A DNA stretch of 64,000 nucleotides from Blastocatellia bacterium (GTDB lineage Bacteria > Acidobacteriota > Blastocatellia > HR10 > J050), in the NCBI GenBank assembly GCA_025054955.1, contig JANWZE010000025.1:62001-126000 (forward strand), read 5' to 3'. Made by a program: the position numbers and the translations under genes. Under the pieces are notes generated by a model, which did not search any database, was not told the origin of the DNA, and saw only the letters and a program-made list of their open reading frames with translations. Positions 1-64,000 of the stretch are shown here, in pieces (the stretch's first letter is position 1; each line of letters starts with the position of its first letter).

Positions 1-1426
1 CATCAACTGACTCGCCAGCCCGAAGCGTGACCGGTCGCGCGTCCAAGGAGAGTTGAAACTCTGAAGCCGGCTCGTTCAGTTGTTCAACCAGTTGAAGCGT
101 GTTGAAGGCGTTCACCATGCCGCCCGTTCGCGTCTTACCCTGTAACGATGAGAGCGGCACGACTCCTTGCACTAACGTTGTCTTCATCGCTGCCACCGTC
201 AGGTTCGGCTTGATCGCCAGCGCCAATGCAGCAACCCCAGCAACATGCGGCGCTGCCATAGATGTCCCGCTGAAGAAACCATAACGATCGAGCGTCACCG
301 TACTGGCAATGGACACACCGGGAGCAGCCAAGTCAACCGAACTCTTGCCGTAATTGGAAAAGGCAGCAAGCTGACCGCGACGGTCCACAGCCGCCACCGA
401 GATGGTATTGGCTAGATCGTAACTGGCTGGGAAAATCGGTTGTACATCATTATCCGTGCCACGTAGGCCGGCGCCATCATAGTTGTTTCCAGCCGCCGTT
501 ACAACCAACATCCCAGCACGGCCCGCCGCTTCAATCGCTTCGCGCAGCGCAGCAGAAGCGTTCGGCCCGCCCCAACTTGCATTCAACACACGGATGTTAA
601 CGCCACGACGCCTCATCGCGATGGCATACTCAATGCACTCAATGGCGTCGGAAACGTAACCGACGCCCTGCGCGCTGAGGAATTTCAATGCCATCAACCG
701 GACCTGCCAGTTGACACCAGTCACACCCAATCGGTTATTGCCTACGGCGCCAATGGTGCCGGCTACATGCGTGCCATGATTGTTGTCATCGAGCGGGTCG
801 CCACTGTCCATCTGCGCATTCCACCCATGAACGTCATCAATGTACCCGTTACCGTCATCATCCAGACCATTGTCAGGCCGCTCACCAACATTGATCCACA
901 TGTTGGCTGCCAAGTCCGGGTGAAAATAGTCAATCCCGGTGTCAATCACTCCAACGACAACATCAGAACTGCCTGTTGTAATGTCCCACGCTTTAAGCGC
1001 GCTTATATCCACACCAGCGATGCCACCTGATTGGCCACGATTGTGCAATCCCCAAAGGAAGCTGAAATAGGTATCCTCAGGCTCAGCGACCGAAACCCGA
1101 TAGATGTAATTCGGTTCAGCATATTCAACATTCGGGTCGCGCCGCAAAGCCTCGATGGTTGCAGCGACCGTCTTGCCAGCGGGAACTTGCTGTAGGCGCA
1201 GGCCCCTCTTCACTCCCGCGAAATGACGAATGGTTTTCAATTCATGACGCTGAGCAATTGAGTGGATAACCTGTGGAGGCGCCGCCTCGCGGTACCTAAC
1301 CAGAATTTGCCCAGGCGCCGCCTCGCTCTTGAGTAATGGGTCAGGCCCCTCAAAGCTGCTTACTACACTTGCGTTGAGGATAACGAGATGCGTTGCGAGG
1401 ACAGTAACAATCAACCTACGTATCAT
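1..1426 (-). CDS. Secreted subtilisin-like serine protease (S8), C-terminus beyond the window
   Basis: Reading the minus strand from an ATG at 1426 gives an open frame of about 475 codons that leaves the window at position 1, so the C-terminus is missing. Residues 1-20 form a hydrophobic signal peptide. Residues ~30-100 look like an inhibitor-type propeptide (Q-I-L-V-R-Y start, ending in A-E-P-N-Y). The peptidase core shows the full triad: Asp162 in GVIDTGID, His217 in NNHGTHVAG and Ser389 in GTSMAAPHVAG, with the oxyanion Asn in TAAGNN. It should be exported and mature by removing its propeptide. The sequence continues past the catalytic domain into a region resembling the start of a beta-sandwich extension. 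It is divergent from the propeller gene at 1683. The family call is secure; substrate and C-terminal domains are unknown. Confidence 0.93.
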   Translation of the reverse strand, partial: MIRRLIVTVLATHLVILNASVVSSFEGPDPLLKSEAAPGQILVRYREAAPPQVIHSIAQRHELKTIRHFAGVKRGLRLQQVPAGKTVAATIEALRRDPNVEYAEPNYIYRVSVAEPEDTYFSFLWGLHNRGQSGGIAGVDISALKAWDITTGSSDVVVGVIDTGIDYFHPDLAANMWINVGERPDNGLDDDGNGYIDDVHGWNAQMDSGDPLDDNNHGTHVAGTIGAVGNNRLGVTGVNWQVRLMALKFLSAQGVGYVSDAIECIEYAIAMRRRGVNIRVLNASWGGPNASAALREAIEAAGRAGMLVVTAAGNNYDGAGLRGTDNDVQPIFPASYDLANTISVAAVDRRGQLAAFSNYGKSSVDLAAPGVSIASTVTLDRYGFFSGTSMAAPHVAGVAALALAIKPNLTVAAMKTTLVQGVVPLSSLQGKTRTGGMVNAFNTLQLVEQLNEPASEFQLSLDARPVTLRAGESVD

Positions 1427-1482
1427 TCGTGATGGCTCCCTGAATCAATTCCGGGCCATGCAATGAAGATCGTGAGGCGATT

Positions 1483-1500
1483 GGTTTATTTTCATAAACC
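1483..1500 (-). promoter_or_regulatory. 5'-leader hairpin with GAAA tetraloop
   Basis: On the minus strand GGTTTAT and ATAAACC pair perfectly (7 bp) around a GAAA loop. It lies in the roughly 85-nt leader of the subtilase mRNA predicted from the promoter at 1519-1547. GNRA-capped stems are common mRNA-stabilising elements; the role here is inferred. Confidence 0.4.
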
Positions 1501-1518
1501 TCAATCATAGTCGCCATC

Positions 1519-1547
1519 ACAATACAATAAACTGCAATTGATGTCAA
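1519..1547 (-). promoter_or_regulatory. Sigma-70-type promoter for the subtilase gene
   Basis: The minus strand reads TTGACA (1547-1542), a 17-bp spacer, then TATTGT (1524-1519). The -35 is a perfect consensus and the -10 matches 4 of 6. Transcription would start near 1512, giving a leader of about 85 nt before the ATG at 1426. Confidence 0.6.
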
Positions 1548-1646
1548 CAATTATTTTAGAAAGACAGCCTTGTCAACGATACATTTTTATAAACTAGGCT
1601 ACGCGATTTCCAATACAAATTGAATCAGAGCAATTTGTTATGTCTG

Positions 1647-1676
1647 TTGCCTGAGCCTCTGACAACAGCTTATAAT
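1647..1676 (+). promoter_or_regulatory. Sigma-70-type promoter implying a leaderless mRNA
   Basis: TTGCCT at 1647-1652 is followed after 18 bp by a perfect TATAAT at 1671-1676. The expected transcription start, about 7 nt downstream, coincides with the ATG at 1683. This favours that ATG over the in-frame TTG at 1620, which lies upstream of the promoter. Confidence 0.6.
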
Positions 1677-1682
1677 GCCCCC

Positions 1683-3665
1683 ATGTGGTGGCAGCGATAC
1701 CGGCATAAACTTTCAAAGCCTCGTCTCCTCTGGGTTATCATCCTCTTATTTTCGTTGGGAAGCATAGGGCTTTACATGCTTGTGCGAGCGGTTAATCTGG
1801 CTATTTCCCATCAACGACAGAGACTCATGGGGGAGCGAACGGTTCGGGTGGAACCGGTTGCGCTCGTCCCGATGCGTGCAGACGGAGTGGCATATTTCGG
1901 TTTGACCGAGGATGTGAGAGACATGGATTGGTTTGCCGGTCGTCAGTATGCAGCTACGGCCGGTGGTTTGGTTGTCCTCAACGATGCAGGTCAAGTCATA
2001 GCACGGTATACCATATTGGATGGCCTGCCAAGCCATGACCTGACGGCGTTAGCAACGTTCAAAGAGCAACTCTACATTGGAACGGCGCACAGTGGACTAA
2101 TCAGTTACGATGGGCGTGCATTTACGCAGTATCGGTTTGTCCAACCTCGAGCGCAGCATGTGACGAGCTTGCTGGCCGAGGAGCAGCGCCTCTTGGTGGG
2201 AACGTTCGATGGTGGCCTGTTCGAGTATGATGGCCATCAGTTTCGCCACTATACGATGCCTTCTGCGAGTGCGCAGGTCACGTGTGTGTTCAGCCGGTAT
2301 CCGGAAATTTATGTAGGCACATTTGCGCAGGGCTTATTTGTGTGGCGCGACGGACAATGGACCCGATTGACGAAAAAGGATGGGCTGCCGTCAGACCGCA
2401 TCACCTCGATTGTCGAACATGACGGAAAGATTTTGGCAAGCAGCGACACAGGGCTGGTGCAAGTCGTAGCCGCGGGTATCGTGCCGCTAACGCCGATCAG
2501 TAACATTGCAGCGATGGTTCGTTTTGGCGAACATCTGTTTGCTGGACTGGTGACGGGTCAGATCATGCGACTGCCCACTTCAGCGCAACGGTCTCTCTCT
2601 CAGGTTGAATTGACAGCGTTGACGCTGCCTCAGAATGCCGCCTGCTCGGCGTTGATTGAAGGAGCGGGCCGCTTGTGGGTGTGTACAACGCGCGGCATAT
2701 ACGTGACGGCACGGCCGGGTGTTGAACCGCTCGAGCGATTTGACCACACCTCAACGACTTTTCAACTTTCAGCCGCTCATATTTCTGCCTTGGCCATGGA
2801 CTGGCGTGGACGATTATGGATCGGCTATTTTGATCGCGGCATTGATGTGGTCGCTCCTGATGAACCGAGACGTCTGGCGCATCTGGAAGACCTGAGTATC
2901 CGCGAGATCAATCACATTTATCCTGACGAACTGACACGACGCATGTTCATTGGAACGTCTCGCGGAGTGGTCATGATTGATGACATGCTGAAACAGCAGA
3001 TTTACACCGAGGCAGATGGGCTTATCAGCAACGCGGTAGCTCATGTTTTACCGATTCCGGCGAACATGGTTTTTCCGCTGCCTGATCATCAACTCGTTTC
3101 AGAGCAGGCGATCGTTGTGGCGACTGGCCGGGGCCTCAGCATCTATGCTGACAATCGGTTTCGCAGCCTCAATGCGTTTCATGGTCTGGCCAGCAATCAT
3201 CTGTACACAAGCGCGCGCGTGGGTGACAAATTATTTGTCGGCAGCCTAAACGGATTAAACGAACTGGAAGGGTTGCGGGTGGTGCGAACGTTTCACACAT
3301 CCAACTCAAAACTGTCCCACAATTGGGTGAGCGCGTTGGCTGTAGCCGGACACACGCTCTATATCGGAACGTATGGTGGTGGAGTGGACGCGCTGCTTCC
3401 CTCTGGGGAAATGATCGGATATGCCAGCTTGATTGGAAGGTGTAGCGTCAACCCCAACGCGATGCATGTCAGCGGGAATCGGCTCTACGTGGGCACTTTG
3501 GAACACGGTCTGTGGATACTCGACATTGCGAACAACACATGGTCGCGCGTGAACCGGGGTCTCGGATCGCTCAATGTGACCGCTATCACGAGTGATGCGC
3601 AAGCGATTTATGTGGCCACCGATTACGGATTGACGCGAATTCCTATGGCGGCTCTCACGCCATGA
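1683..3665 (+). CDS. Membrane-anchored beta-propeller protein (two-component-regulator propeller repeats)
   Basis: The 660-residue product has basic residues followed by one transmembrane segment (about residues 16-35). The rest should be periplasmic or extracellular. It contains many propeller blades of the Reg_prop type, seen as repeated patterns such as GLPSHDLTAL, LYIGTAHSGL, GLPSDRITSI and LYIGTYGGGVDAL. In hybrid sensor kinases such propellers form the periplasmic ligand-sensing part, but here no kinase, DNA-binding or other output domain follows, so it is probably a binding or scaffold protein. I chose ATG 1683 because the promoter at 1647-1676 would start transcription there; a TTG at 1620 would add 21 residues. 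It leads the plus-strand envelope block. The family assignment is good; the ligand is unknown. Confidence 0.8.
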   Translation: MWWQRYRHKLSKPRLLWVIILLFSLGSIGLYMLVRAVNLAISHQRQRLMGERTVRVEPVALVPMRADGVAYFGLTEDVRDMDWFAGRQYAATAGGLVVLNDAGQVIARYTILDGLPSHDLTALATFKEQLYIGTAHSGLISYDGRAFTQYRFVQPRAQHVTSLLAEEQRLLVGTFDGGLFEYDGHQFRHYTMPSASAQVTCVFSRYPEIYVGTFAQGLFVWRDGQWTRLTKKDGLPSDRITSIVEHDGKILASSDTGLVQVVAAGIVPLTPISNIAAMVRFGEHLFAGLVTGQIMRLPTSAQRSLSQVELTALTLPQNAACSALIEGAGRLWVCTTRGIYVTARPGVEPLERFDHTSTTFQLSAAHISALAMDWRGRLWIGYFDRGIDVVAPDEPRRLAHLEDLSIREINHIYPDELTRRMFIGTSRGVVMIDDMLKQQIYTEADGLISNAVAHVLPIPANMVFPLPDHQLVSEQAIVVATGRGLSIYADNRFRSLNAFHGLASNHLYTSARVGDKLFVGSLNGLNELEGLRVVRTFHTSNSKLSHNWVSALAVAGHTLYIGTYGGGVDALLPSGEMIGYASLIGRCSVNPNAMHVSGNRLYVGTLEHGLWILDIANNTWSRVNRGLGSLNVTAITSDAQAIYVATDYGLTRIPMAALTP

Positions 3666-3813
3666 ACTCATGTGCTCGCGCATCGAACAAGCCAGATCGC
3701 GCCGGTGTACTGCGTTGCAGGTGAGCGCAACGCTGGCAGATTGACCGCAGCCGGATTACAATCACGCTCTCTTTTGACGGCGTAGGCTCAACCCAATGGG
3801 AGACAGACCTTAG

Positions 3814-6186
3814 ATGTCAAGCGGCAAGCAAGTTCTCATCTTCGCCATCCTTCTGATATTCGCTGTCTCGCTCTGCTATGGTCAGGCCGGCGTGTTGTTG
3901 GGCCGCCGCGGTAATCTACCGACGTGGGAAAACTTTCTCTCGCTTGACGAGATGACGCTTGACATCAACATCAACAATCAATTTGCCACTGTGCGACTAC
4001 GTCAAATCTTCGCCAATCCGGTCGGCGATGTCACAGAAGGGCGATACGTCTTTGCTTTGCCTGCCTCGGCCAGTATCTCTGAGTTTGCCGTGTGGGACGG
4101 CCAAACGCGCATCCCCGGCGTCATGTTGGAGAAACGACAGGCACAAGACCTGTATGAATCGCTTCGGCAGCAAGCGATTGATCCAGGACTCGCGCAACAC
4201 GAAACAGACGACACGGCTGCTGCCGCGTTCACCGTCAAGGTCGTGCCCATTCCGGCATACGGCTACAAGCGTCTGGAAATGGCCTACACACAGACCTTGC
4301 CGGTTGATGGATTACAATCGCGATTTTCATTTCCGCTGCGGCCATCTGAGTATGGGCGACAACGCGCCCGGCATGTGCGCATCAATCTGACGCTGCGTAG
4401 TCAAGCGCCGATCATGGAGTTTCGTCAAGAAGGAACTCAACTAGCCCTCACGATGGAGCGACAAACAGCCAATGAAGTGGTAGCGCGCGTTGAAGCTGAA
4501 GAGATTGAGTTCGCCGAAGACTTTGCCTTTGTCTACTCATTGGGCGTGGCTTCGAGCCAGTTGGACGTCTTGACGCATCGCGCGCCGGAGCGTGTCCGTC
4601 CGTGGGAGATTCGCGATCCAGCATCAGCGCAGGCTGAGCCCGATGGGTACTTCCAGGCCATCACCACGTTTAATCAGGCGCGCATCACGGCCGGCCAGCC
4701 GGTGACGCCGCCGCCACGATCACTCGTCTTGATGTTGGACACCTCGCTATCCATGCAGTGGGAGAAACTGGAGCGAGCTTACGAGGCGCTGGAGTATTTT
4801 TTGCAAGGGCTGACGCCTCAAGACAGATTCAACCTGATTTTGTTTAATGATGATGTCCAACGACTCAGTGACAAGCCGCTCGGCGCCGATGCTGCTTCAA
4901 TCGAACGGGCGCTGACGATGGTGCGGCAAAGTTACCTCTCTGGTGGCACCAATCTGCTGGCTGCGCTCGACGCAGCGATGGCGGCGGCCAACCAGTTCGA
5001 TCGTCGGCCCGTCTCGCTCGTGATGATTACGGACGGGTTTCCCACCCTGGGAACGACGTCGGCTCGACGCATTGTTCAACATGTGACGCAAAAACAAGCT
5101 GGCTCTGTCCGTCTATACATTTTTGCGATTGGCACTGATGTCAATGCCGTGCTCTTACAGGAACTGGCCCGCCAGAGTCGCGGCCACTACGAGTCGGCGC
5201 GTCCAACCGATGACATTCGTTTTTCGCTTCGTCAGTTTTGGAGCAAGGTCGGCGCTGAACCGATTACTGACTTGACGCTGAAATCCAGTGAGAAGGATAG
5301 CCTGCACTCGGTCTACCCTGACATCAATCGCATGGCTTATGATCAAACGCAGTTTGCTTTCATCGGTCGTTATCGCCGGCCGCGTCGGAACGTTGATCTG
5401 ACGGTTGAGGGCCAGCATGGACCGGGCAAGGTGAAATTGGTCAGAAAAGTTGATCTGCCCGAACAGCAAACAGCCAATGAACATTTGCCGCGACTCTGGG
5501 CCCGAGCGCGCGTTGATGCGTTACTGCGAGAGATCGAACTGGAAGGAGAATCGGCGGAGCGGATTGAGGAAATCATTCGACTCTCACGGCGATTCAATTT
5601 CGTCACGCCGTACACGGCGTTCTTGGCAGCGCCGCGCGCGTTGCTCCGACCGCGGGTCATTCGACCTGGTGATCCGGTGTTGCGCGTGCGCACAGACCCT
5701 TCGATTCGGTCGGTAGTGGCTGTCTTTCCCTTTGGCTTGGTCAAAACCTTGACCTACCTGCCGGACGAAGACGTTTGGCAGACGCGGTTCCTCGCGCCGA
5801 CGACGATGGACGATGGTCAATACCCATGTCGCCTCCTGCTGACCGACGCGCACGGGCGCACCTATGAAGAAATAAAATCATTCATCATTGACAGTCGCCC
5901 GCCCACACTGCGCGCTCGACTCAGCGCTGACACGGCACGAGCTGGGGATGAACTGACCGTCACCGTAGACGCCGACCGCGACACGCGACGGATCATGGTG
6001 CGCCTTTACGGGGCGCAGCCTGTGCCGGCGCTGTGGGACGCGCAGGCCAAAGCCTCCATCGCGCGATTGCGCATCCCCTCTGACCTGCCTTCAGGAAACT
6101 ACACGATGACCATCCTGGCCGAAGATTTTGCTCACAATAATTCGAGCCTCACGCTCGAACTGGACATCATTGGAGGCGCCCCGTGA
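3814..6186 (+). CDS. Secreted VIT and vWA domain protein
   Basis: The 790-residue product has a signal peptide (residues 1-24, ending near CYGQA). A VIT domain (about 30-170) follows, recognisable by alternating strands and the F-A-N-P-V-G-D-V-T-E-G-R-Y segment. A von Willebrand A domain (about 300-475) has the MIDAS motif D309-T-S-L-S, the GGTNL threonine and an ITDG motif. The C-terminal ~200 residues look like one or two beta-sandwich domains. The pair VIT+vWA is typical of inter-alpha-trypsin-inhibitor-heavy-chain-like proteins, which bind metal ions and partner proteins at surfaces. No LPXTG-type sorting signal or terminal anchor is visible. GGGAGA upstream serves as a ribosome-binding site for ATG 3814. 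Its stop overlaps the start of the giant TPR gene by 4 nt, so the two are probably made together and may interact. Confidence 0.87.
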   Translation: MSSGKQVLIFAILLIFAVSLCYGQAGVLLGRRGNLPTWENFLSLDEMTLDININNQFATVRLRQIFANPVGDVTEGRYVFALPASASISEFAVWDGQTRIPGVMLEKRQAQDLYESLRQQAIDPGLAQHETDDTAAAAFTVKVVPIPAYGYKRLEMAYTQTLPVDGLQSRFSFPLRPSEYGRQRARHVRINLTLRSQAPIMEFRQEGTQLALTMERQTANEVVARVEAEEIEFAEDFAFVYSLGVASSQLDVLTHRAPERVRPWEIRDPASAQAEPDGYFQAITTFNQARITAGQPVTPPPRSLVLMLDTSLSMQWEKLERAYEALEYFLQGLTPQDRFNLILFNDDVQRLSDKPLGADAASIERALTMVRQSYLSGGTNLLAALDAAMAAANQFDRRPVSLVMITDGFPTLGTTSARRIVQHVTQKQAGSVRLYIFAIGTDVNAVLLQELARQSRGHYESARPTDDIRFSLRQFWSKVGAEPITDLTLKSSEKDSLHSVYPDINRMAYDQTQFAFIGRYRRPRRNVDLTVEGQHGPGKVKLVRKVDLPEQQTANEHLPRLWARARVDALLREIELEGESAERIEEIIRLSRRFNFVTPYTAFLAAPRALLRPRVIRPGDPVLRVRTDPSIRSVVAVFPFGLVKTLTYLPDEDVWQTRFLAPTTMDDGQYPCRLLLTDAHGRTYEEIKSFIIDSRPPTLRARLSADTARAGDELTVTVDADRDTRRIMVRLYGAQPVPALWDAQAKASIARLRIPSDLPSGNYTMTILAEDFAHNNSSLTLELDIIGGAP

Positions 6187-9100
6187 GGAACCCCCTCGCC
6201 TACCTCTTCTGGTTTGCGGTCGCCACGGCCATGCTGTTGGCGTGGTCTGTGACGCTTTCCTCAAAGACAGCGGCGCGACGGGTCATCGGTTCCGGCTCGT
6301 CGCCAACCTCCCCACAATCAGCTCCCGCGCGGATTGTGCCGCAGCAGCCGCCCGATCCAAACCGCGCGCCGCAATCAGACATAGATCAGGCGCTGTTGTC
6401 AACCGAAGAATTTTTTGGCAGCCAGGCCCTCATCGAACGACCGACGCAGCAAGCGCGTGAGCGCCTGACACACCTGATGCGATCATATCCGCGCGATGCC
6501 CAACTCCGGCTCATCGCCGCCAAGCTGGATGTGCGACTTGGAGAGACTGAGCGCGCCAACGAACAGATGCGCCAATTTGTCGAATTAGAAAATCGCCAGC
6601 CAAGCGCCTTAAGAACACTGGCCATTTACCAGCATTCGCAAGCGCAATTTGCCAACGAGATTGCGACCTTGATGGAGCTGGCAAGAAAATCGCCACGCCA
6701 TCATCATCGTGATATTTTCGATCAGATCATCTCTGTGATTCGCACGCATCGCCCGGCCGGCATTGATCTGGACCGAACCTATCGCGCGATGTTTGAATTG
6801 AACCCGCTGGAGCTCGCGCCGATTGTCAGTTATGTGCAGGAGCTGTCGGCGCAGCGTCGCTATGAACAAGCGCTGGCGGTGATTGCTGAATTTCGCTCGC
6901 GATTTGCTGACCGGCCACATCTGTTGCTTAACGAAGAAGCGGCCATTTATTTACGACAGAACCGCATTGATCAGGCCGTCGCCGTCTATGACCGACTGTT
7001 TAAGCCGCTCTGGGAGCCATCGCTCAGCTCAGCCTATTACAAGCTGCTGAAGCGCGTGGGCCGTTATCGTAGCTATCGTCGCTATTGGCGCGAGCGTTAT
7101 GAAGCCGGCTCAGCCGATGTGCAAACGCTTGCCCGCTTGTTCGATCTATACGTCTGGGAAGGCAATGCTGCCGAGGCCAATCGTGTGCTGGCTCGCTACG
7201 AAGACGTGGCCGACCGAGACAGAACAACGCCGCCCGCCCGCGAGCTGGAGACGCTAGCCGCTCTGTACGCGCGCATTGGCAACTACGATCAAGCCTCGCG
7301 TTATTACTACACGCTGCACCTGATGGGCGTCTTCCAAACCAATTCGCCGCTGCGCGAGTCAGGCTTGTACCAGTTATTCAATGCGCTCATGCAAGCTCAG
7401 GATCAACCGACACGGGTGGCAGCCGGTGATCTCTCGCTCTACAAGGACGTGGCCACCGTTGATCAACACCCTGGACTGCTGAACGGTGTGTTGTCGCTGA
7501 TTTTGGCTGATACAGCCATCCCTGAAGAGTTTCGTGAACGAGAAGCGCGCGCTGCGCGACTCTTCAACGGGTTGCTGGCCTATCGTATCTTCCAAGCATT
7601 CAAGAACGAGTTCCCCCAATCCGAGCGCCTGCCATCCATGTATGCCAGCTTGATTGACACAGTCGCTCAGCTCAAACGGTTCGAGTTGGCGATCAACATG
7701 GGAGAGGAATTTCTAGCCCGCTTTAGCGATTCAGACCAATACGAAACGATCAGCCTGAAAATCGCCGATGCGTATCGCAGCCTCAATGACCGGCATAAGG
7801 AGCGGCTCATTTACCGGCGCTTGCTTGATCGGCTCGCGGCCCGACGACTGCCCGGCCAACCCTTGATGCCGGTGGCGATGGAGCCGTGGACGTATGTCCT
7901 CTCACCACGGTGGGCGGCTTCGGGCGCCACTGCCACACACGCGAATTTCTATAGACCGATAGACGAACCAAATTCCTATCAAGAAGACAGGCCCTCTCCA
8001 CCACCGGTTTCCTACCAATCGGTGCTGGAGCGATTGCTAGCCAGCTTGGCCCAGACCAATGAACGAGAGGCTATATTGCAAATCTATTGGCAGGAAATAC
8101 GCAAATACCCGCATGAAGAAGGCCTCTATGAGGCGTTGTTGCGTTGGCTTGAGGAGACCAATCTATTCGACGAAAAACTACAGGCCTACCAACAAGCGAT
8201 TCGTCAATTTCCCACGGCAGTCTGGTATCATCGTCTGGCGCGATGGCTCATTCGACAACAGCAGCGCGAGGCGTTCCGACAGTATTCAACCGAGCTGGTC
8301 AGCATGCTGGATGACGCCGAGCTACAACCGTATCTTGAGCAATTCATCGTGTACAGCGACAAACCTGACGCCGCCGTCAATTACGATGCTCAGCTTTACT
8401 GGCAACTCTACCGACTGGCCCATGAGCGATTTCCGCACAATTTGAGCTTTGTTCATGGCCTGCTGCGTTACTATCAACAGACAAAACAGACAAACGAGTG
8501 GCAGGCATTGGCAACGCGCTATTACTTTGCCGACCCGCAAGTCCGCGACCAATTATTGCTGTTCTGGTCGAGCAATGGCACACTGCCGGCGCGTTATCAA
8601 CAAGCGCGACATGCAGCCGCAACATCGTCCGCTTACCGCTGGTTTGGGGCTGATGCAGCCGTCTGGATGGCGCGATACGAAGAGGCGGTCGAGACGTACA
8701 GGCAACTAGCTGAAGTCTATCCGAATGATCCGCGCCACGCCGAACGTTTGGCAACACTGTTACGCTCGTTGGGCCAGACCGACCCTGAGAATCTCGTTCG
8801 GTCAGCTCGCCTCTATGAGCAGTTGGCAAAAACCTATCCGACCGATCAGGACTTTCGCACGCAGGCGGGCGAGGCGTATGCCGAGTATGGCGACATGGCT
8901 GCTGCCGGCCAACAGTGGGATGCGTTGCTGGTTGTTGAGAGCGGACGGCGCGAAACCTACTTGCAAGTCGCCAGCCTTTACTGGGACTACTTCGCCTTTG
9001 ATGGCGCGCTTGGTGCTATCCAACGGCTGCGCAGCATGTCAGGCGACGACACGGCTTACGCTTATCAGATGGCCGCCATCTACGAGAGCAAACGCGACAT

Positions 9101-12100
9101 AAGTAACGCCATCAGCGAATACGTGAAAGCGTTGGCTGAGCCTGGATTCCAGCAGCAACCGGTCATCCAGCGGCTGGCCACGCTGACCAAACAGCGCAAC
9201 CTCAGCCAGTCCATTCAACAACAGGTCGAAGCCTATGCGCGCGCTCGGCCTGACAACTGGTCGCTAGCTGTGGGGTACGAGCAATACTTGCGCGCCATCG
9301 GTCGCGTTGAAGATGCCTGGCTGTTTTTGGAAAGCGAGATGGCGCGGCGTCAACAAGAGGAGTTCCTCCTGTATGCTCGCGACCGATTCCGTGCGGGTCG
9401 TCGGCAAGCAGCTCAGGAACGGGCGCTCAACCGACTTGTCTCGCTGGCGCGAACCGAGCTTGATGAGATCAAGTACAGGCTGCAACTGGTCGCTTTTCAC
9501 GAACGACAAGGCGACGCCGACCGAGCAGCCCGTATCATGGACGAGTGCGTCGCCAAGTATCCAACCAACTATGGCGTCATTGACGAGGCGACAGACTTCT
9601 ACTGGCGCATCGGGCTCCTGAACCGCTCCATTGACCTCTACAAGAGCGTCGTCAAACGCGCGCGCGGCGGATATGAGCGCCAACTCAACCTTGAACTGGC
9701 GCGACGGCTGGGTGAAGCCGGCCGATATGATGAAGCGGAAACGATCTTGCGCGCCCTCTACCAACAGGACAAATCGGATAGCGAGACGTTCGCTCAACTC
9801 GCTCAATTGCTCAACACGGCCGGCAAAATAGAGGCGCTCCTGGAGTGGTATCGCGCGGGCCTTACCGATGTTCAATCGCTGCCGCTGCCACGCGATCAGC
9901 AACGCGAGCGCATCGCTCAGATTCGCCGTGCGATGATTGAGCTGTACCACACGCGCGGCGACCACAATGCAGCGATTGACCAGCATATCGAAATCATCAA
10001 TCGTGAGCCGGAGAACCGCGACCTCGTCACGGCAGCGATCAACGATGCGACGCGATGGAACCTGACTGACCGGCTCATCAACTACTATGAGCAAACGGCC
10101 AGGCAGAGCTTTCGCAACTACCGCTGGAATCAAGTGCTGGCTTGGTTGTATGAATATCAAGGTCAGCTTGACAAAGCGGCCGAGCAGTATGAACTGGCCG
10201 CCCGGCAAGAACCTCAGCGATTGGACCTGCGCATGGCGTATGCTGATACGTTGGTGCGACTGGAGCGATATGACGAAGCGATTGCTCAGTTCCAACGCGG
10301 CTACGCGCTCAGCGGCGAACAGCCGGAATGGCAAGTGAAAATCGCGCAGGCAGCGGCCCGACAAGGCCGACAAAAACTCGCGCTCGACGCGCTCAACACA
10401 GCCTTGCGATCAACGCAGGTCAATTCGCAGCGCCTGTTCGGTTATGCTGCGATGCTCGAATCATGGGGGCTTTCTGCCGAGGCGCGCAAGTTCTACATCG
10501 CCGGATTCGACCGATTGATGAAAGACTTTTACGCTGAGCCGCTGATTGACAACAGACAGCTTGACGGGCTAGTGCGCACCGCGGTGCGCGCCGGCGCTGC
10601 GCAAGACACCTGGAATCGCTTGTGGAAGGCCCGCCAGTGGGCGCGACAAGAACAACAACGGGAAGACAATTATCAAACGTGGCGCGTCGAGCAGTTTCAA
10701 TCTCAGCTTGAAACCGCGCTGCGGGAGAGCTTCGGTGCGAATTTGGCGCGCTATGGTCAGCCGGCTGAAGTCGCCCAGATCGTCTCAGCGCTCAAAGCGC
10801 GTCTGGCTTCACTCACACGCTACACGGAGCAGAACAAAGCTGAGCTGTTGCTGCTGGCCAGTCTGGCGCATCGGGCGCGGTGGCCTGATGTGCAGGAACA
10901 GGTCTTGCGGCAGCTCGTTGATCTGGCCTTTGGCGCGCGCCAGAACGCTCAAGACACGCGCTGTTACGACGAGCTGCAATCGTTATTGAATTTTTACGAT
11001 GCTCGCGGCGCTTTTGCGCAGGCTGCTGATGTGCTCCACTCGTACTTCAGCCGCGATCCGCATCAAGGCTCTTTCGATTATCGCAGCGCGTTAGCTTGGC
11101 GCTACCGCTGGGCCGGCGACACAGACAAAGAGCTGGCTGTGCTCAGACAGATTTACCGATCGCAATCGGGCGCTCCGACAGACACGCATGACGCGCTGAT
11201 CGAGCGGTACTTCACGCTCTTGTACCGGCGCGGGCAGCGCGACGAGCTCGCCTCGCTGACCACTTCGTACAATCCCTATCAACTGCAACTTGTCAACTTT
11301 CTCATCGCCCAAGGTGAGCGCGAGCTGGCCATCGCGGCGCTGCAACCCATGCCGATGAGCCCTGCCTGGATCAGATCGCGCGAGGCGCAGATTGCCTACC
11401 ATTTCAGTCACACAGAGACGAACGTCAACGCTCAATTCGCAGCCTGTTTGCGCGCCGAACCGATCGGCCAATTGATCGCCGCCAAGCCTGACGCGAACCA
11501 AACGCTGATTGGCGATGAGTGGTATCAAACGGCTTACGTCTATGGCCTATGGCTCGAATTGAGCCCTGCGACCAAATCGAAAGCGCGAGATTACCTGACA
11601 GCGTTGTTGGAACAGCGTCCGCGACAAACTTCGGAGCAGTTGGCGCTGGCCGAGCATTACCTCGAAGAAAACGAATTGCCGCTGGCTCTGGAGCACGCGC
11701 GATTGGCCGAAGAACTCGCGCCGCGTGACATTGCGGTGACCGTGACACTTGGCAAAATCCTATGGACGCAAGGGCGGCAACAAGAAGCATTGGCAACCTG
11801 GGAACGTCTGCTGACGAATCATCCGGAGAGCGCCGATGCGTATGTCGCCTCCGTGGATGCGCTCGCGGCTCATCAACAACATCATCGTCCCATCGCGGCG
11901 CTGCAAGCATTCATGGTTGAGGCCATCCAAGCGCGCGGATTTGAATCGTTACGCACACTGACCCGCCGAATCGCCCATCTGTACGACGCGCCAACAGCCG
12001 CCGCGCTGTTTGAATCGGTCATCGCACAAACGCCATCGAACATGGACCTGGCCGTCATGCTCAGCGAAGAAGGGCTGTTGCCTGAGCCGATGCTGACGCC

Positions 12101-13643
12101 GTTTTATCGCGCCATTGTCATGTCTCTGCGAGAAGGTCATGTGATAGAGCTGCCGACAGCCGAAGATGATGAACAATATGAGGAACATTCAGAGCCGCCG
12201 ACGCTCGAGCGATGGCACCGGCGGTTGATCGAACATCTGATCGCGCTGAGTCAGTGGAACGCTGCTGAAGCCGAACTGGCAGCCTTTGAATCAGCGCGTG
12301 ATCCTGCCATGCCTCCTCCTGATTGGTTCACGTTGAACCTCGCTCAAGTTGAAATCCACCAAGGTCAACGCGCATCGGCCATCAAACGACTGCGCGAGTT
12401 TGCCGCTGCCGGCTCGCCGCTACAACCAGCGCGATTCGTCAAAGCAGCGGCTGTGTTGAAAGAAGCGGGCTTGCATCGAGAAGCCCATGAGTTGCTCTTG
12501 GAAATCTATTCCTCATTGCTCACCAGCGGTCAGGTCAACGATGTGAACTTCGTTGGCCTCGCCGAGGCATTGTTTCATCTGGAGCGCGGTGAAGAAGCGT
12601 TAGCCACGCTCGAGCGCATGGTCAATCGCGCTGCCGATCCGCTGCCGGCATTGGCATTAGCCGGAGAAATCGCGTTTCGATACAATCGGCCTGCTGAGGC
12701 CGTGCGCTACCGGCAACGGCTCGCCAAACTCAATCCCGAATGGATCGAGAACCGGATCGAACTAGCCCGCGCTCAAGCCGCAGCCGGCTCGCTGGGGGCG
12801 GCTGTCGAAACACTCGCGGCTCTCCTGACGGATCGCCGGACACCGAGCGAACAGGTCGCAGTCGCTCTGCTGTTGTTGCCACGCCTTGCCGCTGGTCAAG
12901 AGCAACTCGCATTGACGCAATTGCAGGGGCCATCCGAGAGGCTCATTTCGGCCCGCGTTGCTTTGCTGAAAAATGCCGACCAGGCTCGTCAGTTGCTCAG
13001 TCCGTTGCTGAATGATCGGTACAACCTGCTCGCCAAAATTCAACGCGCTTTGATTGATCCTGACACACCAGCGTTGTGGCAGAATGTGCTGTGGAGCGAT
13101 CCCGATCAAGTCGTGACCAATTACATTCTCTTTGCCACGCCATCGCCACGCGCTCAATTGATCGAACTTTATACCCGCGCGGCACGATATGAGGCAGCCC
13201 TGAAGATGGCCCAGTATTTGCCCGATGTAGCCCGGCTCTCCGAGGAGGATGAGGACGAACAGCAGGCTGAATACGAACAGGAGGCAGATCGAGCTGCTGA
13301 TCAAACGAGGGCGACCGAGACCACTCAGGTCTCGTTGATGTCGAGCGATCAAGCAAACCGGTGGCTTCTCAAACAAGTGAATCTGCTGGCTCAACAACGC
13401 CATCTGATACAGCTCCTGGAGTCGCTCGCGCGTGCAGCCGCAGAACTGAATGAGTATGATCGCGCCATCGGTTATCTGAAGAGAATGCAAGCGCTGGTAG
13501 CGGACGAATCGGAACAACGTCGGGCCAACGAGCTACTCGCCGTGATACACGCCAAGCGCGAGCAATATCAGCGTCAGCTCGCTCAACGCATGACGATCAC
13601 CACCAAAGCGGTGAATCTCGGCGCGCGCTTGAAACGCGGGTGA
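6183..13643 (+). CDS. Giant membrane-anchored TPR protein (2,486 residues)
   Basis: Translation starts at GTG 6183 inside the GTGA that ends the VIT/vWA gene, a classic coupled start. Residues ~5-25 form one hydrophobic segment (signal anchor), followed by a Pro/Ser/Gln-rich linker to about residue 60. Nearly all the rest is tetratricopeptide-like helical hairpins, seen as recurring A-x-x-Y-x-x-A and P-x-x motifs (for example around residues 850-950, 1180-1240, 1300-1420 and 1860-1900). Acidic Glu-rich stretches lie near residues 1995 and 2360. No catalytic motif is visible. TPR arrays of this length act as protein-binding scaffolds, and the hydrophobic N-terminus places it in the periplasm or at the envelope. 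It probably organises the VIT/vWA partner and the two downstream proteins. Length is extreme for a bacterial TPR protein, and no frameshift interrupts it. Confidence 0.85.
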   Translation: MRNPLAYLFWFAVATAMLLAWSVTLSSKTAARRVIGSGSSPTSPQSAPARIVPQQPPDPNRAPQSDIDQALLSTEEFFGSQALIERPTQQARERLTHLMRSYPRDAQLRLIAAKLDVRLGETERANEQMRQFVELENRQPSALRTLAIYQHSQAQFANEIATLMELARKSPRHHHRDIFDQIISVIRTHRPAGIDLDRTYRAMFELNPLELAPIVSYVQELSAQRRYEQALAVIAEFRSRFADRPHLLLNEEAAIYLRQNRIDQAVAVYDRLFKPLWEPSLSSAYYKLLKRVGRYRSYRRYWRERYEAGSADVQTLARLFDLYVWEGNAAEANRVLARYEDVADRDRTTPPARELETLAALYARIGNYDQASRYYYTLHLMGVFQTNSPLRESGLYQLFNALMQAQDQPTRVAAGDLSLYKDVATVDQHPGLLNGVLSLILADTAIPEEFREREARAARLFNGLLAYRIFQAFKNEFPQSERLPSMYASLIDTVAQLKRFELAINMGEEFLARFSDSDQYETISLKIADAYRSLNDRHKERLIYRRLLDRLAARRLPGQPLMPVAMEPWTYVLSPRWAASGATATHANFYRPIDEPNSYQEDRPSPPPVSYQSVLERLLASLAQTNEREAILQIYWQEIRKYPHEEGLYEALLRWLEETNLFDEKLQAYQQAIRQFPTAVWYHRLARWLIRQQQREAFRQYSTELVSMLDDAELQPYLEQFIVYSDKPDAAVNYDAQLYWQLYRLAHERFPHNLSFVHGLLRYYQQTKQTNEWQALATRYYFADPQVRDQLLLFWSSNGTLPARYQQARHAAATSSAYRWFGADAAVWMARYEEAVETYRQLAEVYPNDPRHAERLATLLRSLGQTDPENLVRSARLYEQLAKTYPTDQDFRTQAGEAYAEYGDMAAAGQQWDALLVVESGRRETYLQVASLYWDYFAFDGALGAIQRLRSMSGDDTAYAYQMAAIYESKRDISNAISEYVKALAEPGFQQQPVIQRLATLTKQRNLSQSIQQQVEAYARARPDNWSLAVGYEQYLRAIGRVEDAWLFLESEMARRQQEEFLLYARDRFRAGRRQAAQERALNRLVSLARTELDEIKYRLQLVAFHERQGDADRAARIMDECVAKYPTNYGVIDEATDFYWRIGLLNRSIDLYKSVVKRARGGYERQLNLELARRLGEAGRYDEAETILRALYQQDKSDSETFAQLAQLLNTAGKIEALLEWYRAGLTDVQSLPLPRDQQRERIAQIRRAMIELYHTRGDHNAAIDQHIEIINREPENRDLVTAAINDATRWNLTDRLINYYEQTARQSFRNYRWNQVLAWLYEYQGQLDKAAEQYELAARQEPQRLDLRMAYADTLVRLERYDEAIAQFQRGYALSGEQPEWQVKIAQAAARQGRQKLALDALNTALRSTQVNSQRLFGYAAMLESWGLSAEARKFYIAGFDRLMKDFYAEPLIDNRQLDGLVRTAVRAGAAQDTWNRLWKARQWARQEQQREDNYQTWRVEQFQSQLETALRESFGANLARYGQPAEVAQIVSALKARLASLTRYTEQNKAELLLLASLAHRARWPDVQEQVLRQLVDLAFGARQNAQDTRCYDELQSLLNFYDARGAFAQAADVLHSYFSRDPHQGSFDYRSALAWRYRWAGDTDKELAVLRQIYRSQSGAPTDTHDALIERYFTLLYRRGQRDELASLTTSYNPYQLQLVNFLIAQGERELAIAALQPMPMSPAWIRSREAQIAYHFSHTETNVNAQFAACLRAEPIGQLIAAKPDANQTLIGDEWYQTAYVYGLWLELSPATKSKARDYLTALLEQRPRQTSEQLALAEHYLEENELPLALEHARLAEELAPRDIAVTVTLGKILWTQGRQQEALATWERLLTNHPESADAYVASVDALAAHQQHHRPIAALQAFMVEAIQARGFESLRTLTRRIAHLYDAPTAAALFESVIAQTPSNMDLAVMLSEEGLLPEPMLTPFYRAIVMSLREGHVIELPTAEDDEQYEEHSEPPTLERWHRRLIEHLIALSQWNAAEAELAAFESARDPAMPPPDWFTLNLAQVEIHQGQRASAIKRLREFAAAGSPLQPARFVKAAAVLKEAGLHREAHELLLEIYSSLLTSGQVNDVNFVGLAEALFHLERGEEALATLERMVNRAADPLPALALAGEIAFRYNRPAEAVRYRQRLAKLNPEWIENRIELARAQAAAGSLGAAVETLAALLTDRRTPSEQVAVALLLLPRLAAGQEQLALTQLQGPSERLISARVALLKNADQARQLLSPLLNDRYNLLAKIQRALIDPDTPALWQNVLWSDPDQVVTNYILFATPSPRAQLIELYTRAARYEAALKMAQYLPDVARLSEEDEDEQQAEYEQEADRAADQTRATETTQVSLMSSDQANRWLLKQVNLLAQQRHLIQLLESLARAAAELNEYDRAIGYLKRMQALVADESEQRRANELLAVIHAKREQYQRQLAQRMTITTKAVNLGARLKRG

Positions 13644-13662
13644 GCATGCGGCTGGAGATGGT

Positions 13663-15531
13663 ATGAGACGCCGAATCATCATCACCACATCAGTTGTTCT
13701 GCTGATCGCGATTGGATGGACAGTCGCGTTACTGTTGCAGCCGGCGCCGCGCACGAGGTTGGAACTGGCGCGCTATGCTCCCAGTGGAGCCTTGATCTAC
13801 ATCGAAGCGCAGAACCTCAATCGGCTGCTCGCCCAGTGGCAGGCCTCCTCGGCTCACCGACGTTACAGGGAGAGCGCCAACTGGCGGGCATTTCAAAATT
13901 CGCGGCTCTATTTGCGACTGCTCGACCGCTTGCAACCGATTGAAGCGGCTCTTGGCTTCGAACTGACGGAGAAACATCTCAGCGCCCTGGCCGGCAGCCA
14001 ATCAGCGTTGGTCATTTACGACATCGGCAATCTGGAGATGCTGTTGATCACGGTCACCACTCGGGCAGACGCACTGGCTTCCCTTCTCTTCAAGCAACGC
14101 AGCGCATTCCGTCAACGCACGCTGCGCAATCAGGTCTACTACGTGCGCGAAGGAACACATCCTGAAACAGGAGAAAAAGCTGCCGCCGGATTCGCCTTTG
14201 CCCAAGGCATGTTGATCATTGCTTCAAGCGAAAACCTATTGCGTCGAACACTCACCAACTTGACTGCTCCAGGCGACGATCGGCTGTCAGTCTCCATCAA
14301 TCGCTTGGTAGACGGATTGACGGATTTCAAACCTCACGACATCACAGTCTGGCTCGATCAAAAACGGCTTAACACTGATCGTTACTTCAAACATTACTGG
14401 ATTCACAAAAATCGAACTGAGCTGGCGCCCATCGAGGCTGCATTGATTGACATGGAAGTGACGCCGACCGCCTTGCGTGAGCGCCGTTGGTTTGCGCTCC
14501 ATGACGCGGCGCCGACTGATTCATCACATCTCAACGCGCTAAACGAACTGCTCCGTTTTGCTCCAAACGATGCCACCTTGATGGTGGCGAGCGCGGCTGC
14601 CGATCTACCGCTGCTGAGCCGACTGATGGCCGACGTGTTGCTCGGCGCGCCACCACGCGCTCTGACGATGGCGACGATGCCGACGCATCGCGCCGACGAC
14701 TGGGACGAGGCTGATGCTAACGAGTCGTCTGCGTTGAGCGGAACGTCAGGCGTTTTGCAACTCGATGACCGGTTCAATAAAGATATTGATGATCCGACCT
14801 CGTTCACTGGCGATGCGCAACGAAGTCGCGTCGCCGAGCCTGACAGCAAGTTCGATGAAAGATTGCTCCGACATCTGGCCGCCCTATTGGAGCCGAGCGA
14901 ACCGGCTGAATTTATCCTCATCGGCGACGCGACACTGGGTGAAAATCGGTTATTCGTTCAGTTTCATCGAGCCTTAGTCATGCGGTTGAACAGGCCGGGA
15001 GGATTTGACACAGCCGCATTCGAGCAAACCGTGCAAACGGAGTTCGCCACGCGCTATATCGTGCGCGGTGTGCCGGCGCGCCTCAGTTGGAACGCCGAGG
15101 ATCAACTGCATTGGCTAGGACAAACGCTGCTGGATCGTGGCGGCGCGTATGCGCGGCAGGGATCGTATCTGCTGCTGGCCAACAGCAAGGAGTATGCTCG
15201 GCGAATTTTGCAGGCGCATAGATCGTCAGTGGCTCCGTCGGCACAGCAGTCTGTCGCCCTGCGTCGCTTCGCGCGCGTTCGCGTCAAACAGGGAGCCGGC
15301 GCCTACCAACATATCATGAGCATGCTAGCCACGCCGGCGGCATCTGATGAATTGGGCTCCACCGTTGACCTCTTCAGTCAGAACATCGCCGGGTTGATTC
15401 AGGTTGTGCCGAACTGGACAGAAGTCACCGTTGAAACAGCGCCAGCAGCGTCGCTGCTCCGAGAAATGGTCACGTACCACTTCGAGTCATCGGCAGCGAC
15501 TCGCCCGACGCAGCGAACACGCCGCCGATAA
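13663..15531 (+). CDS. Membrane-anchored DUF3352-like protein
   Basis: The 622-residue product has an N-terminal transmembrane helix (about residues 4-26) and then a large extracytoplasmic domain that opens with a P-S-G-A-L-I-Y-I-E-A motif typical of DUF3352-like proteins. Later segments such as ALVIYDIGNLEML and LIIASSENLLRRTL match the repeated beta-alpha pattern of such proteins. No catalytic motif is seen. A low-complexity acidic region lies near residues 345-395. GGAGATGG precedes the ATG. It starts 19 nt after the giant TPR gene and is followed 32 nt later by the SpoIID-like gene, so all are probably one transcript. Function is unknown; the family match is from memory and moderate. Confidence 0.7.
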   Translation: MRRRIIITTSVVLLIAIGWTVALLLQPAPRTRLELARYAPSGALIYIEAQNLNRLLAQWQASSAHRRYRESANWRAFQNSRLYLRLLDRLQPIEAALGFELTEKHLSALAGSQSALVIYDIGNLEMLLITVTTRADALASLLFKQRSAFRQRTLRNQVYYVREGTHPETGEKAAAGFAFAQGMLIIASSENLLRRTLTNLTAPGDDRLSVSINRLVDGLTDFKPHDITVWLDQKRLNTDRYFKHYWIHKNRTELAPIEAALIDMEVTPTALRERRWFALHDAAPTDSSHLNALNELLRFAPNDATLMVASAAADLPLLSRLMADVLLGAPPRALTMATMPTHRADDWDEADANESSALSGTSGVLQLDDRFNKDIDDPTSFTGDAQRSRVAEPDSKFDERLLRHLAALLEPSEPAEFILIGDATLGENRLFVQFHRALVMRLNRPGGFDTAAFEQTVQTEFATRYIVRGVPARLSWNAEDQLHWLGQTLLDRGGAYARQGSYLLLANSKEYARRILQAHRSSVAPSAQQSVALRRFARVRVKQGAGAYQHIMSMLATPAASDELGSTVDLFSQNIAGLIQVVPNWTEVTVETAPAASLLREMVTYHFESSAATRPTQRTRRR

Positions 15532-15563
15532 GCAGAAGCCATCGGCGGGCCGCGCGTTCTTGT

Positions 15564-16853
15564 ATGCGATTGCGCTCACACAGCGGCGACGCAGCGCGTC
15601 GCCGACGAACCTCATGGTTAACCAGATCAGCGTTCCTGGTTGGGTTGCTAGCAATTTCCTATCACCATCTGGCGGCCACGCAACCACACGTTCGCTCAGC
15701 GACTGGACTGGGCATGTTCGGTCTTTATCGGCCTCAAGCCCTGTTGCTGGAGCCGCAGACCGACACGACTGTATGGATCGAGCACGAGGCGCAACCCCAC
15801 ACGTGGCATCTCAATGCGCGGTCGCGTCTCCACCTGCGACGCGAAAACGGTCGTTTGGTTGTGAGGTTACACGGCGCGAACCGCCTGGCTCAATCCCTCA
15901 GCAACGTGACGCAACTCGCATCGGCGCTGGCCACATGGACGATCACAGTTGATCGTCATCGGTTGAGCAGAGTTGTGCGAGGTCGCCTGTGCGTGCGTGT
16001 CGCCGACGAGGCAATTCAAACCGTGCTGGAAACTGACCGCGAGAGCGTGGTCGCCAGGGTGGTCGCCTCAGAGATGTCCGGCGTGACGCAGCCGGAGGCG
16101 CTTAAGGCGCTGGCCGTTGTGACGCGCACATTCATCCAGGCGAGTCGGTCGCGGCATCGCTCGCAGGGTTACGATTTCTGCGACACGACGCATTGCTTCT
16201 GGTATCAGGGCGAAGATCGGCTGAACCGACGTGATCGTTTTGCCTCGCTTGTGCAATCGGCTGTTGAGCAAACGAGCGGCGTGCTGCTCCAGATCAACGG
16301 AGCCTGCCGACCGACCTATTTCACTGGCAGTTGCGGCGGTCAGACAGGCAAACCAGGGTGGGTCTGGAGTTCTGATACGTCATCGCTCGATGAGGTCTAT
16401 CAATCTGTGACTTGTCGCTGGTGTCGCGGCTCATCATTCGAACGTTGGCAGCGGCGGTTGAGAAAGGCGGTGTTTCTCAGCACGGTCTCTTCGCTGCTTG
16501 GAGTGACGCCATCGTTGCGCGCTGAAATCAGCACGGAAGCAGTGAAACATGGCGTTGTGCGGGCATGGCGAATCAACGAAGGAGGTGTTGAGTATCGCCT
16601 TGCCGGCGAAACGGTGCGCTCGCTACTTGGCCGCCAACTGGGCTGGCATGCGTTGCCGAGTCATGTGTTCACGCTTGAAGAACAAGATGGTTGGCTCCTG
16701 CTCACAGGCCGGGGTCTTGGACACACTGTCGGGCTTTGCCTGCGGGGCGCGATTGCTCAGGCGCGGGCCGGTTACAAGCACGATAGGATTTTGTTTTACT
16801 ACTTCCCGACGGCGCAACTGATCGAAGAAAACAAGTCAGGGGTGACGCCGTGA
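15564..16853 (+). CDS. SpoIID/LytB domain protein (peptidoglycan-acting)
   Basis: The 429-residue product has an Arg-rich N-terminus followed by a hydrophobic segment (about residues 20-40), so it should be secreted or anchored. The SpoIID/LytB domain starts near residue 160: VASEMSGVTQPEALKALAVV carries the glutamate that is catalytic in SpoIID lytic transglycosylases. Later motifs include RTFI, CDTTHCFWYQG, YFTGSCGGQTG and a final GRGLGHTVGLC. SpoIID cuts glycan strands during spore engulfment, but in non-sporulating bacteria members act in cell-wall remodelling or division. Its place at the end of the envelope operon suggests it helps the TPR/vWA assembly or wall remodelling. Its last 55 bp overlap the 3' end of rnhB on the opposite strand. 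Confidence 0.82.
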   Translation: MRLRSHSGDAARRRRTSWLTRSAFLVGLLAISYHHLAATQPHVRSATGLGMFGLYRPQALLLEPQTDTTVWIEHEAQPHTWHLNARSRLHLRRENGRLVVRLHGANRLAQSLSNVTQLASALATWTITVDRHRLSRVVRGRLCVRVADEAIQTVLETDRESVVARVVASEMSGVTQPEALKALAVVTRTFIQASRSRHRSQGYDFCDTTHCFWYQGEDRLNRRDRFASLVQSAVEQTSGVLLQINGACRPTYFTGSCGGQTGKPGWVWSSDTSSLDEVYQSVTCRWCRGSSFERWQRRLRKAVFLSTVSSLLGVTPSLRAEISTEAVKHGVVRAWRINEGGVEYRLAGETVRSLLGRQLGWHALPSHVFTLEEQDGWLLLTGRGLGHTVGLCLRGAIAQARAGYKHDRILFYYFPTAQLIEENKSGVTP

Positions 16854-17485
16854 AAACTACGCCGGTGAATAGCGCACGGGCCTAACCGGTTCAGCGCCTG
16901 TCGGTGCTCCCGTGTGCCGTAGCCAACATGGCGGGCAAAGCCGTAGCCGGGATAGATGCGATCCAGTTCCTTCATCATGGCATCGCGGGCAACTTTGGCG
17001 ACGATGGACGCCGCCGCAATTGAGAGGCAACTGGCGTCGCCGTGAACGATAGCTTGTTGAGGCATCGGCAGACCTTCCAGCCGAAGCGCATCAATCAAGA
17101 GATAGTCCGGCTGTCGGGCTAATCCGGCGATGGCTCGTTGCATGGCCAGACGAGTGGCTGGCACGATGCCGAGCTGGTCCACCTGCTCGGCCTCCACAGC
17201 CGCCACACTCAGCGTCACCGCTGACTGCTTGATGGCTTCGGCGAGCCGTTGACGCTGGTTGGCCGTCAACTTTTTGGAGTCGTCAATCCCATCGGGGATG
17301 CAGTCAAGATCAAGGATGACTGCTCCAGCCACCACAGGGCCGGCCAATGCGCCGCGACCAACTTCGTCAACGCCAGCAATCCACCGATAACCGGCTTGGG
17401 AGAGTTGCCACTCCAATTGAGCGGTACAGGAACGGGCGACCGCTGCCTGACGGCGAGCGTCTGATTTGCGCCTGTTATAGCTCAT
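16799..17485 (-). CDS. rnhB: Ribonuclease HII
   Basis: RNase HII cuts the RNA strand of RNA-DNA hybrids and starts removal of single ribonucleotides misincorporated into DNA. The 228-residue product shows the catalytic D40-E41 in GVDEVGRGALAGPVVAG, the conserved DSKKLT segment, the middle aspartate in LLIDALRLEG, and the S-I-A-A-A-S-I-V-A-K-V-A-R-D block typical of the family. Length is normal. I prefer ATG 17485; a TTG at 17515 would add ten residues, and neither has a clear Shine-Dalgarno. The 3' end overlaps the convergent SpoIID-like gene by 55 bp. Confidence 0.95.
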   Translation of the reverse strand: MSYNRRKSDARRQAAVARSCTAQLEWQLSQAGYRWIAGVDEVGRGALAGPVVAGAVILDLDCIPDGIDDSKKLTANQRQRLAEAIKQSAVTLSVAAVEAEQVDQLGIVPATRLAMQRAIAGLARQPDYLLIDALRLEGLPMPQQAIVHGDASCLSIAAASIVAKVARDAMMKELDRIYPGYGFARHVGYGTREHRQALNRLGPCAIHRRSFHGVTPDLFSSISCAVGK

Positions 17486-17555
17486 GCCAACTGACCGACG
17501 TTTGAGCAGCAACAAGTCAGTGAGTAAATGCCGGTGAGCTGATGCCTCACAGTGA

Positions 17556-17654
17556 CGTCACGGCCGCACCGGCTCGCTCGACTCGCAATTGCGGAAACGA
17601 TTAACAAGGAGCTTAAACCATCACAGCGGCGTCACGGCCGCGCCGGCTCGCTCG
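17556..17654. repeat. Short direct repeat, two 25-bp copies
   Basis: Positions 17556-17580 and 17630-17654 are identical except for one A/G difference; each contains CGGCCGC followed by CCGGCTCGCTCG. Copies are 74 bp apart in the gap between rnhB and the TPR-Fis gene. Function unknown. Confidence 0.6.
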
Positions 17655-17703
17655 CCCGGACCTGCCGGCCAATAGCATGCCGCCCACACGTCCCCTGGGG
17701 GGA

Positions 17704-19179
17704 TCACAGCTTATATTGCTTGCGCTTCTCACACAGGTGGACTTTCGAGATGGCCAGTATCTTGGCTGCTCGCGTGTTGTTATCGTCCGATTGATCGAGC
17801 GCATGCTTGATGAGGAACGATTCGACCGCCTCCTTCGCCTCGCTCCATTCAGGCAGGAACGATTTGCTAATGATCAAATCGCCTTCCGGCGTGAGGCGAA
17901 TCCGAGAATGTGTCGCCTTTGTGCGGATACGCTGAAACTCGCGCAAGATTTTTTGATCATTCACGCCCTCCAACAAGGTGGCACACTCAGAGAGGAAGTT
18001 TTGCGCTTCCGGCGCCCGCTTGGGCAAGCAACATTCGGCCATGTACATTAAGCATTGCGCCTTGAGTGTGGGCAGGTGCAACTGCTCAGCGTTGGCAGCA
18101 GCGGTTGTGAGCAAGCCGTAAGCTTCCTCTTTTTTACCGCGCAAAATGTAAATCCGTCCCAGCATGACGGTGGCCGAGAGAATTTGCTGCGGGTCATGGA
18201 AAGCCTCAGCCTGCTGAAGCGCTTCTTGCGCGCACTGCTCAGCTTTGTCCATAGCGTTTTGATCCAGATAAAGCTGGGTCAACAATCCCAAGATAGCGCA
18301 CACGCCGGCCTGATTGCCGATGCTGATATTTAATTCGTGAGCTTGCCTCAAGACAACTTCGGCCAGCTCCGTTTTGCCAGCCTGTAATAAGCACTGGCCT
18401 AGATTCCAGCGAATCAGGGCAGCATCCTCCTCGGTTCCGTAATTCTCAGCCAACGAGGCGGCTTCTTCTAACAGCTCCAACGCGCGATCATATTGGCCGC
18501 GTTCCCGCCAATATGTGGCAAATCCGTCGAGCGCCAGCGCGTAAGAACGATAGTTCTCCGTTCGACTCAACAAGGCCAAACCGGCTTCATAATGAAGCTG
18601 GGCTTCATCCAGAAGGCCGAGGTGCTGCTTGCACACGCCGAGATTGAATTGGATGAGCCCATCCAGATATTCGCCGCGTCGGCCTTTGCCCTCAAGATAC
18701 GTGCGGGCTTCACTCAGATGGGCCGCGGCCACATCATACTGACCCGAACGACGCTCCAATTCTCCGAGCCGATACAACGCCTGCGCCACGCCAAGAGTGT
18801 CGCCGATATATTGATAATTCCTCAACGCGCCCTGAAAGAGGTCTCTGGCGACGCCGTCCTCATGACGGGCGCAATGCCACTGGCCACGCGCCATTGTCCA
18901 ACGAGCGACCGAGCGGATGCCAGCTAGCTCAGTGGCCGCTTGCTTCAACAATTCTTCGGCCTCTGCATAGCGACCGGCGTGAATCGCAATCTCCGCTCGC
19001 AAGGTCTCTCGATAGGGGTCCTTCTTGCCGTTTTCAGTTTCGGCATCCAAGACCGCTTGCGCGCTGGCCAAATCGCCGGCATCTATCAAAAGCATGGCTC
19101 GTACAGAACCGCGTTCGACCGTTCGTGAAGCTGTTTTCACGGAAGAGACTTCTTTGACGGCAGCTTGTTGCTCATCCAT
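17704..19179 (-). CDS. TPR protein with C-terminal Fis-type helix-turn-helix
   Basis: The 491-residue product is cytoplasmic, with no signal or membrane segment. Residues ~25-400 are tandem tetratricopeptide repeats with canonical A-x-x-x-Y/L spacing. The last ~45 residues match a Fis-type HTH of the kind that ends NtrC-family activators: an N-x-T-R-A-A-K-I-L-A-I-S-K core followed by L-x-x-K-x-K-Q-Y-x-L. There is no AAA+ or receiver domain between, so it cannot act as a sigma-54 activator by itself. It is probably a DNA-binding regulator whose TPR array senses a protein or peptide partner. GAAGGTG precedes the ATG and a good promoter lies at 19228-19255. It sits next to the aminotransferase cluster, which it could regulate; that is inference. 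Confidence 0.78.
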   Translation of the reverse strand: MDEQQAAVKEVSSVKTASRTVERGSVRAMLLIDAGDLASAQAVLDAETENGKKDPYRETLRAEIAIHAGRYAEAEELLKQAATELAGIRSVARWTMARGQWHCARHEDGVARDLFQGALRNYQYIGDTLGVAQALYRLGELERRSGQYDVAAAHLSEARTYLEGKGRRGEYLDGLIQFNLGVCKQHLGLLDEAQLHYEAGLALLSRTENYRSYALALDGFATYWRERGQYDRALELLEEAASLAENYGTEEDAALIRWNLGQCLLQAGKTELAEVVLRQAHELNISIGNQAGVCAILGLLTQLYLDQNAMDKAEQCAQEALQQAEAFHDPQQILSATVMLGRIYILRGKKEEAYGLLTTAAANAEQLHLPTLKAQCLMYMAECCLPKRAPEAQNFLSECATLLEGVNDQKILREFQRIRTKATHSRIRLTPEGDLIISKSFLPEWSEAKEAVESFLIKHALDQSDDNNTRAAKILAISKVHLCEKRKQYKL

Positions 19180-19227
19180 AATTCGTCACCTTCACACAGA
19201 ATGTATTATCTTCTCACCGACGTGCCA

Positions 19228-19255
19228 ATTGTACTGCAATGGCCCGCGAAGTCAA
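19228..19255 (-). promoter_or_regulatory. Promoter of the TPR-Fis gene
   Basis: The minus strand reads TTGACT (19255-19250), 16-bp spacer, TACAAT (19233-19228). Both boxes match 5 of 6. Transcription would start near 19221, about 42 nt before ATG 19179. Confidence 0.6.
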
Positions 19256-19286
19256 CATAGGGTGACAGATTTTTACAATCAGTTGT

Positions 19287-19307
19287 CTGTGTTTCGACAC
19301 AGTTTTT
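19287..19307 (+). terminator. UUCG-capped hairpin with plus-strand T-run
   Basis: CTGTGT, TTCG loop, ACACAG, then TTTTT (19303-19307). This is a textbook intrinsic terminator for the plus strand, yet it abuts the stop codon of the minus-strand aminotransferase gene (TAA at 19308-19306). For the minus transcript it is a hairpin without a T-run. It may stop antisense reading into the aminotransferase gene or protect its mRNA end. Confidence 0.5.
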
Positions 19308-20946
19308 AGACCGTCGCTCGTGTGCCCGATGCATGTTGTTGCCTCTGGTTCATGACAGCTTCCATGACATCGCGCAAAATATGCACGAGCAAATCGGCCT
19401 CGCGTTGACGCTGATCAACGGTCCCAAAGAGGCGAATGGATCGTTCACCTGTCCCCAGCAGATGCAAGCCATGCAGAAACGCTTGGTAAACGACAGCCTC
19501 TTGAATCTCTTTTGAGGGCACATCAAACGCATTCATTTGACCAACGCCGCGCACATTGGTGACCAGCGCTTCGCCGGGATAGCGCGCCTCCAACTGCTCG
19601 GCCATTTCGCACAAACGGCGACGTAGGTACTCACCGGCCTGTTTGGCATTGTCTGCGTAGGGCCGTCCGAGCGCCGGATCAATTTGCTTGAGCTCTTGCA
19701 AGGTATAGGCAGCCATGGCCAGACTGAGCAAGTTGCCTTCCGGCCATGTCCCTGAGAACTTACCGCCCGGCCAATCTTCAAGCAGCCAACGCTGCGTCAC
19801 TGCTGCGCCGACATGCAGCGGCTTGGCGAACGTCATGATGTCAGGCTTCAGGTGCGGGTAGCGCCGATACCAATGGCTCATGGCGCTGAACTCACCGGTG
19901 CGATACAGGCCGGCTTGCACTTCGTCTGAAATCAGACATACGCCCTTGGCGCGATAGCAACCCAGAAACTCGTTCAACGCGCGCAGCAATCCATCGTCAG
20001 GGATGACATAGCCGCCTTCACCCTGAATCGGCTCCATGATGACGAAGCTGAGCAGATCAATCGGAATTTTTCGCTGATCCACCACGCGACGCAGTTGGCC
20101 AGTGGTAATGAGCTGCTCAAGCGGCGTCGTTTCAATGTGCCGGTTGAAATCAACTGTCGCATCGTATGGCAAGTGGATGACGTAAGGAATCGCCTGATAG
20201 CCTTCTTTTTGAACACGCTTGCTCATGGACATGGTATGCGTTGATCCGGTGCGACCGTGAAACGCCCCATGAAAGGCGATGACATAAAACGGATAATTCG
20301 ACCACAGGTCATCCACATGCGGCCTGACTTTGACGATTCCCAGTTGCTCACACATGCGGGCGTACAACCGCTCGCCAAGTTGCGCGTGGACCTGGCGAAA
20401 CTTGTTAAACATGGCGATCTTGGCAGCATTCTCGTTAGCCTCGGTGCCAGCGTTGCTGAAGTTCGTCATAAACTCAACGCCATAGGCGTCCCGAGCATAT
20501 TGATTGAGCAGCGCGGCTACATCTTGTGACGCTGGCGCGCCATGCCGCGAAACAAAGAAAAAATCGGTGCCCGCACCGATGAAGCCGGCTAACACTTGTC
20601 CGAGTCGTTGGAGCTTAGGAAAGATGGCAGGATGATTGTAGCCAAAAACAGCATGTGTTCCGACATTGAGCGCCGTATCAAAAAAGAGGTTGTCGCCCAG
20701 CCCGCTGATGAACGGACCAATGGCAATATGAGTTGGGTCGAGAATGGCTGGAAAATCAGGATGCGTTGTGGCAATCACCTCAGCCTGATGCTGGCGCATA
20801 ATGGCTGTAGCCGTCGGGCCGAGTAACTCGTCGCGGTCCACACGCACATTGAGGCGACCTCGCTGATAACGCTGCTGCGTGAACGGATTGATAAAAGTAG
20901 CCGTATCGGCTTCATTTTCGCGGATGTTTGTTGCATAGATATTCAT
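19306..20946 (-). CDS. Class III PLP-dependent aminotransferase
   Basis: The 546-residue product transfers an amino group between an omega-amino compound or amino acid and a keto acid, using pyridoxal phosphate. The cofactor lysine is probably Lys375 in TFAKPLHVGA. Other family signatures are NFSNAGTEANENAAKIA, the AFHGAFHGRTGST block, EPIQGEGGYVIPDDGLL and LISDEVQAGLYRTG. It is about 100 residues longer than typical members, mostly as an N-terminal extension. The lysine motif differs from the common class III F-G-K-K/T-F-S-K pattern. ATG 20946 is preceded by GGAGG; an upstream frame extension to 21003 is ignored. It is the last gene of the minus-strand arm of the carbamoyl cluster. Substrate cannot be read; ornithine, lysine, acetylornithine or a diamine are options. 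Confidence 0.85.
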   Translation of the reverse strand: MNIYATNIRENEADTATFINPFTQQRYQRGRLNVRVDRDELLGPTATAIMRQHQAEVIATTHPDFPAILDPTHIAIGPFISGLGDNLFFDTALNVGTHAVFGYNHPAIFPKLQRLGQVLAGFIGAGTDFFFVSRHGAPASQDVAALLNQYARDAYGVEFMTNFSNAGTEANENAAKIAMFNKFRQVHAQLGERLYARMCEQLGIVKVRPHVDDLWSNYPFYVIAFHGAFHGRTGSTHTMSMSKRVQKEGYQAIPYVIHLPYDATVDFNRHIETTPLEQLITTGQLRRVVDQRKIPIDLLSFVIMEPIQGEGGYVIPDDGLLRALNEFLGCYRAKGVCLISDEVQAGLYRTGEFSAMSHWYRRYPHLKPDIMTFAKPLHVGAAVTQRWLLEDWPGGKFSGTWPEGNLLSLAMAAYTLQELKQIDPALGRPYADNAKQAGEYLRRRLCEMAEQLEARYPGEALVTNVRGVGQMNAFDVPSKEIQEAVVYQAFLHGLHLLGTGERSIRLFGTVDQRQREADLLVHILRDVMEAVMNQRQQHASGTRATV

Positions 20947-21042
20947 TCGTTGAAACCTCCAGATTCTGTTGCACTCATGCGCTACGACGCAGCGCCGACC
21001 CACAAGCCGGCTCGACCGCGCAACGCCTCGCTTGGCGTCCGC

Positions 21043-21969
21043 TCAGCTCATCAGATGGCGCAGTTGCTTCTCTCGGCCTCGGTGAATCAACGCTTGGCAG
21101 AGAAAATTTTCAAAGATGATTCGCCCATCACGACTTTCCACCCGATGGTTCCAAAATTCCGGTCGCTTGTTCCAATCCTCAAACGATTTCTCGATATGGA
21201 ACTGGACAGTGTAGATCAGTTGACCGTCCGTGCGTTTGACCATCGCCTGAATTTCACAGAGATAGCTTCTGGCTAAATTGACGAAGCCATCCGGCACGCG
21301 ATCCACCTTCAGCGCATGATTCTGCCACACCTTGAGCACCCATGTTCCCGAACCTGACCCGTGATGATGATGGCCATTGCCGTTCTGCAGCGGCTGGCCA
21401 TCGCGCGGCTTCCACCGGCCCGCTCCGGCGAACAACGGATCGGGCCGCAGTATCTTCACAAACCGATACTGATACTCAACAACTCGCTGCTTCCGCTTCT
21501 CCCATTGACGTTTTCCGTCCAACGTCAGCACCTCAGCGCCAAACATCATGCCAATCAGTTGATGCCCGCCACAAATGCCGAGAATCGGGATGTCTGTCGT
21601 GCGGACAATGTCGCCGAACCGATCAAACAACCGAGGATTATAGAAATCAAAATCGCTCAGCGTGCCACTCAGTACGATGGCATCGGGAGCAAAGTCCTTC
21701 AATAGGGCTTGACTCACTTCAGACAAATGAACGACGCGCACGACCGGATGACGAACCAGTTGCTTGACATTGGTCACAATGTTAGCCAACGCCAAGCCGG
21801 CAATCGTCCGTTCTCCTTTCAGCCAATGACCGGCGCGAAAGCCCGGCAAGCTTCGGACCAGAGGCGACAGATCAGACATCTGACGATGCAGGTTATCAAC
21901 GACCAACACGCGCATGTATTGAATCCTGGCCTTGACTGGTTCCACCACTTCACTGTCTGCGGCTCTCAT
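21043..21969 (-). CDS. Class I glutamine amidotransferase-like protein
   Basis: The product (308 residues from ATG 21969) has a GATase1 fold. The nucleophile cysteine sits in LGICGGHQLIG (Cys133 in this numbering) and a VQFHIEKS motif supplies the His and Glu of the triad; the usual proline after the His is isoleucine. A glycine-flanked histidine run (GNGHHHHGSGSG) interrupts the domain at about 21355-21390 and may bind metal. No synthase domain is fused, so it may feed ammonia to a partner or hydrolyse another gamma-glutamyl compound. Start choice: the promoter at 21980-22008 would begin transcription a few nt before ATG 21969; ATG 21915 has an AGGA sequence upstream and is the alternative (290 residues). 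Its neighbours suggest a nitrogen-transfer pathway. Confidence 0.72.
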   Translation of the reverse strand: MRAADSEVVEPVKARIQYMRVLVVDNLHRQMSDLSPLVRSLPGFRAGHWLKGERTIAGLALANIVTNVKQLVRHPVVRVVHLSEVSQALLKDFAPDAIVLSGTLSDFDFYNPRLFDRFGDIVRTTDIPILGICGGHQLIGMMFGAEVLTLDGKRQWEKRKQRVVEYQYRFVKILRPDPLFAGAGRWKPRDGQPLQNGNGHHHHGSGSGTWVLKVWQNHALKVDRVPDGFVNLARSYLCEIQAMVKRTDGQLIYTVQFHIEKSFEDWNKRPEFWNHRVESRDGRIIFENFLCQALIHRGREKQLRHLMS

Positions 21970-21979
21970 GACAATTTTT

Positions 21980-22008
21980 ATCATACTGACTACTGCCCCA
22001 GTGCACAA
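21980..22008 (-). promoter_or_regulatory. Internal promoter before the amidotransferase-like gene
   Basis: The minus strand reads TTGTGC (22008-22003), 17-bp spacer, TATGAT (21985-21980). Transcription would start near 21973, making ATG 21969 almost leaderless. It lets the amidotransferase and aminotransferase genes be expressed separately from the P-loop gene upstream. Confidence 0.5.
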
Positions 22009-22191
22009 GCTCTCTCCCCACGGGTTGGAAGCGGGCGCTGAAGCTGCCATGCGCTCATCATATCCGCTCACACACCGAGCGTCACACAGGTAACGGATGC
22101 GTGCGCCAAAAGCGCATGGCCGGCCTCCAGCAGCGTTGTCGGTCTATGCCCTCTCACGATGGCATGCGGTCATTCTAACGGCAGCAGCCGT

Positions 22192-23547
22192 TCAGGCGAG
22201 CGTCCGCCCACGGTTGCTGACAAGACCTCGGCGAATGAGAAAGCGTCGCAATTCCGTTTTCAAATCAGGTTGACCGATTTCCTGCACATCGTAGGAGACG
22301 CGTTGAGTTGGATGTTTGATCTTCATGATGCGCCTGAGGTCCACCGGCGTGCCGATCAATACCAAGTCGCATTCGGCGCGGTTAATGGTTCGTTCCAGGT
22401 CACGGATTTGGCGTTCGCCATATCCCATCGCTGGGATGACCGGCCCGCAGTGCGGATACTGAGCATACGTTTGGGCAATATCGCCGACAGCGAATGGGCG
22501 CGGGTCTACGATCTGTTTGGCGCCGAAGCGACGCGCAGCCAGAAAGGCAGCGCCATAAGGCATGCCCCCATGAGTGAGCGTCGGCCCGTCTTCTACGACC
22601 AGCACGCGTCGGCCATGGACGGCGCTCGCGTCCTCGATTGTCAACGGCATGGCTGCTTCGATCACGGTGGCTGTGGGGTTATACACTCGGATATTCTCCC
22701 GAATCCGCTCAGTTGCCGAAGGGTCAGCCGTCGTCACTTTGTTGATAATGATGAGCTGTGCCCGCAAGAAATTGACTTCGCCGGGAAAGTACGTGCGTTC
22801 GTGATCAGGCCGATGCGGATCCACCAAGACGATTTCGAGGTCTGGCACAAAGAACGGCGTATCATTATTGCCGCCATCCCATACGATCACGTCCGCTTCG
22901 GATTCAGCTTGTCGCAGGATTTTCTCATAATCAACGCCGGCATAGACGATAACGCCGTTGTTAATATGCGGTTCATATTCCTCCATCTCTTCAATGGTGC
23001 AATGGTGCTTCCTCAAATCGGCCAGCGTCTGAAACCGTTGAACGATTTGCTTGCGCAAATCGCCGTAGGGCATCGGATGGCGCACGGCCACAACGCGCAA
23101 TCCTTGCTCTTTGAGAAGGCGGCAAACTTTACGGCTCGTCGGGCTCTTGCCGCAGCCGGTACGCACTGCGCAAATCGAGATCACCGGCTTGCTGGAGGCC
23201 AGCATGGTCGCTCGCGCGCCCAACAAACGAAAATCAGCGCCGTGACGAATGCAGCGCGCAGCCAGATGCATGACTGTCTCGTGCGACACATCGCTGTAAG
23301 AAAAAATGACCTGATCAATGGCATGCTTAGCGATCAATGCCTCCAGCTCCGATTCCGGATAAATGGGAATGCCGCGCGGATAAAGCGAGCCGGCCAACTC
23401 ACGTGGATATTTTCGATCTTCGATATGAGGAATTTGCGCGGCAGTAAATGCGACAACGTGGTACGCCGGATTATCACGAAAAACGACGTTGAAATTATGA
23501 AAATCGCGTCCGGCCGCTCCAAGAATGAGGACCTTGGTTTTATTCAT
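22192..23547 (-). CDS. Cyclic 2,3-diphosphoglycerate synthetase-like P-loop NTPase
   Basis: The 451-residue product starts with a Rossmann-like domain (KVLILGAAGRDFHNFNVVF). A P-loop follows at about residues 127-135 (AVRTGCGKS), with downstream motifs VWDGGNNDTPFF and IIINKVTTAD that resemble nucleotide-binding GTPases. This architecture matches the family named after the cyclic 2,3-diphosphoglycerate synthetase of methanogens, which closes an intramolecular phosphoanhydride with ATP. Homologues in bacteria are widespread but of unproven function, and this bacterium is unlikely to make the archaeal thermoprotectant. AGGAGGG lies just before ATG 23547. It is divergent from carbamate kinase. 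An equally long antisense frame exists but has no recognisable motifs. Family call good, reaction unknown. Confidence 0.8.
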   Translation of the reverse strand: MNKTKVLILGAAGRDFHNFNVVFRDNPAYHVVAFTAAQIPHIEDRKYPRELAGSLYPRGIPIYPESELEALIAKHAIDQVIFSYSDVSHETVMHLAARCIRHGADFRLLGARATMLASSKPVISICAVRTGCGKSPTSRKVCRLLKEQGLRVVAVRHPMPYGDLRKQIVQRFQTLADLRKHHCTIEEMEEYEPHINNGVIVYAGVDYEKILRQAESEADVIVWDGGNNDTPFFVPDLEIVLVDPHRPDHERTYFPGEVNFLRAQLIIINKVTTADPSATERIRENIRVYNPTATVIEAAMPLTIEDASAVHGRRVLVVEDGPTLTHGGMPYGAAFLAARRFGAKQIVDPRPFAVGDIAQTYAQYPHCGPVIPAMGYGERQIRDLERTINRAECDLVLIGTPVDLRRIMKIKHPTQRVSYDVQEIGQPDLKTELRRFLIRRGLVSNRGRTLA

Positions 23548-23783
23548 AACGCCCTCCTATGACGCTCAATTGCTGAGTGCTTCATGTTATTAGCCCGTCG
23601 GTGGCGCGCACCGCCCACGATAGTCTCTTGCAAGCCGGAAATGGCTCGATCATAGGTCGCTCTCCGATGTGCCAGCCATGCTGCAATAACCAATGGATGG
23701 TGGCCGTTGAAAGATCAATCAGACGACGGAAGCGTTAATATATGCATCGGGCTGACACAGTGCAAGCTGATGAGGAACCTCAT

Positions 23784-23812
23784 TTGCCCCTGTTGAGGCA
23801 GTTTGTTATGAT
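23784..23812 (+). promoter_or_regulatory. Promoter of the carbamate kinase operon
   Basis: TTGCCC (23784-23789), 17-bp spacer, TATGAT (23807-23812). Transcription would begin near 23819, only about 10 nt before ATG 23829, which has no Shine-Dalgarno. The rest of the 23548-23783 divergent gap shows no other clear element. Confidence 0.5.
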
Positions 23813-23828
23813 TGCTTGCGTCTACAGT

Positions 23829-24776
23829 ATGTCAGAAAAAATTCTCATTGCGCTTGGCGGCAACGCGCTGATTAAACCTCATCAAGCCGGAACGATTGAC
23901 GAGCAATTGGCGAATCTGGCAGCCGGCTTGGACGGCATTGTTGAGTTGGTTGAGCGTGGGCATCAACTGGTCATCACACATGGAAACGGTCCGCAGGTAG
24001 GCAATATCCTACTGCGCGTAGAGGCGGCGCGTGGTCAGGCCTACGATTTGCCCTTGGACGTGTGTGTAGCCCAATCGCAGGGAGAGTTGGGTTACCTGAT
24101 CCAACAATCATTGCAAAACGCGCTGCTACGGCGCGGGCTGAAACGACCGGTGGTCTCGGTGATCTCACAGGTGATCGTCTCAGAAGATGAGCTACGTTGG
24201 CAAAAACCAACAAAGCCCATCGGGCCGTTTTACACCGAAGGGCAGGCGCAATTACTAAAGAAGCAAGGATACAGTATGGTGCAAGATGCCGGCCGTGGCT
24301 ACCGTCGTGTGGTGCGCTCGCCGGCGCCACTTGCTATTGTCGAGCAGGACGTCATCAAGATGTTGTTTGAGCAAGGCGTCATTGTCATTGCTGTCGGCGG
24401 TGGGGGCATCCCCGTCACAATGAATGCTAACGGCTATCTGCGCGGCGTGGCGGCGGTGGTGGATAAAGACCTGGCATCGGCTACGCTGGCCAACGCCATT
24501 GGCGCCGACAAGATCATGGACCTGACGTCGGTGGAGAAAGTCAAACTCAATTATGGTAAACCCAACGAACGTGACCTGGATCGTCTGACGACCTCAGAAG
24601 CCAAACGGTACTTGGCCGATGGGCAATTCCCGCGCGGCAGCATGGGACCGAAGATCGAAGCCTCCATTCAGTTCTTGGAACATGGTGGGCAACGGGTGAT
24701 CATTTCCACGCTGGAAAAGCTGATCGAAGCCTTCGATGGCACAACGGGCACACATGTGTATCCCGATCCTATTTAG
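23829..24776 (+). CDS. arcC: Carbamate kinase
   Basis: Carbamate kinase interconverts carbamoyl phosphate + ADP with carbamate + ATP, either harvesting ATP from citrulline breakdown or making carbamoyl phosphate. The 315-residue product is the normal length and carries the amino-acid-kinase motifs ALGGNAL (residues 7-13), ITHGNGPQVGN, VAVGGGGIPV and AVVDKDLAS. I chose ATG 23829; an in-frame ATG at 23742 would add 29 residues with no family similarity and lies upstream of the promoter. The carbamoyltransferase starts 12 nt downstream behind AGGAGG. No arginine deiminase or arginine/ornithine antiporter gene is in this window, so a standard deiminase pathway is not complete here. Confidence 0.95.
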   Translation: MSEKILIALGGNALIKPHQAGTIDEQLANLAAGLDGIVELVERGHQLVITHGNGPQVGNILLRVEAARGQAYDLPLDVCVAQSQGELGYLIQQSLQNALLRRGLKRPVVSVISQVIVSEDELRWQKPTKPIGPFYTEGQAQLLKKQGYSMVQDAGRGYRRVVRSPAPLAIVEQDVIKMLFEQGVIVIAVGGGGIPVTMNANGYLRGVAAVVDKDLASATLANAIGADKIMDLTSVEKVKLNYGKPNERDLDRLTTSEAKRYLADGQFPRGSMGPKIEASIQFLEHGGQRVIISTLEKLIEAFDGTTGTHVYPDPI

Positions 24777-24788
24777 GAGGAACAGGTC

Positions 24789-25721
24789 ATGAATCATCTG
24801 GTGAGTCTCAAGGATTGGCCGGCATCGCTCATTCAAGAAGTGATTCGTCATGGTTTGCGGGTGAAGCGCCATCCGGCCAAATTCTCGCAGGCGATGCGTG
24901 GCAGAACGCTGCTGATGCTGTTTGAAAAACCATCGCTGCGAACCCGCGTCTCGTTTGAGGTCGGCATGGAGCAGATGGGCGGCCACGCGATCTATTACGA
25001 CTTGAGCGCCTCGCCGGCCGGCAAAGGCAAGGAAAGCATCGCCGATCTGGCCCGCACCGTCTCCCGCTATGTAGACATCATCATGGCACGCACGTTCGAG
25101 CACGCCACGATTGAGGAGCTAGCCCGCTATGCCACCGTGCCGGTGATCAATGGACTGAGCAACTTCTCTCATCCATGTCAAATTCTGGGCGACTTGATGA
25201 CCCTCAAGGAAAAGAAAAAAAAGCTGAAGGGCCTCAAGCTGGCATATCTGGGCGACGCTCACAATAATGTGACCCATTCACTATTGTTCGCCTGCCCCAA
25301 AGTGGGCGTGTCGGTAAGCATCGGTTGCCCCAAAGGGGCCGTCTATGAACCTCACCCTGACGTCTTGGCGGCGGCTCGTCACTGGGCAGCAGCCGCAGGA
25401 ACCGCCGTCGAGATTCATCATCAGGCAACCCGCGCCGTGGCGGATGCCGACGTTGTCTATACTGACTCGTGGATGAGTTATCACATCCCCGAACACGAGC
25501 GCGAAAAACGCTATGCCGCGCTGGCTCCCTTTCAAGTCACGTCCGCGCTGATGCGCCGCGCTAAACCTGATGCAGTGTTCATGCACTGCCTGCCGGCTCA
25601 GCGCGGCGTCGAGCAAACTGCCGAGGTCATTGACGGACCGCAAAGCATCGTGTTCGATCAGGCAGAAAATCGCCTTCATATTCAGAAAGCCATCATTTTG
25701 AAACTGCTGGGAGTGTTGTGA
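24789..25721 (+). CDS. Ornithine carbamoyltransferase-like enzyme with altered substrate loop
   Basis: The 310-residue product keeps the carbamoyl-phosphate site: S49-L-R-T-R (usually STRTR), the HPCQILGD motif and the H266-C-L-P motif with following A-x-R-G. The ornithine-binding loop, normally D-x-W-x-S-M-G, reads D226-S-W-M-S-Y-H, so Met and Gly are replaced by Tyr and His. The overall length and remaining motifs fit ornithine carbamoyltransferase better than aspartate carbamoyltransferase. It makes citrulline (or a carbamoylated analogue) from carbamoyl phosphate, or runs in reverse to feed carbamate kinase upstream. AGGAGG precedes the ATG. The loop change suggests a different or extended amine substrate; plain OTC remains possible. 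Confidence 0.85.
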   Translation: MNHLVSLKDWPASLIQEVIRHGLRVKRHPAKFSQAMRGRTLLMLFEKPSLRTRVSFEVGMEQMGGHAIYYDLSASPAGKGKESIADLARTVSRYVDIIMARTFEHATIEELARYATVPVINGLSNFSHPCQILGDLMTLKEKKKKLKGLKLAYLGDAHNNVTHSLLFACPKVGVSVSIGCPKGAVYEPHPDVLAAARHWAAAAGTAVEIHHQATRAVADADVVYTDSWMSYHIPEHEREKRYAALAPFQVTSALMRRAKPDAVFMHCLPAQRGVEQTAEVIDGPQSIVFDQAENRLHIQKAIILKLLGVL

Positions 25722-26458
25722 TGGCATCGCCGAAATCAATCGGTCAACCAATCATTGAACCGTTGATGGCACACATCCCCGGCGGCTGGTTCCTGATGGG
25801 AAGCGACGTCGGAGCAGACAATGAACGCCCTGTGCATCACGTGTGGGTGGATGCGTTCGAGTTAGGCATCTATCAAGTCACCAACCGAGAGTATCAGTGC
25901 TTCGTTCAAGCGACCGGCTACATGCCTCCTCCTTTTTGGCGAGACGCCGCGTTTTCTCATCCACAGCAGCCGGTTGTTGGCATCAGTTGGTTTGATGCCG
26001 TTGCCTATTGTCAGTGGCTCAGTCAACAAACCGGACGACCGTTCCGGCTCCCAACCGAAGCCGAATGGGAACGCGCGGCGCGCGGTGGACAAGAGGGTTT
26101 GTTGTATCCCTGGGGGGATGATCCACCCCAGTCGCTACCCGATTATTATCGCCGATGGCGCAACGGGCCGGAGATCGTGGGCTTGTCGGCGCCCAACGGT
26201 TATGGCCTCTTCAACATGGGCGAGAATGTTCACGAATGGTGTTCGGATTGGTACGACCCAACTTACTACGCCAGATCACCGGAGAAAAATCCTATCGGCC
26301 CGCCAAGCGGCACACGTCGCGCCTCGCGCGGCGGCTCCTGGCGTCATCACATCAAAGTCAGCCGCTCGGCGGCCCGCAGCAGCATCCCGCCGCACTTTCG
26401 CTACAACGATTATGGATTCCGCATCGCCTGCTCAAAGACGCAGAACCTGCGCGCATGA
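25721..26458 (+). CDS. Formylglycine-generating-enzyme-like protein without catalytic cysteines
   Basis: The 245-residue product is a compact FGE-sulfatase (SUMF1-type) domain: IPGGWFLMGSD at the start, QVTNREYQCF, PVVGISWFDAVAYCQWL, RLPTEAEWERAARGG, NVHEWCSDWY and a final RRASRGGSWRHH...AARSS. True formylglycine-generating enzymes have two catalytic cysteines in the region after RGGS; here the matching stretch has none, so oxidation of a sulfatase cysteine is unlikely. Related cysteine-free members serve other oxidations or ligand binding. ATG 25721 overlaps the previous TGA by one base (TGATG), so translation is coupled to the carbamoyltransferase. No sulfatase gene is in the window. Confidence 0.85.
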   Translation: MASPKSIGQPIIEPLMAHIPGGWFLMGSDVGADNERPVHHVWVDAFELGIYQVTNREYQCFVQATGYMPPPFWRDAAFSHPQQPVVGISWFDAVAYCQWLSQQTGRPFRLPTEAEWERAARGGQEGLLYPWGDDPPQSLPDYYRRWRNGPEIVGLSAPNGYGLFNMGENVHEWCSDWYDPTYYARSPEKNPIGPPSGTRRASRGGSWRHHIKVSRSAARSSIPPHFRYNDYGFRIACSKTQNLRA

Positions 26459-26466
26459 TGGCAATC

Positions 26467-26506
26467 GGGCTGCCTTTGACCGCTTGACTTGACCGAAAGG
26501 CAGCCC
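26467..26506 (+). promoter_or_regulatory. Long perfect hairpin before the polyketide synthase
   Basis: GGGCTGCCTTT (26467-26477) pairs perfectly with AAAGGCAGCCC (26496-26506), 11 bp with an 18-nt loop. No T-run follows. It ends 14 nt before ATG 26521, which lacks a Shine-Dalgarno, so it could be a processing site, a weak terminator or a translational control element. Confidence 0.5.
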
Positions 26507-26520
26507 CACAATTACCCGCC

Positions 26521-27570
26521 ATGCCACGCATCGTTTCCATCGCCACTGCTGTGCCGCCCTACCGCTATTCGCAAACGGAGCTGAAGCGTCATTATGCCAC
26601 GTTACATCGAGAGCACCCAGAAACACTAGCAGCCCTATCCATCTTTGATCATGCTGGGGTCGAATACAGGCACTTGAGCTTTCCTGTTGAATACTATCTG
26701 GCCGGACCATCGTATGAGCAGCGCAATGATGATTTTGTCAAACGGGCGCTCTCGTTGAGCGAACAAGCTATCGGCTCCTGCTTGCGTCAGGCTAACGTCG
26801 CGCCTGAGCAAGTCAGCCAGATTATCTCGGTGACGACAACCGGACTGGCCACGCCCAGCCTGGAAGCGATGTTGGTCGAACGTATTCCATTTTCACGAGA
26901 GGTCCAGCGAACACCGTTGTTCGGGGTCGGCTGCGCTGGCGGAGCGGTCGGACTGGCTCGCACAAGCCATTTGCTTCGCTCGTCGCCAAAGGATTTTGCC
27001 ATCTTGCTCTCCGTTGAACTCTGTGCGCAAACATTCATCGCCGCCGACCACAGCAAACTCGGTGTCGTGGCGGCCAGCTTGTTCGGCGATGGCGCTGCGG
27101 CTGCGTTGCTGGCCGGTGATAGCTCTCACCTTGACGGTCCATTGTGCGTGGGAGCGCAGAGCGTCTTGTTTCCCAACACACACGACATTATGGGATGGCG
27201 ATTCACCAGTGACGGCATGCAATTGGTCTTGTCGCCGCGATTGCCGGCGCTCGTCAAACGGGTGATGCCGCCAGTGATTCGTGATTTTCTCTCGATCCAT
27301 CATCGGTCACTGACCGATATACGGTTTTGGATATTCCATCCTGGCAGCCGGAAAGTGCTCGACGCGTATGAAGAATCACTCGAGCTCCAACCGCATCATC
27401 TTTACTGGTCACGCCACTTCCTTGGTGAGTATGGCAACCTTTCATCGGCGTCGGTTCTCTTCATTTTGCACGATGTGATGAGACGCGGGCAGCCGCAACG
27501 CGGCGACTATGGGCTTGTCGTAGGCGTCGGACCCGGCTTTAGCGCCGAATTGATTCTCCTGCAATGGTGA
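26521..27570 (+). CDS. Type III polyketide synthase (chalcone/stilbene synthase family)
   Basis: These homodimeric ketosynthases extend an acyl-CoA with malonyl-CoA units and cyclise the chain to alkylpyrones, alkylresorcinols or phloroglucinol-type rings. The 349-residue product has the full triad: Cys138 in GVGCAGGAVGL, His273 in WIFHPGSRKV and Asn306 in GEYGNLSSAS. The absence of acyl-carrier-protein-linked domains fits type III. Its stop overlaps the start of the flavoprotein gene, so both should act in one pathway. No methyltransferase is adjacent. The starter unit and ring type cannot be read from sequence. Confidence 0.93.
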   Translation: MPRIVSIATAVPPYRYSQTELKRHYATLHREHPETLAALSIFDHAGVEYRHLSFPVEYYLAGPSYEQRNDDFVKRALSLSEQAIGSCLRQANVAPEQVSQIISVTTTGLATPSLEAMLVERIPFSREVQRTPLFGVGCAGGAVGLARTSHLLRSSPKDFAILLSVELCAQTFIAADHSKLGVVAASLFGDGAAAALLAGDSSHLDGPLCVGAQSVLFPNTHDIMGWRFTSDGMQLVLSPRLPALVKRVMPPVIRDFLSIHHRSLTDIRFWIFHPGSRKVLDAYEESLELQPHHLYWSRHFLGEYGNLSSASVLFILHDVMRRGQPQRGDYGLVVGVGPGFSAELILLQW

Positions 27571-28841
27571 GCATTATGCCTGGTGGGTGGTCGGCACATC
27601 GTCGGCCATCGCATGACGTCATCATCGTTGGCGCGAGCGTTGCCGGCGCGGCGACAGCTTACTGGCTGGGACGCGCCGGCGTGCGCGTGCTGCTGGTGGA
27701 TCGCGCTCAATTTCCCCGCGACAAACCCTGCGGCGAAGGCATCATGCCCGCAGGCGTTGACGTGTTAGCCCGGATGAACTTGCTTGCCACCTTGATTGAG
27801 CATGGCGCTCATCCGTTTGATGGTATCACCTTCCGCGATCATCACGGCTGCTGCGCTTCTGGTTCATTTGCCGAAGCTGGCCAGCGAGCGGGCTTGATCT
27901 GTCGTCGTCGGCAGCTTGACGCGACCATCTTATCTGAAGCGGCCAATCAACCAAGCGTCGAAGTGTTGATAGGATTTCGCGTCACCCGTATTCTGCGTCA
28001 GGGCAGCCGCGTCATTGGTATCGCTGGATGCCACAGTCGAGACGACCCATCGCGCGAACAGAGATTCACAGCCCCAATCACCGTCGGCGCCGACGGACTT
28101 CATTCGATTTTCCATCGCTCGGGATTGGTCAACGCCCGTCGCCCGCGCCGACAACGATATGGCGTGCGAGCCCACCTGGAGGGCGTTGAAGGGCTTGGCT
28201 CTCACGTTGAGGTCATTACCGATGCTCACGGCGAAGTTTATATGGCAGCCCATGGACGTAGCACCGCGATGATTGCTCTGTTATTGGAGCGAGAGGCGAT
28301 GAACCGATTCGCTCGTGGCCTCACAGCGGCATACTGGGAATCGCTCCAGAGCATAGCTTCGCTCCGCCAGAGAATCGGCGCTGCTCGATTGATCACGCCG
28401 GTCATGGCCACCGGGCCGCTCGGCTCTCGCGTTGACCGAATCGTCGGTGATGGTTTTTTGCTCATTGGCGATAGCGCCGGCGCGTTAGACCCGATCACAG
28501 GCGCGGGTCTGTCGCTGGCTCTGAGAAGCGCGCCAATCGCGGCCCGCGTCATCACAGAGGCTCTCTCAGCCGCCGATGTTAGCGCCGCTCGGCTCAGGGC
28601 GTATGAAGTCGCCTGGCGAGCCATGTTCGATCCTCTGGCGCGGCTCACACGGCTCGTGCTCGAGCTGGCGCGCCATCCATCACTGGCGCACTGGACGATC
28701 AATCGCCTCCGTTGCCATCCCAACGTCATGCACGCATTGTTGGCTCGAGCGTCAGGCTCGTCTGTTTGCAACTGGCTTGACGCGACGACGCGCGCGATAC
28801 GTGATCCACTAGAAACAAGGACAGCGTGGCGATGCAGGTAA
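27564..28841 (+). CDS. FAD-dependent oxidoreductase, geranylgeranyl-reductase-like
   Basis: The 425-residue product has an N-terminal dinucleotide-binding motif VIIVGASVAGAA (about residues 20-31), the family signature FPRDKPCGEG, and a second FAD motif GDSAGALDPITGAGL near residue 305. Members include geranylgeranyl reductases and aromatic hydroxylases (PHBH fold). ATG 27564 lies in ATGGTGA, overlapping the polyketide synthase stop; ATG 27576 is a possible alternative. In this coupling it probably hydroxylates or reduces the type III polyketide product. Substrate is inferred only from context. Confidence 0.88.
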   Translation: MVSIMPGGWSAHRRPSHDVIIVGASVAGAATAYWLGRAGVRVLLVDRAQFPRDKPCGEGIMPAGVDVLARMNLLATLIEHGAHPFDGITFRDHHGCCASGSFAEAGQRAGLICRRRQLDATILSEAANQPSVEVLIGFRVTRILRQGSRVIGIAGCHSRDDPSREQRFTAPITVGADGLHSIFHRSGLVNARRPRRQRYGVRAHLEGVEGLGSHVEVITDAHGEVYMAAHGRSTAMIALLLEREAMNRFARGLTAAYWESLQSIASLRQRIGAARLITPVMATGPLGSRVDRIVGDGFLLIGDSAGALDPITGAGLSLALRSAPIAARVITEALSAADVSAARLRAYEVAWRAMFDPLARLTRLVLELARHPSLAHWTINRLRCHPNVMHALLARASGSSVCNWLDATTRAIRDPLETRTAWRCR

Positions 28842-29764
28842 CATACTACATCGGCGGATTCATCGGCATGATAAGCATCCTGTTGTCTCCACTGACTGGG
28901 TCAGTGGCATCACAACACACAACGCCGCCCACGCTCCAGCCAGGCCATGAAGACGTGCTGCTTGGAGCCATCCTCGTCAATACCTTCGTGACGGTTGTCA
29001 ACAAGTATGGGGAGCCGGTCACCGGTTTGGACGCCACCGATTTCGCTGTTTACGATGAAGGACGACGCCAGCGCATCACGGCCTTCAGCCGTGGAACGGA
29101 ATTGCCGCTAACGCTCGCGCTGGTGATTGATCGCAGCCAGAGCATCCAAGCGCGATTCGACCTGGAACGCGCCGCTGCCATTCATTTTCTGGAATCCGTC
29201 ATGCGCAAGGGACATGATCGGGCGCTGCTGGCCGTCTTCGATTCAGGGCTGTATATCGTGCACGAGTTCAGTGACGACGTCGCCGCGCTCACAGAGCGAG
29301 TGAAGCATCTGACCACAGCCGGCAACAGCGCCATCTACGATGCTGTCACTAAAACAGTCCGCACACAATTTGCGCCGCTGCCAGCAGGTCGTCACGTTAT
29401 GGTGCTCATCACTGACGGCGAAGATACGGCCAGCGCGCATACGCTTCGGCAGGCGGTTGATGCGGCGTTGCGCGCTGATGTCATTATCTATTCCATCGGG
29501 ATTCACGCCACCAAATCCGGCGCAGCGACGCTACAATACATAGCCAGAATGACCGGCGGGCGATGCTTCCTGCTGCAAGACCCGCAGCAACCGTTAAAGG
29601 ATTTATTCGCTCAGCTTCAACACGAACTGCGCAGTCAGTACAGCATCGGTTACTACTTGCAGCAGCCGCCTGATGGGCGATTTCACCGATTGACGTTCAA
29701 GGTCAAGAAAAAAGGGTTATCGGTCCGCGCTCGACACGGCTATTATGCACTTGCAAAACCGTAA
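28832..29764 (+). CDS. Secreted vWA protein of the VWFA-related acidobacterial type
   Basis: The product (310 residues from ATG 28832) has a hydrophobic export signal (about residues 5-22). A short beta domain follows with T-V-V-N-K-Y-G-E-P-V-T-G-L and D-F-A-V-Y-D-E-G, the hallmark lead-in of the VWFA-related acidobacterial family. The vWA domain begins near residue 85 with the MIDAS D-R-S-Q-S and later shows ITDGEDT and a final SIGYY motif. Members are secreted or surface proteins of unknown role, abundant in Acidobacteriota genomes. AAGGA lies 10 nt before ATG 28832; GTG 28826 is the alternative. It overlaps the flavoprotein gene by about 10 bp. Confidence 0.87.
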   Translation: MQVTYYIGGFIGMISILLSPLTGSVASQHTTPPTLQPGHEDVLLGAILVNTFVTVVNKYGEPVTGLDATDFAVYDEGRRQRITAFSRGTELPLTLALVIDRSQSIQARFDLERAAAIHFLESVMRKGHDRALLAVFDSGLYIVHEFSDDVAALTERVKHLTTAGNSAIYDAVTKTVRTQFAPLPAGRHVMVLITDGEDTASAHTLRQAVDAALRADVIIYSIGIHATKSGAATLQYIARMTGGRCFLLQDPQQPLKDLFAQLQHELRSQYSIGYYLQQPPDGRFHRLTFKVKKKGLSVRARHGYYALAKP

Positions 29765-29851
29765 CAGAAATGAAATCTCAGGCCTCGGCCAGATGACTCA
29801 AACTCCACATGGCTTTCAGCTCAAGACACGGATTGAGCACGACGTTGAGCT

Positions 29852-30784
29852 TTATGGCACAGGCTTACCGGGAGCTTCGCCGCGCAGCTTCGGCGCGCTC
29901 ACGTAGCCGATGACACGATCCTTCATGACCTGATTGACAACGATCTCATACGGCTGGTTCAAACCTCCAACGTAAACAAGAATCGGTTCGTTGATATTCA
30001 CCTTGTCGCGCTTGAGCCTTCGATCATCAGCCGTGTATTCGATGTTGAACCGTTGCTTCTTGACATCGGTGCCCCTGAGTTGCAACTGCAGATCGCTGAC
30101 GCGTTGAGACCGATCTTTGGCTAGATTAAATTCAAAATAGTCGCGCTCGCCGCGCCGGCGCAGATAAGCCAGTTCCGTAGCATTCTGGGCAATGGCCGTG
30201 CCGTGCTCGCTGAGCTTGAGATTCATTTTGACCAGCTCTTCTTTGGTTGCTGCCACATCTTTGCCAACGGCAGCAACTTCCTGCTTGGTGGATGACACGT
30301 CGCTGCTGATTGCGCCCAAGCTGCTGGTCGTCTGTCGCTGAAGCTGACTCAACGCTTCCGCCGATGCCTTCTGCTCCAGGGCTTGCGCCAGTTCAGCGAC
30401 CCGCCGCTGTTGATCAGCGCGAATCTGCGCGGCCACCTGACGCGTGCGATCGAGTTCGGCTTGCGTCATGCCGAGTCGCTCCAACGAGATGTTCAAGTTA
30501 GCTGTCAATTCAGCGATGCGGGCTTCGTTCTCTTCGAGTCGCTGGGTGGCTAGCGCCAGTTGCTTGATGGTTTGCTCGCTATGCGCTTTCAGTTGCTGGT
30601 TGAGCGCCAGATCACTTTGGCGAAGCTGATACACAGCATAGGTCAGCAATAACGCCATCAACACACCGAGCACAGTCAACACCTTGCCCATGCTGAAGCG
30701 GCGTCTCTCTGGGACTGCATGATCGCCCGCCGCCGTATCCTGTAACGACCGATCAGAGAGTGGTTGACCATTCATTTCGTTCAT
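29852..30784 (-). CDS. Single-pass membrane coiled-coil protein
   Basis: The 310-residue product has a ~30-residue polar cytoplasmic N-terminus, one transmembrane helix (about 34-52) and a long heptad-rich coiled coil (about 55-205) rich in Ala, Gln and Glu. A C-terminal beta-rich domain (about 210-305) ends in a Pro-rich tail. No catalytic motif is visible. The shape suggests an extracytoplasmic stalk with a small globular head, perhaps structural or an adaptor. AAGGAGG lies 3 nt before ATG 30784; ATG 30775 is an alternative. It converges on the vWA gene. I do not recognise a named family. Confidence 0.75.
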   Translation of the reverse strand: MNEMNGQPLSDRSLQDTAAGDHAVPERRRFSMGKVLTVLGVLMALLLTYAVYQLRQSDLALNQQLKAHSEQTIKQLALATQRLEENEARIAELTANLNISLERLGMTQAELDRTRQVAAQIRADQQRRVAELAQALEQKASAEALSQLQRQTTSSLGAISSDVSSTKQEVAAVGKDVAATKEELVKMNLKLSEHGTAIAQNATELAYLRRRGERDYFEFNLAKDRSQRVSDLQLQLRGTDVKKQRFNIEYTADDRRLKRDKVNINEPILVYVGGLNQPYEIVVNQVMKDRVIGYVSAPKLRGEAPGKPVP

Positions 30785-30901
30785 ACGCCTCCTTCAAACT
30801 ACATTGATTTGGACGACAACGCATACTGCCAAATTAAGTAGCGCGGCACCTTGGTTCATCCTGGCAAGACCATCAGATGCTAAGCCACCGTTCACTCGTT
30901 G

Positions 30902-31042
30902 TCAGCTCACATGCAAGCCGGCGCCACACCCGTCCATGCAGCGACAGCACCCATATCCAACACAGAACAACCAAATCTGCAAGACCACGCCAAAACTAAG
31001 CCCACCAAACACCCAAACGACGCCAAAGAATTTCTTTTTCAT
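30902..31042 (-). CDS. Possible small cysteine-rich membrane protein
   Basis: In the 405-bp gap 30785-31189 the only suggestive frame is this 46-codon one, starting MKKKFFGVVWVFGG. It would encode a Lys-rich start, one hydrophobic helix and a cysteine cluster (C-x4-C-C-x-C-x3-C pattern). An AGG touches the ATG, which is a poor spacing. Nothing else in the gap is recognisable. It may be chance. Confidence 0.25.
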   Translation of the reverse strand: MKKKFFGVVWVFGGLSFGVVLQIWLFCVGYGCCRCMDGCGAGLHVS

Positions 31043-31189
31043 CCTCCGCGGCGCGCTGTTGCATAGAGGCGATTCCCCAGAAATGTGATATAGCGCCAAC
31101 CGTGCTTCTGACCGCCCGTAACGCGATCAAACTGCGCCTTGGCCTTGCTACTTTCATCTTCTGCCAATAGACCACTCGGTCGCTATCGC

Positions 31190-32053
31190 TCAGTGGAGCA
31201 ATGCTTCATGCTGCCACCATTGCTGGCCGCGCGCGCGCAATGCCTCGAGCGACGCCTGTAACTCAGCCTGGCGGGCGCTGAGTTCCTCTTCACGGCTTCT
31301 GGGTTCAACATAGATTGGCTTCCCGAGCAGGACAACGGCCCGTGTGAAGGGGTAAGGAATTTGCGTTAGGTCCCAGCTCTTCAGTTGCCAGCAGCGTCGT
31401 GGCGTGATGTGAAACGGCAAGATCGCTTGACCGGTCATTCTGGCCAGAAAGACAGCGCCCGGTTTAGCCTGGAAGCGAGGCCCACGCGGGCCATCAATGG
31501 TGAAAGCAGCCGGCAATCGAGCCTTGAGGCATGCAGCCATCTGTTTGAGAGCGGCGCTCGCGCCTTTGCTGGAGGAGCCACGCGCTGCGCCATAGCCGCA
31601 CCGTTGAATAGCGCGCGCGATGATCTCTCCGTCGGCGCTGCGGCTGGTCATCACAACGATCCGGCGCTGGCGCCAGAACCACGTGGCCAGAAAAATACAC
31701 TGATGCCAAAACGTGTAGATGACTTGTTTGCCCGCGCGTTCGATCTCGTCGTGATGATGCCAGTCCACAACAGTCCAGCGCACGGTGCGACCGATCAATT
31801 TGATGAGCCAGGCCAGCAACAATCCGGCAAGCCGAATCCTCAGTCGCTCTTTGACCGGATAAGGGGAAAGATCGGCCAATTGGTAGACCTGCTCCAACAG
31901 CTTCGCGTCATTTCGCGCTGGCGCTACTGCGTCGGTAGCAGCCGACGACACGGAAGGTTGACGAGGTGACGTTGCATCCACTTGCTCGAAGCCCGAAACA
32001 CCGATGCCACATTTCAACCCGGGCACGCTGCGTTCGCCATTTCCGGCAATCAA
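31190..32053 (-). CDS. DUF374-type lysophospholipid acyltransferase family protein
   Basis: The 287-residue product resembles the DUF374 group related to LpxL/lysophospholipid acyltransferases, which move acyl chains onto lipid A or other lipids at the inner membrane. Visible features are a hydrophobic segment at about residues 75-95, the FWHQCIF motif that carries the putative catalytic His (near residue 118), TSRSADGE, and the TIDGPRGPR motif. The N-terminal ~60 residues are variable and polar. It starts at TTG 32053, two nt after the etfA stop, so it looks coupled to etfBA; GTG 31981 is a possible shorter start. No ATG is in frame before the domain. Confidence 0.78.
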   Translation of the reverse strand: MIAGNGERSVPGLKCGIGVSGFEQVDATSPRQPSVSSAATDAVAPARNDAKLLEQVYQLADLSPYPVKERLRIRLAGLLLAWLIKLIGRTVRWTVVDWHHHDEIERAGKQVIYTFWHQCIFLATWFWRQRRIVVMTSRSADGEIIARAIQRCGYGAARGSSSKGASAALKQMAACLKARLPAAFTIDGPRGPRFQAKPGAVFLARMTGQAILPFHITPRRCWQLKSWDLTQIPYPFTRAVVLLGKPIYVEPRSREEELSARQAELQASLEALRARGQQWWQHEALLH

Positions 32054-32055
32054 GA

Positions 32056-33047
<992 letters not shown>

Positions 33048-33051
<4 letters not shown>

Positions 33052-33827
33052 ATCACTTTGGCCTCGCGCTGCAATTTTTCCACCAGCTTGGCGACTGCTT
33101 CCTTGGCGCTGCCTTCGATCATCTCCGTTCGCTTGGTCTTTTGCGGGATGTAGACGCGCTCGAAGCGTTGGAAATTTCCTATGTGACTCAGCCCAAGATC
33201 GTGGGCTGACATCGTCTGAATCGGTTTCTTCTTGGCGCCCATGATGCCTTTGAGCGTGGCATAGCGCGGATGATTGATGCCCGATTGAATGGTCAACACA
33301 GCGGGCAGCGGCAATTCAATCCACTGGAACCAACCTGCTTCCAGTTCCCGTTTGACCTTGATCCTGCCGTCAAGCACCTGGATTTGCATCACGATCGTCA
33401 CGTGCGGCAAGCCGAGTAATTCAGCCAGAATGACGCCCGTTTGCGCATAGCCGAAGTCATCCGATTGCAAGCCGGTCAGTATCAGATCAAACTGGATGTT
33501 CGATTTCTTAATGGCCTCAGCCATGACAAGGGCTGCATGATAGGCATCGAGGCGTTCAAAGAGCGGATCATCCAAATGAATGCCCTGATCGGCGCCTTTG
33601 GCAAAGGCTTCGCGGATGGCCTGTTGCACACGGGACGGCCCGACTGAGCAAATGATCACGTCGCCGCCGTGAGCTTCCTTCAGCCGCAACGCTTCTTCCA
33701 ATGCGTAGACATCAGGTTCATTGATTTCCCAGCCCAGGTCGCGCTCTTCAATCCAGGATTGATCGGCGCGAACCTTGAGCACCGATTCCCGGCTCGGAAC
33801 CTGTTTCAAACATACAATCGTATTCAC
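33048..33827 (-). CDS. etfB: Electron transfer flavoprotein, beta subunit
   Basis: The 259-residue product is of normal EtfB length and opens with NTIVCLKQVPSRES. It carries the family motifs NEPDVYALEEALRLKE, D-L-I-L-T-G-L-Q-S-D-D and the AMP-site region GVILAELLGLPHVT. EtfB binds AMP and docks the dehydrogenase. AGGAGG lies before ATG 33827, and translation continues into etfA through a 4-nt overlap. Confidence 0.96.
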
Positions 33828-33938
33828 AATGCCTCCTGTAGATGATTAAGGCAAAGCGGCGGGGACAGACGAACGATGAGTAGAATGATATGGAGTAGGG
33901 CTGTTCATCATTCACCGTTCATCCTTAGCTTTGTTCAT

Positions 33939-35186
33939 TTACTCTTCATAGCGTTTGAATAAGAGCGCCACATTGGTGCCGCCAAATCCAAACGAGTTAG
34001 ACAGAGCATACCGGATCGTGGCCGGTCGCGCTTGGTTGGGGACGTAATCGAGGTCGCAATCAGGGTCGGGCGTCTCATAGTTAATCGTTGGCGGCAGGCA
34101 CTGACGGTCAACAGCTAAACACGTGATACCCGCTTCCAATCCACCAGCCGCGCCCAGCAAGTGGCCGGTCATAGACTTGGTCGAGCTGACGGCCAACCGA
34201 TAGGCATGTTCGCCAAACACCCGCTTGATGGCCTGGGTTTCCAGCCGGTCGTTGTACTTGGTGGACGTGCCATGCGCGTTGATATAATCCACCTGTTCGG
34301 GAGTGATGCCGGCATCGTTCAACGCCATCGCCATCGCGCGAATCGCTCCGTCGCCGTCTTCAGCCGGTTGGGTGATGTGAAACGCATCAGCCGAGGCGCC
34401 GTAGCCAACGATCTCGGCATAAATTTTAGCGCCGCGCGCGCGGGCCAGCTCCAACGCTTCCAGCACCAGTATGCCAGCGCCCTCACCCACAACGAACCCA
34501 TCACGGTCTTGGTCAAACGGACGCGACGCGCGGGCCGGATCATCATTGCGCCGCGACAAGGCTTTCATCGCGGCAAAACCGCCGATCCCCATCGGCGTGA
34601 TGGCTGCTTCGGAACCGCCGCAGATCATCACATCGGCATCACCGCGTTGAATCACCTTGAATGAATCGCCGACGGCATGAGCCCCCGCCGAACAAGCCGT
34701 GGCGGCCGCCAAGTTCGGTCCCTTAGCGCCAAATCGGATGGAGACTTGTCCGGCAGCCAGGTTGATGATCGTCGCCGGAATGAAGAACGGCGAGATGCGG
34801 TCGGGGCCGCCTTCCATCAATTTGGCATGTTCCCGCTCAATGATCGAAAAACCCCCAATCCCTGAACCAATCGAAGTGCCGACGCGAGCGGCATTCTCCG
34901 GCGTAATACTCAGTCCAGCATCATCAACCGCTTCTTGCGAAGCGGCAATGGCGTAATGAATGAATGCGTCCATTTTCTTGATCTCTTTGCGATCAATGAA
35001 CCGCTGCGGATCAAATCCCTTGACTTCAGCGGCAAAACGAACGGGAAACGTGGACGCATCAAAATGCGTGATCGGCGCCACACCACTCCGTCCCTGGATC
35101 AATCCCGACCAGGTTTCCTCACGGGTCAAGCCGACGGCGCTCAGCAGCCCGATGCCTGTGACGACGACTCTTCGATGCGGACTCAA
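33939..35186 (-). CDS. fabF: Beta-ketoacyl-ACP synthase II
   Basis: FabF elongates acyl-ACP by condensation with malonyl-ACP. The 415-residue product has the decarboxylating condensing-enzyme signature: Cys in [14 protein letters not shown], His in [11 protein letters not shown], and His in [15 protein letters not shown], with a closing NSFGFGGTN glycine loop. Length is typical. It sits 27 nt downstream of acpP, the usual order. Confidence 0.97.
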
Positions 35187-35213
35187 AACACCCTCCTGAT
35201 CAACCGCAAGCGG

Positions 35214-35456
35214 TCACTTCTTATGCGCTTCAATATAATCAATGGCGTTCTTCACGCTCAAAATCTTTTCCGCTTCTTCATCAGGAATCTCGATGCCAAA
35301 CTCCTCTTCAAATCGCATGACCAGTTCCACGTTATCGAGCGAGTCGGCGCCGAGATCATCAATAAACCGGGCGTTCGGAGTCACTTCCGATTCGTCAACT
35401 CCCAATTCTTCGACAATAATCTGCTTCACGCGTTCCTCAATGGATTCTTTCGCCAT
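35214..35456 (-). CDS. acpP: Acyl carrier protein
   Basis: The 80-residue acidic product is standard ACP: phosphopantetheine is attached to Ser39 in [15 protein letters not shown]. It carries growing acyl chains for FabF, FabG, FabH and PlsX-linked lipid synthesis. GGAGG precedes the ATG. It has its own promoter at 35490-35518, so it can be expressed above the rest of the cluster. Confidence 0.98.
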
Positions 35457-35489
35457 TACTATCCTCCAAAATGTGTTTGATGACTGCTC

Positions 35490-35518
35490 ATTCTATTGCA
35501 CCATCTCACCTCAAGCAA
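35490..35518 (-). promoter_or_regulatory. Promoter for acpP-fabF
   Basis: The minus strand reads TTGCTT (35518-35513), 17-bp spacer, TAGAAT (35495-35490). Transcription would start near 35483, about 27 nt before the ATG. It lies in the 153-bp gap between fabG and acpP. Confidence 0.6.
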
Positions 35519-35609
35519 GGGGCAACCAGCAGCCCGCTGCCGCCATGCCTGCCCCTCTCAGCGCGTTGCCCGCAGACAGCATTGAGCTGACTTGGCCATT
35601 TGCCTGAGC

Positions 35610-36353
35610 TTACATGTACAACCCGCCGTTGATGTTCAACACGTGGCCGGTAATGTAGCCCGCTTCCTCTGAGGCCAGAAACACAATGCCGGCGGCCACA
35701 TCTTGAACGGTTCCCACGCGGCCCAATGGCACCATACCCAAAATTTCCTGCCGCCGTTTCTCATCCAGCGCATCAGTCATCGCCGTTTCGACAAAACCCG
35801 GCGCAATGGCGTTGACGGTGATCTGCCGTGAAGCCACTTCGCGGGCCACAGCTTTGGTCAATCCAATAATGCCGGCCTTAGCCGCCGAATAATTGGCCGT
35901 GCCAGCGCTGCCCATCTGCCCCATTACCGACGTGATATTGATGATGCGCCCATACCGCGCCTTCAGCATCACAGGCAGCACGGCCTGTATGCAAATAAAC
36001 AGACTGGTCAAGTTCGTGCGAATGACTGCATCCCAGTCCTCTTGCTTCATGCGCAACAACAAGCCGTCGCGCGTGATGCCGGCATTGTTGACCAAAATAT
36101 CAATCCGGCCAAAAGAGTGCTTGGCCTCATCCAGCGCCGACTGAACCTCGTCGGCGAGGGTGACATCAGCCTTCAGCGCCAAGGCCCGCCGCCCCAGTTG
36201 CTCAATCTGAGCGGCATTGGCTTGCAGTTTCTCCAAGGTGCGCGCCATTAAAACAACATCGGCCCCGGCTCGAGCCAGCGCCAGCGCCGCTTCCTGCCCG
36301 ATGCCCTGCGATGCGCCTGTCACGACGGCGACCCGTCCACTCAAATCAAACAT
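35610..36353 (-). CDS. fabG: 3-oxoacyl-ACP reductase
   Basis: FabG reduces 3-oxoacyl-ACP with NADPH. The 247-residue short-chain dehydrogenase has the nucleotide motif GASQGIGQE (residues 13-21), NNAGITRDGLLLRM, the catalytic Ser in ITSVMGQMG and Tyr-Lys in NYSAAKAG, plus the IAPGFVETAMT segment typical of FabG. It starts 3 nt after fabH stops; fabD, which often lies between them, is absent. Confidence 0.97.
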   Translation of the reverse strand: MFDLSGRVAVVTGASQGIGQEAALALARAGADVVLMARTLEKLQANAAQIEQLGRRALALKADVTLADEVQSALDEAKHSFGRIDILVNNAGITRDGLLLRMKQEDWDAVIRTNLTSLFICIQAVLPVMLKARYGRIINITSVMGQMGSAGTANYSAAKAGIIGLTKAVAREVASRQITVNAIAPGFVETAMTDALDEKRRQEILGMVPLGRVGTVQDVAAGIVFLASEEAGYITGHVLNINGGLYM

Positions 36354-36356
36354 ACG

Positions 36357-37343
36357 TTACCACCTCATCACCATACCACCATACGTGACGCCCGCCCCGA
36401 AACTGGCCAGCAGCAGCACATGGCCGGGCTGGATGCGCCCCGACCGAACACATTCATCCAAGCCAATCGGAATGGACGCCGAAGATGTGTTACCAATACG
36501 ATCAATGTTGGAATAAACTTTCGATGCCGGCACACCCAACCGCTCACCCACTGCGTCCGTGATGCGTTGATTCGCTTGATGCGGAATGAACATGTCAATA
36601 TCGCTCGGCGACATCTTGACATCATCCAGCGCCTGTCGCGCAATATCGGCCATATTGCGAACGGCGATCTTGAACAGCTCGTTGCCGCGCATCTTGATGT
36701 AATGCAGCCGCTCCTCAATCGTTTGTTGACTCGCCGGGTAGCGCGTTCCGCCGCCGGGCGTGTACAGATAGTCAGCAAATTCACCATCGCTGCGAATGCG
36801 CGCTGACAGTATCCCTCTGGGTTCTTCAGTCGCTCGAACCAGCGCCGCGCCAGCGCCGTCGCCAAAGATGACGCAGGTGGCGCGGTCGGTGTAATCCACA
36901 TACCGACTGAGCAGCTCAGCGCCAATGACCAACACGTGTCGCGCTCGCCCCGCTTTGATGACCCCTTCGGCTTGCACCAGCCCGTACAAAAATCCCGAAC
37001 ACGCCGCCGCCATGTCATAAGCGGCCGCTCGCTCTGCGCCCAGCGCCGATTGAACCAGGCAGGCAGTCGCCGGCAACATCATATCAGGACAAACCGTGGC
37101 GCAAATGATCAGATCAACATCCCGCGGCTCCACTTCAGCCATCTCAAGGGCGCGTTGAGCAGCCAGCGTGGCGAATGTAGACGTATATTCGCCAGCGCGC
37201 GCGATGTGTCGTTGACGGATGCCTGTGCGGGTGACAATCCACTCGTCAGTAGTTTCCACCATCTTTTCCAAATCGGCATTGGTGAGTACACCCTCTGGCA
37301 GGGCATGACCAGTACCAGCAATCATTGCGTTGATCTGTTTCAT
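36357..37343 (-). CDS. fabH: Beta-ketoacyl-ACP synthase III
   Basis: FabH starts fatty-acid synthesis by condensing an acyl-CoA with malonyl-ACP. The 328-residue product has Cys115 in MAAACSGFLYGL, His in FIPHQANQRI and Asn in GNTSSASIP, the FabH triad. Its start overlaps the plsX stop by 4 nt. Starter specificity (acetyl or branched) cannot be read. Confidence 0.97.
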   Translation of the reverse strand: MKQINAMIAGTGHALPEGVLTNADLEKMVETTDEWIVTRTGIRQRHIARAGEYTSTFATLAAQRALEMAEVEPRDVDLIICATVCPDMMLPATACLVQSALGAERAAAYDMAAACSGFLYGLVQAEGVIKAGRARHVLVIGAELLSRYVDYTDRATCVIFGDGAGAALVRATEEPRGILSARIRSDGEFADYLYTPGGGTRYPASQQTIEERLHYIKMRGNELFKIAVRNMADIARQALDDVKMSPSDIDMFIPHQANQRITDAVGERLGVPASKVYSNIDRIGNTSSASIPIGLDECVRSGRIQPGHVLLLASFGAGVTYGGMVMRW

Positions 37344-38377
37344 ATTCGAGCTCCTTTGTGAAGGCGCGCGTTGGCCTCATTCAAGTGAGCGATCTCTGCC
37401 TCAATCCGTTGCGGCACCCGCCGCTCGGACAATTCGGCAGCCATGTTGATCGCATTGCGAATGGCTCGCCCGGTGGAGCGCCCGTGACAAATCACGCACA
37501 CATCCCTGACGCCCAGCAACGGCGCTCCGCCAAACCGTTCATAACCGAACTGCTCAAGCAAGTGCTCAAAGACAGCGCGCAGTTGATGAGCCTGTTGCTC
37601 ACCCACGATACCGGCCAGTAATTCTTGCTTGATAGCTTTCAGGAGCATCTCGGACGTGCCTTCGCTGACTTTTAACGTCACATTGCCGGTGAACCCGTCA
37701 CACACAATGACATCGGCAGCCCCGGCATACATGGCTGAACCTTCAATGTTGCCAATAAACCGCAATCCTGAGCGTTGCAGCAACTGAAACGCCTCTCGCG
37801 TCAATTTTGTGCCCTTCAGTTGCTCTTCTCCAATGGACATCAGGCCCACAGCCGGCGAGGGCACACCGAGAATGAGGCGGGCATACACATCACCCATCAT
37901 CGCGAATTGGAGTAAGTGAATCGGCTTGCAAATGGCATTGGCTCCGACGTCAATGAGCACCAGCGGCTTGCCCACAATCGTGGGCAGTGTGGCAGCCAAA
38001 GCGGGCCGATCTATGCCCTTCAACCGCTCGGAGATCATCGTCGCCGTCGCCATGATCGCGCCTGTATTACCGGCGCTAACAAACCCATCGGCGCGGCCTT
38101 CACGAACCCATTGCAGGCCAACGTGGATGGTTGATCGCTTCTTGCGACGGATAGCCTGCACAACCGGTTCATCCATGCTGATGACGTCGGCGGCGTCAAT
38201 CACCGTGATCGCTTTGAGCAACTGTGGATCAGCCCCGACCAGCGCCGGCCGCACGCGGGCTTCTGGTCCAATCAGCACCACCTGCACGTTCAACTCGCGC
38301 ACGGCCATCAGTGCGCCTTCGATTTCGCTTGCCGGAGCGGCATCGCTCCCCATCGCATCCAGTACAATGGTGGTCAT
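37340..38377 (-). CDS. plsX: Phosphate acyltransferase PlsX
   Basis: PlsX converts acyl-ACP to acyl-phosphate, the donor for glycerol-3-phosphate acylation by PlsY. The 345-residue product begins TTIVLDAMGSDAAP and shows VSAGNTGAIMA, VLIDVGANA, LMSIGEE, GNIEGSAMYAGAADVIVCDGFTGN and GAPLLGV, all family motifs. ATG 38377 is preferred; an upstream ATG at 38404 would overlap the rpmF end and adds nine unrelated residues. Confidence 0.96.
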   Translation of the reverse strand: MTTIVLDAMGSDAAPASEIEGALMAVRELNVQVVLIGPEARVRPALVGADPQLLKAITVIDAADVISMDEPVVQAIRRKKRSTIHVGLQWVREGRADGFVSAGNTGAIMATATMISERLKGIDRPALAATLPTIVGKPLVLIDVGANAICKPIHLLQFAMMGDVYARLILGVPSPAVGLMSIGEEQLKGTKLTREAFQLLQRSGLRFIGNIEGSAMYAGAADVIVCDGFTGNVTLKVSEGTSEMLLKAIKQELLAGIVGEQQAHQLRAVFEHLLEQFGYERFGGAPLLGVRDVCVICHGRSTGRAIRNAINMAAELSERRVPQRIEAEIAHLNEANARLHKGARI

Positions 38378-38384
38378 GCGCCTG

Positions 38385-38567
38385 CTATTCTTCTTTGATT
38401 TCAATCACCGGTCGTCCTTTGTAATAACCACACTTGGGGCACACACGGTGGGGCCGTATCGGCTCCCGACACTGCGGGCATACGGTCATCCCCGGCGCAG
38501 TCAATGCATCATGCGAGCGCCGGCGACCACGCCGGGCACGCGAATGACGACGTTTCGGATTTGGCAT
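38385..38567 (-). CDS. rpmF: 50S ribosomal protein L32
   Basis: The 60-residue basic product starts PNPKRRHSRARRGRRRSHDAL and carries a zinc ribbon, C-P-Q-C then C-P-K-C. This is the standard L32 layout. Between yceD and plsX is its usual position. AGGAGG precedes the ATG. Confidence 0.97.
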   Translation of the reverse strand: MPNPKRRHSRARRGRRRSHDALTAPGMTVCPQCREPIRPHRVCPKCGYYKGRPVIEIKEE

Positions 38568-38580
38568 TTGGTCCTCCTAA

Positions 38581-39105
38581 TCAATGATTCGTTTTGTTTA
38601 ACTCTTGCAATGCGCTCCACCACGCAGAGACACGCTGAGGCTGACACGAACAGGTCTGCTGATTGAGGTCGGCGCCGCATTGTGGGCATAAACCACGACA
38701 TTCTGAGCGGCACAGCCGGCGAAACGGAAGCGCCAGAAAAATCTGCTCCTGTACCAGTCCATCCACCTCCAGCCGGTTGTCTCGGTAAAATCCATAGTCG
38801 AGGTCTTCTTCCGTCAACGGAACGTCCTGCTGTGGCGTCAACGTTTCAATCGGCGCATACAACAGGTCGAAGGAGACTTCAATGGGAACATTGAAGGCCA
38901 CCAAACAACGGTCGCAGAGAACCTGTACAGTCGTTGTTAAACTCCCCTTAACACGTATCTCACGCCCTCGTGTGCGCCGGAGCCACAGACAGACCGCCGG
39001 AGGGACGATTACACTGACCTCCGACTCAGGCAGATCAAACAGCTCATCATACTGATGGGCAATGTACAGCTCATCCGCCTCAAGTTGTGAAAGATCAACA
39101 TGCAT
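38581..39105 (-). CDS. yceD: DUF177 / YceD family protein
   Basis: The 174-residue product has the YceD pattern: CDRCLV in the middle and a C-terminal GLCPQCGADLN zinc-ribbon-like motif, with an acidic central stretch. In plants and some bacteria YceD homologues help 23S rRNA accumulation, and the gene usually precedes rpmF as here. ATG 39105 is chosen because the TTG at 39120 would lie inside the -10 box of the promoter at 39120-39147. Confidence 0.9.
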   Translation of the reverse strand: MHVDLSQLEADELYIAHQYDELFDLPESEVSVIVPPAVCLWLRRTRGREIRVKGSLTTTVQVLCDRCLVAFNVPIEVSFDLLYAPIETLTPQQDVPLTEEDLDYGFYRDNRLEVDGLVQEQIFLALPFRRLCRSECRGLCPQCGADLNQQTCSCQPQRVSAWWSALQELNKTNH

Positions 39106-39119
39106 ACCAAAACTGGCCA

Positions 39120-39147
39120 ATTATAACGGCCTTTGCTTCGGTGTCAA
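39120..39147 (-). promoter_or_regulatory. Consensus promoter for yceD-rpmF-plsX-fab
   Basis: The minus strand reads a perfect TTGACA (39147-39142), 16-bp spacer and a perfect TATAAT (39125-39120). Transcription near 39113 leaves a leader of only about 8 nt before ATG 39105, without a Shine-Dalgarno. Confidence 0.75.
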
Positions 39148-39764
39148 CGAACACACGGTGGTAACCGTCACAGCTTAGCGGTCGGACAAGTCAATTATAG
39201 ACGGAAGCAGAATTGACTTTCCACGATGGGGTGAAGATGGCAACGTCGGTCGAATTTATACCAATTGTGGGGAAAAGACCATGTTGTTGGAGGGGCGTTC
39301 CTGTGTGGACGCCTGCTGACGTGTGGTGTTTTGAACAAAGCGAGGTTGAAGCAAGGGCGGCAGCCGCCGCCGCCATAGGATAGCCAGATGTCAAACGTCT
39401 GATTAGGCGTCCTCCCCAACCCCTCGCGCCCTGAAGGGGTGCCGCCTGTTGCCTCATCGGCTCATTCATGCTGTCTGCTCGCTGGCCGCGAATGTGCTAC
39501 TTTGGCGCTTCTGCAACGCGCCACGATGGTTCGAGTTGCTTTCCCGGACGTTACACGTCTGGCAACGTTGTCCGGGACCGCTTGCGCGGCTCAGCAGAAC
39601 CGAGCGTAGTATGAATCTCCCAAATGCGCACACAAGATCGTAGACGGCCGCTTCGGACACTTTGCTCCTGCTCTGCATCCCGCTTCATCACGTAGGGCCT
39701 TTCTTCGGACTACTGGTATGAGTCAGCGGCAATGCGCGATGTTCACTCGGCATTTGGTAGAAGC
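39148..39764. other. Gene-free stretch with a dispersed repeat copy
   Basis: No convincing coding frame is present; short frames here lack ribosome-binding sites and family motifs. Positions 39257-39282, read on the minus strand, resemble 63031-63057 (TGGTCTTTT, then CAATTGGTAT in both). The rest, including a GCC-rich patch near 39355-39380, is unexplained. Confidence 0.4.
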
Positions 39765-41447
39765 CTACCTTTTCTTACCGCTTGCCAGTTCTAACTCGAG
39801 CGTGCGAGGGCCGAGCGGCGCATCGGGACTTACGTTGACACGCACCAAGATGAACGGGTTGAGGGTCGGCCCTTGGCGCGGCATCGGATCCAATCTGGCT
39901 GTCACGCCCTCGCCGGAAATCCGCACACCGACCACATCGGCTAATCCAATCCCATAAATTCGTATCAGCCCACTGGTGCCTGGAACAACTGCTGTTGGTG
40001 GGTCAGCGATTCCCTGCCAGTAACCATTGGTTGTATCAATGCTGGTCACTCGTGGCGGTGAAACCGTGAAAGTGACATCACCACTATGTACCATGCCGTT
40101 GGGCGTCCTCAGACGAAACCGGCGCGGGCCGGGTGTTGCTACGGGGCTGATGCTCAACTCAGCATCTACGCTTCCGTTAAGAAGAGAAGAAACGCCGCCA
40201 CCACCCGATCTCACAAGGGCGGTGATGCCCTCGCCATCCTCAAATTCAACGGCGGTAGCATCCCCGATGCCGATGCCAGCGATATACAGATAGCCGCGCG
40301 CTCCCGGCGCAGCTTCCGCAGTGGTCAGGGAGTCCACGCGCGGAGGCGTTACGGTAAATGTCACGTTGGTCTCCGCGCTGGAGACAGTTCCCGGCCCACG
40401 AGGGATCGTCACTGTAAACGCGCGTGGGCCCAACGGCGCATCCGGCGCAATGGTGACCTTGGCCGAAATGGAACCATTTGCATAGCTACAAGGCTGAGCA
40501 TAAACATCTTCAACCGTGACGCCGCTGCCGGAAAAGTTGACGGCCGTAGCGCCGCACAAACCGACCCCACCGATCGAGATTTGACCACTCTTGCCGGGCG
40601 CGCCTTCGGCGTCCCAAATGCCCCTGATGTAGGGATTCACGACCGAAAACGTCACGTCTCGACTTTCAATCACGCCATGATCCGTCACTACTGAAAATCG
40701 CCGTGGCCCTAGCGGCGCACCGGGGGCAATCTCCAATTGCGCAGTGATAGTTGGATTGAACGGGGCTCTCCATACCCAGACGTTTTGCACCCGAATCCCC
40801 TCACCCTCAAAGCGAATCTCCCGCGTTTGGTCTAGGCCTACGCCGAAGATCGTGACCTCTCCAGCGGTCCCAGGTGCGCCTTCATCATCCCACATCGCTA
40901 GAATGGTTGGTTTCCGAACCGTGAAAACCAGGTCGCCGCTGGACACTTCACCATGGAGCGTCGTCAGTGTGAACCGGCGTGGGCCAGGTTCTGCCCAAGG
41001 CGCAATCCGGACGTAAACAAGGACAGGTGGATTCAACTGATTGGGATCAACGAGCCCGGGGTATTCAACTTCACCGGTCACGCCTATGCCTTCAAAGGTG
41101 ATGGCCGTTGCGCCGGACAGTCCAATCCCCTCAATCATGATGTACCCTTCGCTGCCCGGCCGCCCGCTGCCATTAATAGCATTGTGGAATTCGAGTGGGT
41201 CTATGTCTTGCTTAGCCCGGCCGGTTCTCGATGACGCGCGTATCAAAGCGGCCTGTGATTTGGCGTAAAAGAAATACCCAAACTCGGTGATCTGAGGCCG
41301 GGTAACTTCTAACGTCGCCTCAATGGTTCTCTGGTTGCCAGTCTTCACGGGCGTGTCTCCGAACCAAGAGAAGAAAAGAATTAAACAGATTGAAATTGAG
41401 GCATGCCTCACGAAGCGATGAATCCTGAATCCTTGTGCCATGGACAT
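39765..41447 (-). CDS. Secreted protein of five IPT/TIG-like repeats
   Basis: The 560-residue product has a signal peptide (about residues 12-33) and then five tandem tiles of about 90 residues. Each tile has P-G-x-x-G-x-x-x-I-x-G-x-G-L, then A-T-A-V-x-F-E-G-x-G-V, then A-P-L-G-P-R-x-F and an ending D-V-T-F-T-V. This resembles IPT/TIG immunoglobulin-like domains found in cell-surface proteins. There is no enzyme domain or obvious anchor. AAGGAGG precedes ATG 41447, which excludes the longer frame from 41507. A role in adhesion or as a surface layer component is inferred. Confidence 0.75.
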   Translation of the reverse strand: MSMAQGFRIHRFVRHASISICLILFFSWFGDTPVKTGNQRTIEATLEVTRPQITEFGYFFYAKSQAALIRASSRTGRAKQDIDPLEFHNAINGSGRPGSEGYIMIEGIGLSGATAITFEGIGVTGEVEYPGLVDPNQLNPPVLVYVRIAPWAEPGPRRFTLTTLHGEVSSGDLVFTVRKPTILAMWDDEGAPGTAGEVTIFGVGLDQTREIRFEGEGIRVQNVWVWRAPFNPTITAQLEIAPGAPLGPRRFSVVTDHGVIESRDVTFSVVNPYIRGIWDAEGAPGKSGQISIGGVGLCGATAVNFSGSGVTVEDVYAQPCSYANGSISAKVTIAPDAPLGPRAFTVTIPRGPGTVSSAETNVTFTVTPPRVDSLTTAEAAPGARGYLYIAGIGIGDATAVEFEDGEGITALVRSGGGGVSSLLNGSVDAELSISPVATPGPRRFRLRTPNGMVHSGDVTFTVSPPRVTSIDTTNGYWQGIADPPTAVVPGTSGLIRIYGIGLADVVGVRISGEGVTARLDPMPRQGPTLNPFILVRVNVSPDAPLGPRTLELELASGKKR

Positions 41448-41737
41448 AGGTTTCCTCCTTAAAAGCGGCAAGCTGTGAAAACTCGCGCCGACGAGTCTAC
41501 TGCTCATCGTGAATCAAGTCAACGAGCGGTGGTCACACTCGCGCGACGCAGAGGATGGGAGGTCATCTTCGGCAGGCCATGAATGACCTGCCTACGTTCA
41601 ACTGCCTCTGTGAGACGAACGAAAAGCCACTTGCTTAATAACTAACATTGACCTGGAGGAGCACAAGATTGGTTGACGCTGCGTTGATAGAGCGATTGAC
41701 GGAGCAGCAACAACGGGAATGGTTGCGTGCAAATTGC

Positions 41738-41766
41738 TTGACACTGTGTTGCTCAAGCGATAGAGT
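41738..41766 (+). promoter_or_regulatory. Promoter for tRNA-Lys/tRNA-Leu (and possibly tig)
   Basis: TTGACA (41738-41743), 17-bp spacer, TAGAGT (41761-41766), about 30 bp before tRNA-Lys. The rest of the 350-bp gap 41448-41797 shows nothing else. Confidence 0.6.
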
Positions 41767-41797
41767 ATTTTTCTCGTTGAGATGTTTGAAGGTGAGT

Positions 41798-41873
41798 GGG
41801 CCGTTAGCTCAGTTGGTAGAGCAGCGGACTCTTAATCCGCGGGTCGGAGGTTCGAGCCCTCCACGGCTCACCA
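41798..41873 (+). tRNA. tRNA-Lys (CTT)
   Basis: 76 nt including an encoded CCA. The acceptor GGGCCGT pairs with ACGGCTC (one G-U), the anticodon stem GCGGA/TCCGC encloses loop CTCTTAA with anticodon CTT, and the T-arm has GTTCGAG. All arms fold normally. Confidence 0.97.
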
Positions 41874-41963
41874 TCATCCCGCCTCGATCAGCCGCCAGGA
41901 GCCATCAGAATTTTCCGTGATGACGCACGCTCTCTGGTTTGCCTGGTTGTACTGAGCATAGAT

Positions 41964-42051
<88 letters not shown>

Positions 42052-42121
42052 TCAATGACGGCGACTCAGCTCACAATGGACAGAGTGGTCGGCCGGTGAT
42101 CGTAACCATTGCACGTATTCA

Positions 42122-43438
42122 ATGGAGTTCAAATCTGAGATTCATCACCTATCCGGAACGCAGAAAGAGCTGTCGGTAGAAGTGCCGGCCGAGCTCGTTC
42201 AGCGGGAATTTGACAAGGCTTATGCGCACCTCAGCCGGTCGGCTGAGGTAGCTGGGTTTCGTCCGGGCAGAGCGCCTCGTTCTGTGATCAAGCAGAGGTT
42301 TAGTCAGCAAGTGCGTGAGTATGTCACGGGTCAATTGCTGCCAAGGTTGGTAACCCACGCGCTCGAGCATCATGGATTGCAATTGGCAGCCGATCCCCAA
42401 ATCACTCATCTCTCGGTGCAAGAGGGGCAGCCGCTGCGGTTGAGCATAACGGTCGAAGTATTTCCGCAGTTTGACGTGGTCAACTATAAAGGCATGCGAT
42501 TGACCAAGCAGGTCAAGGCAGTCTCAGCGGCTGATGTGGATGCGGAGTTAGAGCGGCTGCGCGAGGAGCACGCCGAGCTGGTTCCTGTTGAGGGCCGACC
42601 GTCGCAGCTTGGCGATTTTGTCACGCTTCGACTGCGTATCCGCTCGATGCAGCCGCCTGCTGATTCGCCTGAGCAGTTGGATGAACAGGTGCTCGAGATA
42701 CAACTGGGTGCAGCAGATGTGCTGCCGGCGTTTACCGACAATCTGCAGGGCATGCAGATTGGTGAGACCAGAACGTTTCGGGTCGCCTATCCAGCGTCGG
42801 ATGACTACTCGGCGTTGGCCGGCAAGGAGGTTGAGTATGAAGCGACGCTGGAAGCAGTGCGCCAGATGGAGAGCCTGGCATTGGATGATGATCTGCCGCG
42901 AACGCTTGGCGAACCGTGCGATACATTAGCTGAATTCCGTCAGGTGTTAGCCGAGCGGCTGCAAGAACGATATGAGCAGGAGGCCAATGAGCGATTGGGA
43001 CTGGCGGCGCTCCAGCAGTTACTGCGGTCGCATGTCATTGAAGTGCCGCCGACGCTGCTCCAACGTCAGTGGGAATTGCGCATGAAGAAGCTGATTGGCT
43101 CGGCTCTGATGGAAGGGATTGATCCGCGATCGGACGAGATTGACTGGAAGGCGATCGGTGAACATGAGCGAGAGCAAGCGCTTGAAGATGTGCGTAGCAT
43201 GCTGCTATTGCGGCGCATTGCCGAACAGGAAGGCCTGACTGTTTCCGATGAAGAGGTAGACGCCGAAATCAAGCGGATCGCTGCACAGCGAGGCCAGTCA
43301 GCGATTCAACTGAAGGAACGCTTGACAAAGCAAGGCGCCATCAGTAGTATGAAACTCGAACTCAAAAATCGGAAGGCGCTTGACCTGGTTCTGCAAGCGG
43401 CGACGATTGAACGAGAGGTGGTTGATGGCGAACGATGA
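42122..43438 (+). CDS. tig: Trigger factor
   Basis: Trigger factor binds the ribosome exit and folds nascent proteins. The 438-residue product has the ribosome-docking loop GFRPGRAP at residues 45-52, a central peptidyl-prolyl isomerase-like domain (about 150-245, with LGDFVTLRL) and a long helical C-terminal chaperone domain. It leads the tig-clpP-clpX-lon run, a common bacterial order. Confidence 0.96.
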   Translation: MEFKSEIHHLSGTQKELSVEVPAELVQREFDKAYAHLSRSAEVAGFRPGRAPRSVIKQRFSQQVREYVTGQLLPRLVTHALEHHGLQLAADPQITHLSVQEGQPLRLSITVEVFPQFDVVNYKGMRLTKQVKAVSAADVDAELERLREEHAELVPVEGRPSQLGDFVTLRLRIRSMQPPADSPEQLDEQVLEIQLGAADVLPAFTDNLQGMQIGETRTFRVAYPASDDYSALAGKEVEYEATLEAVRQMESLALDDDLPRTLGEPCDTLAEFRQVLAERLQERYEQEANERLGLAALQQLLRSHVIEVPPTLLQRQWELRMKKLIGSALMEGIDPRSDEIDWKAIGEHEREQALEDVRSMLLLRRIAEQEGLTVSDEEVDAEIKRIAAQRGQSAIQLKERLTKQGAISSMKLELKNRKALDLVLQAATIEREVVDGER

Positions 43439-43520
43439 GGCAGGAGCGAGCCGCCGGATGGACGGGTATCAGCGTGGATGGTATTCATCATTATAACCGC
43501 CTTCAATTGAGGAACACTGG

Positions 43521-44129
43521 ATGAAATCACTCGATATCTACAATGCACTTGTGCCGATGGTCGTTGAACAAACGAGCCGAGGCGAACGCGCGTATGATAT
43601 TTTCTCGCGGCTCCTGAAAGACAACATCATTTTTCTGGGCACGCCGATTGACGATGTGATCGCCAATCTGGTCATCGCGCAGATGCTGTTTTTGGAGGCA
43701 GAGGACCCAGAGAAGGACATTTCGCTGTATATCAACAGTCCGGGCGGTTCGATCACGGCTGGATTGGCGATTTACGATACGATGCAATTCATTCGACCGG
43801 ATGTCACCACTATCTGCGTTGGTCAAGCGTCCAGTATGGGGGCGCTGCTGCTGACGGCGGGCGCCAAAGGCAAACGGTATGCGCTGCCCAATTCGCGTAT
43901 CCTCATTCACCAGCCTGCCGCCGGCGGCATCTCCGGGCAGGCGACCGATATTAAGATCGCGGCAGAAGAGATTCTTCGCATGCGAAAGCTCACCAGCAGT
44001 ATTCTGGCCAAACATACCGGTCAGCCCATCGAAGTGATCGAACGCGATGTGGAACGTGATTTGATTATGAACGCCCAGCAGGCGGTCGAGTATGGTTTGA
44101 TTGACGAGGTCATTACACATCGTCCCTGA
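43521..44129 (+). CDS. clpP: ATP-dependent Clp protease proteolytic subunit
   Basis: The 202-residue serine protease forms tetradecameric chambers fed by ClpX. The catalytic Ser105 is in [10 protein letters not shown] and His130 in [20 protein letters not shown] is also present. AGGA precedes the ATG. The clpX start lies 42 nt downstream. Confidence 0.97.
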
Positions 44130-44171
44130 TGACAGAGCCAGGGAGTATTCAGTTGATGCGGAGAAAGGCTC

Positions 44172-45404
44172 ATGGTGCGCAAGATGGATGATCTACTACG
44201 CTGCTCCTTCTGCGGAAAGAGTCAGAACGAAGTGAAAAAGCTCATTGCTGGTCCGACCGTCTATATTTGCAATGAATGCGTGGATATCTGCAATGAGATC
44301 ATGGTGGAGGAACCGAGCCAAGAACCGCTGGCTCAACCGCGACTGCCCAAGCCGCTGGAGATTAAAAATTTCCTCGACGAATATGTGATCGGTCAGGAAG
44401 AGGCCAAGAAGAAACTGGCCGTCGCTGTCTATCAGCATTACAAGCGGGTCGAGATGGCCGGTTACCAAAGCGAGGTCGAAATTCAGAAAAGCAATATCAT
44501 GTTGATTGGGCCGACGGGCACAGGAAAAACGTTGCTGGCACAGACGCTGGCCCGCATGCTGGATGTGCCCTTCGCCATCGTGGATGCGACCACGCTGACC
44601 GAAGCTGGGTATGTTGGCGAAGATGTGGAAAATATCATCCTGCGCTTGTTGCAGGCGGCCAACGGTGATCTGCAGCGCGCGCAGTGCGGCATCATCTACA
44701 TTGACGAAATTGATAAAATCGCCCGCAAGGATGAGAATCCTTCCATCACTCGTGATGTTTCAGGAGAAGGCGTGCAGCAGGCGCTGCTGAAGATTCTGGA
44801 AGGGACGGTGGCCAATGTCCCGCCACACGGCGGGCGCAAGCACCCGCATCAGGATTTCATCCCGGTTGACACAACCAATATCCTATTCATCTGCGGCGGG
44901 GCGTTTGTCGGCTTGGAACGCATTGTCGAGCAGCGTGTGGGGAAAAAGTCGCTTGGCTTCCGCGCCGATATTCGGCCGAGCCGCTCACGCTGGCGCGACG
45001 GGGAGATGCTCGAAGTTCAGCCGGAAGACCTGATCCGCTATGGATTCATCCCCGAACTGGTCGGACGATTGCCGGTGATCGCGCGATTGCATGAGCTGGA
45101 CGTTCCGGCGCTCGTGCAAATTCTGACTGAACCCAAAAACGCCATCATTAAACAGTACCAGAAACAGTTTGAATTCGATCATATCAAGCTGCGATTCACT
45201 GATGAAGCGCTGACCACCATTGCGCAGATGGCGTATCAGCGAAAAGTCGGCGCGCGCGGTTTACGGATGATTTTGGAAGAGCTAATGCTGGATGCTATGT
45301 ATCATCTGCCGTCACAAAAGAAGATCAAGGAATTCGTGGTCACCGAAGAGATGGTCAACAGTCGCTGTGTGGTGGCCCCATGGCTGGAGAAGAAGGCAGG
45401 GTAG
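44172..45404 (+). CDS. clpX: ATP-dependent Clp protease ATP-binding subunit
   Basis: ClpX unfolds substrates and passes them to ClpP. The 410-residue product starts with a zinc-binding domain (Cys11, 14, 33, 36) followed by an AAA+ module with Walker A GPTGTGKT (113-120), Walker [11 protein letters not shown] and sensor regions; [14 protein letters not shown] is the conserved ClpX segment. Length is normal. Confidence 0.97.
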
Positions 45405-45422
45405 ACACACGGAGGATTGGCG

Positions 45423-47843
<2,421 letters not shown>

Positions 47844-47972
47844 ATCATCAACACGCTGAATGCCGAACGCTCCGTGACCCATGCTTGTCATCGAAGCGTT
47901 CACCAGGGTGGCAAGTCGTTGGTGAGTGTTCGTCGTTCAAAGCGTACACCGTTCATCATGACATAGGCCTGA

Positions 47973-48569
47973 ATGAAAGTGACCAGCGCGCAGTTTATTT
48001 GCAGCGTCTATTGCAGCGATGATTTGCCCAAGGATCGGCGCCCAGAGATTACGCTGCTAGGGCGCTCCAATGTGGGCAAATCGAGTGTGCTGAACAGCCT
48101 GCTCAATCGTCGCTCGCTGGCCCGCATCGGTTCGACGCCCGGCCGAACACGTTCTATCAATTTCTACTTGGTGAACCAGATGTTTTACATGGTTGATCTG
48201 CCCGGCTATGGGTACGCCAACGTGTCGGAGGCGCAACGGCGCTGGTGGCGCGCATTGATCGAAGCGTACTTGAACGAGCGGTCTCAAATTGCCTTAGCTG
48301 TGCTAGTCATTGATGCGCGGCACGAGCCGACCTTGTTAGACATGCAGATGCGCGATTGGTTGATCAGCGCGAGCCTGCCGTATGTCGTGGCACTGACCAA
48401 GGCTGACAAACTGTCGCGACAGGAGATCGCCCGGTCAACCAGCCGTGCGTGCCAGGTGTTTCCCAACGTGACTGTCGTGCCCTATTCAGCGCGGACGCGG
48501 TTAGGCGTCGCCGAGCTGTGGCAAGCCATTCAATGCCGGCTGAGGGCCATGCCTTTGGCATCTCATTGA
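47973..48569 (+). CDS. engB: Ribosome-biogenesis GTP-binding protein EngB/YsxC
   Basis: The 198-residue small GTPase acts in 50S subunit assembly. Motifs are GRSNVGKSS (P-loop, about residues 30-38), [12 protein letters not shown] (switch I), DLPGYGYA (G3), TKADKLS (G4) and PYSAR (G5). The circular order and length match the TrmE-Era-EngA-EngB family EngB branch. Confidence 0.96.
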
Positions 48570-48703
48570 GCCACTGTCCATGTGCTGCCGGCACATCACG
48601 AAGGAATGAACATAAACCGCTCAGGTCGCCGCAGAGTGCTGAGATGGCTCTTTTCTCAGTGTTCTCTGTGCGCCTGTTGGTCGTTTTCCAAGGAGTATTG
48701 GTT

Positions 48704-49963
48704 ATGACATTTGAAATTCATGAACTCAAAGAGATGAGCCTGAGCCGACTCGCTCAGATCGCCCGTGACTTGCAGATTCCGGGGGCCACCAGCCTGCGCA
48801 AGCAAGAACTGGTGTTTAAGATTATGCAAGCGCAAACCGAGCGCAGCGGGTTGATCTACTCGGAAGGCGTGCTGGAATGTCTGCCTGATGGGTTCGGGTT
48901 TTTGCGGTGTCCAGACTACTGCTATTTGCCCGGACCTGATGACATCTATGTCTCGCCATCACAGATTCGCAAATTTGATCTGCACACGGGCGACATCGTC
49001 TCCGGCCAGATTCGCCCACCCAAGAATGGCGAGCGATATTTCGCGTTGATCAAGGTCAAAGCGATCAACTACGAGCCGCCGGAAGTGCACCGGGAAAAGG
49101 TCATGTTCGACAACCTGACCCCGCTCTATCCGAACGAGCGGCTGAGAATGGAGAGCACGCCGGACAACTTGTCGGGCCGCGTGCTGGATATGTTGACGCC
49201 GATTGGCAAAGGGCAACGCGGATTGATCGTCTCGCCGCCGCGCGCCGGCAAGACCATGTTGCTGCAATCCATTGCGACATCGTTGGCCAAGAATCATCCT
49301 GAAGTGTTTCTCATCGTCCTGTTGATTGATGAACGCCCTGAAGAAGTCACCGATATGATGCGCACGGTTCACGGCGAGGTCATCAGTTCAACATTCGATG
49401 AGCCAGCGGCTCGCCACGTTCAAGTGGCCGAGATGGTGATCGAAAAAGCAAAGCGACTGGTCGAGCATGGACGCGACGTGGTGATTCTCCTGGATTCGAT
49501 CACCCGGCTGGCGCGCGCCTATAACGCTACCGTGCCGTCGTCTGGCAAAATCCTATCAGGCGGCATTGACGCCAACGCGCTGCAACGGCCGAAACGCTTC
49601 TTTGGCTCAGCCCGCAATATCGAAGAAGGCGGCTCGTTGACGATCATCGCCACTGCGCTGATTGATACCGGTTCGCGCATGGACGACGTGATCTTTGAGG
49701 AGTTCAAGGGCACTGGTAACATGGAGATTCTGCTCGATCGCCGGCTCGTTGACAAACGCATCTTCCCTTCAATTGACATTAACCGCTCCGGCACACGTAA
49801 AGACGAGCTGTTGATGCCGCTGGAAGAATTCAATCGCGTCATTGTGCTGCGTCGGGTGCTGAGCCAGTTATCCCCCGTCGAGGCGATGGAATTGCTGCTG
49901 GACAAACTGAGTCGAACCAAAACCAATGCTGAGTTTCTTGCGTCTATGCAAAACCTGGAGTGA
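48704..49963 (+). CDS. rho: Transcription termination factor Rho
   Basis: Rho is the hexameric RNA helicase that ends untranslated transcripts. The 419-residue product has the N-terminal helical domain ([17 protein letters not shown]), the RNA-binding cold-shock-like domain ([25 protein letters not shown]), Walker A SPPRAGKT (177-184), [11 protein letters not shown] and the secondary RNA-binding loops. AAGGAGT selects ATG 48704; the longer frame from 48449 overlaps engB and is not supported. Confidence 0.97.
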
Positions 49964-50150
49964 GATGCTTCCGGTGTTCAACCTGTCGTGTAATTCGATT
50001 CAGCCCGCTTGTGGTTTTCAAGCTCAATGGCGAGACGATGCCAGTCTTCAACCGGTCATGTTGCCTGCTAAACGGTCATTGCGGCCCGCGAACCTGCCAT
50101 GCCGATTGTGCAGTGTAGTATGAGGTAGCCAGCAAGAGACCTCTCACCCT

Positions 50151-50256
50151 CAGCGAATCCGGAGAGATTCAAGTTGGTTGACATCTGATTATGCAGCCGT
50201 CATCAATTAGTAGTGGAACCGTCAGCGAACCCAGAGAAATTCAAGTTGGTTGACAT
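50151..50256. repeat. Tandem 34-bp repeat in the tetR promoter region
   Basis: Copies at 50151-50184 and 50223-50256 differ at three positions and share ATTCAAGTTGGTTGACAT, which includes an inverted TCAA/TTGA pair. Period is 72 bp. The second copy ends in the -35 box of the tetR promoter. The gap 49964-50150 upstream shows nothing recognisable. Confidence 0.75.
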
Positions 50257-50279
50257 GGCGTGGTGGATTGTCGTACCAT
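50250..50279 (+). promoter_or_regulatory. Promoter of the TetR gene
   Basis: Perfect TTGACA (50250-50255), 18-bp spacer, TACCAT (50274-50279). Transcription would start near 50286, about 25 nt before GTG 50311. The -35 sits in repeat copy 2, so a protein bound to the repeats would control it. Confidence 0.55.
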
Positions 50280-50310
50280 GCTGCTCCCACAACAGCCTGG
50301 GAGGTCGGGT

Positions 50311-50925
50311 GTGGTTAATCAAGACGAATTGAGAACGGAGCGGCGCAAGCAAATTCAGTTTTTCGCCAAACAAGTCTTCTCCAGGAAGGGCTTTCACAAT
50401 ACGAGCGTGTCAGACATCATCCACGAGGCTGATATTGCACGCGGCACGTTCTATCTCTACTTTCAAAGCAAACGAGACATTTTCGATAGTCTCTTGGATG
50501 AGCTCCTCACGGAGCTGCGCCGGTGCATTAAGCCGATTGATCTTGGTCCGGGAGCGCCTGATCCATTTGATCAGCTCAAAGCTAATATCCGCCGGGTGAT
50601 CGAGCTGGTCCGTCGCGATCCACAACTGATTCAGATTTTGCTGCATCACGCTGCCGGCTTGGATCAAAAATCAGCCGAGATCGTGCGAAACTTTTATGCC
50701 AAGGTGTTGGAGTTGATCGAGCGATCATTACAACAGGGGATTCGGCTGGGATTAGTGCGACCCTGTGATACCCGGATTGTGGCCTCTTGCATTCTAGGAA
50801 CAATTAAGGAAGTGGCTGACGATTTGACTTCGCAGACGTGGGACGTCAGCTCACATGAGCGGTTGGTTGAGGAGATCATTGATTTTGGTCTACGCGGTGT
50901 GCTGGCTCGACCGTTGAGCCAATAA
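50311..50925 (+). CDS. TetR-family transcriptional regulator
   Basis: The 204-residue product has a TetR DNA-binding domain at about residues 9-55: F-S-R-K-G-F-H-N-T-S-V-S-D-I then A-D-I-A-R-G-T-F-Y-L-Y-F, and a helical C-terminal ligand domain. GGGAGG six nt upstream selects GTG 50311 over the ATGs at 50260 and 50278. It is followed by a 24-bp perfect palindrome (50941-50964) and then the dehydratase-like operon, so it probably represses that operon in response to a small ligand such as an acyl-CoA or fatty-acid-like compound. The ligand is inferred only from the target genes. Confidence 0.93.
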   Translation: MVNQDELRTERRKQIQFFAKQVFSRKGFHNTSVSDIIHEADIARGTFYLYFQSKRDIFDSLLDELLTELRRCIKPIDLGPGAPDPFDQLKANIRRVIELVRRDPQLIQILLHHAAGLDQKSAEIVRNFYAKVLELIERSLQQGIRLGLVRPCDTRIVASCILGTIKEVADDLTSQTWDVSSHERLVEEIIDFGLRGVLARPLSQ

Positions 50926-50940
50926 TTTTTTTGTTCAGTC

Positions 50941-50964
50941 ACTAGACTGACATGTCAGTCTAGT
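50941..50964. promoter_or_regulatory. Perfect 24-bp palindrome, probable TetR operator
   Basis: The half-site ACTAGACTGACA is followed directly by its exact reverse complement. It lies 15 bp after the tetR stop and 52 bp before ATG 51017. CTGACA within it (50947-50952) could be the -35 of a promoter whose -10 is TAAATG (50969-50974), so binding would block transcription. Confidence 0.75.
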
Positions 50965-50979
50965 TGGGTAAATGCTTGG

Positions 50980-50996
50980 CTCCGGCTTGGCCGGAG
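50980..50996 (+). promoter_or_regulatory. Leader hairpin before the dehydratase-like gene
   Basis: CTCCGGC and GCCGGAG form a 7-bp stem with a 3-nt loop. It lies about 20 nt before ATG 51017 and just 5' of the GGGAGG ribosome-binding site. It could affect mRNA stability. Confidence 0.4.
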
Positions 50997-51016
50997 AACT
51001 TGAGAAGGGAGGAACT

Positions 51017-52525
51017 ATGGTGGAAACGATGGAAGCCATCCGACACTACACAGCCTATCGAACTCGGCCGCTGACGGATGAACAACGGCGGACGATTACC
51101 ATTCTTTTTGGAGGCCTCACGTGGAAACACGAACGGCTCATTCAAGGCGTGCTCCACAATTTGAACTACAATGCCGAGCCGCTTCCCAACATCACGCGCG
51201 AGGATTTGGATGCCGGTAAGGAGTTGATTGACGTGGGGGCCTGTTGTCCAACGATCTTCACGACAGGCAACTTGGTGACCTATCTGAAAAAGAAAGCGCA
51301 GGTAGAGGGCCGAGACTACGTGGCCAATAATTACGCCTTTGTAACGGCTGGGGCCTGCGGTCCATGTCGGTTCGGGCAATATCATGAATCCTACACAATG
51401 GCGCTCAATGGCCTGGGACTGCAAGATTTTCGCCTGTTCCTTCTTTCTCAGAACAAACTCGACCAGGGAGATAACGGCGGTGGGTTGAATTTCTCACTGC
51501 CCTTTTCGATGGGCGTGGTCTGGGCCATTCTCTGCGCCGACATCCTGACCGACATGGAATACCTGACACGGCCGTATGAGGTCATTCCTGGCCAAACCGA
51601 CCAGGTCATGCAGGAGAGCATCGAGTATCTTTATGAGGTCTTTCGTAACCGACCGATTCGCGGCAAAAAATGGGGCAATTTAGCCTGGCATTTGACTACT
51701 TCGTATTTCACGGAGGCGCTAAAAGAGGTCAAGAAGAAATGGGATGCCGTTGAAGTAGACCGCTTGCAGGTCAAAGCAAAGGTGAAGATCACCGGCGAAT
51801 TTTGGCTGCAAACGCACGAAGGCGACGGCAACTACAACATCAAACGGTGGCTCGAACACGAAGGCGCTGAAGTGATTCCACCGCCGGTCGCCGTCTGGTT
51901 AGATTATCTGCTGCACTCGAAATTGTTCGACTTAGAAAATCGCAAAGAGTTTGAAAAGCGTCCAGGCGTGAAGATGGCGCTGATTAAGGCTCTGGCGCGA
52001 CTGTATCGCCGAACCTATGACGGATTGCGCAAGGCGCTGAACTTTGTGCCGTATGCGCTGCCGGACCAATTTGAGCTGCGTCAGCTCGCCGACCCTTACT
52101 ACCATTACCGGTTACGTGGCGGTGAAGGTCACATGTTGGTGGGCAAGGCGCTCTATGCCTATCGTCACAAACGAGCGCACATGATCTGCGAATTGTCACC
52201 CTACTCCTGCATGCCGAACACGATGTCCATTGGAGCGATGGCCAAAGTGCTCGGCCAATATCCTGATCTGCTGTATGCGCCGATTGAAGTCAAAGGCGAC
52301 GCAGAGGTGCATGCACTCTCTCGTTGCCAGATGATCTTGACGGAAGCGAAGCAGCGGGCGCAGATGGAATTTGACGAGGTGCTCGACCGGAATAAGCTGA
52401 CCGTGGAGAAGCTGCGCGACCTTGAAGCCAAGCAACCGGCGCTCAGACGCGCCACGTTCCGGGTTCCACACTACGGGTATGCGGGCACGGCCGTCAACTA
52501 TGCGCTCTATCTGGCCACGCGGTAG
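51017..52525 (+). CDS. 2-hydroxyglutaryl-CoA-dehydratase-like (HgdB/DCCP-type) subunit
   Basis: The 502-residue product has cysteine motifs typical of the C-terminal half of large activase-related dehydratase proteins: VGACCPTIFTTGN (about residue 75), AGACGPCRFGQYH (about 112) and ELSPYSCMPN (about 395). These residues are candidate ligands of a [4Fe-4S] or double-cubane cluster. In this superfamily an ATP-driven activase supplies low-potential electrons to the subunit for demanding reductions or dehydrations. GGGAGG selects ATG 51017. The activase gene follows 85 bp downstream. In many bacteria these parts are fused in one ~1,400-residue protein; here they are separate and in a different order. 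Substrate is unknown. Confidence 0.8.
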   Translation: MVETMEAIRHYTAYRTRPLTDEQRRTITILFGGLTWKHERLIQGVLHNLNYNAEPLPNITREDLDAGKELIDVGACCPTIFTTGNLVTYLKKKAQVEGRDYVANNYAFVTAGACGPCRFGQYHESYTMALNGLGLQDFRLFLLSQNKLDQGDNGGGLNFSLPFSMGVVWAILCADILTDMEYLTRPYEVIPGQTDQVMQESIEYLYEVFRNRPIRGKKWGNLAWHLTTSYFTEALKEVKKKWDAVEVDRLQVKAKVKITGEFWLQTHEGDGNYNIKRWLEHEGAEVIPPPVAVWLDYLLHSKLFDLENRKEFEKRPGVKMALIKALARLYRRTYDGLRKALNFVPYALPDQFELRQLADPYYHYRLRGGEGHMLVGKALYAYRHKRAHMICELSPYSCMPNTMSIGAMAKVLGQYPDLLYAPIEVKGDAEVHALSRCQMILTEAKQRAQMEFDEVLDRNKLTVEKLRDLEAKQPALRRATFRVPHYGYAGTAVNYALYLATR

Positions 52526-52609
52526 CGCGAGCGAACGCGCCTTGCGTGGGCGCGCATGACATAGATGGACATGAACAGAACAGGAGTCTCTCCCATCTCA
52601 GGAGGTACT

Positions 52610-54778
52610 ATGATTTGCGGCATTGATGTTGGCAGCACCACATGCAAATACGTGCTGGCATCGTCTGAGGGTGAAATCATTGATCAAGCGTATGAGCGGC
52701 ACAACACCAAACAGGTGGAAAAGGTGTTGGAGTTTTTGACGCGATTGGAGCAGCAGCACGGCCTCACGCCGGAGCGAGATCGAGTCTTCTTCACGGGTTC
52801 CGGCTCAGGATTGATTGCCAAGCTGGTCGGCGGCAAAGTTGTTCAGGAAGTGGTCGCCGTGGCCGCCGCTGTCGAGAAGCTCCATCCTGATGTGCAGTTT
52901 GTCAGCGAGATCGGCGGCGAAGATATGAAGACGATCTTCTTCACCGGCTCGAACGGGACGAAGAATAAGCAAGTGCTTATGCAAAGCGCATGCTCAGGCG
53001 GCACGGGAACGTTCATTGAGAAGACGGCGCGCAAGCTCCAGATTCCACCGGAGCAGCTCTCGCAGATGACATACGAAGGGCGCACGCTGCACAAAATCAG
53101 CAGCAAGTGCGGCATCTTCGCTGAAGCCGACGCCAACACGTTGTTGAAAGCGGGCGTCTCCATTGAAGAGATCATTGCGTCGTTGTTTGAGGCTGTGGTT
53201 TATCAAAACCTGGCGACCTTAACCAAGGGCAACACGCCGTTGCCGGAAGTCTTGCTGCTGGGTGGACCGAATCTTTTCTTCCGTGGCTTACAGGAAGCAT
53301 GGCGGCATCACCTCAGCAAACTCTGGCAAGAGAGAAAAGTGGCGCTGCCTGCCGGCAAGGACCCGGCCGAGTTGATCCAAGTTCCTACCAATGCGCTCTA
53401 CTACGCTGCGCTCGGCTGCATCGAAGCAGGACGCGGAGAGCCGGAGCGCGTCGGTCGTTATGCCGGCACTGAGCGATTGAAATGGTGGATCGAAGAGGGT
53501 CAACACGAAGAGAAGCAGAAGGAAGGGAAACGCGGATTGTGGCGTGAGCCGGAGGAATTGCACGCCTTCAAAGCGATCTATGGCCGTCCCAATGGTCGGA
53601 CACACTCTGAGCCGGCGGTCAACGTAGAGTTGACTCAGGTCGTCGTCGGGTGTGACTTCGGTTCAACCACGGCTAAGGCCGTCTGTCTCTCGCCGCAGAA
53701 GGAACTGGTCTTTTCCTGCTACGCGCTCAGCAAGGGAAATCCGATCGAAGACGCTCGGGCGCTCTTCCGGCAAATTCGACAGGCGCTTGGCAGCAGCGGT
53801 CAGATTCTTTCGCTCGGCATCACCGGATACGGCAAAGACCTGCTCAAAGGCATTGTCGGCGCCGATTGCGCCGTGGTCGAAACGGTGGCGCATGCGACTG
53901 CCGGACTGCACTTCTTCCCTGACGCCGATTGTATTTGCGACGTCGGCGGCGTGGATGTCAAGATCATGATTCTGAATAACGGCACTGTCGCCGATTTCCG
54001 CCTGAACTCGCAGTGTTCATCTGGCAACGGCGCATTTCTTCAAGGTGTGGCTGAGCGGTTCAATATCGAACTCGGCGAGATTGCCGACCGCGCGTTCGCG
54101 GCGCAAGCCATCCCGCAGTTGTCAATGGGCTGCGGCGTCTTCCTCCAGAGCGACATCGTCAATCAGCAGCGCAAAGGCTGGCAGGCAGAAGAAATTCTGG
54201 CTGGCTTGTGCGCCATTCTGCCGCTCAATGTGTGGATTTATGCCGGCGGGTTGAACAACCTGTCACAGATCGGCAAGAAATTCATCTTGCAAGGCGGCAG
54301 TCATAAGAATTTGGCTGTGGTCAAAGCCCAGGTGGATTTCATCAAGTCGAAGATTCCGGATGCTGAGGTAGTGGTGCACCCGTATTCGGGCGAAGCCGGC
54401 GCGATTGGCGCGGCACTGGTGGCGCTCGATTGGTGGCAGCGCGGCGGGCAGACCGGTTTCCGCGGGTTTCAGGTTATCGAGGAGTTGAGCTACGAGACCA
54501 CAACCTCGCTCGACACGGTCTGCAAATGGTGTCCCGTCTCTTGCCAGCGTACCTTCATTGATGTTCGGCTTCCCGGCGGCAAAGGCCGACCCTGGAGCAA
54601 AGTGCCGCTAGCCGAAGGATGGGAACGCGTGATCGTCAATAACTCTTGTCCCAAAGGACTGGTGGAAGATGCCAACGAAATGCGGGTGATTAAAGCCGAG
54701 ATGGAGAAGACTAAACATGCCTTTCCCAACATTGCGGACATGGTTCGGGCCCAAGCCTTCCACCGCTTTGCCGGCTAA
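52610..54778 (+). CDS. Double-domain BcrAD/BadFG-type activase (ASKHA ATPase)
   Basis: The 722-residue product carries two ASKHA ATPase domains. The first starts GIDVGSTTCKYV (residue 4) and has the two bridging cysteines in SACSGGTGTF and SSKCGIFAEAD; the second starts GCDFGSTTAKAV (about residue 347) with SQCSSGNGAF and SMGCGVFLQSD. Such cysteine pairs hold a [4Fe-4S] cluster between domains, and ATP hydrolysis drives a single electron into the partner dehydratase. A C-terminal C-K-W-C-P-V-S-C segment may bind another cluster. AGGAGG selects ATG 52610. The last 62 bp overlap the next gene in another frame. Confidence 0.9.
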   Translation: MICGIDVGSTTCKYVLASSEGEIIDQAYERHNTKQVEKVLEFLTRLEQQHGLTPERDRVFFTGSGSGLIAKLVGGKVVQEVVAVAAAVEKLHPDVQFVSEIGGEDMKTIFFTGSNGTKNKQVLMQSACSGGTGTFIEKTARKLQIPPEQLSQMTYEGRTLHKISSKCGIFAEADANTLLKAGVSIEEIIASLFEAVVYQNLATLTKGNTPLPEVLLLGGPNLFFRGLQEAWRHHLSKLWQERKVALPAGKDPAELIQVPTNALYYAALGCIEAGRGEPERVGRYAGTERLKWWIEEGQHEEKQKEGKRGLWREPEELHAFKAIYGRPNGRTHSEPAVNVELTQVVVGCDFGSTTAKAVCLSPQKELVFSCYALSKGNPIEDARALFRQIRQALGSSGQILSLGITGYGKDLLKGIVGADCAVVETVAHATAGLHFFPDADCICDVGGVDVKIMILNNGTVADFRLNSQCSSGNGAFLQGVAERFNIELGEIADRAFAAQAIPQLSMGCGVFLQSDIVNQQRKGWQAEEILAGLCAILPLNVWIYAGGLNNLSQIGKKFILQGGSHKNLAVVKAQVDFIKSKIPDAEVVVHPYSGEAGAIGAALVALDWWQRGGQTGFRGFQVIEELSYETTTSLDTVCKWCPVSCQRTFIDVRLPGGKGRPWSKVPLAEGWERVIVNNSCPKGLVEDANEMRVIKAEMEKTKHAFPNIADMVRAQAFHRFAG

Positions 54779-55901
54779 GACGAAGGATCGTTCAGGTCTT
54801 CGCGTCGGCATTCCCAAGGTCCTGAACATCTGGAGCACGCATCAATTCTGGATCGGATTTTTGAAGGCGTTGGGCATTCCTGGCGAGAATATCGTCTTCA
54901 GCTCCGATACCTCGGAAGAGCAATTCCGCGAATTTGGCAAAGGCCGCGGCACGGTGGATTGCTGCTATCCGGTCAAGTGCATGAGCGGGCACTACGGTGA
55001 ATTGATCTTCGGTCAAAAGAAGAAAATCAACGTGCTCCTGAGTCCGATGATCTACACATTGCCGTCGTTTCTTCGTGGGCATGTGCTCGACACGGCTACT
55101 TGCACCCGCGTCATGGCAGGACCGGAAAACATCCGCGCCGGCTTTCAAAAAGAGCGGGACGTCTTCGCTGAAAACGACATCATCTATGCCTCTCCGTTCG
55201 TGAGCATGGGCGATCCGCAGATGGTGCCCAAAGAGCTGTATGAATCGCTCAAAGATGTATTCGATCTCGACTTCGAGGAAACACGCCGAGCTGTGGAAGC
55301 CGGATATGAGGCGCTAGAAAATTTCAATCGTCGAATGCGCGCCAAAAGCCGAGAAATTCTCACCTGGTGCGCGCGCAACCAGAAGCCCTGCATCTTGATC
55401 TTAGCGCGTCCTTATCACATGGACCCTGGCATTGGCCATGAGATTGAAGTGAACCTGCAAACACATGGCTACCCGATTCTGTGGATGCAGTACTTCCCGA
55501 TTGATGATGACCTGATGAACTGGTTATTCGGTCCCGACCTCCGCGCTGGTCGCATCCGCAGTCCCTTTGATATTTCCGATGTGTGGGATTCTTCCTACAG
55601 CAGCAACACAAACGAAATCCTATGGGGCGCCAAAGTCGCCGCTCGATGTCCGTGGATCACGTGCGTGATTCGGTTCTCCAGCTATGAGTGCGGCATGGAT
55701 CAGCCGACCTACACGCCGACTCAGAAGATTGTCGAGGCGTCCCGCACGCTCTTCTTCAAGTTCGGCGATCTGGACGCTACCAAGCCCGCCGGCAGCGTCA
55801 ACATTCGTGTGGAAACCATCGTCCATTACGTTGAGAAGTATTCTCAGGAGATCATTCAAAGAAAGTTGGCCTGGCTGCCCGAGCCATGTCCATTGTTGTG
55901 A
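54717..55901 (+). CDS. DUF2229-type dehydratase-related subunit
   Basis: The 394-residue product matches the DUF2229 region of activase-related proteins: GLRVGIPKVLNIW (about residues 27-39), D-C-C-Y-P-V-K-C, Y-T-L-P-S-F-L, ILARPYHMDPGIGHE and a final RVETIVHY. Cysteines near residues 82-87 may bind an Fe-S cluster. It starts inside the activase gene, 62 bp before that gene's stop, with GGAGAAG upstream, so translation is coupled. The first ~25 residues are encoded in the overlap and look unlike the family. A programmed frameshift giving an activase fusion is possible but there is no slippery sequence I can point to. Confidence 0.82.
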   Translation: MPFPTLRTWFGPKPSTALPAKTKDRSGLRVGIPKVLNIWSTHQFWIGFLKALGIPGENIVFSSDTSEEQFREFGKGRGTVDCCYPVKCMSGHYGELIFGQKKKINVLLSPMIYTLPSFLRGHVLDTATCTRVMAGPENIRAGFQKERDVFAENDIIYASPFVSMGDPQMVPKELYESLKDVFDLDFEETRRAVEAGYEALENFNRRMRAKSREILTWCARNQKPCILILARPYHMDPGIGHEIEVNLQTHGYPILWMQYFPIDDDLMNWLFGPDLRAGRIRSPFDISDVWDSSYSSNTNEILWGAKVAARCPWITCVIRFSSYECGMDQPTYTPTQKIVEASRTLFFKFGDLDATKPAGSVNIRVETIVHYVEKYSQEIIQRKLAWLPEPCPLL

Positions 55902-56040
55902 TACAGCGTCTACCAAGTTGCCTGAGCAAGGTGACAATCGCCTTGCCGCCGTCGGTGAGCGCGTTTGGGCTGGCTTGTGCCAGGCTCTCTGCCAGACGCC
56001 AATAGAGGATTCAAACACATTGTCTGTCATCAGACCGTCG

Positions 56041-57162
56041 CTATGGCAGGTGCTCCAGTAGCGCGTCAATCTCTTCAGACGTGTTGTAAAAGTGCGGCGA
56101 GATGCGCAACCGCCCAAGCCGCTGAACCACGACAATGCGATGGGCAAGCAACCGGCGATGCAGCTCGACCGCCGGAACCTGCTCGTGCATGCAACAGACA
56201 ATCGCCGAAGCCTCGCCCGGTCGCCGCGAACTGATGACGCGATAGCCTTTCTCCCGTAAGCCTGCAACCAAATAATCGGTCAGATTCAATAGATGCTGCT
56301 CGATGCGATCTATGCCCACTTCCAGAAACAGATCAAGCGATGCGCCCAATGCATGGATGCCCATTGAGTTCAATGAACCAGGCTCATAACGCAGCGCGCC
56401 GTCGCGGTAATTCAACTCATAATCGAGCAGCTTGTCGAAGCTATTTTTGACCGACGTCCAACCAACAATTGTGGGTTGAATCAGCGGCATGATTCGCTCG
56501 GAGATGTACATGATGGTGATGCCTTCCGGGCCAAGCAGGAACTTGTGCGCATCAGCCGCCAGCGCATCAATTGCGTCTCGCTCAACGTCCAGACGGAGCG
56601 CGCCAAGCCCCTGAATCGCGTCAACGACAAACAGAATACCGCGCTGCCGACAAAAGTGGCCGATGGTTGACAGGTCCATGCGAAAGCCGTTGATGAACTG
56701 AACGAAGCTGACGGTGACGACGCGCGTCCGCTCATCTACCAGCGACAGCAGCTCGTCCGTCTCGATGCGACCGTCGCGCTCCGGCGCCAGGCGCAGTTGC
56801 ACGCCATACTGTTGCAGCCGCATCCAGGGATAGATGTTTGACGGAAATTCACAACCACAACTGACAACATTGTCGCCGACGCGCCAATCAATCCCGTTGG
56901 CAATGGCCGACAGTGCCGCCGATGTGTTCTGCATAAAAGCAATCTCTGACGGCTTCGCGTTGATCAATCGGGCTGCTTGCTGGCGCACGCGCTCAGCTTC
57001 TTGCATCCACGCCATCCACTTCAACCCAGCCTCCGTGGTGGCTTCCTGTAAGAACCGTTGTATCGCTTGGAGCGAGCGGACGGATAATGGGCCGACCGCC
57101 GCATGGTTCAAATAAACATAATGCTGTGTGATGGGGAATAGCGCGCGAAGAGCTTCGTTCAT
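56041..57162 (-). CDS. Class V PLP-dependent aminotransferase (isopenicillin-N-epimerase-like)
   Basis: The 373-residue product has an aspartate-aminotransferase fold with the PLP lysine at Lys207 in DAHKFLLGPEG and VDAIQGLGAL before it. Family features include YLNHAAVGPLS at the start and MQNTSAALSAIANG. Members are cysteine desulfurases, selenocysteine lyases and epimerases; no dedicated sulfur-transfer cysteine loop is evident, so a desulfurase role is not proven. ATG 57162 overlaps the asparaginase stop by 4 nt (ATGA), confirming the start over TTG 57171. Confidence 0.87.
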   Translation of the reverse strand: MNEALRALFPITQHYVYLNHAAVGPLSVRSLQAIQRFLQEATTEAGLKWMAWMQEAERVRQQAARLINAKPSEIAFMQNTSAALSAIANGIDWRVGDNVVSCGCEFPSNIYPWMRLQQYGVQLRLAPERDGRIETDELLSLVDERTRVVTVSFVQFINGFRMDLSTIGHFCRQRGILFVVDAIQGLGALRLDVERDAIDALAADAHKFLLGPEGITIMYISERIMPLIQPTIVGWTSVKNSFDKLLDYELNYRDGALRYEPGSLNSMGIHALGASLDLFLEVGIDRIEQHLLNLTDYLVAGLREKGYRVISSRRPGEASAIVCCMHEQVPAVELHRRLLAHRIVVVQRLGRLRISPHFYNTSEEIDALLEHLP

Positions 57163-58202
57163 GAGCGACAACTCCAGCTCAACTGAAAGGCAGGCTCAAT
57201 GTGACCCACCACCTCGCCTCGCCGATTTCTCACATCGCGACGGCGCCAATGCGTCAATTGCTCAAGTTCATCATTGGTCAGCACGCCGAGCTGTTTGAGC
57301 ACTTCGCACACAACCATCGCGCGTACACGGCGATCGTCGCCATCTTCAATTTTGACCGACACGCCCAATCCAGTCGGATACTGCTGATTGGGCATCACGC
57401 CGACCGTGTAGACGCCTTCAGCGCCAACTTTGGCGATCAGTCGCCCGCGTGTTGCGTTCATTAAGTCAGAATCGAATCGCCCATGTGTTGAGCCGACCAT
57501 TTCGGGGAACTCCATCATGGCTGTGGTCACGCGCGCACACGCTTGACGCAAAGGGAGTTCCAACCGGTCTTCGTTCGGATTGACAAGGTGAGCATACAAC
57601 AGCGCCATCCGGTAGAGCGAAAGAGCGAACGTCGGCACGCCGCATCCGTCAACGCCAATGGCAATGTCACCTGTGCTCATGTCAGCGAATCTGGCCAGTA
57701 AGCTCAGGATATGCTGTTGCAACGGGTGATCCGGTTGATCGTAGCTGGCCAGGTCATAGCCTAGGAATTTGCATACGACGAGCATGCCGGTGTGTTTACC
57801 CGAACAGTTATTGTGAAGAACCGTCGCGCCATGAGGCCCGAGTTCATTGGCTTTTGCTTTGTCATACGGAGGGTGAACGCCGCATTTGAGCATATCAGCG
57901 CGCAAGCCGGCGCGCGCCAGCAAGCCGGCAACAGCATCCGTGTGAATGTCCAATCCGTTATGTGAGGCGATAATGATGGCCAGCTCGCGGTTAGTGATCT
58001 GGAAATGCTCGGCAGCGCCGCTGGTCAACACAGGGATGGCTTGAAATGGTTTGGCCGATGAACGCAGAAATGTGACGAACCCGGTGTCGCCAAGATGAGC
58101 AATCTGCTCGCCTCGATTGTTGACGACGGCGATCATGCCGCGATGCCGCGACTCGACCGTGTCTGCTCGCGTCACTTCGACCAAGATGGGCGCTTGTTCC
58201 AT
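57159..58202 (-). CDS. L-asparaginase, Rhizobium-type (class 3)
   Basis: The 347-residue product is of the Asparaginase_II family related to Rhizobium etli ReAV, not to the E. coli enzymes. Ser48, Lys51 (FLRSSAKPF) and Ser80 (IIIASHNG) fall at the same numbers as the catalytic residues I recall for ReAV. NNCSGKHTGMLV and VDGCGVPTFAL contain conserved Cys residues. It would hydrolyse asparagine to aspartate and ammonia in the cytoplasm; no signal peptide is present. Coupled by a 4-nt overlap to the class V aminotransferase, it may supply or process a shared amino acid. Confidence 0.93.
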   Translation of the reverse strand: MEQAPILVEVTRADTVESRHRGMIAVVNNRGEQIAHLGDTGFVTFLRSSAKPFQAIPVLTSGAAEHFQITNRELAIIIASHNGLDIHTDAVAGLLARAGLRADMLKCGVHPPYDKAKANELGPHGATVLHNNCSGKHTGMLVVCKFLGYDLASYDQPDHPLQQHILSLLARFADMSTGDIAIGVDGCGVPTFALSLYRMALLYAHLVNPNEDRLELPLRQACARVTTAMMEFPEMVGSTHGRFDSDLMNATRGRLIAKVGAEGVYTVGVMPNQQYPTGLGVSVKIEDGDDRRVRAMVVCEVLKQLGVLTNDELEQLTHWRRRDVRNRRGEVVGHIEPAFQLSWSCRS

Positions 58203-58360
58203 AGCGCGGATACAGTATCAAAGATTGACCGCATCGGCAACTGGAAGCGATGTTCCATTGAGCCGCTGAGCGCGACGCAGCGCTAAAGACGGCTCTTCAT
58301 GGGAGCCTACGCCAGCCAAAGCGCTGGTCGGCTGTGATTGAATGGCGCGGGCCTTGCCAA

Positions 58361-60658
58361 TCAATCTTTAGCGAACAGGCGAAACGTGACGCCGACCGTC
58401 ACCGTGATGGGATAGCCCGGCGTCGCGTGAATCCGCGCGATGACCGGATCGCCAGGTCGCAGTCGGGATTCAAAATAGTTTTGCGTTTCGTAGTAGCGCT
58501 TGTTGGTGAGATTATCAATGGACATGTTCAACTCGATCCAGCGGCGCACTCGTTTGGCCAGGCTCCAATCCAGAACCGTGAGACCTGATGCGCGAATCGT
58601 AGGGTCTTCGCCATCCAGACGGTAGCTGTTGATATAGCGAAATCGTAACGAGCTGGTGAACCCGCGCCAATCGGTCAACGTCAATCCAGCATTGGACACG
58701 ACGTGTGGCGCGCGATCAACGTAAACGCGCGGCGTTGTGCCGCGGAAAAAGGCATTACCAACCTTGGTCAGGCCGCCGTTGAAACTCAGGTGGCGCAGCA
58801 ATTGCACCGATGTCCTTGCTTCAAAGCCGTAGGCTCGGCTCGGGCCCTGAAATTCGATGCTGCCATCGTCGGGGATGTAAACTTGCTCGTTGGAGCGATC
58901 AATCCAGAATAGATGACTGCTGAGCGAAAGCCGCCGCCAACTGTATGCCGTGCCGAGTTGATAAAAATCGGTCGTCGAAATGCGTGGATTGTCAGGTCGC
59001 TGTACAACGCCGCGAGCATCCTGACTGGTGATGCCACGCCCGTAGTTGAAGTAGAGTGTCATCGGAATGCGGTCTGTCGGTACCACGGCCAGGCCCGCCT
59101 TGGGTTGAAAGCGCGATGCCCCTTGTGTGCCGGACAAATTCGGCATGATTTTGTCATCCACGTCGAAGCGAAAATAGTCAAATCGCAAGCCGCCTTCCAG
59201 GTGCACATGACCGCGCCATAGGTCTATGCCCTGCTGCACGTACCAAGCGCCATTGGTGACATGAGCGTTGGCTTTGGTGGCCGTGGCAATTGGATTACGC
59301 TTGACCGTGTTGTATAGCCCGACGTTGATTTGATTGTCATGAAAGTTAGCACCGAGTGTCAGTAAAGCCTGATGCTGGCCGAGCGTGTACGGCTTCAGGT
59401 ACTGCGCGTTGACGCCTTGTTGTAAGCGCGAATCGTGCTGCTGAAATTCGTCGCCGTTTTCTTCATCGTTGAGGAAGAACGTGAAATCAGAGAACAGATC
59501 GAACAAAGAGCGCGCTACAAATCCATCCAGTTTCAATGAATCGCCCGAAGCCCACTCCTTGCGATAGTACATGCCAGCCATGCCGCTACGCACACGCCCA
59601 CCGTTGAACGGATTGAGAAAGCCAAAGCGGTCGAGGCGTCCGGCGTCCACTTCGTCCAACGGAATTTGCCCTGACGAGAAAAAGTCATTGCGACTCAGAT
59701 TCATCTTGAAGCCGATGGCTTCACCGGCGCGCCGTTGCCAGGTGTAATTGCCGGTCAAGTTGTCTCGCTTGTAACGCAACGGATTGAGAAACGGACCGTC
59801 CGTGCGCGAGGCTTCGTAGGCGATGAATGAGCGAGCCGATTTCAACGCCGGACTGTAGGCCAGAAAGCTCCGGAAGCTATCAAAGCGACCGCCTTGGACA
59901 CGCCAGGTCAGTTGATCAGGCAACTGCTCACGTAACCGGATGTGAACCACGCCAAGACCAGAAAAGTCGCCATACTCGGCGCTGAACGGACCGTTGACGA
60001 TATTGACTTCTTCAACCAATTCCGGCGTGAGCGATTTCAACTGACCCAGGTAGCCTTGTCCGTGACCTTGCGTCCCCTGGTTTTGTTGCACGTTGTCAAT
60101 CAGCACCTTCAGCCCACCATTGACCCCGCCATGATCGGTGTTGAATCCAAACCGGCGAATCTCCAGCGACTTGCCCCCTCCTTCGTGTTGACCAGCGTTG
60201 ATGCCGGCGTCCAGCGTGAAGAAGATTTGATCATCGCGCGAAAACAGCGTGTCACGATACACTGCTTCGTTGCGCCGTTCAATCCGAGGCTCCAGCGCCG
60301 ACGCTTGAATGACAATGCTGTCGTGAATCGGCGGAATAATGTAGGTGATTTCGATTCTCAGATTGTCGGCAGCTTCGCCTGCGCCGATTTCTCGTTGTTG
60401 CGGCTTGATGTGTTTGCCTTCAACCCTGATGATGAGCGGTTCGTTCGGAGCCGGTAACGCAAAACTGCCGTCAGCGCCGCTGGTCGTACTTCGTTCGGCT
60501 GACGCTGAACGAACGATAATCCTGGCTCCAACGACGGCTTCGTTTCTGGATGTGACAACTACGCCGGCGACGGTGCGCTCGGTCTGGGCTAGCGCCGTGC
60601 CGCCACCGCAGACCAGCAACAGTAACGAGGGAATCAACCTCAATCGAAAACGCTTCAT
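58361..60658 (-). CDS. TonB-dependent outer-membrane receptor
   Basis: The 765-residue product has a signal peptide (about residues 1-25), a carboxypeptidase-regulatory-like domain (about 28-105, with RTVAGVVVTSRNEAVVGARI), a plug domain (about 110-260, with VNIVNGPFSAEYGDFSGLG) and a beta-barrel that ends in the aromatic-rich VTVGVTFRLFAKD. These receptors import siderophores, vitamins, metals or glycans. It has its own promoter at 60808-60836 with a leader of about 140 nt, and is downstream of the DUF4198 gene. The DUF4198 neighbour hints at a metal ligand. No TonB box is identified. Confidence 0.93.
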   Translation of the reverse strand: MKRFRLRLIPSLLLLVCGGGTALAQTERTVAGVVVTSRNEAVVGARIIVRSASAERSTTSGADGSFALPAPNEPLIIRVEGKHIKPQQREIGAGEAADNLRIEITYIIPPIHDSIVIQASALEPRIERRNEAVYRDTLFSRDDQIFFTLDAGINAGQHEGGGKSLEIRRFGFNTDHGGVNGGLKVLIDNVQQNQGTQGHGQGYLGQLKSLTPELVEEVNIVNGPFSAEYGDFSGLGVVHIRLREQLPDQLTWRVQGGRFDSFRSFLAYSPALKSARSFIAYEASRTDGPFLNPLRYKRDNLTGNYTWQRRAGEAIGFKMNLSRNDFFSSGQIPLDEVDAGRLDRFGFLNPFNGGRVRSGMAGMYYRKEWASGDSLKLDGFVARSLFDLFSDFTFFLNDEENGDEFQQHDSRLQQGVNAQYLKPYTLGQHQALLTLGANFHDNQINVGLYNTVKRNPIATATKANAHVTNGAWYVQQGIDLWRGHVHLEGGLRFDYFRFDVDDKIMPNLSGTQGASRFQPKAGLAVVPTDRIPMTLYFNYGRGITSQDARGVVQRPDNPRISTTDFYQLGTAYSWRRLSLSSHLFWIDRSNEQVYIPDDGSIEFQGPSRAYGFEARTSVQLLRHLSFNGGLTKVGNAFFRGTTPRVYVDRAPHVVSNAGLTLTDWRGFTSSLRFRYINSYRLDGEDPTIRASGLTVLDWSLAKRVRRWIELNMSIDNLTNKRYYETQNYFESRLRPGDPVIARIHATPGYPITVTVGVTFRLFAKD

Positions 60659-60807
60659 GCCATGACCTCACTCGCAAATAGAATTTTCCATGGCGTGCGT
60701 TCGCACATGAACCATTTCTTCAAACCATTTTCATGCTTCCAAAAATATCGCTTTCTTGCTTCTGTGCGTCAGCATACAGCCATTTATCACGCAAAGGGTG
60801 GCCGGCC

Positions 60808-60836
60808 ATTATACTGGCCAGGAACAGGCGTCACAA
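60808..60836 (-). promoter_or_regulatory. Promoter of the TonB receptor gene
   Basis: The minus strand reads TTGTGA (60836-60831), 17-bp spacer, perfect TATAAT (60813-60808). Transcription would start near 60801, giving an unusually long leader of about 140 nt. Confidence 0.65.
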
Positions 60837-60839
60837 CGA

Positions 60840-61649
60840 TTACCTTATTTCAAACGTCAACGTTGCCCACTTCGACTCATAGTTGATTGGCTGACCGGTC
60901 AGTGAGACCATGTGAATGAATTTGACGTACCACCGACCGGCAATCTTCAACGGAAAGCGTACAAGTCCCTGCTCGTCGGTTCGCCCTGAGAGTGAGCCGG
61001 TTTGTCCATCAGGCGTTTCCCAGCCAGCTATGACAAACTGCCGAGGAATCGGTTTGCCATCTTTGGTGCACAGAAACGACATCGTTTGACCGACCCTCGC
61101 GGTATAAGGATTTTGCTGCGGAATGATCTCCACCGCGTACCCCAATGGCTGCTTGAAACTCTTAGTGCGGCGCTCGCCCACTTGAAAGATCGCCTTGGCA
61201 TGTTTGGAGTATAACTCATGGGCATCCTCGCCGAGGCGATTTTGCTTCTGTCGTTCAACGAGCATATCGGGGATACCATCGTGCTCCAGATATTCGTTGA
61301 ATTCTTCCGCTTTCAGATGAATCTCTTTGGGGTACAGCGCGACACCGACGACATACGTGCCCGGCGCTGCCGTCCGCAATTCTAGTCGTGACATGTTGTC
61401 TTCATCCCGCCACGCCGTCAGCGGCAGGTGGATACGCTTGCCCTGACCCGTGATCAGACTAACGTCGCGCATGCGCTCTCGCGCGATGGGATTTTCACTT
61501 TGTTGAAAAGTGCCGGTCAGCAGGTTCACCGTGACTAACGAATCAGGCGATAGGAAATAGGAATCAAATTTGAGGAATGTATCATGAGCGCCGACAGACG
61601 CCGCCAAACTGACCACCAGAACGCCTACTATGATCCCCAATCGCTTCAT
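60840..61649 (-). CDS. DUF4198 secreted protein
   Basis: The 269-residue product has a signal peptide (about residues 1-20, ending near VGAHDTF) and a beta-sandwich-rich body with the HDTFLKF opening and a late DEQGLVRFPLKIAGRWYVKF motif typical of DUF4198. Such proteins are often linked to nickel or cobalt uptake. ATG 61649 is chosen because the promoter at 61663-61691 would start transcription about 7 nt before it; the frame upstream to 61724 would include the promoter itself. It precedes the TonB receptor gene. Confidence 0.82.
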   Translation of the reverse strand: MKRLGIIVGVLVVSLAASVGAHDTFLKFDSYFLSPDSLVTVNLLTGTFQQSENPIARERMRDVSLITGQGKRIHLPLTAWRDEDNMSRLELRTAAPGTYVVGVALYPKEIHLKAEEFNEYLEHDGIPDMLVERQKQNRLGEDAHELYSKHAKAIFQVGERRTKSFKQPLGYAVEIIPQQNPYTARVGQTMSFLCTKDGKPIPRQFVIAGWETPDGQTGSLSGRTDEQGLVRFPLKIAGRWYVKFIHMVSLTGQPINYESKWATLTFEIR

Positions 61650-61662
61650 TGTTGTGGCCAGG

Positions 61663-61691
61663 AAAATAATCAATCTCGTGACAATAGGCAA
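61663..61691 (-). promoter_or_regulatory. Promoter of the DUF4198 gene
   Basis: The minus strand reads TTGCCT (61691-61686), 17-bp spacer, TATTTT (61668-61663). Transcription near 61656 leaves a leader of about 7 nt before ATG 61649. Confidence 0.45.
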
Positions 61692-61710
61692 GAGATCATG
61701 CGGGGGTGAG

Positions 61711-61753
61711 AAAAAGACGGACACGACACTGCTTCATCAGAGAATCGTGTCCG
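61711..61753 (-). terminator. Intrinsic terminator after the DUF4394 gene
   Basis: On the minus strand CGGACACGA (61753-61745) and TCGTGTCCG (61726-61718) pair over 9 bp, followed by TCTTTTT (61717-61711). It ends the transcript 14 bp after the DUF4394 stop and lies upstream of the DUF4198 promoter. Confidence 0.85.
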
Positions 61754-61766
61754 CCTCGCAGGGGAA

Positions 61767-62597
61767 CTATGGTCGGAGAACCGCCGCCATCGCTTGGATT
61801 GGACCTGAGGCGCCGATCCGACCAATGGCGGTGGCTTGACCGGTTGTCAGATTGACCGAAAACAACGTGCTGACAGTCTCACCCGGAAGCACGGCGCTCA
61901 GGTAGGCTGCATTGTCCGCGCCCACGATGTCGAAGCTTGTCTGCGCATTGACATCAATGCCAAGCGAGCCGACAACATTGAGCACACCATCATTGGGTGG
62001 ATTCTGAATGACTAACGCGTCGCGCAGCGAATCAATGTTGTAGAGCGTTGTGCCGGGCATCTGTCGCGGCGATGGCCCGAAGTTGTTGGTGTAGGCCGAA
62101 GCCACAATGTGAACCTTACCCCCAGCCACGTAATTCAAGCGGCCATCTATGGCCACCAAAGCACCGTTGTTGGGATTAAGCCGCAGATTCGCGTCATTAT
62201 CCGTGGTCATGCGAATTCGGTCAGGCAATGGATTGAAGTCAAATCCGAAGGAGTCTCCATCCAACGGCGTGCTGCTCGGGCTGCCCACGGGAGTCGCGCG
62301 GCCGTCTTCGGTTGAGATGACGTAAATCGTTGGTATCGCGCCATCCGTGATGCCGTATAGCTTGCCATCGGCGGGACGAAAATCAATGCCAACAAAGGGC
62401 AGCGTCGGGCCGACCATGACAACCTCACCGGGGTTGCCGGAACTAAAGCGAATGAGGTTGTTGTTACTGTCAATGGCGTACAACGTATCGCTGCCACTGG
62501 TGGCTTTGCTGATAAGAGGCGTCAAGCAGATCACGCTCAGTACCAACGCCAGAAGTGCCTTCCGGGTGCACAAGAGTAATCCTCTAGTGTTGTTCAT
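61767..62597 (-). CDS. DUF4394 secreted protein
   Basis: The 276-residue product has a signal peptide (about residues 10-32) and the DUF4394 pattern: TLYAIDSNNNLIRF, GIDFRPADGKLYGIT, DGDSFGFDFNPLPDRIRM and DNDANLRLNPNNG. The repeats suggest a beta-propeller-like fold. Secreted members have no known function. TAGGAGGAAAG precedes the ATG. Confidence 0.9.
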   Translation of the reverse strand: MNNTRGLLLCTRKALLALVLSVICLTPLISKATSGSDTLYAIDSNNNLIRFSSGNPGEVVMVGPTLPFVGIDFRPADGKLYGITDGAIPTIYVISTEDGRATPVGSPSSTPLDGDSFGFDFNPLPDRIRMTTDNDANLRLNPNNGALVAIDGRLNYVAGGKVHIVASAYTNNFGPSPRQMPGTTLYNIDSLRDALVIQNPPNDGVLNVVGSLGIDVNAQTSFDIVGADNAAYLSAVLPGETVSTLFSVNLTTGQATAIGRIGASGPIQAMAAVLRP

Positions 62598-62752
62598 AGC
62601 CTTTCCTCCTAGATGGTATTGTCATGCTTTCGCCCAGCCTCGTATCTACGCAGTAGGTGGTGTAATTGGATGTGTGTGATGAACCGCGAGCATAGGAAGC
62701 GAAAGCTCGCTGCCTGCGGCTGGTGGTGACCAAATGCCGGCCTCAGTCCAGC

Positions 62753-62780
62753 TTGACAAATCAGGGCAGGTGAATACAAT
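62753..62780 (+). promoter_or_regulatory. Promoter for tRNA-Gly/tRNA-Cys
   Basis: Perfect TTGACA (62753-62758), 16-bp spacer, TACAAT (62775-62780), 16 bp before tRNA-Gly. Confidence 0.75.
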
Positions 62781-62796
62781 TGAAGGCGTGATGTGA

Positions 62797-62871
<75 letters not shown>

Positions 62872-62921
62872 CACTCCAATCACACGTCAATCGGATGCTT
62901 GAAAGTGAGAGGCAATATCAA

Positions 62922-62996
62922 GGCGGCGTAGCCAAGTGGTAAGGCGGAGGTCTGCAAAACCTCTATGCATCGGTTCGATTCCGATCGCCGCCTCCA
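62922..62996 (+). tRNA. tRNA-Cys (GCA)
   Basis: 75 nt with encoded CCA. Acceptor GGCGGCG pairs with CGCCGCC, and stem GAGGT/ACCTC encloses loop CTGCAAA with anticodon GCA. Confidence 0.97.
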
Positions 62997-63008
62997 CGTC
63001 ATCCCACT

Positions 63009-63041
63009 CCACGTTTTTGGCTCCATAAACGTGGTCTTTTT
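63009..63041 (+). terminator. Intrinsic terminator of the tRNA operon
   Basis: CCACGTTT (63009-63016) and AAACGTGG (63027-63034) form an 8-bp stem with a 10-nt loop, followed by TCTTTTT. It begins 12 nt after tRNA-Cys. Confidence 0.88.
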
Positions 63042-63091
63042 CTCCGCAATTGGTATTAGGTCGGTATACGAGCGAGTTGACCCTAGAAGCC

Positions 63092-63106
63092 CACGCTTCC
63101 AGCGTG
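63092..63106. repeat. REP-like palindrome (CACGCT-TCC-AGCGTG)
   Basis: A 6-bp inverted repeat with a 3-nt loop lies in the gap 63042-63189, which otherwise holds no gene. It resembles short intergenic palindromes common in bacterial genomes. Confidence 0.45.
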
Positions 63107-63189
63107 CCTCAGCCCGCCAGGCGTAGTGCTCCCAAGTTAAATGAATTGAAATCGCTCTAGCTCGTGAAGGGCAAAAAGCCGTGCACTTG

Positions 63190-63648
63190 CTATGCGGCCT
63201 GCGTGCGGCTGGCCTTGAAGATTTTCATGAGAAATTCCTTGGTCATCTGCGCGATGCGGTATTGAACTTGTTCGCGCGTGTTGCCCACTTGCTGCGGCAC
63301 TTTGATGCCGCGCTCAGCCATGAACGCTTCAAAGCTGGGCATGATGTAGTCTTCCTGTTCGCGTTGCGCCCACTCGTAGATGAATCGGCGGAACGCTTCG
63401 ACGTCGTCTGGAGCCAGCGATTCTCCGCGTTGCTGAAGAACATGATCAATGATCGCCAATCCGAACTGTCGGGTCTCATCTAGCCAAATTTCACAGGCTT
63501 CCCACAGCGGGCCGGGCTGCACTAATTTCCACCCTCCGCCAATCCCATACTTGGCTTTCAATTGACTGATCCGTTCGGCAGCTTTCTCACGCCACTTCGG
63601 CGTTTCCGTTTGAACATAGGAATTCGCTAGTTCGACCAGTGTGCTCAT
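63190..63648 (-). CDS. Small helical protein of unknown function
   Basis: The 152-residue product looks mainly helical and soluble, with no signal peptide or membrane segment. It contains a mid-section WKLVQPGPLWEACEIWL and charged helices before and after. I do not recognise a family. AGGAC precedes ATG 63648; longer upstream frame extension runs through the palindromic repeats and is not supported. The even codon pattern and lack of a competing frame favour a real gene. Confidence 0.65.
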   Translation of the reverse strand: MSTLVELANSYVQTETPKWREKAAERISQLKAKYGIGGGWKLVQPGPLWEACEIWLDETRQFGLAIIDHVLQQRGESLAPDDVEAFRRFIYEWAQREQEDYIMPSFEAFMAERGIKVPQQVGNTREQVQYRIAQMTKEFLMKIFKASRTQAA

Positions 63649-63664
63649 AAACGTTGTCCTTGAT

Positions 63665-63728
63665 CTCCTCAGAAAAAGTGGCACAGGCGTTTCCGCCTGT
63701 GTGTTTTTGATCGTTTCTGGGCGTCGTC
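63665..63728. repeat. REP-like unit, copy 1
   Basis: 64-bp unit beginning CTCCTCAGAAAAAGT. Its core is an 8-bp stem CACAGGCG/CGCCTGTG (63682-63689, 63694-63701) with loop TTTC, followed on the plus strand by TGTTTTT. Copy 2 is 80 bp downstream. Confidence 0.8.
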
Positions 63729-63744
63729 CAGACGGCATGTAAAA

Positions 63745-63809
63745 CTCCTCAGAAAAAGTAGCACAGGCATTCCTGCCTGTGGTGTTTTTCATCGTTTCTG
63801 GGCGTCGTC
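63745..63809. repeat. REP-like unit, copy 2
   Basis: 65-bp unit matching copy 1. The stem is CACAGGCA/TGCCTGTG with loop TTCC: relative to copy 1 the closing G-C pair is replaced by A-T on both sides, so pairing is kept. Confidence 0.8.
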
Positions 63810-63970
63810 ACCGACGATATGAAACCATTCAATCTGAATCGTGAAGGGCCTATTATAATCGGCCATTGGCAGACCGCAATCTGATTTCAATCTGGTTGGT
63901 GAGTGTGCTATGCTTTGTGCGTAATTTGCATGACTTGAATTGGACGATGAGGGAAAGCCCGGTTGCCTTA

Positions 63971-64000
63971 TGAGCGCATCAATCGCCTCAGATTCACTGG
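63971..64000 (+). CDS. Possible start of a gene leaving the right edge
   Basis: An ATG at 63971 opens ten codons without a stop, beginning M-S-A-S-I-A. There is no well-placed Shine-Dalgarno. A TATAAT lies at 63854-63859 in the 160-bp stretch upstream, but no good -35 box accompanies it. Too short to identify. Confidence 0.2.

Follow-up and report, generated by a model that had tools for sequence, protein, structure and literature searches.

Background

Glycerol esters are converted to vinyl or alkyl ethers by plasmalogen synthase PlsA and glycerol ester reductase Ger, the latter of which contains two activase domains (PMC13274423). Next to the elb genes, Ger and PlsA represent the recognised ether routes and are indistinguishable by sequence (PMC13274423, PMC11868695). 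In E. faecalis, a TetR gene is located directly upstream of pls (PMC9702350). Tetraether lipids of bacteria (brGDGTs) serve widely as proxies for temperature and pH, and formation of their ether bonds is only partly known; the ester-to-ether step still lacks an assigned enzyme in many tetraether makers. The present locus stems from an oxygen-respiring acidobacterium, other members of the class of which reportedly use elb genes for ether lipids (PMC10087280). Its three-gene set, here termed B-A-D, would be a candidate for this step.

Gene organization and domain composition

The window, i.e. the whole stretch of 64,000 nucleotides analysed, contains tetR followed by the three genes B, A and D, all of which are intact and encoded on the plus strand between 50311 and 55901 (Table 1). 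Presence and order of these genes (HgdB-like subunit, activase, DUF2229 subunit) agree with the original prediction. The likely starts of tetR (GTG), B (ATG) and A (ATG) are each preceded by a GGAGG-like site, and D, likewise starting with ATG, overlaps A by 62 bp. An A/D overlap of 62 or 68 bp is conserved in 13 acidobacterial relatives.

Table 1 Features of the tetR-B-A-D locus (positions refer to the window)
Feature	Position	Strand	Remarks
Two 39-bp direct repeats ending in GTTGACAT	50146-50184, 50218-50256	+	90 % identical; 5' of tetR
tetR, TetR/AcrR-family repressor	50311..50925	+	204 aa; ORF open from 50260
Terminator-like hairpin, then T-run	50903..50936	+	End of tetR; 8-bp stem, loop of 3
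Putative operator, perfect 24-bp palindrome ACTAGACTGACATGTCAGTCTAGT	50941-50964		Between tetR and B
B, HgdB-like subunit, BCR/HAD fold	51017..52525	+	502 aa; ORF 50972-52525
A, double-ASKHA activase	52610..54778	+	722 aa; ORF open from 52565
D, DUF2229 subunit, BCR/HAD fold	54717..55901	+	394 aa

The activase A matches PF01869 (E=5e-75) in two stretches and hence represents the double-ASKHA protein that had been proposed. Its closest PDB proteins are HgdC (1hux, E=8e-27) and MbdQ. Both ASKHA cysteine pairs are kept, C143/C182 and C484/C523 being invariant among 30 homologues, and the C-terminus carries a CxxCxxxC...C motif at residues 653, 656, 660 and 695 (all numbered from 52565). Another gene of the genome, encoding a single ASKHA unit, resembles N-acetylglucosamine kinase and was set aside.

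Subunit B (50972-52525) yielded no Pfam or NCBIfam match, and none of its 57 homologues matches a relevant model; HGD-D (PF06050) is matched neither by B nor by these homologues. The designation HgdB-like is nevertheless borne out by alignment to the HgdB-like domain of PlsA-type proteins (hhalign, E=3e-53, cysteines aligned) and by the structure model (AF2 pLDDT 88), which in Foldseek retrieves DCCP as top match together with BzdNO and HadBC (3o3m/3o3n, probability up to 0.85). Invariant among the 57 homologues are C76, C117 and C398, and C114 is nearly so. Antisense ORFs of the B gene, posing as a cluster of conserved neighbours, were discarded. As predicted, D is a DUF2229 protein (PF09989, E=9e-41, its only Pfam match), with C83, C129 and C325 invariant among 52 homologues; its model (AF2 pLDDT 88) matches BzdNO, DCCP and HadBC (3o3m/3o3n, probability 1.0). 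PDB sequence searches with profiles of B or D gave no informative match, and neither did the literature on DUF2229 or COG3580/3581. The high-probability structure matches of B and D are confined to the BCR/HAD family, and the models support well that both subunits share the benzoyl-CoA-reductase/hydroxyacyl-CoA-dehydratase fold. The double ASKHA with both cysteine pairs and the two subunits of this predicted fold, each with three invariant cysteines, are in line with the ATP-dependent low-potential electron transfer initially envisaged.

Relation to PlsA and Ger

B, A and D are all homologous to domains of PlsA/Ger, with aligned cysteines (Listeria reference L126): two ASKHA domains (PF01869), DUF2229 (PF09989) with conserved cysteines and an HgdB-like reductase domain with three conserved cysteines. 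Homology, predicted folds and conserved cysteines of the module may be regarded as well supported. That the operon is a simple orthologue of PlsA/Ger was rejected on the basis of the tree and of the gap in B scores (300-860 bits within the clade vs 40-97 for the PlsA/Ger-type). Members of the window type form a separate, fully supported clade spanning at least 14 phyla, and the likewise fully supported branch between them and the PlsA/Ger-type amounts to about 4 changes per site, in a tree comprising 14 PlsA/Ger-like rows without Ger of T. maritima and D. alkenivorans themselves. Both types co-occur in 8 of 297 genomes of the phylum.

Relatives mostly possess B and a fused AD, and a few a single fused ORF; PlsA itself is fused. 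At the base of the clade, unfused three-gene and A-D-B forms branch side by side, apart from the fused A-D form. While the parts are thus indeed fused elsewhere, derivation of the present arrangement by splitting, as the original prediction implied, is not needed, unfused forms being basal. Window-type members occur in Marinisomatota, Myxococcota and Planctomycetota, and some metagenome "Ger" calls from these phyla may belong to the window clade. As a distinct, separately regulated group, the clade would provide a genetic marker as well as a testable enzyme.

Proposed function

We slightly favour that B-A-D is an ATP-driven Fe-S reductase making ether bonds of membrane lipids under repression by a dedicated TetR; for the lipid substrate as such, we likewise rate the chances a little above even. 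A would form a built-in pseudo-dimer with a [4Fe-4S] cluster held between its two halves and would use ATP to feed low-potential electrons one by one to a B:D heterodimer, each subunit of which, predicted to adopt the BCR/HAD fold, would provide three cysteine ligands. We infer this electron path and these clusters, as well as the repression and the inducer treated below. The substrate would most likely be the carbonyl of a glycerol membrane-lipid ester, whose reduction in the manner of PlsA/Ger would yield an alkyl (or alkenyl) ether, and the products would be ether-bound lipids, in some lineages for membrane-spanning tetraethers coupled to tetraether synthase (Tes).

Genomic neighbourhoods link homologues of the operon to Tes, for which a full score was defined by the profile cut-off of 450 bits. 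Among Planctomycetota, L092 and L094 encode a Tes of full score (499 and 502 bits) 129-320 bp downstream of B-AD. Within the family of the window, the two other genomes harbour two radical SAM genes upstream of tetR-B-A-D, one Tes-like (317-323 bits) and one of a second kind, and in L051 a Tes-like radical SAM gene is located 1.2 kb downstream. The second kind (50-57 % identity to the L149 copy) also adjoins B-AD in about nine further loci of Acidobacteriota. Across 297 genomes from the phylum, a Tes of full score is found together with window-type B in 12 of 26 cases (Fisher p=2e-6, a value that ignores kinship); one genus dominates this co-occurrence, and it is weak for genomes with the window type only (6 of 18, p=0.01). 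The window genome contains a Tes-like gene on another contig (318 bits, under the cut-off). Since 133 of the class's 147 genomes contain homologues of about 320 bits, whereas only 9 possess A, such a gene says little and was dropped as evidence.

Tentatively, and with somewhat less than even chances, the clade may constitute a second, unrecognised group of ATP-driven glycerol-ester-to-ether reductases that occurs in 14 or more phyla, O2-respiring members among them, has a TetR/operator pair conserved across phyla, and supplies the ether bonds of Tes-coupled membrane-spanning (brGDGT-like) lipids in bacteria with no assigned ether-forming enzyme.

Against an ether lipid product speak the deep split between the window clade and PlsA/Ger, across which the substrate may have changed, the eight genomes with both types, the elb genes reportedly used by other members of the class, and the tie of the system to hopanoid genes instead in Ignavibacteria. 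Several of the latter carry hpnC-hpnD-hpnE immediately upstream of B-AD (HpnC 314 bits, cut-off 250; HpnE 372 bits, cut-off 283), and START-domain genes are located downstream of two Bacteroidota loci. Accordingly, the membrane lipid acted on by the same module could be an isoprenoid or a hopanoid, or the module could serve a squalene/hopene-linked step, instead of reducing a glycerol ester. We consider this unlikely: squalene/phytoene synthase was not found in the window genome, and therefore the substrate there cannot be squalene-derived, and the proximity to Tes in Planctomycetota and Acidobacteriota argues for glycerol ether lipids.

Little probability is also assigned to the catabolism of a specific acid via an (R)-2-hydroxyacyl-CoA dehydratase or aryl/enoyl-CoA reductase with an acyl-CoA-sensing TetR, the reading implied by the original prediction. 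The fold of B and D, the proximity of the activase to HgdC and MbdQ, and the top NCBIfam match of the TetR, the fatty-acid regulator FadR (67 bits, under the cut-off of 200), would suit such a role, but the nearest studied family is PlsA/Ger, HGD-D is unmatched, and genes for acyl-CoA ligase, CoA-transferase or beta-oxidation neither adjoin the operon in the window nor appear among the neighbour families listed for homologous loci. Moreover, B, A and D form a stand-alone two- or three-gene cassette in many lineages. To call the system a 2-hydroxyglutaryl-CoA dehydratase is overly specific and probably incorrect, and a canonical HgdABC system is ruled out by the absence of HGD-D and the different activase architecture.

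Similarly improbable is a DCCP-like reductase of a small molecule or cofactor, or an activator of another metalloenzyme such as the adjacent radical SAM protein, with no lipid substrate involved. DCCP is the top fold match of B, and many Acidobacteriota have the conserved second radical SAM gene beside the operon; most loci, however, are devoid of a radical SAM neighbour, B and D are two unlike subunits as opposed to the DCCP homodimer, and double ASKHA plus DUF2229 is the arrangement of PlsA/Ger.

Regulation

The tetR product matches PF00440 (E=3e-14), providing the TetR_N helix-turn-helix, and TetR_C_24 (E=3e-8). A helix with the sequence ARGTFYLYF is common to all operator-linked TetRs and absent from two TetRs adjoining PlsA-type genes. 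The palindrome between tetR and B occurs as a single site in the 4.69-Mb genome, allowing up to 3 mismatches. Identical or near-identical palindromes lie between tetR and B in seven further loci (L147-L151, L153, L037), and L152 contains neither tetR nor palindrome; within the order, both occur or are missing together. In 8 further genomes the palindrome is found only at the tetR-B-A-D operon, giving nine operator-bearing genomes including the present one. Palindrome-like sites also accompany tetR-linked homologues in Poribacteria (L044/L107), Aquificota (L108) and another acidobacterium (L121), and a similar palindrome precedes A-D in Nitrospirota (L091). A wide TetR regulon was ruled out, as a second operator locus is absent in 10 genomes. 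By this strong comparative evidence, the dedicated operator originally assumed is well supported as an operon-specific predicted operator. Even though its role is read from sequence comparison, it is very improbable that TetR acts elsewhere and that the palindrome arose by chance or is unrelated, given their joint presence or absence in the order, the confinement of sites to the B-A-D operon in nine genomes and similar sites at homologous tetR-linked operons of other phyla.

TetR bound to the palindrome over the B-A-D promoter would silence the operon in the absence of an inducer. Possible inducers are fatty-acyl ligands, ligands derived from the membrane, and low-oxygen-linked signals; the conserved TetR/operator pair offers a handle for finding the actual one. 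The hairpin at the end of tetR suggests separate transcripts for tetR and B-A-D; its T-run is present in relatives too, and terminator-like sites across the whole region are not in excess over shuffles. The 39-bp direct repeat has only two matches within the window (none in shuffles), and further copies were not found in any locus compared. The repeat region (50146..50256), into which the originally proposed boundary at 50151 falls, is possibly the promoter region of tetR; a TTGACA-18-TACCAT element from 50250 is promoter-like, but not above the chance count.

Comparison with known systems

DCCP/DCCP-R shares with the present system the best structural match of B and an ATP-driven activase partner, and differs in that the window encodes two unlike catalytic subunits; the likeness concerns the predicted fold. 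With the 2-hydroxyacyl-CoA dehydratases (HgdABC, HadBCI), the locus has in common the catalytic fold, three-cysteine clusters and an ASKHA activator with bridging cluster, all predicted on the side of the window. In contrast to their homodimeric single-ASKHA activator, A is a double-ASKHA single chain, the catalytic sequences lie outside HGD-D, and a CoA pathway context is lacking. Class I benzoyl-CoA reductases (BzdNOPQ, MbdONPQ) likewise combine a catalytic pair, heterodimeric as proposed for B:D, with two ASKHA units, whereas these units are fused in A and extended by the CxxCxxxC...C tail, and the locus has no aromatic pathway context. Compared to PlsA/Ger, the operon belongs to a deep separate clade, consists of three ORFs with B first instead of a fused A-D-B chain or a plsA-plsR pair, encodes a longer B (502 aa vs about 400), resides in a host with aerobic oxidases and has a different TetR and operator. 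PlsA/PlsR and Ger (T. maritima Tmari_0479, D. alkenivorans) nevertheless share with it two ASKHA domains, DUF2229, the HgdB-like subunit and aligned three-cysteine sites, and a TetR gene adjoins pls in some facultative anaerobes as well.

Operon structure

The genes for the TetR repressor (tetR), the HgdB-like subunit (B), the double-ASKHA activase (A) and the DUF2229 subunit (D) were confirmed as consecutive and co-directional, in agreement with the original prediction. ORF calling followed simple rules rather than a gene finder. The upstream neighbour of the operon is rho; on the downstream side lie convergent genes for a class-V aminotransferase and asparaginase II. Since a terminator-like hairpin closes tetR and is followed by a palindrome and, 52 bp further on, by the start of B, B-A-D probably form a transcript of their own under this palindrome. 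The D reading frame begins 62 bp before A ends, and such an overlap (62 or 68 bp) is conserved in each of the 13 three-gene acidobacterial relatives examined. Upstream of tetR lie two direct repeats of 39 bp that end in GTTGACAT; they were not seen in the relatives compared.

Features of the operon and related loci (window coordinates unless a relative's locus, L, or the window's own genome, G000, is named)
Feature	Location	Strand	Remark
tetR	50311-50925	+	first gene
B	51017-52525	+	second gene
A	52610-54778	+	third gene
D	54717-55901	+	fourth gene
Terminator-like hairpin with T-run	50903-50936		end of tetR
Perfect 24-bp palindrome	50941-50964		after hairpin
39-bp direct repeats	50146-50256
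Paired operators	L149:4340-4363, 4514-4537
Paired operators	L153:7807-7830, 7981-8004
Operator-like site	L044, L107 (Poribacteria)		order tetR-site-B
Operator-like site	L108 (Aquificota)		before tetR-A-D-B; weaker, 18 bits
Operator-like site	L121 (acidobacterium)		before tetR; weaker, 24 bits
Operator-like site	L091 (Nitrospirota)		before A-D; contig edge
~90-aa protein	L044:16253-16528, L061:15229-15522, L081:16181-16453, L092:15631-15912, L107:16524-16799
Second radical SAM	L149:2179-3528, L153:8801-10117, L060:8524-9822, L070:8521-9804, L075:2439-3716, L084:8049-9431, L085:11724-13016, L106:5595-6941
Tes-like radical SAM	G000:C85:36974-38533 (L155, L163)

Regulator and operator

The dedicated operator proposed for the TetR was borne out more strongly than claimed: the palindrome has one site in the host genome (≤3 mismatches) and is present or absent with tetR across the order. 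It lies between tetR and B in every tetR-bearing copy (twice in genomes G299 and G310), is missing together with tetR from the operon of G301, and occurs in the nine operator-bearing genomes at the B-A-D operon only. When 1.84 Mb of loci were scanned with a weight matrix, further good sites came up at homologous operons only. The motif ARGTFYLYF in the DNA-reading region is common to operator-linked TetRs and differs in two TetRs near PlsA-type genes. On this strong comparative evidence, TetR and palindrome are predicted to be a cognate pair. In both other genomes of the family (L149, L153), the tetR-B interval holds paired operators with a spacing of ~174 bp, separated by only a doubtful small ORF.

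Protein features

A matched PF01869 twice, HgdC with E=8e-27, and activases on named plasmid records with 29-35% identity; it retains both ASKHA cysteine pairs and a C-terminal CxxCxxxC...C (30 homologues aligned). D is a DUF2229 protein, with invariant Cys 83, 129 and 325 (52 homologues); B matched no family model, and its Cys 76, 117 and 398 are invariant (57 homologues). For B and D, the AlphaFold2 models (pLDDT 88) gave high-probability matches to DCCP, BzdNO and hydroxyisocaproyl-CoA dehydratase only, with low TM-scores (0.3-0.5), so that agreement is better for the domains than for the way they are arranged. Profile comparison with the matching domains of proteins of the plasmalogen synthase (PlsA) type gave E=3e-53 for B and E=7e-65 for D, with cysteines aligned.

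Distribution and inheritance

Among 297 genomes of the phylum, 26 contain a close B homologue, 26 a distant one resembling PlsA or glycerol ester reductase (Ger), and eight both. A scan of GTDB species genomes (576 homologues confirmed, 80 kept) located close homologues in Acidobacteriota, Aquificota, Ignavibacteriota, Bacteroidota, Fidelibacterota (Marinimicrobia), Planctomycetota, Myxococcota, Gemmatimonadota, Chloroflexota, Nitrospirota, Nitrospinota, Poribacteria, Zixiibacteriota, Pseudomonadota and further phyla. In most of them an A-D fusion protein (about 1200 aa) follows B; a few homologues are single ORFs, and the three-gene form is confined to one Acidobacteriota clade and one Aquificaceae MAG. 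The latter (SKYG33, L038; 62-69% identity to the window proteins) may reflect horizontal transfer or mis-binning.

Of the 147 genomes of the class, nine carry A, at about 80% identity: the window genome itself, the two other family members and six from the order. No other order has a copy; the operon is thus stably inherited within the order. The host genome (4.69 Mb, 99.5% complete) encodes one DUF2229 protein, no squalene synthase, and three haem-copper oxidase genes above cut-off; the host therefore very probably respires oxygen.

Genomic neighbours

In Phycisphaerae L092 and L094, full-score tetraether lipid synthase (Tes; 499 and 502 bits, cut-off 450) is encoded 129-320 bp 3' of A-D, in L092 behind a 93-aa gene; in L051, the distance to a downstream Tes-like gene is 1.2 kb. 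The two other family genomes show the order Tes-like radical SAM, second radical SAM, tetR, operator(s), B, A, D. This second radical SAM protein (425-460 aa, no specific family model) recurs beside B or A-D in both Acidobacteriota operon types: relatives with 50-57% identity to the L149 copy adjoin some nine further fused-type loci of Acidobacteriota, in L085 between B and A-D. It is likely a partner of the reductase, and lacks a counterpart in the window genome (best match 31%).

Within the phylum, Tes occurs in 12 of 26 window-type genomes versus 22 of 271 others, mostly in one genus. Acidobacterial Tes homologues have been proposed for brGDGTs (PMC8941075; PMC10087280). The window genome encodes a 717-aa radical SAM protein carrying an HMPTM zinc ribbon; it is Tes-like (318 bits) and a candidate iso-diabolic-acid coupling enzyme. 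As evidence this gene is uninformative, since nearly the whole class carries one (133/147 genomes; 171/297 in the phylum, the few full-score Tes being included in these counts).

Genes hpnC/D/E lie just upstream of the operon in six Ignavibacteria: hpnC-hpnD-hpnE (squalene for hopanoids) immediately precede B-AD in L055, L058, L059, L076 and L083, and are separated from it by two further genes in L048. START domains adjoin two Bacteroidota loci. In three phyla, the gene directly behind A-D encodes a conserved ~90-aa protein (..DKIMFEIYKE..YRVVYFTELDEHNK..EIDRA..GEHxFDGF..); the two copies scanned, one against Pfam and one against NCBIfam, gave no match.

Proposed function

PlsA and Ger act on glycerol esters, yielding vinyl or alkyl ethers (PMC13274423; PMC8788747), and E. 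faecalis carries a TetR gene upstream of pls (PMC9702350); the best-supported reading is thus that membrane lipids undergo PlsA-like chemistry. In other members of the class, ether formation is attributed to elb (PMC10087280). On balance, we slightly favour B-A-D being a PlsA/Ger-like, ATP-driven Fe-S reductase for ester-to-ether conversion of membrane lipids, in a clade of its own. In a tree built by a quick method, with long branches and named Ger sequences not among its rows, the window type stands apart, with full support, from every PlsA/Ger-type row, including Listeria PlsA.
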